From positions 1 to 52,519 of the forward strand of contig CALMDO010000219.1 in the NCBI GenBank assembly GCA_937862805.1: a DNA stretch of 52,519 nt, given 5' to 3'. The notes beneath the pieces are model-generated. The model did not search any database. It had not been told where the DNA came from and saw nothing but the letters and a program-made list of their open reading frames with translations. The position numbers and the translations under genes are program-made. The DNA comes from an uncultured Bacteroidota bacterium (lineage in GTDB: Bacteria; Bacteroidota; Bacteroidia; Bacteroidales; FEN-979). Positions within the stretch are counted from its first letter, which is position 1. Every line of letters begins with the position of its first letter. Below are positions 1 to 52,519 of this stretch, piece after piece.

Positions 1-172
1 CATGTTCCACTTAAAGAAAGTCGGTTTTCATGTTTATACCATCTCCCAGATCCTGCTGATCCTTGCTCCGATGTATTTTATGAACCTCCGGGGACCGGTT
101 TTTCTTGACATACTTCTTTCAGGAACTTTTGTGCTGCTTTATGCCACACAGATTAAAACCATGAAGGGTTAA
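1..172 (+). CDS. C-terminal end of a small membrane protein (partial)
   Basis: An open frame enters from the left edge and ends with TAA at 170-172. The first ATG in the window is at 2-4, but the real start may lie upstream. The 57 visible residues are hydrophobic, with two probable membrane segments (around YTISQILLILAPMYF and FLDILLSGTFVLLYA) and a basic end. The next gene starts four bases after this stop, so the two are probably co-transcribed. I do not recognise a family. Confidence 0.55.
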   Translation, partial: MFHLKKVGFHVYTISQILLILAPMYFMNLRGPVFLDILLSGTFVLLYATQIKTMKG

Positions 173-175
173 ACC

Positions 176-616
176 ATGACGGGAGGAATACAACCGGAAG
201 ACATACAACCTTTTAATCCTGAACAGCAAAGGATCAAAATGGACCGGCCTTTACTGCTCTCGGTCTTTTGCCTCTTTTCAGTTATCTATTTTAGTCTTGT
301 AGCACTGATGTTCCTTGCAGGAACCATCTATTCCCGGTTTATCAGTGAAGTCGTCAACCTATACGTTCCTGAAGGTTTTCATCATCCGTGGATGGTACGG
401 CTTTTCTTTGTGACAGGTTTTTTCCTCCACGTGCTGGGGATCGCTGGTACGCTGATGATCCGGAAGCTCAGGAAAAAAGGATACTACCTTTTAACCTCCA
501 TTTGTATCACCGTTGCCGTAATCCAATTGTTTCTTCCGGAAATAAAAGTCACTACCACTGCGATTTATATCCTTCTGATCCTCCTTTTCGGACTTTTTTA
601 TCGCCGGCTCAGGTAA
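176..616 (+). CDS. Small four-helix membrane protein, unknown function
   Basis: This 146-residue protein has a polar N-terminus of about 25 residues and then about four hydrophobic segments (roughly residues 28-50, 70-93, 102-118 and 124-140), with a basic loop RKLRKKG between the second and third and an Arg-rich C-terminus (YRRLR). It is therefore an inner-membrane protein with cytoplasmic basic loops. It follows the partial membrane protein by 3 nt, suggesting a pair whose products act together. No catalytic motif or named domain is visible. An overlapping frame at 388-636 is a shadow. Confidence 0.7.
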   Translation: MTGGIQPEDIQPFNPEQQRIKMDRPLLLSVFCLFSVIYFSLVALMFLAGTIYSRFISEVVNLYVPEGFHHPWMVRLFFVTGFFLHVLGIAGTLMIRKLRKKGYYLLTSICITVAVIQLFLPEIKVTTTAIYILLILLFGLFYRRLR

Positions 617-720
617 ATCGGCCCTCTATTACCTAAAAGCTTTGACATTGAGATAAATGGCTGACCTCCTGTGAAAAGTTAAAACTTGTTAAATAAATAT
701 TAAATTTTTGTTAATTAGTT

Positions 721-752
721 TTTTGTTTCATGAAAAGATATTAGTAAAATTG
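721..752 (+). promoter_or_regulatory. Bacteroidota-type promoter for the susC-like gene
   Basis: A TTTTG at 721-725 is followed after 19 nt by TAAAATTG at 745-752, one mismatch from the TAnnTTTG -7 box of the Bacteroidota primary sigma factor. Transcription would start near 759, giving a leader of about 125 nt. The leader ends in an A/T-rich stretch with an 8-bp direct repeat TTATTAAC at 852-859 and 863-870, 11 bp apart. The rest of the 617-884 gap shows nothing else that I can name. Confidence 0.5.
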
Positions 753-884
753 CATCATTAAACCAATCAAACATCAGCAACGTACTCACCATATATATTC
801 TGATGGACAGCAGCTAAGGCATTGTCCGGATATTTTTTATCAAGAAACTGATTATTAACACTTTATTAACAAAAAATCAACTGT

Positions 885-3800
885 ATGAGAAAGTTTACAA
901 TTTTACTTGCCCTTATGCTTTTCATAGGGATGCAGGTTGCCAATGCCCAGAGAACAATCACGGGCAAGGTCACGAGTTCAGATGATGGCGCCCCGATCCC
1001 AGGCGCCACAATCCTCGTAAAAGGTACTGCGGTAGGGGCCATCACCGATGTTGACGGCAAGTACTCGCTGACTGTACCGAAAGACAACAACACCCTGCTG
1101 GTCTCTTATGTCGGTATGAAGACGCAGGAGTTGGTACTGGGAACAGACAATGTAGTAAATGTCGTATTGCAACCCAGTATCCAGGAACTGGAAGGTGTGG
1201 TTGTCACCGCCCTGGGTGTCACCCGTGAAAAGAAGGCGCTGGGATATTCTGTCCAGGATGTCAAAGGCGGCGCCCTTCAAACAGACGGCTCAGCCAACGT
1301 GATCAATTCTCTTTCAGGTCGTGTAGCAGGGGTACAGGTTACCTCGGCAACAGGTAACATGGCTGGATCCTCCCGCATCCTGATCCGGGGTATCAACTCC
1401 ATCTCCGGCAACAACCAACCCCTGTTCGTGATCGACGGAACCATCATCGACAACAGCGATTTCAATACAACGAACACCGCTCGTGGCGCCGGTGGTTTTG
1501 ACTATGGTAACATGGCGCAGGACATCAATCCCGATGACATTGCTGACATCTCCGTTCTGAAAGGCGCCAACGCCGCAGCTCTTTACGGATCACGCGCTGC
1601 CAACGGGGTTATCCTCATCACCACCAAAAAAGGTGAACAGAAAAAAGGAAAACAAATCGGTATCGAATTCAATACCGGTCTGAGCTTCGAACAGGTTTCC
1701 TATCTTCCCAAGTATCAATACGATTACGGTGGAGGTAACGGCGGCTTGGATGCGACCTGGGAAGTGAAATACTATAACGACAATTCCGGGTACTATAAAG
1801 TCCCCGGCACAGACCCTGATGGCAATCCTTATCAATCTTTTGACCTGGGTATGGATTACGGGATCGACGAAAGCTTCGGCCCTGCCTATGCCACCACCGT
1901 TGATAAATACCTGAACGATTTCGGTTACGGCATCGACCTTTCCGGTACACAATACGCCGGAAAACCGATTTATTATCGTCCGTGGAACAGCTTCGATTCA
2001 TGGGATACCGAAAATTATGGCAAATCGATCGAGTGGAAAAAAGCCGATCATGACGTGAAAGACTTCTTCAAGACCGGCATCGGCTGGACCAACAACATTG
2101 CCTTCAACAGCGGCGGTCAAAACGCACAGGTCCGCTTGGCTTTGGGAACCTTCAACTCGTCAGGTTACATGCCCAACTCCACCCTCGACCGTTATACCGT
2201 TAACCTGAGCGCCACCGCTAACCTCACCAAAGATTTGCGCGCCTTCGCTGATGTTAACTACATCTCAACAAAAACCAAAGGCCGTGCCGAAACCGGTTAT
2301 GGCGACATCAACCCGGTAGAACGTTTCAACCAATGGGGACAGCGTCAGCTCGATATGTATGCTCAAAAAGAGTACAAGAACCCCGACGGAACCCAGCGTT
2401 CATGGAACCGTAGCAGCATGGATGATCCCACTGTTGCTTATTCCAACAACCCCTACTGGGATCGTAACATGAACTACCAGAACGATAAAAGAGACCGCTA
2501 CTACGGCAATGTCGGCGTTTCCTGGCAGATCACCAGCTGGTTAAGGGCTCAGGGAAAACTGAACCTTGACAACTATACCTTCAGGACCCAGGAACGCGTT
2601 GCCATCGGCTCCGCCTCCCAATCCTATTATCGCGAACAGGTACGTACCAACTCCGAGTTGAACGCAGAATTCCTCTTCCTGGTTGATAAAACCTTCGCCA
2701 AAGACTGGCGCCTGAATGCCACTTTGGGCGGCAATATGATGGACCGCAACTACAAGATGAATGCCGGTTCCACCATCGGCGGACTGCTTATCCCCGAACT
2801 TTACACGCTCAGCAACTCCCTCACCAACGTGGCCACCGACTACAAGAGCTGGAAACGCATCAACAGTCTCTATGGAAGCGCATCCCTTGGCTGGAGAAGC
2901 ATGCTCTACCTCGATGTCACTTTGCGTAACGACTGGTCATCTACCCTGCCTAAAGGAAAGAACTCCTATCTCTATCCTTCAGTATCACTGAGCTGGGTGG
3001 TATCCGAACTTCCCGCCGTGAAAGAAGCCAAATGGCTCACCTTCGCAAAAGTCAGAGGAGGTTTCGCCAGTGTTGGTAACGACACCGATCCTTACCGGAC
3101 CTCCCTTACTTATGCCAACTTCCTCGATTCCGACGGTTATCCTTACCATTTCCCGCCTTACGGCCTCTATACCTTACCTACCACCCTCAACAACGCCGAC
3201 CTGAAACCCGAAATGACCAATTCGTGGGAAGTAGGCGCCGAACTGCGTTTCCTGCAGAACAGACTCGGTCTTGACTTTACTTACTACAGCAAAGCATCCC
3301 TCGACCAGATCATCCCGGTAGCCGTCTCTGGTGCATCCGGTTATACCTACCAGGTACTGAACGCAGGGAAAATCACCAACAAAGGGGTTGAAATCTTTTT
3401 AACAGCCGTTCCCGTTCGCGTAAAGAACAACTTCGAGTGGACCATCACTGCCAACTTCGCACGCAACCGCAACCAGGTTGTTGAACTCTATCCCGGTATC
3501 GATAACCTCCAATTGGGCGTGGGACCTTTCAACATCAGCGTCAATGCAGCAGTAGGTCAGGAATATGGCCAGCTGATGGGCACTGACTTCGTTTATGATG
3601 AAAATGGAAACAAAGTGGTGGGTTCCAACGGACGTTACCTGAGTTCAGCCGTCAAATCCCTGGGTTCGGTTCTTCCCGATTTCAACCTGGGTATTGGTAA
3701 TGAATTTAAAATCTTCGGATTTGACCTCCGTGTACTGATCGACATCCAGAGTGGCGGTAAATTCTTCTCCACCACCAAAATGTGGGGTACCTATACCGGT

Positions 3801-4241
3801 ATTCTGGCCGCTTCCGCCGAAAACAACATCCGCGAAGACGGTGTCGTAATCGACGCAATGGTTGCCAAATACGACGGAAATGGTAACGTGCTTTACAACC
3901 CTGACGGAACTGCACAGGTTACCGGTGTCAATACCAAAAATATCGATGCCTATACCTGGACCACTGACCACTACAACGGCCCGGCCGCCCAGAACATCCT
4001 CGACGCCAATTACGTAAAACTGAGTGAAATCACCCTTTCCTATACTATTCCGGCTAAATTGACCGGTCCGATCCACAACCTCAAAATCGGTCTCTTCGGA
4101 AGAAATCTTGCCACTTGGGGAACCGCAATGGTTGGTATCGATCCTGAACAAAGTAACAGCTCCGGAAACATCCAGGGTATTGAAGGCGCAGGATTGCCTT
4201 CAACGAGAACATTCGGCTTCAACATTGGCTTTAACTTTTAA
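885..4241 (+). CDS. SusC/RagA-family TonB-linked outer membrane protein
   Basis: This 1118-residue outer-membrane transporter should import a nutrient, typically a glycan or peptide, using TonB energy, with the SusD-like protein encoded next as its extracellular lid. A signal peptide (residues 1-21, ending NAQ) is followed by a carboxypeptidase-regulatory-like domain (about 22-100, starting RTITGKVTSSDDGAPIPGA). The plug domain starts near LEGVVVTALGVTREKKALGY and contains the usual SVLKGANAAALYGSRAANGV stretch. The barrel runs to the end and closes with the aromatic terminus FNIGFNF. Length is normal for SusC proteins. The gene is 19 nt from the SusD-like gene. No glycoside hydrolase, sulfatase, FecI/FecR pair or hybrid regulator is visible nearby, so the substrate cannot be inferred. 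Confidence 0.95.
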   Translation: MRKFTILLALMLFIGMQVANAQRTITGKVTSSDDGAPIPGATILVKGTAVGAITDVDGKYSLTVPKDNNTLLVSYVGMKTQELVLGTDNVVNVVLQPSIQELEGVVVTALGVTREKKALGYSVQDVKGGALQTDGSANVINSLSGRVAGVQVTSATGNMAGSSRILIRGINSISGNNQPLFVIDGTIIDNSDFNTTNTARGAGGFDYGNMAQDINPDDIADISVLKGANAAALYGSRAANGVILITTKKGEQKKGKQIGIEFNTGLSFEQVSYLPKYQYDYGGGNGGLDATWEVKYYNDNSGYYKVPGTDPDGNPYQSFDLGMDYGIDESFGPAYATTVDKYLNDFGYGIDLSGTQYAGKPIYYRPWNSFDSWDTENYGKSIEWKKADHDVKDFFKTGIGWTNNIAFNSGGQNAQVRLALGTFNSSGYMPNSTLDRYTVNLSATANLTKDLRAFADVNYISTKTKGRAETGYGDINPVERFNQWGQRQLDMYAQKEYKNPDGTQRSWNRSSMDDPTVAYSNNPYWDRNMNYQNDKRDRYYGNVGVSWQITSWLRAQGKLNLDNYTFRTQERVAIGSASQSYYREQVRTNSELNAEFLFLVDKTFAKDWRLNATLGGNMMDRNYKMNAGSTIGGLLIPELYTLSNSLTNVATDYKSWKRINSLYGSASLGWRSMLYLDVTLRNDWSSTLPKGKNSYLYPSVSLSWVVSELPAVKEAKWLTFAKVRGGFASVGNDTDPYRTSLTYANFLDSDGYPYHFPPYGLYTLPTTLNNADLKPEMTNSWEVGAELRFLQNRLGLDFTYYSKASLDQIIPVAVSGASGYTYQVLNAGKITNKGVEIFLTAVPVRVKNNFEWTITANFARNRNQVVELYPGIDNLQLGVGPFNISVNAAVGQEYGQLMGTDFVYDENGNKVVGSNGRYLSSAVKSLGSVLPDFNLGIGNEFKIFGFDLRVLIDIQSGGKFFSTTKMWGTYTGILAASAENNIREDGVVIDAMVAKYDGNGNVLYNPDGTAQVTGVNTKNIDAYTWTTDHYNGPAAQNILDANYVKLSEITLSYTIPAKLTGPIHNLKIGLFGRNLATWGTAMVGIDPEQSNSSGNIQGIEGAGLPSTRTFGFNIGFNF

Positions 4242-4260
4242 TCACGAGAGGACATAAAAT

Positions 4261-5883
4261 ATGAAAACATTTATAAAACTTTCACTTGGGACTTTTTTGG
4301 TTCTCTTCATGATGGGATGTACCAAAAACTTCGACAAGATCAACGAAAATCCCAACCAACCGGCCGAGGTGACCACGGCCTCCCTCTTCACAGCCGCACA
4401 AAAAGGATTGTGCGATGATATTTACGACGAATGGTGGGGCGGCCGTCAAAGCCTGCTCTATGCCCAATACTGGTGCCAGAGAAACTACCCATCGGAAGAT
4501 CGTTTTGCCATCCGCCAGAACGTCAACAATCAGTACTGGAGATTTATTTACCACGATGTCCAAAACCTGGTAGAGATCATCAGCCTGAACACCAATCCCG
4601 AAACCAAGGTAAAAGCCAGGACCAGCGGCGATAACAACAACCAGATCGCCTGCGCCACCATCCTGAAAGTATGGGCAATGCAGATCATGGCCGATACCTG
4701 GGGAGATATCCCGTATTCTGAAGCTTTCAAAGGCGACGACCCCGTCAACCCCATCCCCACACCCAAATACGACCGGCTGACTGCCATCTATGCCGCTTTC
4801 CAGACTGAACTGGCTGCCGCTGTCAACCTGATCAATGAAGATGCCGGCGGATTTACCTCCGGTGACGTAATCTATGATGGCGACATGACACTCTGGAAAA
4901 AATTCGGGAATTCACTCCGTCTCCGTATCGCGATGCGAATCTCCAACACCGACAACTACGCGGCTGCCAGAGCCTTGGTCGAAGAAGTTGGCGAAGATGG
5001 CTTCATGACGTCCAACGATGATAACGCAAAATTCGCTTACATTGGCCAGTCGCCCAACAATTCTCCATTGTACGACGCTTTTTGGACCAGTGCCAGGAAC
5101 GACTTCACAACCTGTAAGACCATCAACGACATGCTGAAGGGAATCAATGATACCCTGAACGACAAAATCAACCCCTTCTTTGGCCTTACCGATCCGCGCC
5201 TCCAGGTTTATTCCCGGATCAGGAAGGCTAGCGCCGGTTACATGGGAATGCCTTATGGGATGTCCGAAGGCCCAACCCAAGCTTACTGGAAAAAAGCGGT
5301 TTGCCCAAGCTTCTATGGCCCCGCTGCCTACAGCCCCACCACCGCTATCGTTATTCTCAACCCCAAATATGCTCCGGTTTTCATGGAATATGCTGAGGTT
5401 GAATTCATGCTCTCCGAGCTGAATAACTGGGATCAGGCCCATTATGAAGCCGGTATCCTCGCTTCCATGGAACACTGGAGGGATATCTCTATCGAACTGG
5501 AAGGTCGGAGCGCTGCTTGGAGCGATAACTACAACACCATGATAGACAATTACTTTGCAGCCCTTCCTCCGGCCAGCAAAGAGACCGTCATGGCACAAAA
5601 ATGGATCGCCTTCTTCAACCAGGGTTACCAAGCCTGGGCCGAATACAGAAGAACCGGCGAACCTACCTGGCTGCTCCAACCCGGTGAGATCTCTATGATC
5701 GGCACCGATGGCAACCCCATTATCTTCAACCCGCTGGTGAATATCACCACCATCCCCTGGCGTATGACCTATCCGCAACAGGAATTCACGGTCAACGGCG
5801 CCAACGTGACCGCTGCCGCAGCACAGATCGGCGGAGACCAAATGTCAACCAAACTCTTCTGGGAATTGCCCAGCGGAAAATAA
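4261..5883 (+). CDS. SusD/RagB-family nutrient-binding outer membrane lipoprotein
   Basis: This 540-residue surface lipoprotein partners the SusC-like channel. The N-terminus is a lipoprotein signal with lipobox MMGC, placing the lipidated Cys at residue 20, followed by the SusD-like opening FDKINENPNQP. The sequence looks like the SusD-like_2 group (long helical TPR-type N-terminal half, AEVEFMLSELNNWD segment, and AWAEYRRTGEPTWL near the C-terminus). It is transcribed with the upstream gene and followed by a strong terminator, so the pair forms a two-gene unit. Long antisense frames inside it are codon-usage shadows. Confidence 0.93.
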   Translation: MKTFIKLSLGTFLVLFMMGCTKNFDKINENPNQPAEVTTASLFTAAQKGLCDDIYDEWWGGRQSLLYAQYWCQRNYPSEDRFAIRQNVNNQYWRFIYHDVQNLVEIISLNTNPETKVKARTSGDNNNQIACATILKVWAMQIMADTWGDIPYSEAFKGDDPVNPIPTPKYDRLTAIYAAFQTELAAAVNLINEDAGGFTSGDVIYDGDMTLWKKFGNSLRLRIAMRISNTDNYAAARALVEEVGEDGFMTSNDDNAKFAYIGQSPNNSPLYDAFWTSARNDFTTCKTINDMLKGINDTLNDKINPFFGLTDPRLQVYSRIRKASAGYMGMPYGMSEGPTQAYWKKAVCPSFYGPAAYSPTTAIVILNPKYAPVFMEYAEVEFMLSELNNWDQAHYEAGILASMEHWRDISIELEGRSAAWSDNYNTMIDNYFAALPPASKETVMAQKWIAFFNQGYQAWAEYRRTGEPTWLLQPGEISMIGTDGNPIIFNPLVNITTIPWRMTYPQQEFTVNGANVTAAAAQIGGDQMSTKLFWELPSGK

Positions 5884-5897
5884 CCGGTTGATTCAAA

Positions 5898-5952
5898 AAA
5901 ATAAGGCTGTCTAAAATAAGGCTGTCTCTAATGGTGAGACAGCCTTATTTTT
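5898..5952. terminator. Rho-independent terminator with duplicated 5' arm
   Basis: A 16-nt arm at 5913-5928 (starting AAAATAAGGCTGTCTC) pairs perfectly with 5936-5951 across a 7-nt loop and is followed by a T tract. Bases 5898-5912 are an exact tandem copy of the first 15 nt of that arm. It lies between the convergent SusD-like and epimerase genes. The A tract at 5895-5901 could serve as the T tract for the opposite strand, so it may stop transcription in both directions. Confidence 0.88.
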
Positions 5953-5986
5953 TTTCGAAAAAACAAAAAAAGGTTTGAATACGATG

Positions 5987-6994
5987 TCAGAGCCAACCAT
6001 GCTCTTTGTACCAACCAATGGCCTCTGTAACACCCCGCTCCAGATCGTATTCGGCCGTAAAATTCAAATCCCGATGTAATGGTTCGCCATCACATCGCCA
6101 ATTGGTACTGCTCAGCACTCTGTATTTATCAGAATTTAAAGTGGGAACACTACCTGTCAGACTGCCGACCCACTCCCCTGCCATCGCAATCCCTTTCACC
6201 AAAAACAAGGGGACCTTTACCTTCACAGTGAATTTTTTTCCCAATACCCGTTTCGTAATGGCAGCAAATTCATCGGAGGTATATTCCTTTCCATCATTGA
6301 CAAACCAGGCTTTGTGGACATGTTCCGATTCCAGCGAATCGGCAATCACCCTTACCAGGTCGCGAACGTAAATAAAGGTGAGGATTTGCTCCCGGAAACC
6401 CATGGCTGGTTCCAAACCCCGGCTGATGGTCTGAAAGAAAACAAAGTAGTCCTTCTCCTTGGGGCCGTAAACTCCCGTAGGGCGAAAGATCAGCCATGGA
6501 AAATCCTCCTGCGCGTTAATGTATCGCTCTGCCTCCAGCTTGCTGATCCCGTAAAGCTCGATCGGCCGGGGCGTATCTTCTAATTTTACCATGGTGCCGG
6601 TGGCCGGATCCCCCGGGCCATAAGCAGCAAGACTGCTCATATAAACAAATTTTTCAGGGATCATTCCGGCTGTCCGCAATCCTTCCATGAAATTCCGGGT
6701 GTTGCGGCAATTCACGTCATAAAATTCATTCTTTGTCCGTGTTTTTGTCACCCCGGCATTGTGGATGATGAAATCAAAAGAAAGGCCGCTTTTTTTACAT
6801 CCCTCAAGTGTTTTTTTAACTTGTTCAACGGAAGAAAAGTCAAATTCAATAAACCGGATGCGTGAATCGGTAAGATATCCTTTGGAACTTGTTTTTCGAA
6901 TACCTGCAAATACCTGGTATCCTCTTTTGAGCCCCTCTTCTACCAGGAAACTCCCGATGAATCCGCTCGCACCTGTAATTAAAAGTGTTTTCAT
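5987..6994 (-). CDS. NAD-dependent epimerase/dehydratase, probable ceramide-pathway reductase (CerR-like)
   Basis: This 335-residue extended short-chain dehydrogenase opens with the Rossmann motif TGASGFIG (residues 7-14) and carries MSSLAAYG followed by the catalytic YGISK (YxxxK). It is last in an operon behind a serine palmitoyltransferase-like gene and a GNAT-like gene. In Caulobacter an epimerase-annotated protein (CerR) acts with SPT and an acyltransferase to make ceramide, reducing the 3-keto group. I therefore infer a 3-keto-sphinganine or 3-keto-ceramide reductase role from context. By sequence alone it could also be a nucleotide-sugar epimerase. The start MKTLLITGASG fits the fold with no extra residues. 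Confidence 0.8.
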   Translation of the reverse strand: MKTLLITGASGFIGSFLVEEGLKRGYQVFAGIRKTSSKGYLTDSRIRFIEFDFSSVEQVKKTLEGCKKSGLSFDFIIHNAGVTKTRTKNEFYDVNCRNTRNFMEGLRTAGMIPEKFVYMSSLAAYGPGDPATGTMVKLEDTPRPIELYGISKLEAERYINAQEDFPWLIFRPTGVYGPKEKDYFVFFQTISRGLEPAMGFREQILTFIYVRDLVRVIADSLESEHVHKAWFVNDGKEYTSDEFAAITKRVLGKKFTVKVKVPLFLVKGIAMAGEWVGSLTGSVPTLNSDKYRVLSSTNWRCDGEPLHRDLNFTAEYDLERGVTEAIGWYKEHGWL

Positions 6995-7053
6995 ATTTCT
7001 TAGGCAATAGGCAGTAGGCAGAAACCAGAACCTTTTCTTCTGTCGATGCTCTT

Positions 7054-8187
7054 TTAAAAATGCCGGACCCAGCAGCGCCGGGTTATATGCTGCCTGCCTT
7101 CAAAGTTTTTCCAGATGGTCAGGGCTTTGGCGTTCTCCTCCAATTGCGGGTTGGTTATGGCTTTGCGGATCCCGTTACGGATATACGATTTATGCATTTC
7201 ATTGTAATACAACGCATTAACTCCTTTCCCCTGGTAATCGGGACGCACCCCGTTGAGGTACATGTCAATCACGTCATTCTTCTTGATGGCCTGTAAGATA
7301 TACAAAAAGCCCAGTGGGAAAAGGCGGCCATTGCAACGGCGAAGGGCTTTGGTCAGCGATGGCATCGAAACACCGAAACCGACCACTTCGTCTTCTTTAT
7401 CAAGAACAAAAGAGACAAATTCCGGGCGAATAAATCCGAAATAGGCCTTGGTGTACATTTCCATCTGCTTTCCTGTCAGCTTCGTGTACCCATAAAGGTC
7501 GTTGAAGGCAAGGTTAAGGGTCCGGAACATTTTCATCGCATACGGGAGCAACTCCTTGGATTTCTTTGCTTTCAGAATTTTCAGGTTATACTTCTCCTGT
7601 ACCAGTAAAGAGAGACGCTCCACCTTATCGGGGATTTCCGGGGGAATGGTAAATTCATATTGAACCCAATCGGCAGCTTTCGTGAAACCGAGCCGTTCCA
7701 TGTGTGTCACATAATAGGGGAAATTGTAGATGGAGGCCAGCGTGGCTTGTTCGTCGAAGCCCTTGATCAACATCCCTTCATTGTCCATATCCGAGAAACC
7801 AAGGGGGCCGTGTATCCCGTTCATCCCTTTCACTTTGCCCCAGTCGATGACAGCATTGATCAACAGCGATGAGACCTGAGGATCATCAATGAAATCGATC
7901 CAGCCAAAACGGACCAGTTTCTCGTTCCATCGTTCATTGGCGTTGTGATTGATGATACCCGCCACGCGACCGACCATTTTTTTCCCACGGAAGGCGATCC
8001 AGAATTCAGCTTCACAGAAATCATACGCCGGATTCTTTTTTCGGCTGAGGGTTTGCATTTCATCCATCCGGATGGGAGGACACCAGTAAGGGTTTTCCTT
8101 GTACAATTGAAACTGAAAATCGATAAAACGGCGGAGATCGCGATTGCTCTTTACTTTCCTGAGCACAAGGACACCCTGATCAGTCAT
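7054..8187 (-). CDS. GNAT-fold protein, candidate bacterial ceramide synthase
   Basis: I place the start at the ATG at 8187 (MTDQGVLVLRKVKS, 377 residues). The open frame extends to 8232 but would then overlap the upstream gene by 35 nt, while the chosen start lies 10 nt after that gene's stop. The protein has features of a large GNAT-like acyltransferase: a central EAEFWIAFRGKKMVGRVAGI strand region, HGPLGFSDMD, and a C-terminal half with VRPDYQGKGVNALYY resembling the acyl-CoA loop. Acting between SPT and the reductase, it is the natural candidate for the N-acyltransferase that joins a fatty acyl chain to the sphingoid base. That role is inferred from gene order and from the GNAT-type ceramide synthase known in Caulobacter. 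A generic N-acetyltransferase is the alternative. Confidence 0.72.
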   Translation of the reverse strand: MTDQGVLVLRKVKSNRDLRRFIDFQFQLYKENPYWCPPIRMDEMQTLSRKKNPAYDFCEAEFWIAFRGKKMVGRVAGIINHNANERWNEKLVRFGWIDFIDDPQVSSLLINAVIDWGKVKGMNGIHGPLGFSDMDNEGMLIKGFDEQATLASIYNFPYYVTHMERLGFTKAADWVQYEFTIPPEIPDKVERLSLLVQEKYNLKILKAKKSKELLPYAMKMFRTLNLAFNDLYGYTKLTGKQMEMYTKAYFGFIRPEFVSFVLDKEDEVVGFGVSMPSLTKALRRCNGRLFPLGFLYILQAIKKNDVIDMYLNGVRPDYQGKGVNALYYNEMHKSYIRNGIRKAITNPQLEENAKALTIWKNFEGRQHITRRCWVRHF

Positions 8188-8197
8188 TCGGAGAGGA

Positions 8198-9382
8198 TCA
8201 AATAATATGGAGCTTTTTGCCCAATTTCTCAAATTTCTCGAGTGCTATGTCAACCTGGTCTTTGGTATGGGTTGCCATGAGTGAAAAGCGGATGAGCGTA
8301 TTGTCTTTGCTTACGGCAGGTGCTACCACCGGGTTGACGAAAATCCCCTCATCAAGGAGCAGTTTGGTGATGGTAAGGGTTTTAATGTTATCCTTGATAT
8401 ACAAAGGGATGATGGGGGTTACTGTATTGCCGATATCGAAACCCAGCTTCCGGAAGTTTTCGAGGGCATAATGTGTTACAGCCCAGAGTTGTTGTATCCT
8501 TTCCGGTTCATTTTTAATGATTTCCAGGGCGGCCAGCACTGCAGCCGCAGAGGCAGGGGTAGCAGAGGCGCTGAAAATCAGCGAGCGTGAATTGTGTTTA
8601 ATAAAAGAGATCGTCTCCAGGTCGCTGGCGATGAATCCTCCCAAAGCCGCCAGTGATTTGGAGAAGGTTCCCATGATCAGATCCACTTTCTTGGTCAACC
8701 CGAAATGACTGGCTGTTCCGGAGCCATTTTTGCCGATCACACCGATGGCGTGGGCATCATCGACCATCACGGTAGCTTCATATTTTTCAGCCAGGATAAC
8801 GATCTCCGGGAGGTTGGCAATGTCACCGTCCATGCTGAATATTCCATCGACAACGATCAGTTTCACGCGGTTCGGCTCACATTTTTTCAGAAGCCGTTCC
8901 AGGGATTCCATGTCATTGTGACGAAATTTCAATACTTTGGCGAAGGACAACCGGGTGGCTTCGATGATGGAGGCATGGTCGAGTTCATCGATGAGGATAT
9001 AATCATTCCGTCCGGTCACGGTCGGAATAACGCCCAGGTTGGCCTGGAACCCGGTGCTGTATACCAGCGCCCCGGGTTTTCCGACGAAAGCGGCCAGTTG
9101 TTTTTCCAACTCCACATGGATATCCAGTGTACCGTTGAGGAAACGGGAACCGGCGCATCCGGTGCCATACTTTTCTGTGGCTTTTATTGCCGCTTCTTTA
9201 ATCTTTGGATGGTTGGTAAGCCCCAGGTAACTGTTGGAGCCGAACATCAACACTTTTTTCCCTTTGATGGTAACCACTGTATCCTGTTCGGACTCGATCA
9301 TTCGAAAGAAAGGGTAAACCCCCATCTTTTGAACCCGCTGTGGTTCAGTATAATGCGATAATTTTCGTTGAAGAAACCTCAT
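8198..9382 (-). CDS. spt: Serine palmitoyltransferase-like alpha-oxoamine synthase
   Basis: This 394-residue PLP enzyme belongs to the alpha-oxoamine synthase group, which condenses an amino acid with an acyl-CoA. The visible signature is GSNSYLGLTNHP, GTGCAGSRFLNGTLDIHVEL, the His of DELDHASI stacking on PLP (H136), VDDAHAIG with the PLP-N1 Asp, and the Schiff-base Lys in GTFSKSLAALGG (K242). Glycine C-acetyltransferase and biotin-pathway synthase are close paralogs that look alike by eye. The two downstream genes and the absence of biotin or threonine-degradation genes favour serine palmitoyltransferase, making 3-keto-sphinganine from serine and an acyl-CoA. Sphingolipids are characteristic of Bacteroidota. 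It is the first gene of the operon. Confidence 0.82.
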   Translation of the reverse strand: MRFLQRKLSHYTEPQRVQKMGVYPFFRMIESEQDTVVTIKGKKVLMFGSNSYLGLTNHPKIKEAAIKATEKYGTGCAGSRFLNGTLDIHVELEKQLAAFVGKPGALVYSTGFQANLGVIPTVTGRNDYILIDELDHASIIEATRLSFAKVLKFRHNDMESLERLLKKCEPNRVKLIVVDGIFSMDGDIANLPEIVILAEKYEATVMVDDAHAIGVIGKNGSGTASHFGLTKKVDLIMGTFSKSLAALGGFIASDLETISFIKHNSRSLIFSASATPASAAAVLAALEIIKNEPERIQQLWAVTHYALENFRKLGFDIGNTVTPIIPLYIKDNIKTLTITKLLLDEGIFVNPVVAPAVSKDNTLIRFSLMATHTKDQVDIALEKFEKLGKKLHII

Positions 9383-9417
9383 AGTTGGATAGAACGATCT
9401 GTAAAAATTGGAGCGTG

Positions 9418-9425
9418 CAAAGATA
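9418..9425 (-). promoter_or_regulatory. -7 box upstream of the spt operon
   Basis: The minus strand reads TATCTTTG, a perfect TAnnTTTG. It lies between the iorB stop and the spt start, giving a start of transcription near 9411 and a leader of about 29 nt. This separates the lipid operon from iorAB. No clear -33 TTG is seen. Confidence 0.55.
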
Positions 9426-9436
9426 AAAACAAAAGG

Positions 9437-10018
9437 TCATAAATGTTGCTCTGCAAATAAACGCCCTGCTTTCAGTGCGTTGAGGTTGAGATCAACAACG
9501 GCATCGCCCTTTTTTCCGAAGGTATAACGGATGGCTGCTTCCAGTTTTTCGAAGGCCATTTCCAAGAAGGGAGAGGCAGCTCCCAGGATGACCATGTTGG
9601 CCACTTTTGGGGAGCCGGCTTCCTTTGCAATACCATCGGCATCAAGTGCTACATGATGAGGCAATTTGGCAATTTCGTCTAAAATTTTTCCGATCTCGGG
9701 ATAATTCGGAATATTGTTGAACGGTTGCGTGTTAGTGATGACCCAACCAGTGGGTGACAGATAGGGCAGGTAACGCAGTGCTTCGAGTGGTTCGATGGAG
9801 AGGATCATATCGGCCTGACCAAACGGGATCAGGTCGGAAGCGATCTGATCGTGGGAAATGCGAAGGTTTGACATGACATCGCCACCGCGCTGGCTCATTC
9901 CGTGAATCTCCGATTGTTTAAGGTACATCCCCTGTTCCAATGCCGCGTAACCGATAATGGCTGCAATGGAGATGATTCCCTGTCCTCCGACACCGGCTAA
10001 AATAATATCTTTCTTCAT
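9437..10018 (-). CDS. iorB: Indolepyruvate:ferredoxin oxidoreductase, beta (gamma-domain) subunit
   Basis: This is the small subunit (193 residues) of the enzyme that converts aryl pyruvates to aryl-acetyl-CoA and reduces ferredoxin, part of anaerobic aromatic amino acid catabolism. It begins with the typical MKKDIILAGVGGQGI and carries SEIHGMSQRGGDV. The start at 10018 is preferred over the longer frame to 10084, because the extension overlaps iorA and the family begins at the conserved strand. Its start is 10 nt after the iorA stop, so the two are co-translated. Confident for family. Confidence 0.92.
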   Translation of the reverse strand: MKKDIILAGVGGQGIISIAAIIGYAALEQGMYLKQSEIHGMSQRGGDVMSNLRISHDQIASDLIPFGQADMILSIEPLEALRYLPYLSPTGWVITNTQPFNNIPNYPEIGKILDEIAKLPHHVALDADGIAKEAGSPKVANMVILGAASPFLEMAFEKLEAAIRYTFGKKGDAVVDLNLNALKAGRLFAEQHL

Positions 10019-10028
10019 GATCTGAAAT

Positions 10029-11633
10029 TTACTTGTTCTTGAATTTTTCGCGCATCCTTTTATCAACTGAAACAATGCATTCACGGCGGGGAATGATCAC
10101 CGATACGCCGGGATAGGAAAGTTCTTCCTTCATGATCCTGACATTCTCTTCATGGTATTTTTTCAGAGGGCGAAGTACCCGGATGTGAGCTTCTTCCACG
10201 CCGATCCCTTTGCAAATCGCTTCAATTTTTCCCGTTCCGGGAGAATTCTGACCGCCTGTCATGGCGGTGGTTCCATTGTCGAGGATAAGGATGGTAATGG
10301 GCGAATGATCGTTGACTGCATCCAGCAGACCGGTAATTCCGGAATGGGTGAAGGTAGAATCGCCAATTACCGCGACTGCAGGTACCATTCCCGCGTCGGC
10401 AGCCCCTTTGGCCATGGTAATCGAAGCGCCCATGTCAACGCACGAGTTGATGGCTTCATAAGGTTTCAGTGCTCCCAGTGTATAACAGCCGATATCGGAG
10501 AAGACCCTTCCTTTTGAAAGCTCGCTGAGGGCTTCGGTAAGTCCCAAATAGGAATCGATGTGCGGGCAACCGCTGCAGAGTGAAGGAGGGCGGCCCACCA
10601 TGAGCTCGGGAACCGGAAGCCCGAAAGTGTCAGGTAATCCAAGAGCTACGGCCACCAGATTGGGGTTCAGCTCTCCGTCGCGGGGAAGGGTGCCGTCCAA
10701 CCGACCCCTGATCTTCAATCCCCGGCCGAGGTACCCTTTCAGCAACTCTTCTGCCACCGGGTAACCATCTTCCAAAATGAGGATCTCATCGCATTCATCC
10801 GCTAACTTTTCTATCATTGTTCGCGGCATCGGATACTGACCAATTTTCAATACAGGGTGCGGTACTTTATGGCCCGGAAAATTCTCCAGAAGATAGTTAA
10901 AGGCAATCCCGCAGGCAATGATCCCTTTGGTCCGGTCAGCTGCGTCGATGTAACGGTTGAAAGGTGAGCTTCCCGATTCTTCAATAAAAGCTTCATGGGT
11001 TTTCAACAGGTTCCGGTACCTTTTTTTCGCAATGGCCGGCAGGAGTACAAATTGCCGGAGATCATCAGGGAGGTGTCCTTCATTCGGATCACGGCGGGAT
11101 TTCAAAACCACCCCCGACCGCGAATGGGCCATCCTCGTGGTAATCCTCAGCAACACGGGAACCTTGTACTTTTCAGAAAAATCAAAGCCGTAATGAACCA
11201 TGTCATACGCCTCCTGCTGGTTGGCAGGCTCCAGGATAGGCACCAGCGCAAATTTTCCATAGACCCTTGAATCCTGCTCATTCTGAGAGGAATGCATGGA
11301 AGGATCGTCGGCAGACACCACGATCAACCCCCCGTTGGCACCGGTTATGGCTGAATTGATAAAAGGATCAGCTGCCACGTTCAACCCGACATGTTTCATG
11401 CAAACCATAGCTCTTTTTCCGGCATAGGACATCCCCAATGCGGCCTCCATCGCTGTTTTTTCATTGGATGACCAGGTGGCATGAATATGATTTTCCTGCG
11501 CGAATTTTGAATGCTGAACAAATTCAGTGATCTCCGTTGAAGGCGTACCGGGGTACGCATAAATGCCAGACAGGCCGGCATCCAAAGCGCCCTGGGCAAT
11601 GGCCTCATCTCCTAATAATAATATCTTTTGCAT
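10029..11633 (-). CDS. iorA: Indolepyruvate:ferredoxin oxidoreductase, alpha subunit, without ferredoxin domain
   Basis: This 534-residue thiamine diphosphate subunit begins MQKILLLGDEAIAQGALDAG. The start at 11633 is chosen because the frame upstream to 11681 contains the -7 box. It shows YPGTPSTEITE, the conserved SLCSGCPH cysteine motif, and a TPP-binding core GDSTFTHSGITG followed by DNGTTAMTGG. Archaeal IorA proteins are about 100 residues longer and end in two CxxCxxC 4Fe-4S motifs. Here the protein stops at RRECIVSVDKRMREKFKNK with no cluster motif. Electrons must therefore leave through another protein, or this is the normal short form of this phylum. Confidence 0.92.
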   Translation of the reverse strand: MQKILLLGDEAIAQGALDAGLSGIYAYPGTPSTEITEFVQHSKFAQENHIHATWSSNEKTAMEAALGMSYAGKRAMVCMKHVGLNVAADPFINSAITGANGGLIVVSADDPSMHSSQNEQDSRVYGKFALVPILEPANQQEAYDMVHYGFDFSEKYKVPVLLRITTRMAHSRSGVVLKSRRDPNEGHLPDDLRQFVLLPAIAKKRYRNLLKTHEAFIEESGSSPFNRYIDAADRTKGIIACGIAFNYLLENFPGHKVPHPVLKIGQYPMPRTMIEKLADECDEILILEDGYPVAEELLKGYLGRGLKIRGRLDGTLPRDGELNPNLVAVALGLPDTFGLPVPELMVGRPPSLCSGCPHIDSYLGLTEALSELSKGRVFSDIGCYTLGALKPYEAINSCVDMGASITMAKGAADAGMVPAVAVIGDSTFTHSGITGLLDAVNDHSPITILILDNGTTAMTGGQNSPGTGKIEAICKGIGVEEAHIRVLRPLKKYHEENVRIMKEELSYPGVSVIIPRRECIVSVDKRMREKFKNK

Positions 11634-11658
11634 AGTGTTTTGTAATCGGTAGTTTTCA

Positions 11659-11666
11659 CAAATGTA
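11659..11666 (-). promoter_or_regulatory. -7 box upstream of iorAB
   Basis: The minus strand reads TACATTTG. The predicted transcript start is about 11652, roughly 19 nt before the iorA ATG, which excludes the longer upstream frame. Confidence 0.55.
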
Positions 11667-11733
11667 GAAAAAATTTGTCAAGGAGAATTCCTCCTCAAAC
11701 GTGAAAAATCTTTTTTAACTCATTCTTATTGCC

Positions 11734-11741
11734 TACTTTTG
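11734..11741 (+). promoter_or_regulatory. -7 box upstream of the TonB receptor gene
   Basis: TACTTTTG is a perfect TAnnTTTG. A T run at 11711-11716 sits at the -33 position. The leader would be about 58 nt. It is divergent from the iorAB promoter 70 bp away. Confidence 0.55.
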
Positions 11742-11805
11742 CAAGTCAAAAATTTATTGTGTTCCTGAAAATCAGTGACTAATACCCTCTTTCAAAAACC
11801 TCCCG

Positions 11806-14121
11806 ATGATTTCCCGCAAGATCCTGTTCATCATTCCCTTCCTCTTCCTTTTCTCCCTGTTTTCAACTCAATCTGCCCTGGCTCAATTTGGGACTCTCCG
11901 GGGTTTTGTCTATGAACAGGAAACCGGCGAACCGGTCCTCTTTACCAATGTTTATTTCTACAAAACTTCCATCGGTGCACCTACTGATGCCAACGGGTAT
12001 TTCGCCATCACCCGCATTCCTCCCGGCGATTATACCCTGATGGTCACCTACGTGGGTTTCGATACGCTGAAAATGCCCATCAACATCAAAGCCAATGAAT
12101 TGATATCAAAGAAATTATACCTTGCAAAATCTTCTGTCAGCCTGGCTGAGATCAGCGTCTCGGCAACCCGACAGGACAAAGTCAGGGAAACCCAGACCAG
12201 TATCATTAAAATCACCCCGAAAGAGATCCAATCGATCCCGACCATTGGCGGCACCCCCGACCTGGCCCAATACCTGCAAATCCTTCCGGGAGTCATCTTC
12301 AGCGGTGACCAGGGCGGCCAACTTTATATCCGGGGAGGCCCCCCTATCCAAAACAAAGTGCTTTATGATGGAATGATCGTGTACAATCCCTTCCATTCCA
12401 TCGGCCTTTTTTCGGTTTTTGATGTGGATATGCTTAAAAATGTGGAAGTTTACACCGGAGGATTCAATGCTGAATACGGCGGAAGGATCTCCTCCGTGAT
12501 GGATGTAACCACCCGCGACGGGAACAAAAACCGTTTCGCAGGAAAACTCGATGCCAGCACCTTCGGCGCTAAAGTGTTGCTTGAAGGGCCGATCCATAAA
12601 CAAAAAAATGACAACGACGCCAGCGCCTCCTTCATCCTTTCCGTGAAAAACTCCTACCTGGCCGAATCAAGTAAGATATTTTACAAATACATTGATGAAA
12701 ACGGCTTACCTTATAATTACCTGGATATCTATGGCAAGATTTCCATCAATGCACCCAATGGAAGTAAAGTCAATCTTTTCGGTTTCCGCTTTGCCGACGA
12801 CGTCAAGTACAAGGTACTCCAGGACTACAATTGGACCTCCTATGGCGGAGGGATGAATTTTTTAGCCATCCCGGGTAAAAGCTCAGTCCTGATCGAAGGA
12901 AATTTTGCTTACTCCACCTATAAAGTGATGCTCCAGGAAGCTGACAAATCACCCCGTTCGAGCTCAATCGCTGGTTTTAACGGGGGATTGAATTTTACCT
13001 ATTTCTTCGGTCGCGACGCTCTGAAATACGGATTGGAATTGGCTGGTTATAAAACCACTTTCGATTTCTTCAATTCAGTCAACCGGAAAATCGATTACAC
13101 CCAGAACAGCACCGAAGTATCCCTTTTTGTCAAATACAAATGGATGCCCGGAAAATTCATTGTTGAACCGGGCCTTCGACTGATGTACTATGCCTCGCTC
13201 TCCACCTTGTCGCTGGAACCAAGGCTCGCTGTCAAATACAATGCTGCCAAGAATTTCCGGCTGAAACTCGCGGCAGGTATGTATTCACAAAACCTGATCA
13301 GCACTACCTACGACAAAGATGTGGTGAACCTTTTTTATGGTTATATCACCTCCCCCATGAACCTCCCTACCGAATTTATGGGGAAAACCGTTTCCAACCG
13401 GTTGCAACGCTCTTCGCAGGTTGTACTGGGATTTGAATGGGATTTTATCAAATATTTCTCTCTGAACATCGAAGGGTACTACAAGTACTATCCCCAGCTG
13501 ACCAGTCTGAACCGCAACAAACTCTATGATGATACCGAGGCAAACGCTAACGTCCCCGATTATTACAAAAAGGACTTTGTGCTTGAAACAGGGGATGCCG
13601 AGGGAGTGGATGTATCCCTCAAATTCGATTACAAGAAGGTTCACCTTTGGGCTACATACTCTCTCGGTTTTATCCACCGCAACGACGGGGTGATGGATTT
13701 CGTTCCGCCTTACGACCGGCGTAACAATCTTAACCTGGTCGGAACCCTCTATTTTGGGAAAAAATCGACCTGGGAGCTGGATGTCCGGTACAATTACGGT
13801 TCGGGATTCCCCTTTACCCAAACAGCCGGTTTCTATGAAATGCTCACCTTTGAGAACATGGGGAGCAATTATACGACCACCAACGGAGAACTGGGTATTT
13901 TGTACAGCGATTACGACCAGGGACGGCTCCCCTATTACAGCAGGCTGGATGTCAACCTGAAAAAGATCTTCAACCTGGGTAAGACTACCAAACTGGAAGT
14001 CAACCTGAGTGTAACCAATGCCCTGAACCAGCAGAACATTTTCTATTTCGACCGCGTCTCCTATACCCGTGTCGATCAGATGCCCCTTATGCCCAGCCTG
14101 GGTTTGAGTTTCAGTTTTTAA
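11806..14121 (+). CDS. TonB-dependent outer membrane receptor
   Basis: This 771-residue receptor has a signal peptide (residues 1-26, ending ALA before QFGTLRGFV), a carboxypeptidase-regulatory-like domain (about 27-110, with ETGEPVLFTNVYF and PPGDYTLMVTYVGFDTL), and a plug domain beginning near SLAEISVSATRQDKV that includes QLYIRGGPPIQNKVLYDG. A beta barrel follows, with the aromatic C-terminus LGLSFSF. It imports an unknown substrate using TonB. It is shorter than SusC proteins and has no SusD partner, so it resembles the siderophore, vitamin or oligopeptide type rather than a glycan importer. deoC follows on the same strand. Confidence 0.92.
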   Translation: MISRKILFIIPFLFLFSLFSTQSALAQFGTLRGFVYEQETGEPVLFTNVYFYKTSIGAPTDANGYFAITRIPPGDYTLMVTYVGFDTLKMPINIKANELISKKLYLAKSSVSLAEISVSATRQDKVRETQTSIIKITPKEIQSIPTIGGTPDLAQYLQILPGVIFSGDQGGQLYIRGGPPIQNKVLYDGMIVYNPFHSIGLFSVFDVDMLKNVEVYTGGFNAEYGGRISSVMDVTTRDGNKNRFAGKLDASTFGAKVLLEGPIHKQKNDNDASASFILSVKNSYLAESSKIFYKYIDENGLPYNYLDIYGKISINAPNGSKVNLFGFRFADDVKYKVLQDYNWTSYGGGMNFLAIPGKSSVLIEGNFAYSTYKVMLQEADKSPRSSSIAGFNGGLNFTYFFGRDALKYGLELAGYKTTFDFFNSVNRKIDYTQNSTEVSLFVKYKWMPGKFIVEPGLRLMYYASLSTLSLEPRLAVKYNAAKNFRLKLAAGMYSQNLISTTYDKDVVNLFYGYITSPMNLPTEFMGKTVSNRLQRSSQVVLGFEWDFIKYFSLNIEGYYKYYPQLTSLNRNKLYDDTEANANVPDYYKKDFVLETGDAEGVDVSLKFDYKKVHLWATYSLGFIHRNDGVMDFVPPYDRRNNLNLVGTLYFGKKSTWELDVRYNYGSGFPFTQTAGFYEMLTFENMGSNYTTTNGELGILYSDYDQGRLPYYSRLDVNLKKIFNLGKTTKLEVNLSVTNALNQQNIFYFDRVSYTRVDQMPLMPSLGLSFSF

Positions 14122-14173
14122 CCGTTTTTCTTTTTGACCTATGTTATCCTTTTCTCTTTCCACAGGAATTTCA

Positions 14174-14983
14174 ATGGATCACCTTCAGGATGATTTACAG
14201 CAGGTTTTATCGACCCGGCCGCCGCTTGCCGCCATGAAGGAAGAACTGAAAAGGATGTCTGCTTTTCTGGATCTGACTTCTCTTGAAGGCAATGACAACA
14301 AAGAGAAGATCGCGCAATTGTGTAGTAAAGCTCGCGCTTTAAGTAGCCATTTCCTCCCTTTCCCTGCAGCGGTGTGCATCTATTCTCCTTTCATCGGTAC
14401 GGCCCGGGAGTTCCTGGCCGGCACTCCGGTTAAAGTGGCTACCGTTGCAGCTGCTTTCCCTCATGGTCAGCAGCCTTTGAAGGTAAAATTGGAAGAAATC
14501 CGCTATGCCGTAAAAGAAGGTGCTGACGAGATTGACATCGTCATCTCAAGGGGAACTTTCCTCGAAAAGGATTATTCGACGGTCTATCGTGAACTGGATG
14601 CCATGCGCGAGGCCACCCATGGAAAAACCCTGAAGGTGATTCTCGAAACTGGTGAACTTCAAACGCCTGAAAACATTGCCAAAGCAAGCGAACTGGCGAT
14701 CGAAACCGGTGCTGATTTCATCAAGACCAGTACCGGAAAAGTGACTCCCGCAGCCACGGAAGCATCGGTCTTCATCATGCTTCGGATCATCCGTGAACAT
14801 TTCCGAAAGACCGGAAAAAAAGTCGGGATCAAACCGGCGGGAGGAATTGCAGATGCTGAAAAAGCCCTGAATTATTACTGGTTAGTCCGGGAAGTCCTGG
14901 GCGAAAGCTGGTTACACCCCGATTATTTCCGTTTGGGTGCCAGCCGGCTGGCCGACCAGCTTATTGCGCTGGCCGCGCTCTGA
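14174..14983 (+). CDS. deoC: Deoxyribose-phosphate aldolase
   Basis: The enzyme splits 2-deoxyribose 5-phosphate into glyceraldehyde 3-phosphate and acetaldehyde in deoxynucleoside salvage. Seen are the TIM-barrel motifs GADEIDIVISRG, LKVILETGEL, GADFIKTSTGK with the Schiff-base Lys, and GIKPAGGI with the second catalytic Lys. I prefer the ATG at 14174 (MDHLQDD), preceded by AGGA six bases upstream. An in-frame ATG at 14141 would add eleven hydrophobic residues that the family does not need. It lies 52 nt after the TonB receptor gene and may be read with it. No other deo gene is nearby. Confidence 0.93.
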   Translation: MDHLQDDLQQVLSTRPPLAAMKEELKRMSAFLDLTSLEGNDNKEKIAQLCSKARALSSHFLPFPAAVCIYSPFIGTAREFLAGTPVKVATVAAAFPHGQQPLKVKLEEIRYAVKEGADEIDIVISRGTFLEKDYSTVYRELDAMREATHGKTLKVILETGELQTPENIAKASELAIETGADFIKTSTGKVTPAATEASVFIMLRIIREHFRKTGKKVGIKPAGGIADAEKALNYYWLVREVLGESWLHPDYFRLGASRLADQLIALAAL

Positions 14984-15000
14984 AACCAGCTTTTTTACCG

Positions 15001-15008
15001 TATCTTTG
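15001..15008 (+). promoter_or_regulatory. -7 box upstream of the small lipoprotein gene
   Basis: TATCTTTG at this position predicts a start near 15014, only about 12 nt before the ATG at 15026. Confidence 0.5.
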
Positions 15009-15025
15009 TTGTCAAAGTAACTGCT

Positions 15026-15442
15026 ATGAAAAAATCTTTCAGTTATCTCTGCCTGGTCATCTTGCTGGGTACAGGATGGTTACAGGGTTGCACCACCGAT
15101 TCGTCTGCCGACAGTGATCCCGTCAATGCAAGAGAGGCCTTTCTGGGCCGCTGGAACGTCAGTGAAACCTGGACCAAACTATCTTATGAGGTAACCATCA
15201 CGGCCGATCCCAATTCCGAAAGGGGAGTTTTCATTTACAACTTTGCCAATACCGGATCGGGCAGTATTCCTGCCGGAGCTTCTGTTTCGGGGTCGGTGAT
15301 CACCCTCGACCCTGACCAGGTCATCGGTGAAGGCTGGACCATTAACGGTAGCGGGAACTACAGCAATTCAAAAATCCAGTGGGGGTATACCCTCATCGAC
15401 GGAGCCACCCGGATCGATGCAATCGCCACCTACTCCCGATAA
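15026..15442 (+). CDS. Small secreted lipoprotein, unknown function
   Basis: This is a 138-residue protein with a lipoprotein signal peptide and lipobox LQGC (Cys22). The mature part contains FLGRWNVSETWTKLSYEVTI and alternating hydrophobic strands rich in Gly, Ser and Thr, consistent with a small beta-barrel or lipocalin-like fold, as in many short Bacteroidota lipoproteins. The acidic stretch after the Cys (TTDSSADSD) might act as a surface export signal, which is an inference. It has its own promoter box and converges on the DUF4296 gene. Function unknown. Confidence 0.75.
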   Translation: MKKSFSYLCLVILLGTGWLQGCTTDSSADSDPVNAREAFLGRWNVSETWTKLSYEVTITADPNSERGVFIYNFANTGSGSIPAGASVSGSVITLDPDQVIGEGWTINGSGNYSNSKIQWGYTLIDGATRIDAIATYSR

Positions 15443-15451
15443 AGAAGGTCC

Positions 15452-15835
15452 TTACTTTTTCAGGCTCAGGTCCTGACGGCGCGCAATCAGTTGCGCGATC
15501 ACCTCGTCGTACATCTTTCCGAATTCTTCGGGATCCTGGCGGTAAAAATTCAGGTTGGACTCATATCTCCCGCGACTGATTTCATAGCGGCTGAAAAGTG
15601 CTTTGTAATATTGTGAAGCCAATTCCCGCTGTTCTGTTCCTTCATTCCTTTTCAGTACCAATGCTGCTTCAAGGACATGGACATCCACCATCATCTGTAC
15701 CATTCTTTCGCGGGGGATCAGGGAGTCGGGCGGGTTGAGCGGGCGGATGTCACCAATCACCTTGGGATCTCCGCACCCTGACAAAAACAACAGGAAGTAA
15801 GTCAGCAATAACCAGTTGCAAAAAAGGCGGCTCAT
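15452..15835 (-). CDS. DUF4296-type lipoprotein
   Basis: This 127-residue protein has a lipoprotein signal ending LSGC (Cys21) and then PPDSLIPRERMVQMMVDVHV, matching the DUF4296 family that is confined to Bacteroidota. The rest is helical and charged, with YYKALFSRYEISRGRYESNL. The biochemical role of the family is not known. It overlaps the upstream OmpH-like gene by 4 nt (ATGA), so the two are translationally coupled. This suggests a shared envelope role. Confidence 0.82.
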   Translation of the reverse strand: MSRLFCNWLLLTYFLLFLSGCGDPKVIGDIRPLNPPDSLIPRERMVQMMVDVHVLEAALVLKRNEGTEQRELASQYYKALFSRYEISRGRYESNLNFYRQDPEEFGKMYDEVIAQLIARRQDLSLKK

Positions 15836-16530
15836 TTTTTCCGTGCAGTGTACTCCGTGTTGAGGGCTTCCAGCACCTGGCGGGTAATGTCAAGGGTATC
15901 GTTCGAAACCAGTATTTCACCACCGGTTTTATAACCCAGGATGTAATCGAAGCCATAGGAACGGTTAAAGCGTTTCAGGAAAGCGGTAACACTGTCAACC
16001 AGGCGAAGGTTCATGTTCATCTCCTGTTCTGCCACCAGTTGGGTATAATGTTCCTGTTTCTGCATGAGGGCCTGCTGCTTTTGCATCAGCGCTTCGTACA
16101 CGACCCTGGCGCGTTCTTCGGTGATGGCGTTTGCTCCCATTTGTTTTTGAAAATCAGCAGCCTCTTTTTCCAGTGCTGTTTTTTCGGAAAGCACTTCGGT
16201 CTGAAGTTTTTTTCCCGTGGATTCGAGGTCGCGGCGCAACACTTTTACATATTCGTAGTTGGCATTAAGGCTGTCGATGTTTACAAAAACCACCGAGAGG
16301 GATTTCCCGTCGGCTTTGGCCAGTGGCATAGCCGGGGGTTGCGACGAACGCCCGGCGGTGAAATGTAGGATGTAAAGCACGATCAAACCTGCTAACAGCA
16401 GGAGTGTAAGCAAGGTATTGAGATTGAACCGGCAAAAAGGTTCTCTGACACATTGCGGGGTTTGTTCCGGGATGGTCAATTTTTCAGGTTCCTGAACAGT
16501 TTCAGGCGTTACGTTGTTTTCTTCTTGCAT
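15832..16530 (-). CDS. Membrane-anchored OmpH/Skp-like periplasmic protein
   Basis: This 232-residue protein has a polar N-terminus of about 33 residues, one membrane segment (about residues 38-57, LNTLLTLLLLAGLIVLYILH), and then an OmpH/Skp-like domain starting SVVFVNIDSLNANYEYVKVL. A long coiled coil rich in Glu, Lys and Gln follows (KLQTEVLSEKTALEKEAADF onward), ending with the typical small C-terminal strand region. Skp proteins chaperone outer-membrane proteins in the periplasm. Classic Skp has a cleaved signal peptide, whereas this one is probably tethered to the inner membrane. It lies 11 nt after recQ and is coupled to the DUF4296 gene. Confidence 0.82.
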   Translation of the reverse strand: MQEENNVTPETVQEPEKLTIPEQTPQCVREPFCRFNLNTLLTLLLLAGLIVLYILHFTAGRSSQPPAMPLAKADGKSLSVVFVNIDSLNANYEYVKVLRRDLESTGKKLQTEVLSEKTALEKEAADFQKQMGANAITEERARVVYEALMQKQQALMQKQEHYTQLVAEQEMNMNLRLVDSVTAFLKRFNRSYGFDYILGYKTGGEILVSNDTLDITRQVLEALNTEYTARKK

Positions 16531-16541
16531 GATGTGGGGGG

Positions 16542-18743
16542 TTAGTTTCCTAATTCCGACATGAACTTAATGCGCATCAGTCGGATCTCTTCTTCTGTGT
16601 ATTCATCTTCTCCCAGTTCATTCTGGGCATCGGTCAGGGAATCGGATTCCGCTTTTCGGAAATATTCGAAAATTTCTTCCTGGTGGTAGGGGTCTACAAA
16701 TTCATCGATATAATAGTTAAGGTCAATCCGTGTTCCGGAACCCACGATGCTTTCGATCTCGGTAAGGAGTTCATCGAAGTTAAGATTTTTCGCTAATGCG
16801 ATGTCTTCCAGGGCAATTTTCCGGTCGATACTTTGAATGATGTAAACCTTCAGGCCCGATTTGTTGATGACCGATTTCACGACCATGTCCATGGGCCGTA
16901 TGATCTCGTTCTCCTCCACGTACTCTTTGATCAGCGCCAGAAATGGTTTGCCATATTTCAGGGCTTTTCCTGAACCCACCCCGGTAATCTGTTTCAGCTC
17001 ATCGACGGTAATGGGATATTGGATAGCCATATCTTCCAGCGAAGGATCCTGAAAAATGACAAAGGGCGGCAGTTTTTCCTTTCTGGCAATTTCTTTGCGC
17101 AGGTCTTTCAACAGGGAAAACAGGGTTTTATCGGCGGTGCTGCTTTTTGAGCCCAGCGCTTCGAACAGTTCCTCCTCTTCAGGATTTTCAAAGTCGTGAT
17201 CATCGACCAGCATGACCGAGTGAGGTTGTTTAAGAAACCGGATCCCTTCGGGGCTGACTTTAAGCAGCCCGTAATTCTCTATATCCTTGGTCAACAACCG
17301 TTCGATGAGGGTTTGGCGGATGACGGCGTTCCAAAATTTTTCATCCCTGTCAGCTCCCTTACCAAAAACAGCTAATTTATTGTGTTTATAGGATTTAATG
17401 GTTGCTGAATTTTTTCCAAGGATGATGTTAATTACATGCTTATTTTTAAACTGTTGTTTAACAGCCAACACGGCTTCAAGTGCCAACCGGACATATTGTT
17501 TTCCTTCAAATTTTTTCTTGGGGTGCATGCAGTTATCACAGTTCTGGCAATTGTCTTCGGTATAGATCTCCCCGAAATAGTGCAGCAACTGTTTTCGTCG
17601 GCAAACGGAAGATTCGCTGTAGGAGACCGTCTCCATGAGCAATTGTTTAGCAATCTCCTGTTCTGCGACCGGTTTTCCTTTTAAGAATTTCTCCAGTTTC
17701 TGGATGTCGTCATAACTGTAGAAGGCGATGCAATTCCCCTCTCCGTCATCTCTGCCCGACCGGCCGGTTTCCTGGTAGTAGCCTTCAAGACTTTTAGGCA
17801 TATCGTAATGGATGACAAACCGCACGTCAGGTTTGTCGATTCCCATTCCGAAGGCGATGGTGGCCACAATCACCTCTGCCTCTTCCATCAGGAATTTATC
17901 CTGGTTTTGCCTCCGGGTGGCTGCATCCAGTCCGGCGTGGTAAGGAAGGGCTTTAATGCCGTTTACCACGAAACTTTCGGCTAATTCTTCAACTTTTTTG
18001 CGACTGAGGCAATAGACGATTCCCGATTTTCCGGCGTGGCCTTTGATGTACTTAATGATATCCTTGGTCACATTTTTGGTCTTGGCCCTGACCTCGTAGT
18101 ACAGATTGGGTCGGTTGAATGAGGAGAGGAATACCGCAGCATCCATCATGTTGAGGTTCTTCTGGATATCCTGTTGCACTTTGGGGGTGGCGGTGGCTGT
18201 CAGCGCGATGACGGGAACTTTCTGTCCGATGGCGTCGATGATCGGCCGGAGACGGCGGTATTCAGGACGGAAATCGTGTCCCCATTCGGAGATACAGTGG
18301 GCTTCATCGATGGCGTAAAAAGAGATAGGGATCCCCTGAAGGAAGTCGATGTTCTCTTCTTTGGTGATGGTTTCAGGTGCCACATAAAGCAATTTGGTCT
18401 TTCCGTCAGTGATGTCCTGTTTAACCTGGGTTATCTCCTGCTTGGTAAGCGAGGAGTTCATAAAATGGGCCACATCGTTTTCCGTACCGAAACTGCGGAT
18501 AGAGTCCACCTGGTTTTTCATCAGTGCGATAAGGGGAGAAACGATGATGGCGGTACCGGGTTTGATCATGGCGGGGAGTTGGTAACAGAGTGATTTCCCA
18601 CCGCCTGTCGGCATGATGACAAAAGTATCTTTGTTGGCTAAGATATTGCGTATGATGGCCTCCTGGTTCCCTTTAAAACTGTCGTATCCGAAAACCTTTT
18701 TTAGTACTTCAAAAAGTTGGAACTCGTCCTTTCTGGCCGCCAT
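16542..18743 (-). CDS. recQ: ATP-dependent DNA helicase RecQ
   Basis: This 733-residue 3'-5' helicase is used in recombination and fork repair. Seen are motif 0/I (GNQEAI, then Walker A PTGGGKS), the DEAH box AIDEAHCISEWGHDFRPEYR, motif III ALTATATP, motif VI QETGRSGRDG-like sequence, a zinc-binding cysteine set (CRRKQLLHYFGE, CQNCDNCMHP), a winged-helix region, and a C-terminal HRDC-like part. It is longer than E. coli RecQ (about 610 residues), with an acidic tail. The ATG at 18743 (MAARKDEFQ) is chosen because an upstream frame to 18815 runs into the promoter box at 18813-18820. Confidence 0.95.
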   Translation of the reverse strand: MAARKDEFQLFEVLKKVFGYDSFKGNQEAIIRNILANKDTFVIMPTGGGKSLCYQLPAMIKPGTAIIVSPLIALMKNQVDSIRSFGTENDVAHFMNSSLTKQEITQVKQDITDGKTKLLYVAPETITKEENIDFLQGIPISFYAIDEAHCISEWGHDFRPEYRRLRPIIDAIGQKVPVIALTATATPKVQQDIQKNLNMMDAAVFLSSFNRPNLYYEVRAKTKNVTKDIIKYIKGHAGKSGIVYCLSRKKVEELAESFVVNGIKALPYHAGLDAATRRQNQDKFLMEEAEVIVATIAFGMGIDKPDVRFVIHYDMPKSLEGYYQETGRSGRDDGEGNCIAFYSYDDIQKLEKFLKGKPVAEQEIAKQLLMETVSYSESSVCRRKQLLHYFGEIYTEDNCQNCDNCMHPKKKFEGKQYVRLALEAVLAVKQQFKNKHVINIILGKNSATIKSYKHNKLAVFGKGADRDEKFWNAVIRQTLIERLLTKDIENYGLLKVSPEGIRFLKQPHSVMLVDDHDFENPEEEELFEALGSKSSTADKTLFSLLKDLRKEIARKEKLPPFVIFQDPSLEDMAIQYPITVDELKQITGVGSGKALKYGKPFLALIKEYVEENEIIRPMDMVVKSVINKSGLKVYIIQSIDRKIALEDIALAKNLNFDELLTEIESIVGSGTRIDLNYYIDEFVDPYHQEEIFEYFRKAESDSLTDAQNELGEDEYTEEEIRLMRIKFMSELGN

Positions 18744-18812
18744 GGTATTACTCGGATTTATTTTCGTAATTTTGTTCAGGGCTGATTTCCTTAAAAACAG
18801 ATGGTCTTTATA

Positions 18813-18820
18813 CAAATGTA
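18813..18820 (-). promoter_or_regulatory. -7 box upstream of recQ
   Basis: The minus strand reads TACATTTG, with a TTTG about 18 nt further upstream (plus-strand CAAA at 18839-18842). The predicted transcript starts near 18806, giving a leader of about 63 nt and ruling out the ATG at 18815. Confidence 0.6.
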
Positions 18821-18877
18821 ATCACAAATCAACTGAATCAAACAAATTTTTTTAAAAAAAATTGTGTTTTGAAAAAC

Positions 18878-19834
18878 ATGGATGTTTTAAAAAAGGTGGC
18901 CATCAAAACCATCTCTACGGAGGCATCTGCAATTGCAGGATTGACAAAATCGATCGATCGCCGGTTTTTGCAATGCATCGAAAAGATCCTCCACTGTAAA
19001 GGAAGAGTCATTGTAACCGGGATCGGGAAAAGCGCTTTGATCGGGCAAAAAATCGTGGCCACTTTCAATTCGACAGGGACTCCTGCCATTTTCATGCATG
19101 CGGCCGATGCCATTCACGGTGATCTGGGCATCATTCAGAAAGATGACATTGTGATTTGCCTCTCCAAGAGCGGGGAGACTCCTGAAATCAGGGTGCTGGT
19201 TCCTTTGTTAAAAGAGTATGGCAGCCTGCTGATCGGCATTGTGGGAAACACCAACTCTTTCCTGGCGAGACAGGCCCATTATGTCCTGGATGCCACCGTG
19301 ACGGAGGAAGCCTGTCCCAATAACCTCGCCCCCACTTCCAGCGCCACGGCACAACTGGTGATGGGCGATGCCATGGCTGTCTGTTTATTGAAAGCCCGTG
19401 GGTTTTCATCCGACGATTTTGCCCGGATCCATCCGGGAGGTACTCTTGGAAAACAACTCTACCTGAAAGTTGGGGATCTCTCTGTTAACAACGCAGTACC
19501 TGAAGTACAGGCAGATGATGACATCCGTTCAGTAATCGTCGAAATATCTTCCAAACGGCTGGGGGCTACCGCCGTACTCAAAGGGAAAAAACTAATCGGC
19601 ATCATTACTGATGGCGATCTTCGCCGGATGCTCGAAAAACAGCCCGATCTTACCCGGTTGAAAGCAACCGATATCATGTCGGCCTCACCCCGTACAATCC
19701 AGTCAGACACCCTCGTCGTCCAGGCCCTTAACATCATGCGTACCAACAACATCACTCAGTTGCTGGTGATGGACAAAACAAAGTATAACGGAGTGATTCA
19801 CCTGCACGATATCCTCAAAGAAGGAATCTTGTGA
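18878..19834 (+). CDS. kdsD: D-arabinose 5-phosphate isomerase (KpsF/GutQ family)
   Basis: The enzyme converts ribulose 5-phosphate to arabinose 5-phosphate, the first step toward Kdo of lipopolysaccharide. The 318-residue protein has an N-terminal SIS domain (VIVTGIGKSALIGQKIVATF, HAADAIHGDLG, CLSKSGETPE, IHPGGTLGKQL) and two CBS domains (about residues 205-318, with GIITDGDLRRML and VIHLHDILKEGIL). The start is the ATG at 18878; a TTG at 18869 would add three residues. Length and order match the family. It sits close to lptB and pssA, other envelope genes. Confidence 0.92.
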   Translation: MDVLKKVAIKTISTEASAIAGLTKSIDRRFLQCIEKILHCKGRVIVTGIGKSALIGQKIVATFNSTGTPAIFMHAADAIHGDLGIIQKDDIVICLSKSGETPEIRVLVPLLKEYGSLLIGIVGNTNSFLARQAHYVLDATVTEEACPNNLAPTSSATAQLVMGDAMAVCLLKARGFSSDDFARIHPGGTLGKQLYLKVGDLSVNNAVPEVQADDDIRSVIVEISSKRLGATAVLKGKKLIGIITDGDLRRMLEKQPDLTRLKATDIMSASPRTIQSDTLVVQALNIMRTNNITQLLVMDKTKYNGVIHLHDILKEGIL

Positions 19835-19839
19835 CCCTC

Positions 19840-20469
19840 TTATTCGTGCACAATCCGTCGGGTAACCATCCGGTCGAGAACGTCGGTTACCTGCACATAC
19901 CAAATGCCCCGAGGCAGATTGCCAAGCCCGGTGAGACGAAGGGGTGAAAAGCCGGCTTTCGGGTAATCGGTCGAACGGATCAGTCTTCCGGAAGCATCAT
20001 AAATCCTGATGGTTTTTACCAGAATTGATCGGTTGCTAAAACTCACATTCAAAGCATCGGAGAAAGGATTGGGATAAACCACCAGGGGCAGGGCTCGCGG
20101 TTCCTCATCCACTCCTGTGGAACCGGTCACCAGGAAAGATCCGTTCATACCCATCCCGGCATGTTCCGTACACTGGTAAAAATAGGTACCGTTATAATAC
20201 GGGATGAAGATAAAAACTGGCTCATCCTGCGTGAGCGGTGCATCCCAGGGGGAAGCCCCATCGGGGATGGAAGTGGAGGTGGTGGTATGAACCCCTTCAG
20301 TCCACACCCATTGAATCGTATCTCCCGCCCTTACATGTGTCAGGTTGTATGGGGTGAAGGAAAAATTCTGCACCGTGATGATCCATTTTTTTGCCTGAAC
20401 AGTTCCGGTAGCGCTGACCAGCAAAACCACGAACAATGCAAGACCCGAAACCAATACTTTTCTTTTCAT
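19840..20469 (-). CDS. Secreted cupredoxin with type IX secretion sorting domain
   Basis: This 209-residue protein has a signal peptide (about residues 1-26) and a plastocyanin-like copper domain (about 27-117). The ligands are visible: H61 in GVHTTTS, C100, H103 and M108 in [13 protein letters not shown]. This is followed by a C-terminal type IX sorting domain (about 129-209) with [25 protein letters not shown] and [10 protein letters not shown]. The mature protein should be exported through the type IX system and attached to, or released from, the cell surface. It would carry a type 1 copper site for electron transfer or copper binding. No partner oxidase is adjacent. Confidence 0.88.
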
Positions 20470-20507
20470 AAGAATGCCATCAATCTTAGATATCCTGAAA
20501 CGAATGA

Positions 20508-20515
20508 CAAAGATA
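20508..20515 (-). promoter_or_regulatory. -7 box upstream of the cupredoxin gene
   Basis: The minus strand reads TATCTTTG with a TTG exactly 20 nt further upstream (plus-strand CAA at 20536-20538), the best-spaced promoter in the window. The predicted leader is about 32 nt. Confidence 0.62.
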
Positions 20516-20524
20516 AGATTTTTC

Positions 20525-20532
20525 TATCTTTG
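20525..20532 (+). promoter_or_regulatory. -7 box upstream of lptB
   Basis: TATCTTTG is the mirror image of the minus-strand box 9 bp away. It predicts a start near 20539, about 25 nt before the lptB ATG at 20564, and excludes the longer frame starting at 20474. No good -33 is seen. Confidence 0.55.
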
Positions 20533-20563
20533 CCGCAATTTCTGCAATGCCAAAGCAGGTCCA

Positions 20564-21286
20564 ATGATACTCAGGACAGAAAAGATCATCAAGAAATACC
20601 ATAAAAGGACAGTTGTCAGTGAGGTTTCCATTGAGTTGAAACAAGGGGAGATCGTAGGTTTATTGGGACCCAACGGGGCGGGGAAAACCACCTCTTTTTA
20701 CATCATTGTCGGGTTGATCAAACCTTTTGCCGGAGAGGTCTTTCTGGATGATATCAACATCACCCGGGAACCGATGTACCGGCGTGCTCAACGGGGAATC
20801 AGCTACCTGCCCCAGGAGGCTTCCATCTTCAGGAAACTCAGTGTTGAAAACAACCTCCGCGCTATCCTGGAATTCACCCCCCTGAATAAAGAACAGCAAA
20901 AAGAAAGACTGGAAACCCTTCTGGATGAATTTGGCCTCCGCCATGTTAGAAACAGCCTTGGGGTCACCCTTTCGGGCGGTGAAAGACGGCGTTGTGAGAT
21001 CGCCCGAAGCCTTGCAGTTGATCCCAAATTCATTTTACTGGATGAACCTTTTGCTGGGATCGATCCGATTGCCGTGGAGGACATTCAGCAGATCGTCAGA
21101 AAACTGAAAGATAAAAATATCGGGGTCCTCATCACCGACCACAATGTGCATGAAACCCTTTCCATCACCGACCGTTCCTACCTTCTCTTTGAGGGTTCCA
21201 TCCTCCGCGCGGGAACCGGTCAGGAACTGGCCGACGATCCCCACGTGAGAAAGGTTTATTTAGGCCAGAATTTTGAGTTGCGATAA
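20564..21286 (+). CDS. lptB: LPS export ABC transporter ATP-binding protein LptB
   Basis: This 240-residue ATPase powers extraction of lipopolysaccharide from the inner membrane by the Lpt bridge. Seen are Walker [12 protein letters not shown]-loop [17 protein letters not shown] (a stretch typical of LptB), signature [16 protein letters not shown], Walker [13 protein letters not shown] and the H-loop [10 protein letters not shown]. The start [18 protein letters not shown] matches the family beginning. The 30 extra upstream codons overlap the promoter boxes. LptF, LptG, LptA and LptC are not in this window, so they are encoded elsewhere. Confidence 0.94.
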
Positions 21287-21304
21287 CCCTCCCTCGTTAT
21301 CAGA

Positions 21305-22042
21305 TCAGCCTTCCTGCATCAGGAAAATTGACATCAGGACGTACAGAATGATGATCATCGGGAAAGCATTAATGGAAAAGAGAACAAGCAATATCAATGA
21401 AATAATCAGGAAACTATAACGAACCTTGTTCTCCTTCCATGAAAGGGATTTGAATTTCATTGAAAAGATCCGGAATTCGGAGATCAACAGGTAAGAGAAA
21501 AAGATAACCAGGATGGTGAGAATTCTTGAATTAGAAAAGAATCCGGTGATCCACGGGAAAGGGAGCAGGGAAAACAACTGGGGTTGAACGTTCAAAACCA
21601 GTGGGATAGAGGCAAAAAAGATAGCATTGGCCGGAGTGGGAAGCCCGATGAAATTGACTTCCTGCCGCAGGTCTACATTGAATTTAGCCAACCGGAGTGC
21701 CGAACACACCGGGATCAGCAAAGCAAGGTACGGAGTGATGGATAAGCGTTCGAAAATGTTGCAACTACCTGTACAACTGATTGATAACAGCTGATACATG
21801 ATCAGGCCCGGGGCCACCCCGAACGAGACCAGATCTGCCAAAGAATCGAGTTGTTTACCCAATTCCGAATAGGCTTTCAGCAGGCGTGCCATCGCGCCAT
21901 CTAAAAAATCGAATATCGTAGCAAGAAAGATCATCACGCCTGCGCCTGTCAGGTTCCCTGAGAGCACCATGGTCAGGGATACCAGCCCGCAGATAAGGTT
22001 CAGAGTAGTCAGGGTATTGGGAATGTATTGCCGGATATTCAT
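21305..22042 (-). CDS. pssA: CDP-diacylglycerol-serine O-phosphatidyltransferase
   Basis: This integral membrane enzyme makes phosphatidylserine from CDP-diacylglycerol and serine, the precursor of phosphatidylethanolamine. The 245-residue protein contains the CDP-alcohol phosphotransferase motif D-G-x2-A-R-x8-G-x3-D-x3-D (DGAMAR, then GKQLDSLAD) and about seven hydrophobic segments. It begins MNIRQYIPNTLTTLNLICGL, as usual for the PssA group. The decarboxylase psd is not visible nearby. It converges on lptB. Confidence 0.92.
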   Translation of the reverse strand: MNIRQYIPNTLTTLNLICGLVSLTMVLSGNLTGAGVMIFLATIFDFLDGAMARLLKAYSELGKQLDSLADLVSFGVAPGLIMYQLLSISCTGSCNIFERLSITPYLALLIPVCSALRLAKFNVDLRQEVNFIGLPTPANAIFFASIPLVLNVQPQLFSLLPFPWITGFFSNSRILTILVIFFSYLLISEFRIFSMKFKSLSWKENKVRYSFLIISLILLVLFSINAFPMIIILYVLMSIFLMQEG

Positions 22043-22072
22043 AGATCGATGCTTTAAGAATCAATGATTGAG

Positions 22073-22080
22073 CAAATTTA
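22073..22080 (-). promoter_or_regulatory. -7 box upstream of pssA
   Basis: The minus strand reads TAAATTTG, predicting a transcript start near 22066 and a leader of about 24 nt. No clear -33 is seen. Confidence 0.5.
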
Positions 22081-22148
22081 CCGATATTCCGGTAATAATA
22101 ACGGAGCTTCGTCGACCAATGCGTTGAATTTTCTAATTTCGCAGCGAA

Positions 22149-23627
22149 ATGAAAAAGTTCAACAAACACCTGACAATCATGCTAAAAGTCTTTAAATGTT
22201 TGCTCCTCCTGATCATTGCAGGATGGATCCTGCCATCCCATGTCATGGGCCAGTTCTCCATTGGAGGCGAATTTAAAACGCGGGGAGAATTCCGTGATGG
22301 ATACCAGGCACTCCGGGATTCTTCCAAAACACCTTATGCAACCCTTCTTGGAAGAGCGCGGATTGCTTTCGATTATCAGACGGAAAAGATTTCGACCCGT
22401 TTTTCAATCAATGACGCATGGGTTTTCGGCCAAAACTACTATTCCTCCGACACCATAACAAAAAACACGGTGAATATCTTTGAGGCTTGGTTTATGTACA
22501 AATTCACCCCTTCTTTTAGTTTAAAGGTGGGAAGAACCGAAGTTGCTTACGATGATGAACGGTTGTTCGGATATTCCAACTGGTCGATGTGGGGAGCTAC
22601 CCATGATATTCTCATTGCCCGGCTGGATCATAAAAAGTCCGGAGCCTGGCACGATCTGGGTTTTGCCATCAACAACACAGCCCCGGCCAGTCCATACCTG
22701 AATTCGTATAACATGCGGAACAACTACAAATACCTTGGGTTCCTCTACGGTCATCTTCAGTTTTTCGATAAGCATCTGGCCCTCACCTATACCGGAGCCG
22801 TAGATGCTTTCCAGAAATTCTCCACTACTGATGTCAAAACCAAAACCTCCTACGATACCCTCTACGTTTATAATCAGAACGACTCCATAATCGGAACCAC
22901 GCTGTTGCCGGTGGTCACAAAGACATCAACCACCACTGATTATCCCGATATCCTTTACGCCAGGGCCACCTTAGGCGCATCCGCCACACTGAATTTTAAA
23001 AAATGGAGCTTTTTTCTCAACGGTTTTTATCAGTTCGGACACATTCGCGACGGTCGTAAACTGAGTGGATATTTTTACACTGCAGCGATTACTTACAGCC
23101 CTGTGAAACAACTCAAGTTGATCGCCGGATGGGAACAACTCAGCGGAAATAATTTTTCCGACACGAACGGAATGAAAACGAAAGTCAAAGGATTCAGTAC
23201 GCTCTACGGGACTTCTCACCGTATGTACGGATACATGGATTTGTTTAATGCTGTTGTCAAAGACAACCTGACACCCGGGCTGAACGACCTCTTTGCAAGG
23301 GCTACTTTCAATTTCACCGAAAAAATGTCACTGGAAGCAACTTACCGGTGGTTTAGCATTCCATACGGTTACCTTGCAGTGGCCAACCCCGCCAAAGGGA
23401 GTCTTCCCTATAAAGAGGTAAAGACCAGCCTTGGCTCAGAAATAGACCTGATGTACGTTTACAAGCCCCTGCCCAATCTTGAATTCAATGCAGCTTATTG
23501 CTTTTTCCTGCCGACCAATACCATGGAAGCAATGAACAAACTGGCTCCCGGAACCAGCAAATTTGCACAGTTCGCCTACTTGATGATTACTTACAAACCC
23601 AATTTTTTCAGCACTGAAAAGCACTGA
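22149..23627 (+). CDS. Outer-membrane beta-barrel protein, porin/alginate-export-like
   Basis: This 492-residue protein has a signal peptide ending near SHVMG before QFSIGGEFKTRGEFRDGY and then alternating strands throughout (FEAWFMYKFTPSFSLKVGR, MSLEATYRWFSIPYGYL), ending in LMITYKPNFF. The opening, with a GEFKTRGEF strand and a GRARIAFDYQ strand, resembles the alginate-export barrel group, which forms monomeric 16-18 strand channels. The substrate is unknown. The in-frame ATG at 22179 (MLKVFKCLLL) gives a more typical signal peptide and fits a weak -7 box TAATTTCG at 22134-22141, so it may be the true start. queA follows after 16 nt. Confidence 0.78.
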   Translation: MKKFNKHLTIMLKVFKCLLLLIIAGWILPSHVMGQFSIGGEFKTRGEFRDGYQALRDSSKTPYATLLGRARIAFDYQTEKISTRFSINDAWVFGQNYYSSDTITKNTVNIFEAWFMYKFTPSFSLKVGRTEVAYDDERLFGYSNWSMWGATHDILIARLDHKKSGAWHDLGFAINNTAPASPYLNSYNMRNNYKYLGFLYGHLQFFDKHLALTYTGAVDAFQKFSTTDVKTKTSYDTLYVYNQNDSIIGTTLLPVVTKTSTTTDYPDILYARATLGASATLNFKKWSFFLNGFYQFGHIRDGRKLSGYFYTAAITYSPVKQLKLIAGWEQLSGNNFSDTNGMKTKVKGFSTLYGTSHRMYGYMDLFNAVVKDNLTPGLNDLFARATFNFTEKMSLEATYRWFSIPYGYLAVANPAKGSLPYKEVKTSLGSEIDLMYVYKPLPNLEFNAAYCFFLPTNTMEAMNKLAPGTSKFAQFAYLMITYKPNFFSTEKH

Positions 23628-23643
23628 TCATTCCAAACTACTC

Positions 23644-24876
23644 ATGACGAATCCTTCTCTCATCAGGATGGCCGACTATGACTATCTGCTCCCGGAAGAA
23701 CAGATAGCACAATTTCCCCTAAAAGAACGAGATGCATCACGATTGCTGGTTTCTCGCGATGGGAAGATTTCTACTGCCCTGTTTTCAGACATAGATTCAT
23801 ATATTCCTTCAGAATCCTTACTGGTTTTCAATGATACACGGGTGATCCGTGCCCGTTTGCTCTTCAGGAAAGAGACCGGGGGGTTGATCGAGATATTCTG
23901 CCTGGAACCCCTCTCCCCGGTCACGGCTGTGGAAGCCTCCTTTATTCAGACCGGCGAATGTGTTTGGAAGTGCCTTATTGGAAACGTAAAACGCTGGAAA
24001 ACAGGATTTTTAAAACGGGAACTCGCGGGCCTCAGCGAAGGAGGGCAGCTTTTTGCCGAACGAACCGGGAACCTGGAAGACGGAAGTTTCGCGATCGCTT
24101 TTCACTGGAATCCTCCTGAGCTGACCTTTTCGCAGGTAATGGAAGAAGCCGGAGAGGTCCCATTACCGCCCTACATCCACCGGCATACCGTTGCAGAAGA
24201 TGCCAGCCGTTACCAAACCATTTACGCCCGGCATGAGGGTTCGGTGGCAGCCCCGACGGCCGGGCTGCATTTCACCGAAAAAGTCATGGAACGGATCCAC
24301 GGGAAAGGGTGCCGCTTTTCTAATGTGACGCTGCATGTCGGCTTAGGCACTTTCCGCCCCGTGACAACACAGTATTTGGGTGAGCATGTGATGCACAGGG
24401 AAAAAATCGTAGTGACCCGCAGGACCCTGGAGGAGTTATTGGAACAAGAGGAACGACCGATCATCGCTGTCGGAACCACCTCGGCCCGAACACTGGAAAG
24501 TCTTTACTGGATGGGCGTAAAAATCCTATCGGGCGAAAATCAGGGAGAACTTACTGTTTTTCAGTGGGACCCTTACACTGTTGAAACCGACTCTTTTCCC
24601 CGGAAAGAGGCGTTGCGGGCATTGGTCGGACACCTGGATCAAAACAGTTCGGAGGCTCTTCACGCAGAGACCCAACTGATCATTGTCCCGGGTTATCAGT
24701 TCAGGATCGTCAGCGGAATGATCACCAACTTCCATTTGCCTCAGAGTACTTTACTGTTGCTGGTTGCCGCAATGACCGGACCGCAATGGAAAACGGTCTA
24801 TCGGTTTGCCCTGGAACAAAATTTCAGGTTTCTCAGTTATGGCGACTGTTGCCTCTTTTTTACCGAAAAGGTCTGA
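23644..24876 (+). CDS. queA: S-adenosylmethionine:tRNA ribosyltransferase-isomerase QueA
   Basis: The enzyme transfers the ribosyl part of S-adenosylmethionine to 7-aminomethyl-7-deazaguanine in tRNA, giving epoxyqueuosine. The 410-residue protein has the family landmarks YLLPEEQIAQFPLKERDASR, FNDTRVIRARL, GEVPLPPYIHR, SVAAPTAGLHFTE, HVGLGTFRPV and ITNFHLPQSTLLLLV. It is longer than E. coli QueA (about 356 residues), mostly by insertions in the first half, for example around 23920-24110. The next ATG (23668, MADYDYLL) is an equally good start. No other queuosine gene is adjacent. Confidence 0.92.
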   Translation: MTNPSLIRMADYDYLLPEEQIAQFPLKERDASRLLVSRDGKISTALFSDIDSYIPSESLLVFNDTRVIRARLLFRKETGGLIEIFCLEPLSPVTAVEASFIQTGECVWKCLIGNVKRWKTGFLKRELAGLSEGGQLFAERTGNLEDGSFAIAFHWNPPELTFSQVMEEAGEVPLPPYIHRHTVAEDASRYQTIYARHEGSVAAPTAGLHFTEKVMERIHGKGCRFSNVTLHVGLGTFRPVTTQYLGEHVMHREKIVVTRRTLEELLEQEERPIIAVGTTSARTLESLYWMGVKILSGENQGELTVFQWDPYTVETDSFPRKEALRALVGHLDQNSSEALHAETQLIIVPGYQFRIVSGMITNFHLPQSTLLLLVAAMTGPQWKTVYRFALEQNFRFLSYGDCCLFFTEKV

Positions 24877-24893
24877 TTTTCGGGGAAATTGAT

Positions 24894-24901
24894 TACTTTT
24901 G
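24894..24901 (+). promoter_or_regulatory. -7 box upstream of tatA
   Basis: TACTTTTG at this position overlaps the frame that extends tatA upstream. The predicted transcript start is about 24908, so the tatA ATG at 24931 is the right one. Confidence 0.55.
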
Positions 24902-24930
24902 TTCTATTCATTGTAAACAAACAGCAAATT

Positions 24931-25155
24931 ATGAACTCCGGCATTTTATTGATATTCGGGCTGGGAACAACGGAGTTGCTTCTCATCGCGTTGGTTTTGC
25001 TCCTTCTTTTCGGTGGAAAGAAGATTCCTGAACTGATGCGGGGCCTGGGTAAAGGAGTAAAAAATTTCAAAGACGGGATGGATGGCATGGATGATGGATC
25101 CCAAAATCCTTCTGATAAGAACCCTCCTTCGGATCCCACCGAAAAGAAACCCTGA
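24931..25155 (+). CDS. tatA: Sec-independent translocase subunit TatA/E
   Basis: This 74-residue protein has one N-terminal membrane segment (about residues 4-26), the hinge [21 protein letters not shown] typical of TatA, an amphipathic helix and a short acidic, Pro-rich tail ([15 protein letters not shown] onward). It forms the pore-like part of the twin-arginine pathway that exports folded proteins. The start is the ATG at 24931, since a longer frame from 24889 adds residues foreign to the family. tatC lies 11 kb away at 36408, so the Tat genes are split. No tatB is seen. Confidence 0.92.
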
Positions 25156-25258
25156 CCTGTCACGGTGTTGTCCGACCCGATCATTTTTACCTGATCAAAA
25201 CCGGGTGGAGATAGACCTTTTTTGCATATTTTCGCAGTCGTGAAAGTTATGTTCAGTT

Positions 25259-26731
25259 ATGAGCTGTGAGAACTATTTTGAACCTTTCAGGTTGAAGACC
25301 ATCGGGGTTGACCAACCCTACCCGACACCTTACGGCATTCAGCGGATGGTTTATGCCGACTGGATTGCCAGTGGACGTTTGTACGGACCGATCGAAGAGA
25401 TCATCGCCGGGAAGCTGGGGCCTTTTTTGGGGAACACCCACACTGAGACCAGTGAGAACGGGCGACTGATGACGGAGGCCTACCATCTGGCCCATGCTAA
25501 GATCAAACAGCATGTCAATGCCGGCCCAAAGGATGTCATCCTTACCACGGGATTTGGAATGACAGGGGCCATCGTAAAATTCCAACGTATCCTGGGGCTT
25601 AAAACCTGTGGTATGCTCTCCCACCGGCTTTGTCTTCAGGAATCTGAGCGACCGGTTGTTTTTATTACCCACATGGAACATCATTCCAACCATACCAGTT
25701 GGTATGAGACCATTGCGGATGTAGTGGTTATTGAACCCGGAGAAGACATGCTGGTCGATCTTTCCCGGCTTCAGGGTGCATTGGAAAAATACAAGGAGCG
25801 GAAATTGAAGATCGGCTCCTTCACCGCCTGTTCCAATGTAACAGGCATTCGCACACCCTATTATCAGATGGCGCGGTTGATGCACGAATACGGAGGACTG
25901 GCCTTCATCGATTTCGCTGCTTCTGCCCCGTATGATACCATTGATATGCACCCCGCTGATCCAATGGAAAAACTGGATGCAATCTTTTTTTCTCCCCATA
26001 AATTCCTTGGAGGACCTGGTTCCTCGGGCGTTCTGATCTTTGATTCTTCCCTTTATTCCAGCCCGGCGCCCGACCAACCCGGAGGCGGAACGGTTGACTG
26101 GACCAATCCCTGGGGGGAATACAAATTCATCGACGATATTGAAATCCGTGAGGATGGAGGCACTCCGGGTTTTCTGCAGGCAGTAAGGACAGCCCTCGCG
26201 ATTGGCCTTAAAAATCAGATGGGAGTTACCATGATCCACCAACGGGAACAAGAACTCCTCTCAATCGCCTTCAGGGAACTGGAGTCCATCAACGGTCTCC
26301 GGATCCTTGCCGATAATACGCGTGAAAGGCTGGGTGTCATCTCTTTTTATCTCAATAATGTCCATTATAACCTGGTTGTGAAAATCCTGAGCGACCGCTT
26401 CGGAGTACAGGTAAGGGGCGGATGTGCCTGCGCGGGAACTTACGGTCATTACCTGTTGCATGTAAGCCATGACACTTCCAAGATGATTACCCAAAAGATC
26501 AACCAGGGAGATTTGTCGGAAAAACCCGGATGGGTACGTTTATCACTGCATCCTACCATGACCGATAGCGACCTTTTGCACATAACAGGGGCAATCCGTC
26601 AGATCCGTGATAACATTGGCCGATGGATGAATGATTATATCTATGACCGGCATACCAATGAATTCCGTAACAAATCAGCTTTGGTCACCGGTAATGCGAT
26701 CTCTCCAGAATCGTGGTTCCATATGGAATGA
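25259..26731 (+). CDS. Class V aminotransferase-fold PLP enzyme (cysteine desulfurase-like)
   Basis: This 490-residue enzyme of the NifS/SufS superfamily shows HMEHHSNHTSWYE (His-stacking region), FIDFAASAPYDTIDM with the PLP Asp, the Schiff-base Lys in FFSPHKFLGGPGSSG, and a C-terminal cysteine loop VRGGCACAGTYGHY where a desulfurase carries its catalytic Cys. It is 80-90 residues longer than IscS or SufS, with an extended C-terminus. No isc or suf scaffold gene is adjacent. A cysteine desulfurase or selenocysteine lyase activity is plausible, but another lyase reaction is possible. A weak -7 box TATTTTCG lies at 25227-25234. Confidence 0.8.
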   Translation: MSCENYFEPFRLKTIGVDQPYPTPYGIQRMVYADWIASGRLYGPIEEIIAGKLGPFLGNTHTETSENGRLMTEAYHLAHAKIKQHVNAGPKDVILTTGFGMTGAIVKFQRILGLKTCGMLSHRLCLQESERPVVFITHMEHHSNHTSWYETIADVVVIEPGEDMLVDLSRLQGALEKYKERKLKIGSFTACSNVTGIRTPYYQMARLMHEYGGLAFIDFAASAPYDTIDMHPADPMEKLDAIFFSPHKFLGGPGSSGVLIFDSSLYSSPAPDQPGGGTVDWTNPWGEYKFIDDIEIREDGGTPGFLQAVRTALAIGLKNQMGVTMIHQREQELLSIAFRELESINGLRILADNTRERLGVISFYLNNVHYNLVVKILSDRFGVQVRGGCACAGTYGHYLLHVSHDTSKMITQKINQGDLSEKPGWVRLSLHPTMTDSDLLHITGAIRQIRDNIGRWMNDYIYDRHTNEFRNKSALVTGNAISPESWFHME

Positions 26732-26756
26732 CAGGAAAGTCCCTCCTTTGGGAAGA

Positions 26757-29702
26757 TCAGCATGGTTTAGCGGTAAATTTTTCAATCATGGCAATCAAAT
26801 CGTGCCGGTCGAAGGGTTTTGGGAGGTAATCGTTACAACCTGCTTCGAGGGCTTTTTCGCGGTCGCCGCTCAGCGCGTAAGCAGTAACTGCCACAATCGG
26901 CATATCCGGGCGCAGTTCCCTGATGCGGCAGGTAGCTTCATAACCATTCACACCCGGCATCTTCAGGTCCATGAGTACCATATCAATGGCAGGGTATTCG
27001 AGAATTCGGTCGATGGCTGCCTGCCCGTTGGTAACATGAATGATCCTGTAAGGATAGGGAGCTAACATTTTTTCCGTAAGGATGAAATTACTCTCTTCAT
27101 CTTCCGCGATCAAAAGAAGCTTTTCAGTTGCAGATGTATCTTTTTCCATAGGTTGGACCTCGTCTTTCAGGGTTATGGGGTGTTCTTCCACCGGAACCTC
27201 AGCCACAACCGGCCGGTAAGGAACAGAGAAGTAAAAACAACTTCCTTTGGAGGGTTCTGACCTGACGCCAATAATGCCTTCCATCAATTCGACATAGGCT
27301 TTGGAGATGGCAAGTCCCAGGCCATTGCCCCGGTATACTACCTCCTTGTCATTATCTACCTGCCGGAAGCGCTCAAAGATTACCTGTTGAAATTTTTCAG
27401 GAATCCCGATACCGGTATCCTGCACGCTGAAGTGCAGCCATTCGGATTTCCGGGTACATTCTACTTTAATAGAACCCTTTTCGGTGAATTTGATCGCGTT
27501 GTCAACAAGGTTAGAGATCACCTGGGCAAGTTTTGTTCCGTCGATCATAACCTTGGACTCCTCCACGGTGAGGGCGCTGTGAAAAATAATTTCTACCTGC
27601 CCGTTATTGAGTACCATCCGGTAATGCTGGCAGAGATCATTCATCATGTTGTTGACATCCGCTTCTGACACGCGCAATTTTTCCTGTCCGGCTTCGATGG
27701 TGGCGATGCTGATGATGTCGGTGATGATGGCGAGAAGCCGGTCGGAATTTTTTTTCACGATCGCTCCGAAGCGGGCCCGTTCCTTTTCATCAATGGCCGG
27801 ATCGTTGATCAATTCCGAAAAACCGACGATGCCATTGAGTGGGGTTCGGATTTCGTGGGAGAGGTTATTCAGGAATGCGGTTTTCAGCCGGTCGTTTTCT
27901 TCAGCCCGGTTTTTGGCATCCGTCAGATCCGACAGCATTTGCTTGATCTCGGTCACATCCCGAATAAATCCCCCGATTCCATTTTTGTTGCCGGATAAAG
28001 GAAGTGGAAATTTATTGGTTTCATAGATTCTTCCATTGATTTCTTCCTCACTGACTACCAATGCCATTTGTTGAAGGGCCATTTCATCCGACTTCTTACA
28101 GTTCATGGCTCCTGCTTCGTTCATGAGGTCGAAGTCAGTCTTCCCGAGAATCTTTTCCCTGGTAAGTCCAAAAAACTCCACGAGCCGGTCGTTCACCACA
28201 ATATACTGCATCTGTTCATCTTTGATGAAAATCATATCGTGGCTGGTATTGATAAATGTCCGGTAGCGGCGTTCGCTTTCGGCTAGTACCTCCCGGGCTT
28301 TTCTTTCTGTAGTCTGATCCCTGAAAACCACTACAACGCCTGTGATCTCTTTTCTTTCGTTCAGAATGGGGGCGCCACTGTCGGCAACAGGAATCTCCAT
28401 TCCATCTTTGGAAATCAGAAGGGTATGATTGGCTATTCCGACGACAGTGCCCTGTTTGAAAACAAGGTTCATGGGGTTTTCCGCGGGTTGACGGGTATAT
28501 TCATCAACAATTCTGAAAACCGATTCAAAGGATTGGCCAGAGGCCTCTTTTTCCTTCCAGCCGGTAAGTTTTTCAGCAACCGGGTTCATTTGCCGGATCA
28601 TCCCCTTCACATCAGTAGTTATGACGGCATCACCGATACTGTACAGTGTGGTTTTGAATTGTTCCTGCGATTCTCTCAGTTTGTTCTCGTTTAAAAACAA
28701 TTCCCGGTATATATTCTTTTGTTTCGATGAATAGATCCAGGCAAGCGCGATAACGATCAGGAGGATCATAATGAACATGATGATGGAAATCAGGACGGCA
28801 CGGGTAACCAGGTCAGCATACAACTCCTGTTTATCAATTTTGGCCACCATATACCACGGGGTCCCGGTAACGGGCCCCACCCAGGAGAGTACTTCGACGC
28901 CCCGGTAGTCTTTCCCTTCGAAAATTCCTGAATAACCCCTGACGGCCTGTACTGCTGGGATCTCAGTTTCAGCGAGGGGTATCCGGAGGTTAAGGGCGGT
29001 ATTTTTCCGGTGGCGGGCATCATTCAAAAAAACCGCACTGTCACCCGCTTTTCGCAGTAAAATGGTTTCAGAAGTCTTGCTGACAGTAGGCCACAAACGG
29101 ATATAAGGGAAGAGGAAATCTTCAGGATCAACCCGGTAAACCATGGCACCGACGGGTTTTTTTTCCCTATCGAACAGGGGACCAATGATGTCGAAAAAGA
29201 ATTTTTTTCTATCCGGAGAAAAATAGAAATCGGAAAATATGATCCTGTCTTCTTTCATTGCCTGTACGATGAAAGAGGCAGGTACCGGTTCGGGAGAGCT
29301 TTTCCCTTCAAGTGAGGACAGCATGGCCCGCCCGTCGGGGGAAGTCAGCAGGATCTCTTTGTATTGTAAGGAGTTGGCAATATTTTTGATAAAGGGAAAG
29401 ATAGCGGACTTGATTCCCATATCCGAAGTATCGCGGAACCATAACTTAATGCTTCGGATGAAAAAAGTGGCGTGGCGGAATAACTCTACATCATCGGTGC
29501 GTTCTTTTTGCCAAGCTGCAATCTGGTTGATTTTAAGGGTTGCGATAGCCTTGATCTCGCGGCGTTTCTCCTCCTGAATGTTTCTTTTCTCGTAGGAAAA
29601 ATAAAATAACCCCGCCACCAGGATCAGCGCACTGATCGTTATAGCCAGAAAAAACAGTTGCAATTTGCTCATTGCAACGGTTTTACCTGTTCCTTCATTC
29701 AT
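26757..29702 (-). CDS. Hybrid sensor histidine kinase with response regulator domain
   Basis: The 981-residue protein has a first membrane segment (about 13-34), a large periplasmic sensor region (about 35-300, Cache-like), and a second membrane segment (about 302-323). Two PAS domains follow (about 345-465 and 475-590, the first with GDAVITTDVKG, the second with HDMIFIKDEQ). The HisKA domain carries LNNLSHEIRTPLNG (His616), then an ATPase domain with NLVDNAIKF, DTGIGIP and GNGLGLAIS, and a receiver domain (about 868-981) with AEDEE and the phosphorylatable Asp in VLMDLKMPG. The output partner is not visible. An alternative start is the ATG at 29672 (MSKLQLF). It follows the ferritin gene by 20 nt, so the two may share a transcript. 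Confidence 0.93.
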   Translation of the reverse strand: MNEGTGKTVAMSKLQLFFLAITISALILVAGLFYFSYEKRNIQEEKRREIKAIATLKINQIAAWQKERTDDVELFRHATFFIRSIKLWFRDTSDMGIKSAIFPFIKNIANSLQYKEILLTSPDGRAMLSSLEGKSSPEPVPASFIVQAMKEDRIIFSDFYFSPDRKKFFFDIIGPLFDREKKPVGAMVYRVDPEDFLFPYIRLWPTVSKTSETILLRKAGDSAVFLNDARHRKNTALNLRIPLAETEIPAVQAVRGYSGIFEGKDYRGVEVLSWVGPVTGTPWYMVAKIDKQELYADLVTRAVLISIIMFIMILLIVIALAWIYSSKQKNIYRELFLNENKLRESQEQFKTTLYSIGDAVITTDVKGMIRQMNPVAEKLTGWKEKEASGQSFESVFRIVDEYTRQPAENPMNLVFKQGTVVGIANHTLLISKDGMEIPVADSGAPILNERKEITGVVVVFRDQTTERKAREVLAESERRYRTFINTSHDMIFIKDEQMQYIVVNDRLVEFFGLTREKILGKTDFDLMNEAGAMNCKKSDEMALQQMALVVSEEEINGRIYETNKFPLPLSGNKNGIGGFIRDVTEIKQMLSDLTDAKNRAEENDRLKTAFLNNLSHEIRTPLNGIVGFSELINDPAIDEKERARFGAIVKKNSDRLLAIITDIISIATIEAGQEKLRVSEADVNNMMNDLCQHYRMVLNNGQVEIIFHSALTVEESKVMIDGTKLAQVISNLVDNAIKFTEKGSIKVECTRKSEWLHFSVQDTGIGIPEKFQQVIFERFRQVDNDKEVVYRGNGLGLAISKAYVELMEGIIGVRSEPSKGSCFYFSVPYRPVVAEVPVEEHPITLKDEVQPMEKDTSATEKLLLIAEDEESNFILTEKMLAPYPYRIIHVTNGQAAIDRILEYPAIDMVLMDLKMPGVNGYEATCRIRELRPDMPIVAVTAYALSGDREKALEAGCNDYLPKPFDRHDLIAMIEKFTAKPC

Positions 29703-29722
29703 GGAGAACCGTTAAGTGGTTT

Positions 29723-30235
29723 TTACACGCGAATTTTCTTAATGTCTTCCTTCAATCTTTCAAGATCGTTGAGCCAGTCCTCAATATCCTGTTCATGTTC
29801 CGTCTCTTCATTAAGAATGGTGACAGCCATTTGATGGGTGGTATGGTCTTTTCCGTTAGTAAAATCGGCGAGTTCTTTATAGCGTTGTATGGCACAACGT
29901 TCACCCCGGAGGTTCTGTTCCAGGATAACTCCCACGTAGGGGTCGGTCGGGGCATCATAGGCACAGCGGGCATGTTTTGTCCAATCAGCCGGATCCAACA
30001 AGGGGGTTCCTCCCAGTTGAATAATACGGCCGGCAACCAGGACGGCATGCCCCAATTCCTGATCGGCATGCAATAACAATTCCGGTTCAATTTCCGAACG
30101 CATGGGCCCTTCCATCAGGCGGGCGCCGATCCAGTACTGGTAATAGGCCAGCCACTCTTCTGCCAGGGCTTCATTGAGGATCCGTAGAAGTTCGTTTTTA
30201 TCCAGGTTTACAATTTCTATTCCGTGCTTTCCCAT
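29723..30235 (-). CDS. DPS-like (DPSL/thioferritin-type) ferritin-fold protein
   Basis: This 170-residue four-helix-bundle protein has a probable di-iron site: E27 in ALAEEWLAYY, E60 and H63 in HADQELGHA, E112 in GERC, and E144 with H147 in NEETEHEQDI. Two cysteines, C91 (HARCAYD) and C114 (GERCAIQRY), fit the paired-Cys pattern of DPSL proteins of archaea and Bacteroides. Those proteins store iron while consuming peroxide. The start is set at 30235 (MGKHGIEIVNL) because the frame to 30304 crosses the promoter box. An oxidative-stress or iron-storage role is inferred. Confidence 0.85.
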   Translation of the reverse strand: MGKHGIEIVNLDKNELLRILNEALAEEWLAYYQYWIGARLMEGPMRSEIEPELLLHADQELGHAVLVAGRIIQLGGTPLLDPADWTKHARCAYDAPTDPYVGVILEQNLRGERCAIQRYKELADFTNGKDHTTHQMAVTILNEETEHEQDIEDWLNDLERLKEDIKKIRV

Positions 30236-30254
30236 ATCATCATTTTTTACCAAA

Positions 30255-30262
30255 CAAATATA
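30255..30262 (-). promoter_or_regulatory. -7 box upstream of the ferritin-like gene
   Basis: The minus strand reads TATATTTG. The predicted leader is about 13 nt. The 30236-30509 interval holds this box, the divergent box at 30471-30478 and no gene I can support. Confidence 0.55.
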
Positions 30263-30470
30263 ATAAAAATTCCAATACAACCCGTGTTGTTTTTTGTCGT
30301 TCATTTTCTCTCTTCTTGATTAATCCCTGAACTTATATTATCCTTTACATATTACATACCCGTCCACCATTCATGGGACCCATTCCTGTCAATCAGCGAA
30401 AGCATCCGGATGAGGCTCAACGGGAACCCGTCCGCGCCAATAAATATTTCCTTTTCTTTATTCCTTTTTT

Positions 30471-30478
30471 TACTTTTG
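30471..30478 (+). promoter_or_regulatory. -7 box upstream of the metal efflux operon
   Basis: TACTTTTG predicts a start near 30485, about 25 nt before the ATG at 30510. A TTTC at 30447-30450 sits at the -33 distance (20 nt). I see no obvious metal-regulator operator. Confidence 0.52.
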
Positions 30479-30509
30479 CCATGGTATCAGGATTTTTCTG
30501 CTTTCATCT

Positions 30510-33500
30510 ATGCTTAACAAGATCATCTTCTTTTCTATCCGGAATAAACTGGTGATAGGCATGCTTACCCTCGCGATGATCGCATGGGGCATATACAATT
30601 TTATCAAACTGCCGGTTGACGCGGTACCGGATATCACGAACAACCAGGTACAGGTTATCACGATCTCACCTTCCCTGGCGCCTCAGGAGGTGGAACAGTT
30701 TATAACTTTTCCCGTTGAGGTGGCGATGGCAAACATCCAGGATGTGACCGGAATCCGTTCCATTTCAAGGTTTGGCTTATCGGTGGTGACGATAGTTTTC
30801 AAGGAAAATGTTGACATCCTGAAAGCCAGGCAGCGGGTTTCAGAGCAGATCAAGATGGCAGAGGGGCAGATCCCCGAAAACTATGGCCGGCCGGAGATGA
30901 TGCCCATCACTACAGGCCTGGGAGAGATCTATCAGTACGTCCTGGAACCCCGAAAAGAATATGAAAAGGTTTACAGCCTGTACGATTTGAGGACCATTCA
31001 GGACTGGATCGTGAAAAGACAGTTGGCAGGGATCCCGGGGATCGTAGACATCAGCACTTTTGGCGGTTGGCTCAAGCAATACGAGGTTGCTGTAAACCCT
31101 GACAAACTCGCCGGGATGAACATCTCCATCTCTGAAATCTTCGAGGCACTTCAGAAAAACAACCAGAACTCAGGCGGCAGTTATATTGAAAAATGGCAAA
31201 ATGCCTGGTATATCCGTACCGAAGGGATTGTAAAAAGCACGGAGGATATAGAAAATATCGTCGTTAAGAAGATCAACGGGATCCCGGTGACCATCCGCGA
31301 TATTGCCGTGGTAAAGATTGGTAAGGCTCCCCGTTTCGGAGCCATGACCAAGGACGGGAAAGGGGAAGCAGTGGGAGGCATCACCCTCATGCTCAAAGGG
31401 GATAACAGCAGCAAAGTGATAGAAAGGGTCAAAGAGAGGATTGGACACATCCAAAAAATTCTGCCCCCGGGATTAGAAATCAAACCTTACCTCGACCGGT
31501 CAGCCCTGATAAAAAAGACGATCCGGACCGTTACCAAAAACCTGATTGAAGGGGGGCTCATTGTGATCTTTGTGCTGGTTCTCCTTTTAGGAAACTTCCG
31601 GTCAGGATTGATCGTGGCTTCAGTGATTCCCCTTTCGATGCTCTTCGCCATCTCCATGATGAATGTTTTTGGGGTCTCAGCCAACCTGATGAGCCTTGGT
31701 GCCATTGACTTTGGCCTGATCGTTGACGGTTCCGTCATCATCGTGGAGGGGATCATCCATCACCTCCAACGCCATTTTAACGGGAAAGAACTCTCCACGG
31801 AGGAAATGAATGCAACTGTTCATCAATCTTCCTCGAGGGTGAGTTCAGCTTCCGCTTTCGGGGTCTTCATCATCCTGATCGTTTACTTACCCATTTTTGC
31901 TTTTTCCGGGACCGAAGGGAAAATGTTCCGTCCCATGGCCCAAACGGTGAGCTTTGCCCTGATCGGTGCGCTGATCCTCTCTTTTACCTATGTTCCGATG
32001 ATCTCCTCCCTTTTCCTGAAAAGGAAAATCAGTGTCAAGAAAAACTGGTCGGACCGGTTGATGGATTTTCTTCACCATTCTCATGATAAAGCACTGAATA
32101 CCGCTCTGGCCCGACCCGGCATAGTCCTAATGACAGCGCTCGCGATCGTGATCATCAGCCTTTGGGTTCTGACCCGGATGGGGGGGGAATTTTTACCCAC
32201 TTTGGAAGAGGGTGACCTTGCCTGCCAGATGACCCTGCCTCCCGGTACCTCCCTGAGCCAAAGCCTTGCCACTACCACGGCGGTAGAAAAGATACTGACC
32301 AGCCGTTTCCCCGAAGTGATACATGTGGTATCAAAGATCGGATCGGCGGAGATACCCACCGATCCGATGGCCATCGAAGATGCCGACATCATGATCACCA
32401 TGAAACCCCATGAAGAGTGGACCTCCGCTAAAAACCGTGAGGAGATGGTCTCTAAAATGAAAAAAGCCCTGGAAACTTTACCCGGAACTTCTTTCGATTT
32501 TTCACAGCCCATACAACTCAGATTCAATGAGTTGATGACGGGTGTCAAATCGGATGTGGCAGTTAAGATTTTTGGTGAAGACCTGGATCTCCTTTTCGAA
32601 AAAGCCACTGAGGCCGCTGCCATGATTCAACGCATCCCCGGTGCCGGCGATGTAAGGGTAGAACAAATCGTAGGTCTGCCACAGTTGGTGGTACATTATC
32701 AACGCGACCGGATTGCTCAGATGGGATTGAACATCAACGACGTCAACACCATTGTCAGAACTGCCTTTGCCGGAGAATCGGCAGGGTTGGTTTTCGAGGG
32801 GGAGAAAAGGTTTGACTTGGTTGTAAGACTTAGCGAAGAGTACCGGAAAAACATCGAAGCTCTTGGGAACCTGCACATCAACAGACCCAACGAAGAACCC
32901 ATCCTGTTGAACCAGGTTGCAGCCATTGAAATGATCAGCGGCCCCATGCAAATCTCGCGGGAAGAAACGATGCGGCGCGTCACCATCGGGATCAATGTCA
33001 GAAACCGGGATGTGGAATCTTTTATTAATGAAGTCAATGCTGTTATGCAAAAAAACCTTGTGCTCCCACCGGGCTATTCGGTCGAATTCGGCGGGCAGTT
33101 TGAAAATTTGAAATCGGCCAAACAAACTTCCTTCATCGCGGTACCCATTGCCCTGGCCACCATTTTTGTATTACTGTTCTTCGCTTTTGGCTCTGTGAGG
33201 CAATCCGTGATGATCTTTACTGCCATTCCCCTGGCAGCAGTTGGAGGTATCTGGGCTTTACTTCTGCGGGGTATGCCTTTTAGCATCTCAGCCGGGGTCG
33301 GTTTCATTGCCCTCTTTGGAATCGCCGTCCTTAACGGGATCGTACTGATCTCCCATTATAACCATCTGGAAAAAGAGGGCCTTTCTGATATCCTCGCACG
33401 AATCCGGCTGGGAACCTCCGACCGGCTGCGTCCTGTGATAATGACATCCCTGGTGGCCGCCATGGGATTCGTGCCGATGGCCCTGTCGACTGCTGCCGGT

Positions 33501-34862
33501 GCGGAGGTTCAGAAGCCGCTGGCTACCGTTGTGATCGGTGGCATTCTCACCTCTTCTTTCCTGACCCTTGTGGTGCTCCCGGTACTTTACCTCACTTTCA
33601 ATGAAGGCGGGGTCAGTTTTCTGAGGAAATGGCTAAAGAAAGGCAGGAAAACTGCGGGTATGATAACGATTGTTCTCTTCGCCCTGCTCTTTCCTTCTTC
33701 GCTGTTTTCGCAGGAACCTGATAAAGTGACACCCCTCACCATCGACCAGGCAGTGGAACAGGCTTTGAAAAACAACATCCAGGTAACCAATTTTGAACTG
33801 GCGAAAAAGGCTGAAAAAAAATTGATCCAATCGGCCGTCGACCTCGATGCCCCTTCTGCCCTGGTCGAAACCGGTCAGATCAACGGAACGGATAACGATG
33901 TGAAAGTCACACTGATGCAAACTTTCAAGTTTCCCGTGGTTTATGCCGAACAGGTTGCCGCCCAGAAAAAAAAGCATGCAGCCGTCTCTGTATTGTCGGG
34001 CATCCAGCGTGATGAATTCATCGCCTCCGTTCAGTCCAAATACATCGATTGGGTCGTGCTGGCCTCTAAAAAAAAGATCCTTGCACGGCAGGACAGTCTC
34101 TACAGACTCTTTTATCAGGCTGCAAAAGCCGCTTTTTCTACCGGGAATACCAACCAAATCAGCCTGCTGATGGCCGAATCCAAATCAGTTAAAGCGACAC
34201 GGGACCTGGCAGATGTTCAAAGCGATTTTGATGCCGCTTCCGGGGAATTACTCCTTCTTATGGGATCCCGGCAACCCATTGTTCCACCGTCAGGTGATCC
34301 GCCCCTTCTGTCGTTCCCGCTTACCCTGAGCATTGATCCGGAAACTGCTCCGGAAACCAATTTGCTCCGGCAAAACCTGCTATTCAGAAAAGCAAACCTA
34401 AGAGTTGAATCCTGGAACACTGCTCCTGAATTTGCTTTTGGGTGGTTCACGCAGACATTTGAAGGAATCGGTTCATACACGGGATTTCAGTATGGGATCT
34501 CTGTTCCGCTCTGGTTCTGGGTCCCGGCCGGAAAGATTCAGTCGGCCCGGATCAACCGCGATATCGCACAAAATGAGCTGGATTACGGCAAATTGCGATT
34601 TCAGTCAGAGCTGTCAAACGAGAAAAAAAATCTTGCCAAATACCAGGCTGGTTTGCAATATTACCAGACCACTGCCCTTAAGAATTCCGACCTTTTAATC
34701 CGGTCGGGTGAAAAGAGCTATCAGGCTGGCGAAATTGATTATTTCGAGTATCTGACAACCCTCAGCGAGGCTTTTACCATCCGCCTCGATTATCTCTCTG
34801 TCATCAGCAATTACAACCAAACCGTCATCAGGATCAATAAAAGACTGGGTTATTCATTATGA
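30510..34862 (+). CDS. CzcA/CusA-type heavy-metal RND pump fused to a TolC-like outer membrane factor
   Basis: The 1450-residue protein joins two parts of a tripartite efflux system. Residues 1 to about 1040 are a complete HME-RND pump (FSIRNKLVIGMLTL start, LPVDAVPDITNNQVQV, twelve membrane segments). The fourth-helix motif DFGLIVDGSVIIVE (about residues 401-414) is that of CzcA/CnrA-like divalent-cation pumps (Co, Zn, Cd, Ni), not the CusA copper form. After KKGRK comes a signal-like hydrophobic stretch (about 1051-1066, ending LFSQEP) and then a TolC/CzcC-like helical domain (LTIDQAVEQALKNNIQ to INKRLGYSL). The hydrophobic stretch may be cleaved to release the outer-membrane part. The membrane fusion gene overlaps by 4 nt. 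Confidence 0.93.
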   Translation: MLNKIIFFSIRNKLVIGMLTLAMIAWGIYNFIKLPVDAVPDITNNQVQVITISPSLAPQEVEQFITFPVEVAMANIQDVTGIRSISRFGLSVVTIVFKENVDILKARQRVSEQIKMAEGQIPENYGRPEMMPITTGLGEIYQYVLEPRKEYEKVYSLYDLRTIQDWIVKRQLAGIPGIVDISTFGGWLKQYEVAVNPDKLAGMNISISEIFEALQKNNQNSGGSYIEKWQNAWYIRTEGIVKSTEDIENIVVKKINGIPVTIRDIAVVKIGKAPRFGAMTKDGKGEAVGGITLMLKGDNSSKVIERVKERIGHIQKILPPGLEIKPYLDRSALIKKTIRTVTKNLIEGGLIVIFVLVLLLGNFRSGLIVASVIPLSMLFAISMMNVFGVSANLMSLGAIDFGLIVDGSVIIVEGIIHHLQRHFNGKELSTEEMNATVHQSSSRVSSASAFGVFIILIVYLPIFAFSGTEGKMFRPMAQTVSFALIGALILSFTYVPMISSLFLKRKISVKKNWSDRLMDFLHHSHDKALNTALARPGIVLMTALAIVIISLWVLTRMGGEFLPTLEEGDLACQMTLPPGTSLSQSLATTTAVEKILTSRFPEVIHVVSKIGSAEIPTDPMAIEDADIMITMKPHEEWTSAKNREEMVSKMKKALETLPGTSFDFSQPIQLRFNELMTGVKSDVAVKIFGEDLDLLFEKATEAAAMIQRIPGAGDVRVEQIVGLPQLVVHYQRDRIAQMGLNINDVNTIVRTAFAGESAGLVFEGEKRFDLVVRLSEEYRKNIEALGNLHINRPNEEPILLNQVAAIEMISGPMQISREETMRRVTIGINVRNRDVESFINEVNAVMQKNLVLPPGYSVEFGGQFENLKSAKQTSFIAVPIALATIFVLLFFAFGSVRQSVMIFTAIPLAAVGGIWALLLRGMPFSISAGVGFIALFGIAVLNGIVLISHYNHLEKEGLSDILARIRLGTSDRLRPVIMTSLVAAMGFVPMALSTAAGAEVQKPLATVVIGGILTSSFLTLVVLPVLYLTFNEGGVSFLRKWLKKGRKTAGMITIVLFALLFPSSLFSQEPDKVTPLTIDQAVEQALKNNIQVTNFELAKKAEKKLIQSAVDLDAPSALVETGQINGTDNDVKVTLMQTFKFPVVYAEQVAAQKKKHAAVSVLSGIQRDEFIASVQSKYIDWVVLASKKKILARQDSLYRLFYQAAKAAFSTGNTNQISLLMAESKSVKATRDLADVQSDFDAASGELLLLMGSRQPIVPPSGDPPLLSFPLTLSIDPETAPETNLLRQNLLFRKANLRVESWNTAPEFAFGWFTQTFEGIGSYTGFQYGISVPLWFWVPAGKIQSARINRDIAQNELDYGKLRFQSELSNEKKNLAKYQAGLQYYQTTALKNSDLLIRSGEKSYQAGEIDYFEYLTTLSEAFTIRLDYLSVISNYNQTVIRINKRLGYSL

Positions 34863-36040
34863 ACCATCCACCAAAAAAATACAGGAACCTCCGACGCGCT
34901 CTGTTAACCCTGGTTTTTCCGGCCCTTTTCCTCTCTGCCTGCACCAGTGGCAAAGAGAAAGCGACAGCAGTGGAACCCAAAATGACCAACGGGAAAGTGA
35001 TCCTCACAAAGGAACAGTTTCAATCGGCAGGTATCAAACTGGGCATGATCGAAAAACACATACTTTCGAACGACATCCATGCCAAAGGAAAACTGATCCT
35101 GATGCCCCAGGGGAGTGCTGCAATCTGTGCCACCTTCGGGGGAACCGTTGAAAAGATCCTTGTCGCCGAAGGAGTGAACGTAAAAGAAAACCAGGGATTG
35201 GCAACCTTCACCTCCCCTGAGATCATTGTACTTCAACAACAGTATATTTCAGGGCTTTCCCAGGAAAAGTTATTGACAGCCGATTATGAAAGGCAAAAAG
35301 TCTTGGGACAGGAAAAGATCAATTCCGGTAGGAAGTTGGAAGAAGCGGAGGCTGCCCTTCGGGATATCCAGGCGCGTAACCATTCATTGAAACTGCAACT
35401 GGAATTATCGAACATTGATCCGGCCAATGTTGCGGAAGGGAAAATGTACAAAGGCACTACCGTAACCACCCCGATCAGTGGCAGTGTTGAACACATCCAT
35501 CTCAAATTGGGCGAATTCGTTGAACCGAACGATATCCTTTTCAGGATTGTCAACAAAAACCTGCTTGGGGTCGAACTGATGGTCTTTGAGAAAGACATTC
35601 CTTATGTAAATATAGGGCAACGGGTGAGTTTTGCTTTGACCAACCTCGGCAAACAGGAGTATGAAGCTACGGTGAAATCCATTGGAAAGACGGTTGAGGA
35701 GAGCGCCCGTACTATACGGGTGATGGCGGAATTCCGGAACACCTCTCCTGTCATTTTACCAGGAATGTTCGTTACTGCCGAAATCCACACCGATGAACAG
35801 AACCTGGACGCTTTACCTGAAGAGGCGATTGTCAGTGAAAACAATCAACCCTTCCTCTTTTATACCACAACACCAGACGGATCAGCGACTTTTGAATTTT
35901 TTAGATTACCGGTAAAAACAGGTTTCCGGGAAGAAGGAATGGTTCAGGTGGAAGTTTTGGCTCCCCTGCCTGCGCATGCACGCATCGTGGTAAAAGGAAC
36001 CTATTTTATTCACTCAGAATCATTAAAATCTTCAGAATAA
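34859..36040 (+). CDS. CusB/CzcB-like periplasmic membrane fusion lipoprotein
   Basis: This 393-residue adaptor bridges the RND pump and outer-membrane channel. It has a lipoprotein signal with lipobox LSAC (Cys28), a short linker, a beta-barrel/lipoyl arrangement (ICATFGGTVEKILVAEGVNV and TPISGSVEHIHLKLGEFV are the two lipoyl halves), a helical hairpin between them, and a C-terminal beta-barrel with GMFVTAEIHTDEQ. Its ATG overlaps the pump stop (ATGA), so the two are made together. No metal-binding Met cluster like that of CusB is evident, consistent with divalent-cation efflux. Confidence 0.92.
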   Translation: MNHPPKKYRNLRRALLTLVFPALFLSACTSGKEKATAVEPKMTNGKVILTKEQFQSAGIKLGMIEKHILSNDIHAKGKLILMPQGSAAICATFGGTVEKILVAEGVNVKENQGLATFTSPEIIVLQQQYISGLSQEKLLTADYERQKVLGQEKINSGRKLEEAEAALRDIQARNHSLKLQLELSNIDPANVAEGKMYKGTTVTTPISGSVEHIHLKLGEFVEPNDILFRIVNKNLLGVELMVFEKDIPYVNIGQRVSFALTNLGKQEYEATVKSIGKTVEESARTIRVMAEFRNTSPVILPGMFVTAEIHTDEQNLDALPEEAIVSENNQPFLFYTTTPDGSATFEFFRLPVKTGFREEGMVQVEVLAPLPAHARIVVKGTYFIHSESLKSSE

Positions 36041-36045
36041 ATGAG

Positions 36046-36315
36046 TTAAATTTCTTTCTTTGGTTTTTTCTCCCTCTTATCCTTTTTCTCATTTTTTTCT
36101 TTTCCGGTTTTCTTTCCCTTACTTTTTTTACAGGTACATCGGTCTTTGTTTATCCCTTTCAGAAGGTCGATCTGCTTTTCGTGCAATTCGATGATACGGT
36201 CCAGCTTTTTTTCCAGTAAATTAGTTTCAGGGAAAAACTGTTTGTCACAAGTATTGGTCTCAATGTCCTTTAATACCTTGAGCATTTGTTCCAGAAGTAT
36301 TTCACGTTCAGCCAT
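36046..36315 (-). CDS. Small Lys-rich coiled-coil protein, unknown function
   Basis: The 89-residue product starts at the ATG at 36315 (MAEREILLEQ). The ATG at 36333 lies inside a -7 box, so the shorter form is preferred. The first 60 residues are helical with leucine heptads (LLEKKLDRIIELHEKQIDLL), followed by a CTC motif and a C-terminal tail of nearly pure Lys, Glu, Gly and Arg. The tail could bind nucleic acid or membranes. I recognise no family. It converges on the efflux operon, ending 5 nt from its stop, and is divergent from tatC. Confidence 0.6.
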   Translation of the reverse strand: MAEREILLEQMLKVLKDIETNTCDKQFFPETNLLEKKLDRIIELHEKQIDLLKGINKDRCTCKKSKGKKTGKEKNEKKDKREKKPKKEI

Positions 36316-36330
36316 AAAGATTGTTTTATT

Positions 36331-36338
36331 CAAATATA
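36331..36338 (-). promoter_or_regulatory. -7 box upstream of the Lys-rich small protein
   Basis: The minus strand reads TATATTTG, predicting a start near 36324 and a leader of about 9 nt. Confidence 0.5.
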
Positions 36339-36382
36339 CAACATATCCCTGTGAAATAACAAACCATGCAATATTTTCTCTT

Positions 36383-36390
36383 TACTTTTG
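36383..36390 (+). promoter_or_regulatory. -7 box upstream of tatC
   Basis: TACTTTTG predicts a start near 36397, about 11 nt before the ATG at 36408. It excludes the longer frame from 36366. Confidence 0.55.
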
Positions 36391-36407
36391 TCAGGTATAC
36401 CCGAAAA

Positions 36408-37241
36408 ATGAAAAAACACCGTTCTGAAATACCGAAAGGCGGAGAGGAGATGACATTTTGGGAACATCTGGATGAATTGAGGGGAACCCTTTGGAGAATC
36501 ATTATCGTCCTTATCGTAACCTCCATCGTTCTTTTTAGTTTCAAAGATGTTCTTTTTGACGATATTCTGCTGGCACCAAAATCGAAAGACTTCATCACTT
36601 ACAGGTTGTTGTGCCGGTTGGGCGACCTGCTGTCCATGCCCTCTTTGTGCATCGATCCATCCGCTTTTCAGTTGATCAACATCAATCTTGCAGGGCAGTT
36701 TACCTCGCACATGAACATTTCGCTGGTGGCCGGCCTGATCATTTCATTACCTTATATCATCTGGGAGTTGTGGCGCTTTGTCAAACCCGGGTTGACTCCG
36801 GCCGAAATACGCGGTTCACGGGGAGCGGTAACCATTGTTTCTTTGTTGTTTCTTACCGGGGTATCTTTCAGTTACTTCGTGGTGGCGCCCCTGATGATCA
36901 ACTTTTTAGGCGGTTACCTGGTAAGTTCATCGGTCGCTAACCAGATCGCGCTCACTTCTTACGTAAGTACTTTGACCCTGATGACGCTGCTGATGGGTTT
37001 GTTATTCGAACTTCCCGTGCTGATCCTCTTTCTCACTCGCATGGGGATTGTCAATCCCGGTTTTTTGCGAAAATACCGCAAACATGCAGCCATCCTGATC
37101 CTGGTACTGGCCGGGATCATCACGCCAAGTCCTGATGTCTTCAGCCAGTTGCTGGTGGCAACGCCCCTGTACCTGTTGTTCGAAGTGAGCGTTTCGGTGT
37201 CAGCACGCATCCATAAAAGGCAAAGGGAACCGGCCGGCTGA
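36408..37241 (+). CDS. tatC: Sec-independent translocase subunit TatC
   Basis: This 277-residue six-helix membrane protein recognises twin-arginine signal peptides. Seen are FWEHLDELRGTLWR at the N-terminus, ISLPYIIWELWRFVKPGLTP (the conserved E and P), SFSYFVVAPLMINFL, and a last pair of helices with GIITPSPDVFSQLLVATPLY. The first loop is longer than in E. coli TatC, containing CRLGDLLSMPSLCID with two cysteines. The start is placed at MKKHRSEIP by the promoter box. tatA is at 24931-25155, in a different unit. Confidence 0.93.
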   Translation: MKKHRSEIPKGGEEMTFWEHLDELRGTLWRIIIVLIVTSIVLFSFKDVLFDDILLAPKSKDFITYRLLCRLGDLLSMPSLCIDPSAFQLININLAGQFTSHMNISLVAGLIISLPYIIWELWRFVKPGLTPAEIRGSRGAVTIVSLLFLTGVSFSYFVVAPLMINFLGGYLVSSSVANQIALTSYVSTLTLMTLLMGLLFELPVLILFLTRMGIVNPGFLRKYRKHAAILILVLAGIITPSPDVFSQLLVATPLYLLFEVSVSVSARIHKRQREPAG

Positions 37242-37310
37242 TCCCTTCTTCTGTCGATGTAACCTTTGTATGATCCATCCGTCTAAACCATCATAAACCA
37301 AACAACTACT

Positions 37311-37853
37311 ATGGAACCAAAACGTCTATACCGCAGCGTAAGCGACCGGAAAATTGCCGGTGTCGCCGGAGGGTTGGGTGAATATTTCATGATAGATCCA
37401 CTGCTCATCCGTTTGATCTTCGTGGTCCTGCTTCTGGCAGGTGGCGGCGGATTCCTGATTTACCTCGTTTTGTGGATCGTCACACCGGAAAATCCCCATT
37501 ACGGGTCTGTATACAAAGATCATCAGGATCCTCCCTCTGCAAAAGAGGGCGAAACAACTTCTTCTTTCACCGACCCTGATCCCGCGGATGCCGGAACAAC
37601 CCCTGAACAAAGCAATCCGTCCGCTTATGCAGACAACAACGCTAAACCCAATCCAAAACCCGTAAAAGGACATCAAAAAAAGGGCAGTGTGGTGGGAGGA
37701 TTGGTACTGATTACCATCGGGGCCCTTTTCCTGATTGACGAATTAATCCCCCAACTTAATTTCGGCGACCTTTGGCCGCTTATCCTTGTAGCTATCGGCG
37801 TAGGACTGCTGATCAGTGCTTTCAGCAGCCATAAAACCAAATCAAACAATTAA
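37311..37853 (+). CDS. PspC-domain membrane protein with LiaF-like transmembrane pair
   Basis: The 180-residue protein has an N-terminal PspC domain (about 3-62: RLYRSVSDRKIAGVAGGLGE, IDPLLIRLIFVVLLL, LYLVLWIVTP-type helix). A polar linker rich in Pro, Asp and Asn (about 63-122) and a C-terminal DUF5668/LiaI-like helix pair follow (about 125-170, GGLVLITIGALFLIDELIP). PspC proteins sit in the inner membrane and sense envelope stress. It is 17 nt before a related membrane protein, so the two form a unit. A -7-like AACCTTTG lies at 37261-37268. Confidence 0.88.
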   Translation: MEPKRLYRSVSDRKIAGVAGGLGEYFMIDPLLIRLIFVVLLLAGGGGFLIYLVLWIVTPENPHYGSVYKDHQDPPSAKEGETTSSFTDPDPADAGTTPEQSNPSAYADNNAKPNPKPVKGHQKKGSVVGGLVLITIGALFLIDELIPQLNFGDLWPLILVAIGVGLLISAFSSHKTKSNN

Positions 37854-37870
37854 CCGAAAACCTTACGCAA

Positions 37871-38812
37871 ATGAAATACCGTCATGTATTCTGGGCTTTT
37901 ATCCTGATCGCCATAGGGGTACTGTTTATCCTGAACAATTTCGGGATACTGGAGTTTGGTTGGCGCGCGCTCTGGAGCTTGTGGCCCCTGATCCTGATCT
38001 TTTGGGGAATTTCCATTTTACCCATCCGCGACAGCATTAAAATTGTTTCACTCATCGCTGTTCTGGCCTTTACAGTCATCTTTTTCAACAAACTTTCCGA
38101 CCGCTCCCAATGGTGGAATTTCCGCAATTTTCATTATTACGACGGCGATTGGCACGACCGGGACGAAAACGAGGATGAGGAAAGCACCAATTCCCGCGAC
38201 CAGGAGCTGAGTGTCCCTTTCGATTCACTCATTCTTAAAGGTTCCCTGCAACTTGATGCCGCTGCTGGTAATTTCTCGATTCAGGGTTTGACTTCCGATA
38301 TGATGACGTTTAGTAAAACAGGGAATATTGGTAATTATTCCATCACGACAAACGATGTGGCAGGACGGAAAAACATCAACCTCTCTCTCGAAAAAGGGAC
38401 GATCCGCCATACTGTTTCCGAAAACCAGGTCAATATCCGACTCAACGACCGCCCCTCCTGGAACATGAACCTGGATATCGGTGCGGCTGAGATCAACATG
38501 GATCTCCGTGATTACAAGATCGATACCGCGATTATCGATGCCGGCGCATCCTCCATCCACATCAAACTGGGAACCAAAGTTCCGGTTACGGTATGGACCT
38601 TCAACGCCGGCGCTTCCTCCATTGATATCGCTATTCCTAAAGAAGCCGGATGTCAGATTAAATCCGAATCGTTCATGATCAGCAAAGAGTTTGAAGGTTT
38701 TACCAAAAAAGGAGACGGGATTTACCAGACTTATAATTTCAATTCCAGCCCCGACAAGATATACCTGAATGTCAAGACTGCCATTTCAAAAATCGAGATC
38801 AACCGCTATTAA
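37871..38812 (+). CDS. LiaI/LiaF-like membrane protein with beta-helical C-terminal domain
   Basis: The 313-residue protein starts with a DUF5668/LiaI-like membrane part of two to three helices (about 7-70, AFILIAIGVLFILNNFGILE). A strongly acidic linker (about 92-110, DGDWHDRDENEDEE) follows. The C-terminal half is made of short repeated strands, with AGASSIHIKLGTKVPV and AGASSIDIAIPKEAG as near copies, resembling the LiaF/toastrack beta-solenoid fold. It is likely an envelope-stress partner of the PspC protein. The stop overlaps the stop of the convergent hydrolase gene. Confidence 0.82.
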   Translation: MKYRHVFWAFILIAIGVLFILNNFGILEFGWRALWSLWPLILIFWGISILPIRDSIKIVSLIAVLAFTVIFFNKLSDRSQWWNFRNFHYYDGDWHDRDENEDEESTNSRDQELSVPFDSLILKGSLQLDAAAGNFSIQGLTSDMMTFSKTGNIGNYSITTNDVAGRKNINLSLEKGTIRHTVSENQVNIRLNDRPSWNMNLDIGAAEINMDLRDYKIDTAIIDAGASSIHIKLGTKVPVTVWTFNAGASSIDIAIPKEAGCQIKSESFMISKEFEGFTKKGDGIYQTYNFNSSPDKIYLNVKTAISKIEINRY

Positions 38813-39579
38813 TGACTGAGAAACAGGGCTACCCTGTCGTAAAATTCCCCGGGAGCATCCGCGTGGACCCAGTGCGAAGCATTGGCAATGGTTTCCACCC
38901 GTGCAGCGGGGAATTTCATTTGTATCTCCGGCCAATCGAGATCTGTCAGATAATCAGAAAGCCCTCCGCGTAGAAACAGCACGGGCCCCGGATAAGTCCC
39001 GGGAAAATCGACTCCTTCGGCTACAGCCGGCAGGTTAAGGTTCAATGAATTCAGGTTCAGCCGCCAATCAAGGGTTTGACGATCACGCCAGTACAAATTC
39101 TTCAACAAAAAAAGGCGCAGTTTTTCACTTGCCTCCCATGTTTTTAATTGCCGGTCAACATCACCTCTGGATCTGGCTATGGTAAGGTCAACCGCCAGCA
39201 TGGCATCCATCAGATGCTGATGTTCTCTGCCGGCGTAAGAACGTTTCAGGGCAATGTCAACCACGATCATCCGCTTTACCTTTTCCGGATTTTGCAAGGC
39301 AAACAACATGGCCGTTTTTCCTCCCATGGAGTGCCCGATCAAAATGACATCCCGCAACCCGTGGCTTTCTATCAATTCTGACAAATCATTGGCAAGTAAC
39401 TGAAAATCAAAACGATCGCTGTGTGGCGACTGGCCGTGGTTGCGAAGATCGGGTATCAATACCTGGTAATGTGTAGCCAACCGTCTTCCGAAAGTTACCC
39501 AGTTATCTGATAATCCGAAAAGTCCGTGAAGAATGATCACCGGATCTCCCGACCCCATCTGACGACAAAATAAGTCCAT
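38809..39579 (-). CDS. Alpha/beta hydrolase, YbfF-like esterase
   Basis: This 256-residue hydrolase has the oxyanion HG motif in VIILHGLFGLSDNW, the RNHGQSPHS stretch typical of YbfF-type esterases, the nucleophile elbow GHSMGGKTA (Ser84), a cap region, and the catalytic His in NASHWVHADAP near the C-terminus. It should act on acyl esters, possibly acyl-CoA, in the cytoplasm. No signal peptide is present. It is monocistronic with its own promoter. Confidence 0.9.
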   Translation of the reverse strand: MDLFCRQMGSGDPVIILHGLFGLSDNWVTFGRRLATHYQVLIPDLRNHGQSPHSDRFDFQLLANDLSELIESHGLRDVILIGHSMGGKTAMLFALQNPEKVKRMIVVDIALKRSYAGREHQHLMDAMLAVDLTIARSRGDVDRQLKTWEASEKLRLFLLKNLYWRDRQTLDWRLNLNSLNLNLPAVAEGVDFPGTYPGPVLFLRGGLSDYLTDLDWPEIQMKFPAARVETIANASHWVHADAPGEFYDRVALFLSH

Positions 39580-39634
39580 TGAAAACAGGAATTTATTAAC
39601 AAGATTTTGTTGAAAAATAATCTGACGGAAGTGT

Positions 39635-39642
39635 CAAAAATA
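39635..39642 (-). promoter_or_regulatory. -7 box upstream of the hydrolase gene
   Basis: The minus strand reads TATTTTTG, with a TTG 21 nt further upstream (plus-strand CAA at 39664-39666). The leader would be about 50 nt. In the same A/T-rich 39580-39790 gap I could not find a convincing promoter for the plus-strand kamA operon. Confidence 0.55.
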
Positions 39643-39790
39643 AATAAAATTATCACCTCTTTGCAACGTTTAATTAAGCGTCTGTTATCAAGTTTTATAA
39701 AAAAGATAAAGTATTAATTTTAAACTATTTATGAATTTTCATCAGCAGTATAGCCTGTTGGTGAAGTGTTTGTAACACCTAACCTCAACG

Positions 39791-41062
39791 ATGGATAAAT
39801 TGCCCAATGAGAATCGGGACCTCCTCGGCCCTGATCTGCCCGAAGAAGAAGAACCTCCAAGTAAACCCCACTTCATCGACGAAGTCACCCTCCTGGACGA
39901 ATATTTAAAATCGAGAAACGACCGGGAGAAGAGTACCATCAGCGAACGCTCTCTCACTTTTTTACAAACCTATTTTCCTGAAGCGACTGTCAAGGAATGG
40001 AACAGTTGGCACTGGCAAATTAAAAACAGCGCCCGTTCGATCGAACAGTTGTCGCGGTACATCCGCCTGTCGGAAAATGAAGTAAAACCAGGCGGCACCG
40101 GTACCCAATCACTGCCACTGCGGATCACTCCGTATTATATCAGCCTGCTGGATCCCGACAACCCGGAACAGGCGTTGAGAAAAAGTGTTGTTCCTGTCTT
40201 CGACGAGTTCCTGATCCACCCCGATGAAGCCACCGACCCCCTCTCGGAAGAACACGACAGCCCGGTACCCAACGTGGTTCACCGGTATCCCGACCGGGTG
40301 TTGTTTCTGGTCACCGGTTTCTGCTCCACCTATTGCCGCTATTGTACCCGTACAAGGATGGTGGCCAAAGACAAATGCCACATCGGCGTGAAAGCCTGGG
40401 AACCGGGCCTTCAGTACATTGAACAACACAAAGAGGTGCGTGATGTCCTGATTTCAGGGGGCGATCCGCTGACCATGCCCGATCTGCATGTCGAGTACCT
40501 CTTATCCCGTTTACGGAGCATCCCGCATGTAGAGATCATTCGTATCGGGACGAAAGTACCCCTGGTACTCCCGCAACGGATTACCCGCCCACTGGTAAAC
40601 ATGCTGAAAAAGTACCATCCCCTCTTTATCTCCATCCATTTTACCCACGCCGACGAAATCACACCGGAAGTCACTGAAGCCTGCGGAAAACTGGCCGACG
40701 CCGGCATCCCCTTAGGGAGCCAGACCGTCCTGCTAAAAGGGATCAACGACAACGTCGAAACGATGAAACGGCTGATGCACGCCCTTCTGCGCATCCGGGT
40801 ACGCCCCTATTACCTGTACCAGTGCGACCCCGTCGTTGGAACAAGCCATTTCAGAACATCCATCGACAAAGGGCTTGAGATCATTCACGGTTTGCGGGGT
40901 TTTACTTCCGGTTATGCCGTCCCGACCTATGTGATCGATGCTCCCGGAGGAGGAGGAAAAATTCCATTACTGCCCGGTTATACAATAGGGAGAGAAGAAG
41001 GAACGGTTCTCCTGAAAAACTATGAAGGGCGAATTTTCCGTTACCCCGATAATTCCGTTTGA
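39791..41062 (+). CDS. kamA: Lysine 2,3-aminomutase (radical SAM, PLP)
   Basis: This 423-residue enzyme should convert L-lysine to L-beta-lysine. The CxxxCxxC cluster motif is C178, C182 and C185 (CSTYCRYC). The PLP Lys is K390 in DAPGGGGK. Two substrate-side residues that bind the lysine side-chain amine in the Clostridium subterminale enzyme (Asp293 and Asp330) are conserved here as D346 (YQCD) and D383 (VID), with the same 37-residue spacing. In glutamate 2,3-aminomutase these are Lys and Asn, so lysine is the predicted substrate. It has about 60 extra N-terminal residues and a short C-terminus. It is the first of four coupled genes. Confidence 0.92.
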   Translation: MDKLPNENRDLLGPDLPEEEEPPSKPHFIDEVTLLDEYLKSRNDREKSTISERSLTFLQTYFPEATVKEWNSWHWQIKNSARSIEQLSRYIRLSENEVKPGGTGTQSLPLRITPYYISLLDPDNPEQALRKSVVPVFDEFLIHPDEATDPLSEEHDSPVPNVVHRYPDRVLFLVTGFCSTYCRYCTRTRMVAKDKCHIGVKAWEPGLQYIEQHKEVRDVLISGGDPLTMPDLHVEYLLSRLRSIPHVEIIRIGTKVPLVLPQRITRPLVNMLKKYHPLFISIHFTHADEITPEVTEACGKLADAGIPLGSQTVLLKGINDNVETMKRLMHALLRIRVRPYYLYQCDPVVGTSHFRTSIDKGLEIIHGLRGFTSGYAVPTYVIDAPGGGGKIPLLPGYTIGREEGTVLLKNYEGRIFRYPDNSV

Positions 41063-41066
41063 CTTT

Positions 41067-42065
41067 ATGATCATTGGCCTCACGTACGACCTCCGTTCAG
41101 AATACCTGAAGGAAGGTTTTTCAGAAGAAGAGACAGCCGAATTCGACAAAGAAGAGACGGTAGCAGCTCTTGAAGAGGCACTTCAAGCCAACGGCTTTTC
41201 CACCAACCGCATCGGGCATGTTCGCCAGCTTGCCGAACGGCTGACCCTGGGTCACCGCTGGGATCTTGTTTTCAATATTGCAGAAGGCATGCACGGCATC
41301 GGACGGGAAGCCCAGGTACCTGCTTTGTTGGATGCCTATCAAATACCATACACCTTCTCGGATCCGCTCGTCATGGCGCTTACCTTGCATAAAGCCATGT
41401 GCAAACAAGTGGTCAGGGATTGCGGGATCCCCACTCCCGGTTTTTTCCTGGTCAGGGATTTGAAAGATCTGCAGGCATCCAACCTCAACTTTCCGATGTT
41501 TGTCAAACCCAACGCAGAAGGTACCGGAAAAGGGATCGACAGCCGCTCCAAGGTCGATTCACCAGAAGCGCTGCTCAAAACCTGTGAATTACTTTTACCT
41601 AAATATCCCCTGGGACTGATCGTGGAGGAGTACCTTCCGGGAAGGGAATTTACGATCGCTATTGCCGGTACCGGGAAAAAGGCCCGCTCCCTGGGTGTCA
41701 TGGAGGTGATCTTCACCGAAAAAGCAGAAGCTCACGGCTATTCTTACCTGAACAAAGATGATTATTACACACGGGTGAAGTACCGGATTGTGAACGATGC
41801 ACTGGCCGAAAGATGCACCGAAGTGGCCCTGGCCTCATGGAACGCGTTAGGATGCCGGGATGCAGGAAGGGTTGACCTGCGCCTGAATGAGAAGGGCGAT
41901 CCGGGTTTTATGGAGGTCAATCCGTTGGCAGGACTGAATCCCATCCATTCCGACCTCCCCATCATTTGCCAAAAACAGGGCATCTCTTTCAACGAACTCA
42001 TCGGCATCATCATGCATTCAGCCATTGAACGCATCCCTGCCGGCCATTCATTCTCCATCCGATGA
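41067..42065 (+). CDS. ATP-grasp ligase, D-Ala-D-Ala ligase-like (first of two)
   Basis: This 332-residue carboxylate-amine ligase starts 4 nt after kamA; the frame to 41022 would overlap it. Three ATP-grasp parts are seen: an N-terminal domain with DLVFNIAEGMHGIGREAQVP, an ATP-binding domain with FPMFVKPNAEGTGKGI and VEEYLPGREFTIAI, and a C-terminal metal-site part with GRVDLRLN and FMEVNPLAGLNPIHSDLP. The usual Ddl loop HGxxGEDG is replaced by EGMHGIGREAQ, so its substrates need not be D-alanine. It probably activates a carboxyl group and couples it to an amine such as beta-lysine. This is inferred from the operon. Confidence 0.88.
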   Translation: MIIGLTYDLRSEYLKEGFSEEETAEFDKEETVAALEEALQANGFSTNRIGHVRQLAERLTLGHRWDLVFNIAEGMHGIGREAQVPALLDAYQIPYTFSDPLVMALTLHKAMCKQVVRDCGIPTPGFFLVRDLKDLQASNLNFPMFVKPNAEGTGKGIDSRSKVDSPEALLKTCELLLPKYPLGLIVEEYLPGREFTIAIAGTGKKARSLGVMEVIFTEKAEAHGYSYLNKDDYYTRVKYRIVNDALAERCTEVALASWNALGCRDAGRVDLRLNEKGDPGFMEVNPLAGLNPIHSDLPIICQKQGISFNELIGIIMHSAIERIPAGHSFSIR

Positions 42066-43066
42066 ACAACCTTGCACTGATACTTTATAACCGCCTGTCA
42101 AAAAATGCCACCGATGATGAACTGGATGTACTCGAACAGGTCAGTATCGTTACCCGTGCACTGAAAAAACTGGGATTCAGGGTCAGAACAGGGCAGGTCG
42201 ATCTGAACTTTCAGCACACGCTGAATTTTATAGTGAAAATAAATCCCGGATTGATCTTCAACCTGGTGGAATCGATCCACTGCAGGGGCGAATTTGTCTT
42301 CTTTCCTGCAGCCCTCTATCAATATCTCGAAATACCCTTTACCGGTTCTCCCCTGGTGCCACTCTTTATTGCCGCCAACAAGGTCAGGGCCAAAATCGAA
42401 TTAAAAAGACTGGGGATCCCGACTCCCGCCTGGTTTTTGACGGATGAGACAGATCAGCTGGATCCCGAAAAAAAGTACATCCTCAAACCCATTTGGGAGG
42501 AAGGTTCGGTAGGGCTTGATGAACACTCTGTCTTTCACGGAAATGACACAGACTATCTCTTGAAAGTAAAAGAGAAAAATCGTGATTTTTATTTCATTGA
42601 AGAGTTCATCGATGGCCGTGAATTCAACCTGTCGATCATTGCAGGCCCCAACGGGCCGGAAGTGCTTCCTTTTGCTGAGATGACGTTTGTCGATTTTCCC
42701 GAGGGGAAACCCAGGATCATGGGATACACCGCAAAATGGAAGGAAACCTCTTTTGAATACCTCAACACCCGTCGCACCTTTGAAATGACACAGTTCGACC
42801 AAAAAACCAAAAACCGGATGGAGCGCATCTGCAAAAAATGCTGGAACGAACTGGGATTAAAAGGTTACGTCAGATTGGATTTCAGACTTGATCATCATGG
42901 AAATCCTTACGTAATCGACATCAATGCCAACCCGTGTCTTTCCGGTTCAGGAGGCTTTATGGCGGCCTGCCGGCAAGCCGGGATGAAACCGGTTGACGCC
43001 ATCCGCAGAATTGTGGAACACGCCCTCGGACTCCCTCTTGAATCAACGAAAGCAATCAACCCATGA
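42062..43066 (+). CDS. ATP-grasp ligase, D-Ala-D-Ala ligase-like (second of two)
   Basis: This 334-residue ligase is a diverged paralog of the preceding gene, which it overlaps by 4 nt (ATGA). The matching parts are GLIFNLVESIHCRGEFVFFP, IPFTGSPLV, KYILKPIWEEGSVGLDEHS, IEEFIDGREFNLSII, and the metal-binding end YVRLDFRLDHHGNPYVIDIN followed by ANPCLSGSGG. Its substrate loop differs from both Ddl and the first ligase, so the two enzymes probably perform different couplings. Together they could make a two-bond product. A peptidoglycan role is unlikely, as no mur or ftsZ gene is nearby. Confidence 0.87.
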   Translation: MNNLALILYNRLSKNATDDELDVLEQVSIVTRALKKLGFRVRTGQVDLNFQHTLNFIVKINPGLIFNLVESIHCRGEFVFFPAALYQYLEIPFTGSPLVPLFIAANKVRAKIELKRLGIPTPAWFLTDETDQLDPEKKYILKPIWEEGSVGLDEHSVFHGNDTDYLLKVKEKNRDFYFIEEFIDGREFNLSIIAGPNGPEVLPFAEMTFVDFPEGKPRIMGYTAKWKETSFEYLNTRRTFEMTQFDQKTKNRMERICKKCWNELGLKGYVRLDFRLDHHGNPYVIDINANPCLSGSGGFMAACRQAGMKPVDAIRRIVEHALGLPLESTKAINP

Positions 43067-43554
43067 CCAACCCCATCGACATCCATTTCAGAACCGAAGT
43101 ACGGGAGGAAGACAGAGAGAACATCCGTTCAATCCTGGTTTCGACCGGTTTTTTTTATGACATCGAGATTCCGGTAGCCGTTGAGCTGGCTGAGGAACAT
43201 CTCCAATCAGGCCCTGGATGCGGATACTTTTTTATTTTTGCTGAAGTCGGGGGTAAAACGATTGCCTATGCCTGTTACGGCCCGATTCCAGGAACCGTGG
43301 GCAGCTATGATCTATATTGGATCGCGACCCATGATTCCTGCAGGGGCCAAGGAATCGGCAGTCGCCTGATCGAAGCGGTCCATGAAGCCATCGTCGCTGC
43401 AGGGGGCCGGCTGGTCATTGCCGAAACATCCACCCTGGATAAATACCGGCCTACACGCCATTTCTATGAACGGACCGGCTACTTAGCCGAAGCACGGATC
43501 GATGATTTTTACAGAAAGGGTGACGGTAAAGTGTTTTACGTAAAAAGATTTTAA
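43063..43554 (+). CDS. GNAT-family N-acetyltransferase
   Basis: This 163-residue acetyltransferase has the acetyl-CoA loop SCRGQGIGSRL (R/Q-x-x-G-x-G/A type) preceded by the strand YDLYWIATHD. Its end contains RHFYERTGYLAEARIDDFYR and the C-terminal strand KVFYVKRF. It overlaps the second ligase by 4 nt and is the last gene of the operon. In archaea and Bacillus a GNAT enzyme (AblB/YodP) acetylates beta-lysine made by the aminomutase. This one is shorter than those, but is the natural candidate to acetylate beta-lysine or the ligase product. The substrate is inferred. Confidence 0.87.
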   Translation: MTNPIDIHFRTEVREEDRENIRSILVSTGFFYDIEIPVAVELAEEHLQSGPGCGYFFIFAEVGGKTIAYACYGPIPGTVGSYDLYWIATHDSCRGQGIGSRLIEAVHEAIVAAGGRLVIAETSTLDKYRPTRHFYERTGYLAEARIDDFYRKGDGKVFYVKRF

Positions 43555-43571
43555 AAAGAGTGTTTTATTGA

Positions 43572-44390
43572 TCAACAGTAAAGCGCTTTCAGTCTCCCGA
43601 TAAGCTCGGGAGTCAGTTTTTCCTGCTTCCGGATATCTTCAAATTTGTTTAGAAAGTCATCGATCGTCAGTTTCTTTTTCTCTTCTGAAGAGATATCATC
43701 GATAATCCTGCCGTGATGCATCATGATCGTCCGGTTACCCAGTTCCAGCGCCTGGTTCATCGAATGGGTCACCATAATGGCCGTCAGATGATGTTCTTCG
43801 ACGAATTTGCGGGTCAGCCGGATCACCTGGGCTGCTGTTTTTGGGTCCAATGCAGCAGTATGTTCATCCAGAAGCAGGACATCCGGGGTTTGGAGGACTG
43901 CCATCAATAAGGTGACGGCCTGTCGTTGCCCGCCGGACAGGGTACCCATCACGTTTTCAAGCCTCTTCTCAAGATCCATATCCAGGGATGCCAATTGATC
44001 ACGGAAAAATGATTTTATTTTCCGGTTCAGGCTGAGCAGAGGCCACCTGTGTTTTCCCCGTAACCATGCCATCAGGAGGTTTTCTGCAATGGTCATATCG
44101 GGAGCAGTCCCCTGGAAAGGATTTTGAAAAACCCGTGCGATGTACTTCGCGCGTTTAAAATCGGGATGCCGGGTGACCTCTTTCCCTTTGATCCGGATGA
44201 TGCCTTTATCGGGAATAATGTTTCCGGCAATGACATTGAGGAGGGTCGATTTGCCGGAACCATTCGTACCTATCACCGTTAAAAAATCGTGTTCCCTGAT
44301 TTCCAGACAAACATCATCCAAGGCAAGTACTTCATCAAGGGAACCCGCATTGAAAAGTTTGGTAAGTCCTGCTATTTCGATCATGGTCAT
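43572..44390 (-). CDS. ABC transporter ATP-binding protein (TrpZ-like)
   Basis: This 272-residue ATPase carries Walker A GTNGSGKST, the Q-loop region VFQNPFQGTAPDM, signature LSGGQRQAV, Walker B DVLLLDEHTAALD and H-loop MVTHSMNQAL. It has the arrangement of ATPases that serve branched-chain-type permeases, as in the TrpXYZ group. It is the last gene of a five-gene minus-strand cluster, 9 nt after the permease/binding-protein fusion gene, and should energise it. The substrate is unknown. Confidence 0.9.
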   Translation of the reverse strand: MTMIEIAGLTKLFNAGSLDEVLALDDVCLEIREHDFLTVIGTNGSGKSTLLNVIAGNIIPDKGIIRIKGKEVTRHPDFKRAKYIARVFQNPFQGTAPDMTIAENLLMAWLRGKHRWPLLSLNRKIKSFFRDQLASLDMDLEKRLENVMGTLSGGQRQAVTLLMAVLQTPDVLLLDEHTAALDPKTAAQVIRLTRKFVEEHHLTAIMVTHSMNQALELGNRTIMMHHGRIIDDISSEEKKKLTIDDFLNKFEDIRKQEKLTPELIGRLKALYC

Positions 44391-44399
44391 TCTCCCGGT

Positions 44400-46355
44400 T
44401 TAGTGTGTTTTTGTCTGAATTTCACGATCTTCGGGCAAAACCAGCGGCTGCTTGTTCAACTTATTGTGAATGAAAGTGATGGTGGCTGCCTTTCGGATGG
44501 AATCAGGAAAGATGACCCCCAATTGATCGGCCATATCATAATTGATCCCGAAGGAGGTGATTTTGAACCGTTCAAACGGGATTTTACCAGGATTTTCTCC
44601 TTTCAGTACCCGGTCAACCAGATGGGCAGCCTGCATACCACTCACATAATATTCATACCCGTATACCAACAAGACTCCGTCCTGAAGTCTTTCGGCATCG
44701 TTGCTGTATACCGGGATTTTCTGGGCACGGGATACCCGGATAACTGACTCGAGAGCGTTGAAAACCGTCAGGTCATTGATCAGGATAAAGGCGCTGATCC
44801 CTTTGGCAGCTAATGATTGTGCAGCCTGGTAAACTTCACTGGTCCCGGAAACCGAAACCTCTGACAGTTCCAACTGAGGATAAGATTTTAAGGCTTTGTG
44901 CAAATCGGCTAAATTAACCTTTGTATTAGGAAAGGCAGGATTGTACAGGGTACCTATCTTTTGTTTCCCGTGTTTCATCATCGTGAACAATTTCAGCAGC
45001 TCGTAGCTGGGAGCCGATCCGTAAACCCCCGTGACATTGGGAAGATGGTTGGAATCGCTGAAGCCTGCCTGGATGGAAAAAGGGTTGGCCACTGTCGCAA
45101 AAACAACCGGTATCTCTTTTACCTTGGTAATGGCAGCCTGTGTTGATGCAGTGGAAACCGGCACCAGGACATCGACACCGGCTGATACAAGGTGATCAAC
45201 CATGGTCCGGTTCATCGGGATATCCCCTTCTGCATTGAGTTCTATGATCTCACAGTTTTCCCCGGGCCGATAATCAAGTTTTCTCAATTCATCATAGAAA
45301 CCATTGCGTGTATTGGTCATTAACGAACTCTGGTTAGCCAGCAGAAGTCCTATCCTGGGTCGATGAGCATCATTTTCTTTCTTCGGCCTGTTCTTCACAA
45401 CAAAGAAAACGAACAGAAGAACAAAGAGTATAAGAAACGACCATCGGAAGATCCGGGCATGATGATGGAACATTCGCGTGAATCTTCCCTCATGCTTTTT
45501 TCTGAAGAACTGCGTGGTGATCAGGGTGGCCAGTACAAAGAGTGCGGTGAGTATCTTCAGATCGTTAGGGTTCATTCCCAGGTAAAGTGCCAGCGCTACG
45601 GCCAGGCGAAAGATCACCGATCCCAGGATCACCCCCAGCACCTGGATAAAGATCGACCGGCTATGGAGTATTGCTTCTCCGATGATGACGGAAGCCAGGC
45701 TGAAGATAATGGAACCAATCCCCATCCCGATATCTGCAAATCCCTGGTATTGAGCAATAAGTGCTCCCGAAATACCCACCAAACCATTGGCCAGCGAAAT
45801 TCCGAAGATTTTATTGCGAACAACGGAGACTCCTTGTGCGGCGATCATGACCGGATTGTTACCGGTCGATCGCATGGTCAGACCAAAATCTGTTCGGAGA
45901 AAAAGTGAAACCACCATCCAGAAGAGTACGATCGTCGTGATGAGCACCAGGAAATTCCAGAATTCAGGGTTCAGGCCGGGGTTATAAAAAGCCAGAAGGC
46001 TGACGAAAGTAGGGTCATTGAGCAGCGGGATGTTCGATTTCCCCATGATGTGGAGGTTTACGGAATAGAGACCTGTCATCACCAGGATACCTGCCAACAA
46101 TCCTTCGATCCTGAAACGTGTGTGGATGAATCCGGTGATGAAACCTGCCAAAGAGCCAACCAGGAAGGCTACCGGAAGCACCGTCAGGGGATTCCATCCG
46201 TTGACAATCAGGATGGAGGCCGTAGCAGCCCCTGTGGTGAAAGTTCCGTCGATGGTGATGTCGGGAAAGGAGTACAGCTTATAGGTAATATAAGTCCCTA
46301 TTGCCATGAAGGCATAAAGGAAACCAAGGTTGACCGCGCCTATCCAAAGCTCCAT
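44400..46355 (-). CDS. ABC permease fused to its substrate-binding domain (TrpY-TrpX-like)
   Basis: The 651-residue protein has an N-terminal permease domain of the branched-chain amino acid type (about 1-283, many helices, with FPDITIDGTFTTGAATASIL and GLTMRSTGNNPVMIAAQGV), a basic and His-rich linker (RFTRMFHHHARIFR), and one more membrane segment (about 304-320). The C-terminal half is a periplasmic-binding domain of the ABC_sub_bind type (about 333-640, with PRIGLLLANQSS, GVDVLVPVSTASTQAA, VFATVANPF, VTGVYGSAPSYELLKLF). In TrpXYZ systems permease and binding protein are separate genes, so here the binding protein is tethered. It overlaps the STAS gene by 1 nt. Substrate unknown. Confidence 0.88.
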   Translation of the reverse strand: MELWIGAVNLGFLYAFMAIGTYITYKLYSFPDITIDGTFTTGAATASILIVNGWNPLTVLPVAFLVGSLAGFITGFIHTRFRIEGLLAGILVMTGLYSVNLHIMGKSNIPLLNDPTFVSLLAFYNPGLNPEFWNFLVLITTIVLFWMVVSLFLRTDFGLTMRSTGNNPVMIAAQGVSVVRNKIFGISLANGLVGISGALIAQYQGFADIGMGIGSIIFSLASVIIGEAILHSRSIFIQVLGVILGSVIFRLAVALALYLGMNPNDLKILTALFVLATLITTQFFRKKHEGRFTRMFHHHARIFRWSFLILFVLLFVFFVVKNRPKKENDAHRPRIGLLLANQSSLMTNTRNGFYDELRKLDYRPGENCEIIELNAEGDIPMNRTMVDHLVSAGVDVLVPVSTASTQAAITKVKEIPVVFATVANPFSIQAGFSDSNHLPNVTGVYGSAPSYELLKLFTMMKHGKQKIGTLYNPAFPNTKVNLADLHKALKSYPQLELSEVSVSGTSEVYQAAQSLAAKGISAFILINDLTVFNALESVIRVSRAQKIPVYSNDAERLQDGVLLVYGYEYYVSGMQAAHLVDRVLKGENPGKIPFERFKITSFGINYDMADQLGVIFPDSIRKAATITFIHNKLNKQPLVLPEDREIQTKTH

Positions 46356-47566
46356 CAGTGCAGATCAAGGTTAATGATTCCGATAAATCCCGATTTCAAC
46401 CGGGAGGAAGGCAACAGGTGAACAACTTTCTCAGCCCGGAAATCCCTGGCAACACGGGCCAGTTCTGTTTCAAAATCCCGGATATCCCGGCTGAGTAAGC
46501 CGTTTTCGAAGACGATACCATGCAGGTGCATCCCACCCTTTTCAGGGATGAAAGAGCGGACCCTTTCAGGGATCAGCTCCGGATCACGGCTGACTAAACC
46601 GGTCGTGATTATTGTTTTATTCAGCTCTTCCCTTTCCGGAGAAAAATTCATCCAGGCATGAAAAATATCCTCAGCGAAGATATTCCCTGATGGCGGTTGG
46701 TTCTCTAAAACCGGGACCTTTTTGAGATGCATCCATTGAAGTCCCTGACTGACGCCCAGCATTACCACGCCGAAAACGGAGGAAGAAGCCACTGTTGCTG
46801 CTGCTTTCAACAGTTGACCCAGATCGGGTGATTCCCCGGTGAAGTCGAAGCGAAAGACACCGGAAAAATCACCCGGAAATCCGAAACCATACAGAAAGTT
46901 GAACGGATGGTCAGCTTCAGCAGTGTAAAAGGCGTAATCGACCCCGGGTCGTGTGACTGCAGGGAAGGAGAAGAAATGATGATCGGTAACGACTGTTTCG
47001 CCGAAAAGGTTTGAAAAATCGTTGTAATCATCTCCCAACGCCGCAAGTCCCGCGCCAAAACGGAATTCTGAGGGCTTCACACGATGACAGTCACCCTCCG
47101 GGTAAGCACTTGAAGCAAGTTTGTCGGGGTCGCCTAAAAGCAGAAGTTGGCCGGTTTTCCCTGTCAGCGCCATCCAGTCGACTGCAAATTCCCCGAAATC
47201 AAGGCGGGAGGAGATAGCTTCTCCCGGGCCGGAAGTGGATTGAGGCATGATGGCTTCCAATCCGGAGACCACTTTCAGAAATGGTTCCATTCCGCTGACA
47301 CGGAAGAGTTCCCTGACCTGGTCGGGTAAGGTCATAAGGATTACCTCTCCTCCGATCGGCCGGAGAGAGCGGGTGATTTGAATGATCACCCTTAACCCCG
47401 CGCTACTCATGAAGATGACCCGTGAAAAATCAAGGATCAGCTTCAGGTGTCCTTCGGCAGTAAGTTGATCAACTTTTCGTTGAAAACCGGTTGAAGTAAG
47501 CCCGTCGATCCGACCTTCGAGATGAATAATCAGGAAGTTATTCCATTTTTCGGTTTGAATGTTCAT
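46355..47566 (-). CDS. STAS-domain protein with long unrecognised C-terminal region
   Basis: Residues 1 to about 105 form a STAS (anti-sigma-antagonist) domain (FLIIHLEGRIDGLTSTGFQ, LILDFSRVIFMSSAGLRVII with a phosphorylatable-type Ser in MSSAG). The remaining 300 residues match no domain I know. They are rich in aromatics and Gly-Asp turns (FRFGAGLAALGDDYNDFSNL, FNFLYGFGFPGDFSGVFRFD) and end in a mixed alpha/beta part. It lies between a PP2C-phosphatase gene and an ABC permease gene. The phosphatase probably dephosphorylates the STAS Ser, as in RsbU/SpoIIE partner switching, and the C-terminal part might link this to the transporter. The latter is inference only. Confidence 0.8.
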   Translation of the reverse strand: MNIQTEKWNNFLIIHLEGRIDGLTSTGFQRKVDQLTAEGHLKLILDFSRVIFMSSAGLRVIIQITRSLRPIGGEVILMTLPDQVRELFRVSGMEPFLKVVSGLEAIMPQSTSGPGEAISSRLDFGEFAVDWMALTGKTGQLLLLGDPDKLASSAYPEGDCHRVKPSEFRFGAGLAALGDDYNDFSNLFGETVVTDHHFFSFPAVTRPGVDYAFYTAEADHPFNFLYGFGFPGDFSGVFRFDFTGESPDLGQLLKAAATVASSSVFGVVMLGVSQGLQWMHLKKVPVLENQPPSGNIFAEDIFHAWMNFSPEREELNKTIITTGLVSRDPELIPERVRSFIPEKGGMHLHGIVFENGLLSRDIRDFETELARVARDFRAEKVVHLLPSSRLKSGFIGIINLDLH

Positions 47567-47589
47567 GAAACGTCAACGAATCAGCAGGT

Positions 47590-48774
47590 TTACTGTTTCC
47601 CGTGGTAATGGATAGCCAAAAGGGTAATGTCATCCGATTGTGGGACTCCGGCTGAGAATTCGGTCACACTGGCAGCAATTCCCCTGACTACTTCCTCCAC
47701 CGGGCGACCATATTTACCGGCCAGGAACTGCTCCAACCTGGCTTCGCCATAAGGCTTATCCTCCTTGTCGAAGGCTTCGGTAATTCCGTCGGTGAAGAGA
47801 ATAAAGGTGTCACCGGGAGCCAGTGTAATCCGTTTGGAGTCGTAATTGGTATCTTCAAGGCAGCCCAGGATGGGACCTCCTGTCATCGGTACTTTCACCA
47901 ATCCACCGGAACCGATCACGTAAGGCGGGTTATGGCCGCCGTTCACGTATTCGATTTCACCGGTCGATAAAGTGAGAATGCCATAAAACACGGTGACAAA
48001 CATGCTGGAAACGCTTTCGTTACAAAGCAGGTTATTCACGTAATTCATGCACTCCCCGGTAGGGATCCCTTTGTGTCCGGTAGCGCGGATGAGGGTCCTG
48101 CTGACTGCCATGAAGATGGCTGCAGGGACACCTTTTCCTGAAACATCTCCGATGACGAAACCCAGTTGATCGTCGTTGATCATGAAAAAATCATAAAAAT
48201 CCCCTCCGACTTCCTTGGCGGCCGTCATGGTGGCAAAAATATCGAAATCCTGCCGGCCCGGAAAGGGAGGGAAGTTTTTTGGAAGGATTGCCTGTTGGAT
48301 CTCCCGGGCAGTATTCAGATCCTGTTGAATAGAGATCAGTTGGTCATGTTCCTCCTGGGAGCGCCTGATCTGGAGAATCTCCTCCAGGGTTTTGTTGATG
48401 GTAATTTCCAGGTCTTCGAAATTAACCGGTTTTGTCACAAAATCAAAAGCGCCGCGGTTCATGGCAATCCTGATGTTTTCCATGTCGCCGTAAGCAGATA
48501 CAATCACTGTTTTCAGGCTGGGGTTTTTCAGCTCTTTCAATTTTGAAAGCAGCGTCAATCCATCCATTTCAGGCATGTTGATATCCGACAGGATGATCCC
48601 TATTTCGGGGAATTCAATCAGTTTTGCCAGGGCTTCGAGACCGTTGAGTGCAAAAACAAAGTGGTAAACGCCATCCCTGATCTGTCTGCGGAATTTCTGA
48701 CGGATCAGCGGTTCCAGATCGATTTCATCATCAACAACAAGGATTTTAATGTTTTGCAGTGGGTTATCACTCAT
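47590..48774 (-). CDS. Response regulator with PP2C (SpoIIE/RsbU-type) phosphatase output
   Basis: The 394-residue protein has an N-terminal receiver domain (about 8-130: ILVVDDEIDLEP, phospho-Asp64 in ILSDINMPEMDG, conserved Lys in FVTKPVN), a short coiled linker (about 130-160), and a SpoIIE-type phosphatase (about 160-392). Its metal ligands are visible in KEVGGDFYDFF, GFVIGDVSGKGVPAAIFM, LFTDGITEAFD and SDDITLLAIHY. When phosphorylated by the kinase encoded just upstream (gap 6 nt) it should dephosphorylate a STAS protein, most likely the product of the next gene. Confidence 0.93.
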   Translation of the reverse strand: MSDNPLQNIKILVVDDEIDLEPLIRQKFRRQIRDGVYHFVFALNGLEALAKLIEFPEIGIILSDINMPEMDGLTLLSKLKELKNPSLKTVIVSAYGDMENIRIAMNRGAFDFVTKPVNFEDLEITINKTLEEILQIRRSQEEHDQLISIQQDLNTAREIQQAILPKNFPPFPGRQDFDIFATMTAAKEVGGDFYDFFMINDDQLGFVIGDVSGKGVPAAIFMAVSRTLIRATGHKGIPTGECMNYVNNLLCNESVSSMFVTVFYGILTLSTGEIEYVNGGHNPPYVIGSGGLVKVPMTGGPILGCLEDTNYDSKRITLAPGDTFILFTDGITEAFDKEDKPYGEARLEQFLAGKYGRPVEEVVRGIAASVTEFSAGVPQSDDITLLAIHYHGKQ

Positions 48775-48780
48775 AAATTG

Positions 48781-49647
48781 TTATTTTTTAGGTAGCCGGA
48801 TCACAAATTCTGCGTATTCTCCTTCGACTGAGTTCACGGTCAGGGAGCCATGGTGTTGCCTGACGACAATATCATGGCTGATCGACAGTCCGAGGCCCGT
48901 ACCTGAACCGGCCGGTTTTGTAGTAAAAAAGGGGGTAAAGATCTTCTGGCTGAGTGCCGGAGGGATTCCATTGCCATTATCCCAAAGGATGATTTCGACC
49001 TGGTCGCCCAGGTCTTTGGTAGTGGATTTAAAAAGGGGGGCGTAAGCGGGAATTTCCTTTCTGCTCTTTTGATGGGTGGAATAGAAGGCATTGTTGATAA
49101 GGTTCAGGAAAACACGGGCTATATCCTGTGGAACGATGTAGATCATCCCGATGGCGGGATCGGTTTCCTGTTCAATTTTAATGTTGAAAGTATTATCAGA
49201 GGCACGCATCCCGTGGTACCCAAGGGCCACATATTCAGCTAACATCGCGTTGATGTCAGTAGGGATTCGCTCCCCTTCTTTTCCATGGGCATAGAGTAAC
49301 ATTCCCCTGATAATGCTTTCAGCTCTCTTGCCATGTTCACTGATCTTTTGGATATTTCCATTGATGTCGTTGAGGATGGAGCCTAAGTATTCAGCATCTT
49401 TTGGGTCAATCACGCCTGAAAAGCGACCAAGCTCTTCCGTCAGCTCCCGGGTCAGTTCCAGTGTCAGTTCTGAGAAATTCTTGATAAAATTAAGCGGATT
49501 CTTGATTTCATGCGCGATCCCGGCTGTCAACTGGCCCAGGGTGGCCATTTTCTCACATTCCACCAGTTGCTTCTGAACCGCCTTTAATTGATCTTCTGTT
49601 GTTTCACTCGCGGAAGAACCGGCTGGATCGGTTTTCTGTTCATCCAT
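48781..49647 (-). CDS. Soluble sensor histidine kinase
   Basis: This 288-residue kinase has no membrane segment and no sensor domain beyond about 20 polar residues. A coiled coil leads to the HisKA motif LTAGIAHEIKNPLNF (His46), then an ATPase domain with the N-box FLNLINNAFYS, DNGNGIPP and GTGLGLSIS. Input must come from partner proteins, possibly the transporter encoded in the same cluster. It is the first gene of the five-gene minus-strand set and the likely phosphodonor for the adjacent receiver-phosphatase. It is divergent from the nSTAND gene 120 nt away. Confidence 0.92.
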   Translation of the reverse strand: MDEQKTDPAGSSASETTEDQLKAVQKQLVECEKMATLGQLTAGIAHEIKNPLNFIKNFSELTLELTRELTEELGRFSGVIDPKDAEYLGSILNDINGNIQKISEHGKRAESIIRGMLLYAHGKEGERIPTDINAMLAEYVALGYHGMRASDNTFNIKIEQETDPAIGMIYIVPQDIARVFLNLINNAFYSTHQKSRKEIPAYAPLFKSTTKDLGDQVEIILWDNGNGIPPALSQKIFTPFFTTKPAGSGTGLGLSISHDIVVRQHHGSLTVNSVEGEYAEFVIRLPKK

Positions 49648-49732
49648 ACAGCGAAGTTATAAAGAGTATAAAATTAGGAGAATTTCGGATATTCTTTCGA
49701 AAAAGTTTTCGATGATTTCAAGTCTATATTTT

Positions 49733-49740
49733 TAAATTTG
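49733..49740 (+). promoter_or_regulatory. -7 box upstream of the nSTAND gene
   Basis: TAAATTTG, with TTTTCG 21 nt upstream as a weak -33, predicts a start near 49747 and a leader of about 21 nt. On the other strand, TAACTTCG at 49652-49659 is a weak candidate for the kinase operon. Confidence 0.5.
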
Positions 49741-49767
49741 TTTACAATTTCCTTTTTTACCGAATTC

Positions 49768-52519
49768 ATGACACGACCGCTTCTTCATGACAACCCGTTT
49801 CCCGGAATCCGGAGTTACGAAATCCAGGAAGATGAGCTCTTCTTCGGCAGAGAACTCCAGGTAAGGGAACTGATAGAAAAACTATTTCACACCCGGTTCC
49901 TGGCCATCGTTGGTTCATCAGGTTGCGGTAAGTCGTCACTCATCAAAGCCGGGGTGGTACCGGCTTTGATGAAAAACAAGACCGGCCGCTGTAATACCCC
50001 CTGGACCGTGAACATTTTCCGACCAGCGGAGGATCCGCTTGGCAACCTGGCGCGTTCCCTGGCCGGTGAAAGCAAAGATCCCGGGAAACTGACTGAACAA
50101 CTCAGATCGGGCAAAGAAGCCCTCAGTGATTTTTTAACTGCTTCAGGAACCTCAGGAAACGCTTCCCGGCTCATCATCATTGATCAGTTTGAAGAACTTT
50201 TCCGGTTCAAAAAAAGCAATGCCCTTGATCAGACCATCCATGACACATCCATCTTTATCGAACTGATCCTCAGTACCCTCAGTCATCCCGAACTGCCTGT
50301 TTATTTCATCCTCTCCATGCGAACTGATTTTCTGGATGATTGTACGGAATTCAGAGGACTTACGGAGACGATCAACCAGGGTTATTACCTGGTTCCCAGG
50401 ATGAACAACGAGGAACGCAGGCTGGCTATTACCGGACCGGTTCGATTCAAAGGGTGCCGTATCAGTGAGGAACTGGTTGATCAACTGTTGCAGGACGTCG
50501 GAGATGATCCGGACCAATTGCCGATTTTACAACATGCCATGATGCGTACCTGGGACTATTGGACGTTAAACCGCATTGGGGATCAACCCATCGGCCTGGA
50601 GCACTATAACGCGATCGGCACCATGAAGGAGGCGCTCTCCTTCCACCTGGAAGAGCTCTTTACCGAACTTCGCGAATTCAAGAGCAAATACATTGCTGAA
50701 AAACTTTTCAAAGCCCTTACTGAAATAAACAAAGAGAGCCGCGGAACACGACGTCCGACGCAACTCAGCGAGATCATGACCCTTGCAGAAGCAAGACAGG
50801 AAGAGGTGATCCGGGTCATCGAAACCTTCCGGCAACCGGGGTGTGCTTTCCTGATACCTCCCGTCAGCGTTGACCTGACTCCCGATTCAATCATCGATAT
50901 CTCGCATGAAAGCATCATGAGGGTGTGGACCCGCCTGAAAAACTGGGTAGAAGAAGAGAGCCAGTCGGCCCAACTTTACCTCCGGTTATCCAAATCGGCC
51001 GAACTTTACCAGGATGGAAAATCGGGTTTATGGGTCGACCCTGAGTTACAGGTCGCCCTTCAATGGAAAGAGCACGCAAAACCCAACGCTACCTGGGCCA
51101 TGCGATACGATCCGGCTTTCGACCGGGCGATATCATTTCTCCAATTCAGTAAAAAACAACATGAATTGGAACTTTCACAAAAAGAAAACCTTCAGAAAAG
51201 GAATCTCAAACGGGCCAAGAATTCTGCCATCATCCTTGGCATCGCTTCTGTAGTTTCCATTCTCTTCCTCCTGATTTCATTAAACCTCAGATTTAAAGCC
51301 GAAGCAAGCCGGAAAGAAGCGCTCGAAAAGGAAAAACTCGCTTTCTTTGAAAGAAAAAAAATGGAGGAGCAACGCAAAGAGGCCATCCTCCAGAAAAAAA
51401 TCTCTGAACAACAACAACGCATCGCCGAACAACAGGAGATGATCACCGAACAGCAAAGACAATATGCTGTCCGCCAACAGATTATCGCCCAGGAACAAAC
51501 CGTGGTGGCGGTCAGCGAAAAGAAAAAAGCGGACCTTTCGCGACAAGAGGCGCTGGTAGCCCGCGACGAAGCACAATCACAACGAAAAGAGGCTGTTTCC
51601 CAGAAACTGATTGCCGATAAGGAAAGGATCAAAGCAGAAGAATCGGAAAAGAACACAAAAAGACTGAGACTGCTGGCAGTGGCCCGTACCATGGCCATAC
51701 AGGCCAACCAACTGTACGCTACCGTTAAGGATGAACTCCCCGGCCTGCTTGCTGTAGAGGCTTTCAGGATTAATGAAGAAAACGGGGGATTCCGGAACGA
51801 TCCGGTCATTTATACCGCTTTATCGGGGATTTCAGCCGACCCGGTTATTCTGAGAGGCCATGAAGACGGGGTGCGCTCCATCGTCCTTTCCGGTGATGGT
51901 AAGACCCTCTATTCCTGCGGCGACGATAACCATCTGCTCGTGTGGAAGCTGAGCCAACAACCTTCCCAGCCCCGGGAACTCCAACTTCCCAAACAGGCTC
52001 AGGGAACTTTGCGGTCGCTGGGACTTACCCATGATGAACATTGGTTGGTGGCCGGCACTACCAAAGGAGAGCTTATCATCTGGGACTGCAGCTCCTTCAC
52101 GGGCGTTCCAAAAATAATTTCCGGGCATAGCAGCGTGGTGAACAAATTGGCCATGCATCCACAAAAAAATTTCTTTATTTCAGCAGGTGCCGACGGGAAA
52201 ATTCTTCAATGGAAGTATGAAAAGGGGACATTTTCCCGATCCACTGTCGACTCTTTAAAGACCCCTGTCTATTGCATTGCCTTTGACCCACAAGGATTAA
52301 TAATGGCTTCCGGAGATGGTAACGGCAACCTGAAACTATACAACGTCGAAGGAGAGATGCTTCAACCGAAGAGTTCCTTCAAAGCCGGACACGCCATCTA
52401 TTCCATCGCTTTCAACAAAGAAAGGAGAAGCCTTTCCACCGGCCTGGTCAACGGCATGATCCTTACCTGGGACCTGCATCATCCCAACGATCCCCCTCAT
52501 GAGATCATCGGACGCCATG
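49768..52519 (+). CDS. nSTAND ATPase with membrane segment, coiled coil and WD40 repeats (partial, runs off the right edge)
   Basis: The frame opens at the ATG at 49768 and has no stop in the window (917 codons visible). A novel-STAND NTPase domain occupies about 10-420: NPFPGIRSYEIQEDELFFGR, Walker A GSSGCGKSS (residues 49-57), Walker B LIIIDQFEELF near residue 139, and the winged-helix motif SHESIMRVWTRLKNW. One membrane segment follows (about 487-507), then a Gln/Glu/Lys-rich coiled coil (about 515-640) and WD40 repeats from about 690 onward (LRGHEDGVRSIVLSGDGK, then LLVWKL and LIIWDC). It is a membrane-anchored signalling or scaffold ATPase, and the family also includes defence proteins. 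Its ligand is unknown. Confidence 0.88.
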   Translation, partial: MTRPLLHDNPFPGIRSYEIQEDELFFGRELQVRELIEKLFHTRFLAIVGSSGCGKSSLIKAGVVPALMKNKTGRCNTPWTVNIFRPAEDPLGNLARSLAGESKDPGKLTEQLRSGKEALSDFLTASGTSGNASRLIIIDQFEELFRFKKSNALDQTIHDTSIFIELILSTLSHPELPVYFILSMRTDFLDDCTEFRGLTETINQGYYLVPRMNNEERRLAITGPVRFKGCRISEELVDQLLQDVGDDPDQLPILQHAMMRTWDYWTLNRIGDQPIGLEHYNAIGTMKEALSFHLEELFTELREFKSKYIAEKLFKALTEINKESRGTRRPTQLSEIMTLAEARQEEVIRVIETFRQPGCAFLIPPVSVDLTPDSIIDISHESIMRVWTRLKNWVEEESQSAQLYLRLSKSAELYQDGKSGLWVDPELQVALQWKEHAKPNATWAMRYDPAFDRAISFLQFSKKQHELELSQKENLQKRNLKRAKNSAIILGIASVVSILFLLISLNLRFKAEASRKEALEKEKLAFFERKKMEEQRKEAILQKKISEQQQRIAEQQEMITEQQRQYAVRQQIIAQEQTVVAVSEKKKADLSRQEALVARDEAQSQRKEAVSQKLIADKERIKAEESEKNTKRLRLLAVARTMAIQANQLYATVKDELPGLLAVEAFRINEENGGFRNDPVIYTALSGISADPVILRGHEDGVRSIVLSGDGKTLYSCGDDNHLLVWKLSQQPSQPRELQLPKQAQGTLRSLGLTHDEHWLVAGTTKGELIIWDCSSFTGVPKIISGHSSVVNKLAMHPQKNFFISAGADGKILQWKYEKGTFSRSTVDSLKTPVYCIAFDPQGLIMASGDGNGNLKLYNVEGEMLQPKSSFKAGHAIYSIAFNKERRSLSTGLVNGMILTWDLHHPNDPPHEIIGRH

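Follow-up and report, generated by a model that had tools for sequence, protein, structure and literature searches.

An operon of a lysine 2,3-aminomutase-type enzyme, two Ddl-like ligases and a GNAT acetyltransferase as a candidate pathway to acetylated beta-lysine peptides

The solute N-acetylglutaminylglutamine amide (NAGGN) is, we assume, made by ATP-grasp and GNAT activities, and we know of no aminomutase in its pathway. PMC1224877 describes NAGGN as an acetylated small neutral peptide solute and places a lysine aminomutase and a GNAT together in one operon in methanogens. No paper linking a lysine aminomutase with Ddl-like ligases was seen among the titles and abstracts listed by searches of a library with few subscription journals. 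Here we describe a locus in which these enzymes are encoded side by side. It occupies positions 39791-43554 of the stretch of DNA that was analysed (52,519 nt in full, hereafter the window), and its four genes are listed in Table 1.

Table 1. Genes of the module, with positions in the window
Gene	Position	Strand	Length and domain matches
kamA, lysine 2,3-aminomutase-type radical SAM/PLP enzyme	39791..41062	+	423 aa; Pfam Radical_SAM + LAM_C
LigA, Ddl-like ATP-grasp ligase 1	41067..42065	+	332 aa; Pfam Dala_Dala_lig_C 89 bits
LigB, Ddl-like ATP-grasp ligase 2	42062..43066	+	334 aa; Pfam Dala_Dala_lig_C 57 bits + ATP-grasp_3
GNAT N-acetyltransferase	43063..43554	+	163 aa; Pfam Acetyltransf_1/7

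We found that kamA and LigA are separated by a gap of 4 nt, while the LigA-LigB and LigB-GNAT junctions are both 4-nt ATGA overlaps, confirming by coordinates the four-gene operon proposed in the initial annotation. The LigA reading frame holds a further in-frame ATG at 41022, within kamA; in the aligned relatives, LigA starts at the equivalent of 41067, not of 41022. The immediate neighbours of the module in the window were identified with Pfam and NCBIfam as a hydrolase and an ABC transporter, and kamD, kamE and kdd were absent from them, so a lysine fermentation (Kam) operon was set aside. A search for RNA families, covering the window and 10 of the related loci, gave no Rfam match at the gathering threshold.

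Through LigB we collected 80 related loci. All four genes stand in a single order in 65 of them (10 with an inserted gene), a degree of conservation that chance could not plausibly produce. One locus with the operon, L100, comes from an Ancylomarina sp. record whose title does not mark it as a MAG. Among the 15 incomplete loci, 12 are truncated by the end of a contig; tblastn confirmed that KamA is missing from one locus (L070) and GNAT from two (L108 and L118) though the contig continues. The record titles of the full-order loci name several phyla (Bacteroidetes, Ignavibacteria, Deltaproteobacteria and CSSED10-310), indicating that the gene order is conserved beyond close relatives, as the initial annotation's pathway idea presupposed. 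A Neomarinimicrobiota record (L119) has a contig that ends before GNAT. An alternative order, LigA-LigB-GNAT-KamA, occurs in a separate branch, and three stretches carry LigA-LigB-GNAT with KamA missing (L173, L187 and L201). Moreover, LigA and LigB are naturally fused in two genomes (L174 and L175), with no KamA on either short stretch. Searches of LigB against plasmids gave 60 records, all below 60% identity; 10 plasmid records among the matches listed for LigB comprise seven named ATP-grasp proteins, two Ddl and one unannotated protein.

In a sample of 296 genomes of the phylum, LigB was found in 54, GNAT in 55 and KamA in 94, and all three in 52. The co-occurrence of LigB and GNAT gave a Fisher p of about 1e-51, uncorrected for relatedness among the 296 genomes. 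The three genes are clustered in 43 of the 52 genomes and scattered in the other nine, where all three are still present.

The best PDB relative of KamA is 2a5h, an L-lysine 2,3-aminomutase (E 3.8e-129), and alignment to this structure shows that the CxxxCxxC cluster, the PLP lysine and both aspartates are retained. C178/C182/C185, R187, D346, D383 and K390 are invariant in 14 of 14 sequences, the window included; we take D346 and D383 to be the aspartate pair contacting the side chain of the substrate lysine, K390 to be the PLP lysine and CxxxCxxC to be the cluster motif. Together with the co-occurrence of KamA, LigB and GNAT even when unlinked, these lysine-type residues support the earlier proposal that an acetyltransferase and two Ddl-like ligases belong to a pathway dedicated to beta-lysine. 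KamA passes the KamA family model TIGR00238 (372 bits vs a cut-off of 199). It falls below the NCBIfam AblA cut-off (474 vs 525 bits), matching the model to position 360 of 417 and missing its final part, and it forms a clade apart from AblA. The one KamA seen linked to an NRPS (L223, judged by eye) belongs to neither type I nor type II.

By analogy with the methanogen operon of PMC1224877, which pairs a lysine aminomutase with a GNAT, the operon could make N-epsilon-acetyl-beta-lysine, with KamA and GNAT replacing AblA-AblB and the ligases acting elsewhere. We consider this unlikely. The window GNAT gave no match to AblB (TIGR03827), while true proteins of the same phylum pass easily. Four true AblAs score 769-786 against the cut-off of 525, and four true AblBs 290-329 against 205. 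In two genomes (L190 and L191), the module lies directly upstream of ablA-ablB. Since true AblA and AblB pass the cut-offs that the module's proteins miss, and both sets stand side by side in two genomes, the module is distinct from the AblA-AblB osmolyte operon, and the methanogen-type route considered in the initial annotation was not borne out. Furthermore, GNAT without LigB was seen in just 3 of the 296 phylum genomes, each a weak match, and of 35 loci examined among the 42 genomes that have KamA and lack LigB, 18 place LigA next to KamA. LigA is the closest partner of KamA.

Membership of LigA and LigB in the Ddl superfamily raises the reading that they serve the cell wall as alternative D-Ala-D-Ala or depsipeptide ligases, and the two LigA-LigB fusions do just pass Ddl model NF002378 when their halves are summed (244 and 276 vs 243). 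This reading is nevertheless very improbable. The window LigA is under cut-off in the 25 best-listed of 34 NCBIfam models (top score 149 vs 243), LigB is under cut-off in all 17 NCBIfam models matched (top score 94 vs 243), and a type II ligase pair (L136) is also below the Ddl cut-offs shown, whereas the genome's own, genuine Ddl, encoded elsewhere (L003), passes four Ddl models, with a score of 332.5 vs 310. In addition, the D-Ala-site residue His63 of Ddl is replaced by Glu in both ligases. In LigA this is Glu73, which does not vary among 45 type I sequences (that of the window being one) or among 16 sequences of types I and II. The window LigA retains the Ddl Arg255, Asp257, Glu270, Asn272 and Ser281 positions; the last is kept in type I LigA and is Ser in just one of six type II LigAs. 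LigB has Glu70 at the His63 position and Lys225-Trp226 at Lys215-Tyr216, has lost the Ser281 position and carries the NxNPC motif; E70, K225, W226 and C292 are the same throughout 50 type I sequences, that of the window among them. A text-motif count found Glu for His63 in 113 of 117 LigA and 115 of 131 LigB sequences, with a pattern so strict that the alignments are preferred. The pathway idea had also been made to depend on ligases that do not sit mainly beside mur or fts genes, and none were recognised next to them in the loci inspected (window neighbours by Pfam and NCBIfam, other loci by eye). The NAGGN models, which we assume to be those named as synthetase and amidotransferase, were not among the NCBIfam matches listed for the window proteins (for LigA, the best 25 of 34).

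EpmB is a relative of KamA, and the genome's best EpmA score is 227.9 against a cut-off of 286.9, which would suit a scheme where KamA supplies beta-lysine for a protein such as EF-P and an ATP-grasp enzyme replaces EpmA. We regard this scheme as extremely unlikely, however: KamA is far under the EpmB equivalog cut-off (259 vs 369), Ddl-type ligases are known to act on small molecules, and the absence of EpmA means little because just 2 of 14 control genomes have an EpmA above cut-off.

The window GNAT has as its best PDB relative 2r7h, a 'putative D-alanine N-acetyltransferase' (E 8.2e-43), presumably from Desulfovibrio. In 15 of the 80 loci L100 among them, we identified an acetylpolyamine-amidohydrolase-type gene fused to a GNAT domain. 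The nearest relatives of its amidohydrolase half are acetylpolyamine amidohydrolases (9gkz, E 4e-76), which points towards a polyamine-like role, where a beta-lysine oligomer bound to nucleic acid, membrane or cell surface would have its charge tuned by acetylation and deacetylation. Such a role is decidedly unlikely, however, as the fused enzyme occurs in just those 15 loci, is absent from the window and did not turn up in the rest of its genome in a search without positive control. A search for the fused enzyme in the 296 phylum genomes gave 28 matches, in the deacetylase half only, which therefore do not bear on its linkage.

Beta-lysine is a building block of peptide antibiotics, and ATP-grasp ligases make small secreted peptides. 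Both facts would fit an exported antimetabolite, signal or metal ligand, like the streptothricin class; we find this improbable, however. Among the neighbours recurring in at least 5 of the 80 loci, inspection by eye revealed neither an exporter nor a resistance gene nor an NRPS, and the secretion suggested at first thus has no support. The recurring ABC ATPase (12 of 80 loci) and permease/substrate-binding fusion (9 of 80) look like importers, and the one KamA seen linked to an NRPS lies outside both types. LigB was found in 37 of 37 genomes of the family searched and therefore looks like core physiology.

We give about an even chance to the reading that the four genes form one pathway, in which lysine would be converted to beta-lysine, ligated by ATP-grasp enzymes and acetylated, the product probably being an intracellular solute. 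The gene set, its order, co-occurrence, the fusions and the retained residues are observed, while every reaction, the amino acids joined to beta-lysine and the role of the product are inferred. KamA would convert L-lysine to L-beta-lysine. With ATP, LigA may turn a carboxylate into an acyl phosphate, and an amide bond would join beta-lysine to an amino acid. LigB, which follows directly after LigA, could attach a further unit, its site no longer resembling that for D-alanine, and a small peptide would arise in one or two ATP-grasp steps, with ligase substrates predicted from residues. GNAT would then acetylate one free amine, giving a small low-charge peptide, and in some relatives the fused GNAT/acetylpolyamine-amidohydrolase could both attach and remove the acetyl group. 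Most likely the product would not leave the cell but serve there as a compatible solute or a related stress metabolite, and an intracellular compatible-solute role is plausible. No sequence tie of the window operon to salt was found, and the isolate names of several relatives are, as we read them, those of freshwater lakes. It is possible, if somewhat short of an even chance, that acetylated beta-lysine oligopeptides, made by paired Ddl-like ligases and sometimes reversible through the GNAT/amidohydrolase fusion, are a widespread and undescribed core class of intracellular solutes in several phyla. If true, the pathway would extend the solute chemistry of beta-amino acids to peptides, assign a function to a large gene family, of which one scan listed at least 563 LigB relatives, provide two ligase families with directly assayable substrates, and hint at how many uncultured bacteria withstand osmotic or other stress.

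Compared with known systems, Ddl shares with the window ligases its superfamily and ATP-grasp motifs, and with LigA the five retained positions; it differs in the His63 position of both, in the rewritten acceptor region of LigB and in the cut-offs shown that both miss, and from type II LigA also in the Ser281-position Ser, mostly absent there. The nearest solved relative of the window GNAT by sequence, 2r7h, is itself annotated as 'putative', and among solved structures the fused gene is nearest to the acetylpolyamine amidohydrolases, from which it differs by its added GNAT domain. The NAGGN pathway resembles the proposed module in yielding an acetylated small peptide solute, as PMC1224877 presents it. 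The AblA-AblB N-epsilon-acetyl-beta-lysine operon shares with the module a lysine 2,3-aminomutase and a GNAT, whereas the module has two extra Ddl-like ligases, a GNAT that is not AblB and a KamA of a separate clade.

The positions that the initial annotation gave for KamA, LigA, LigB and GNAT, all on the forward strand, were borne out. KamA and LigA lie 4 nt apart, and the LigA/LigB and LigB/GNAT junctions are ATGA overlaps. Because the flanking genes point away from or towards the operon, the four genes were taken as one unit. Near relatives share a well-conserved block at 39600-39670, which lies in the gap separating kamA from the divergent hydrolase gene and may hold the divergent promoters. 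On the reverse strand, 44400-46355 encodes a 651-aa fusion of an ABC permease (BPD_transp_2) and a substrate-binding domain (ABC_sub_bind, TrpX-like and under that model's cut-off), adjoining its own ATPase. On the forward strand, 30510-34862 encodes a 1450-aa single chain made of an RND pump (ACR_tran, residues 6-1030) and an outer-membrane efflux domain (OEP).

Genes of the four-gene operon and its two flanks
Feature	Position	Strand
KamA	39791-41062	+
LigA	41067-42065	+
LigB	42062-43066	+
GNAT	43063-43554	+
alpha/beta hydrolase, flanks operon	38809-39579	-
ABC ATPase, flanks operon	43572-44390	-

The sole solved relative found for KamA was lysine 2,3-aminomutase 2a5h (E 3.8e-129), and KamA exceeded the cut-off of the KamA family model (372 vs 199 bits). 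It fell below the cut-offs for AblA (474 vs 525 bits) and EpmB (259 vs 369 bits). Alignment showed that KamA retains the three cluster cysteines and the functional 2a5h positions R134, D293, D330 and K337; all are invariant across 14 aligned KamAs, including that of the window and the AblA-type KamA of the related locus L190. These retained residues point to lysine rather than glutamate as the substrate, and KamA very probably forms beta-lysine.

LigA and LigB are members of the Ddl superfamily. As a Ddl, LigA reached 149 against a cut-off of 243 with its best model and was under the cut-off of every model shown (25 of 34), and LigB reached 94 against 243, under all 17 of 17 models; the genome's own Ddl (L003) exceeded four Ddl cut-offs. 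We mapped ligase residues through profile alignments with the L003 Ddl and its alignment to E. coli DdlB. The position of Ddl His63 is Glu73 in LigA (invariant in 45 type I sequences, those with the window's gene order, and in 16 spanning types I and II) and Glu70 in LigB (invariant in 50 type I sequences). LigA of the window retains the Ser281 and Arg255 positions, which in Ddl hold the acceptor carboxylate; the Arg is invariant in the alignment, and the Ser occurs in one of six type II LigAs. LigB has lost Ser281, carries Lys-Trp in place of Lys215-Tyr216 and has an NxNPC motif. We infer that the acceptor of LigA would be an amino acid and that LigB would use a different one. LigA would plausibly ligate beta-lysine, LigB might then extend the product, and GNAT, whose closest solved relative is 2r7h, named a putative D-alanine N-acetyltransferase, would plausibly acetylate it. 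The window GNAT gave no match to the AblB model. Rhizobial plasmids yielded ATP-grasp genes (H1, H2, H5-H7, H9 and H10) with roughly 24-28% identity to LigB, listed only as ATP-grasp domain proteins.

The initial annotation had taken the four genes for one pathway, and their order is conserved, in 65 of the best 80 of at least 563 loci with LigB relatives in the genome_contigs scan. By profile searches, 55 carry KamA-LigA-LigB-GNAT and 10 the same order with an inserted GNAT-amidohydrolase gene. The set is incomplete in 15, 12 of them cut by contig ends; KamA is missing from L070, and GNAT from L108 and L118, yet the contig continues. Record titles, which may err for MAGs, are mostly Bacteroidetes, with Ignavibacteria, Deltaproteobacteria, Neomarinimicrobiota and CSSED10-310. 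No other gene recurs in more than 28 of the 80 loci, and as far as seen such recurrence reflects synteny among the window's relatives; the recurring genes named by eye include a response regulator (19), ABC ATPase (12), substrate-binding lipoprotein (11) and permease/substrate-binding fusion (9). In the window's family, all 37 genomes searched, among them the window's own, gave a strong LigB match; elsewhere in the order, 3 of 24 genomes did so, and matches in the remainder were weak or absent.

The phylum sample, of the same size in each case (296 genomes), was searched separately for LigB (54 genomes, E <= 1e-40), GNAT (55, E <= 1e-20) and KamA (94, E <= 1e-90), the thresholds differing per search. 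All three were present in 52 genomes and KamA alone in 41. LigB lacked GNAT in G107, where the contig ends inside LigB, and G216, with a lone third paralogue, both without KamA; GNAT lacked LigB in G148, G314 and G343, all weak matches. Fisher's test of LigB against GNAT gave about 1e-51, uncorrected for shared ancestry. The three genes stand together on one strand in 43 of the 52 (42 as LigB-GNAT-KamA, the window in its own order) and are scattered in nine; LigA was confirmed in both of these nine that were opened for it (L144 and L146). Retention of the set without linkage is strong evidence that LigB, GNAT and KamA belong to one pathway.

Variants of the set also occur. Type II loci read LigA-LigB-GNAT-KamA (e.g. 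L136, L148, L205), and type III is LigA-KamA without LigB: LigA adjoins KamA in 18 of 35 opened KamA loci, from 42 sampled genomes with KamA and without LigB, a pattern that gives LigA the closest link to beta-lysine. In two genomes LigA and LigB form a single protein (L174, LigA 1-325 and LigB 371-693; L175, 66-390 and 425-745), which suggests that the two may catalyse consecutive steps. With halves summed, these fusions exceed one Ddl model (244 and 276 vs 243); neither stretch holds KamA, and that of L174 holds no GNAT. LigA-LigB-GNAT occurs without KamA on the stretch in L173, L187 and L201. In 15 of the 80 loci a gene combines a GNAT domain with one of the histone-deacetylase family (by Pfam in two examples); the nearest solved relatives of its deacetylase-family half are acetylpolyamine amidohydrolases (9gkz, E 4e-76), no NCBIfam model names the fusion, and a search of the window's genome, run without a positive control, did not find it. 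L138, L142 and L230 carry a third LigB-like paralogue that stands alone, next to a divergent gene bearing the motif YPQP..(Y/W)xCGPFALK; this is possibly another ligase system. In L223, KamA (4493-5770) has an amidinotransferase-like gene on one side and NRPS-like genes of very large size on the other, all named by eye, and this is a different beta-amino acid pathway.

The product may, tentatively, be a solute. Against a salt role count the lack of any Rfam match in the window or 10 related loci and the isolate names of several relatives, presumably freshwater lakes.

True AblA and AblB of the same phylum (L220 and L222) scored 781 and 769 against 525, and 327 and 290 against 205. A sodium-solute symporter-like gene, by eye, directly follows the AblA-type kamA in L220 and L221, with ablB next in L220. 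In a quick tree of 66 KamAs, type I formed one clade (SH-aLRT 99) that holds 25 of its 26 rows, all except the long L178, and AblA a separate one (SH-aLRT 100). Two genomes sampled from the phylum of the Neomarinimicrobiota record, L190 and L191, carry KamA-LigA-LigB-GNAT and, next to it downstream in the same orientation, an AblA and an AblB that both exceed their cut-offs (785.6/329 in L190 and 781.3/315.9 in L191). The GNAT-AblA gap of 166 nt in L190 makes a single transcript possible. Beside this osmolyte operon and with an aminomutase of its own, the module would probably make something other than N-epsilon-acetyl-beta-lysine.

PMC1224877 describes AblA-AblB expression in Methanosarcina mazei as salt dependent and names, as a known osmolyte, a neutral glutamine dipeptide that is acetylated; PMC9337991 reports tandem Na+ and c-di-AMP riboswitches upstream of ablA in Dehalobacter, tested in vitro, and PMC3543383 proposes AblA-AblB use in Pelobacter carbinolicus. 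No description of the four-gene set appeared among the papers listed by the literature searches, whose coverage was incomplete, and the module is best read as a variant of beta-lysine small-molecule biosynthesis, a known kind, with an added paired-ligase step. It differs from the AblA-AblB operon in a KamA under the AblA cut-off and a GNAT outside the AblB model.
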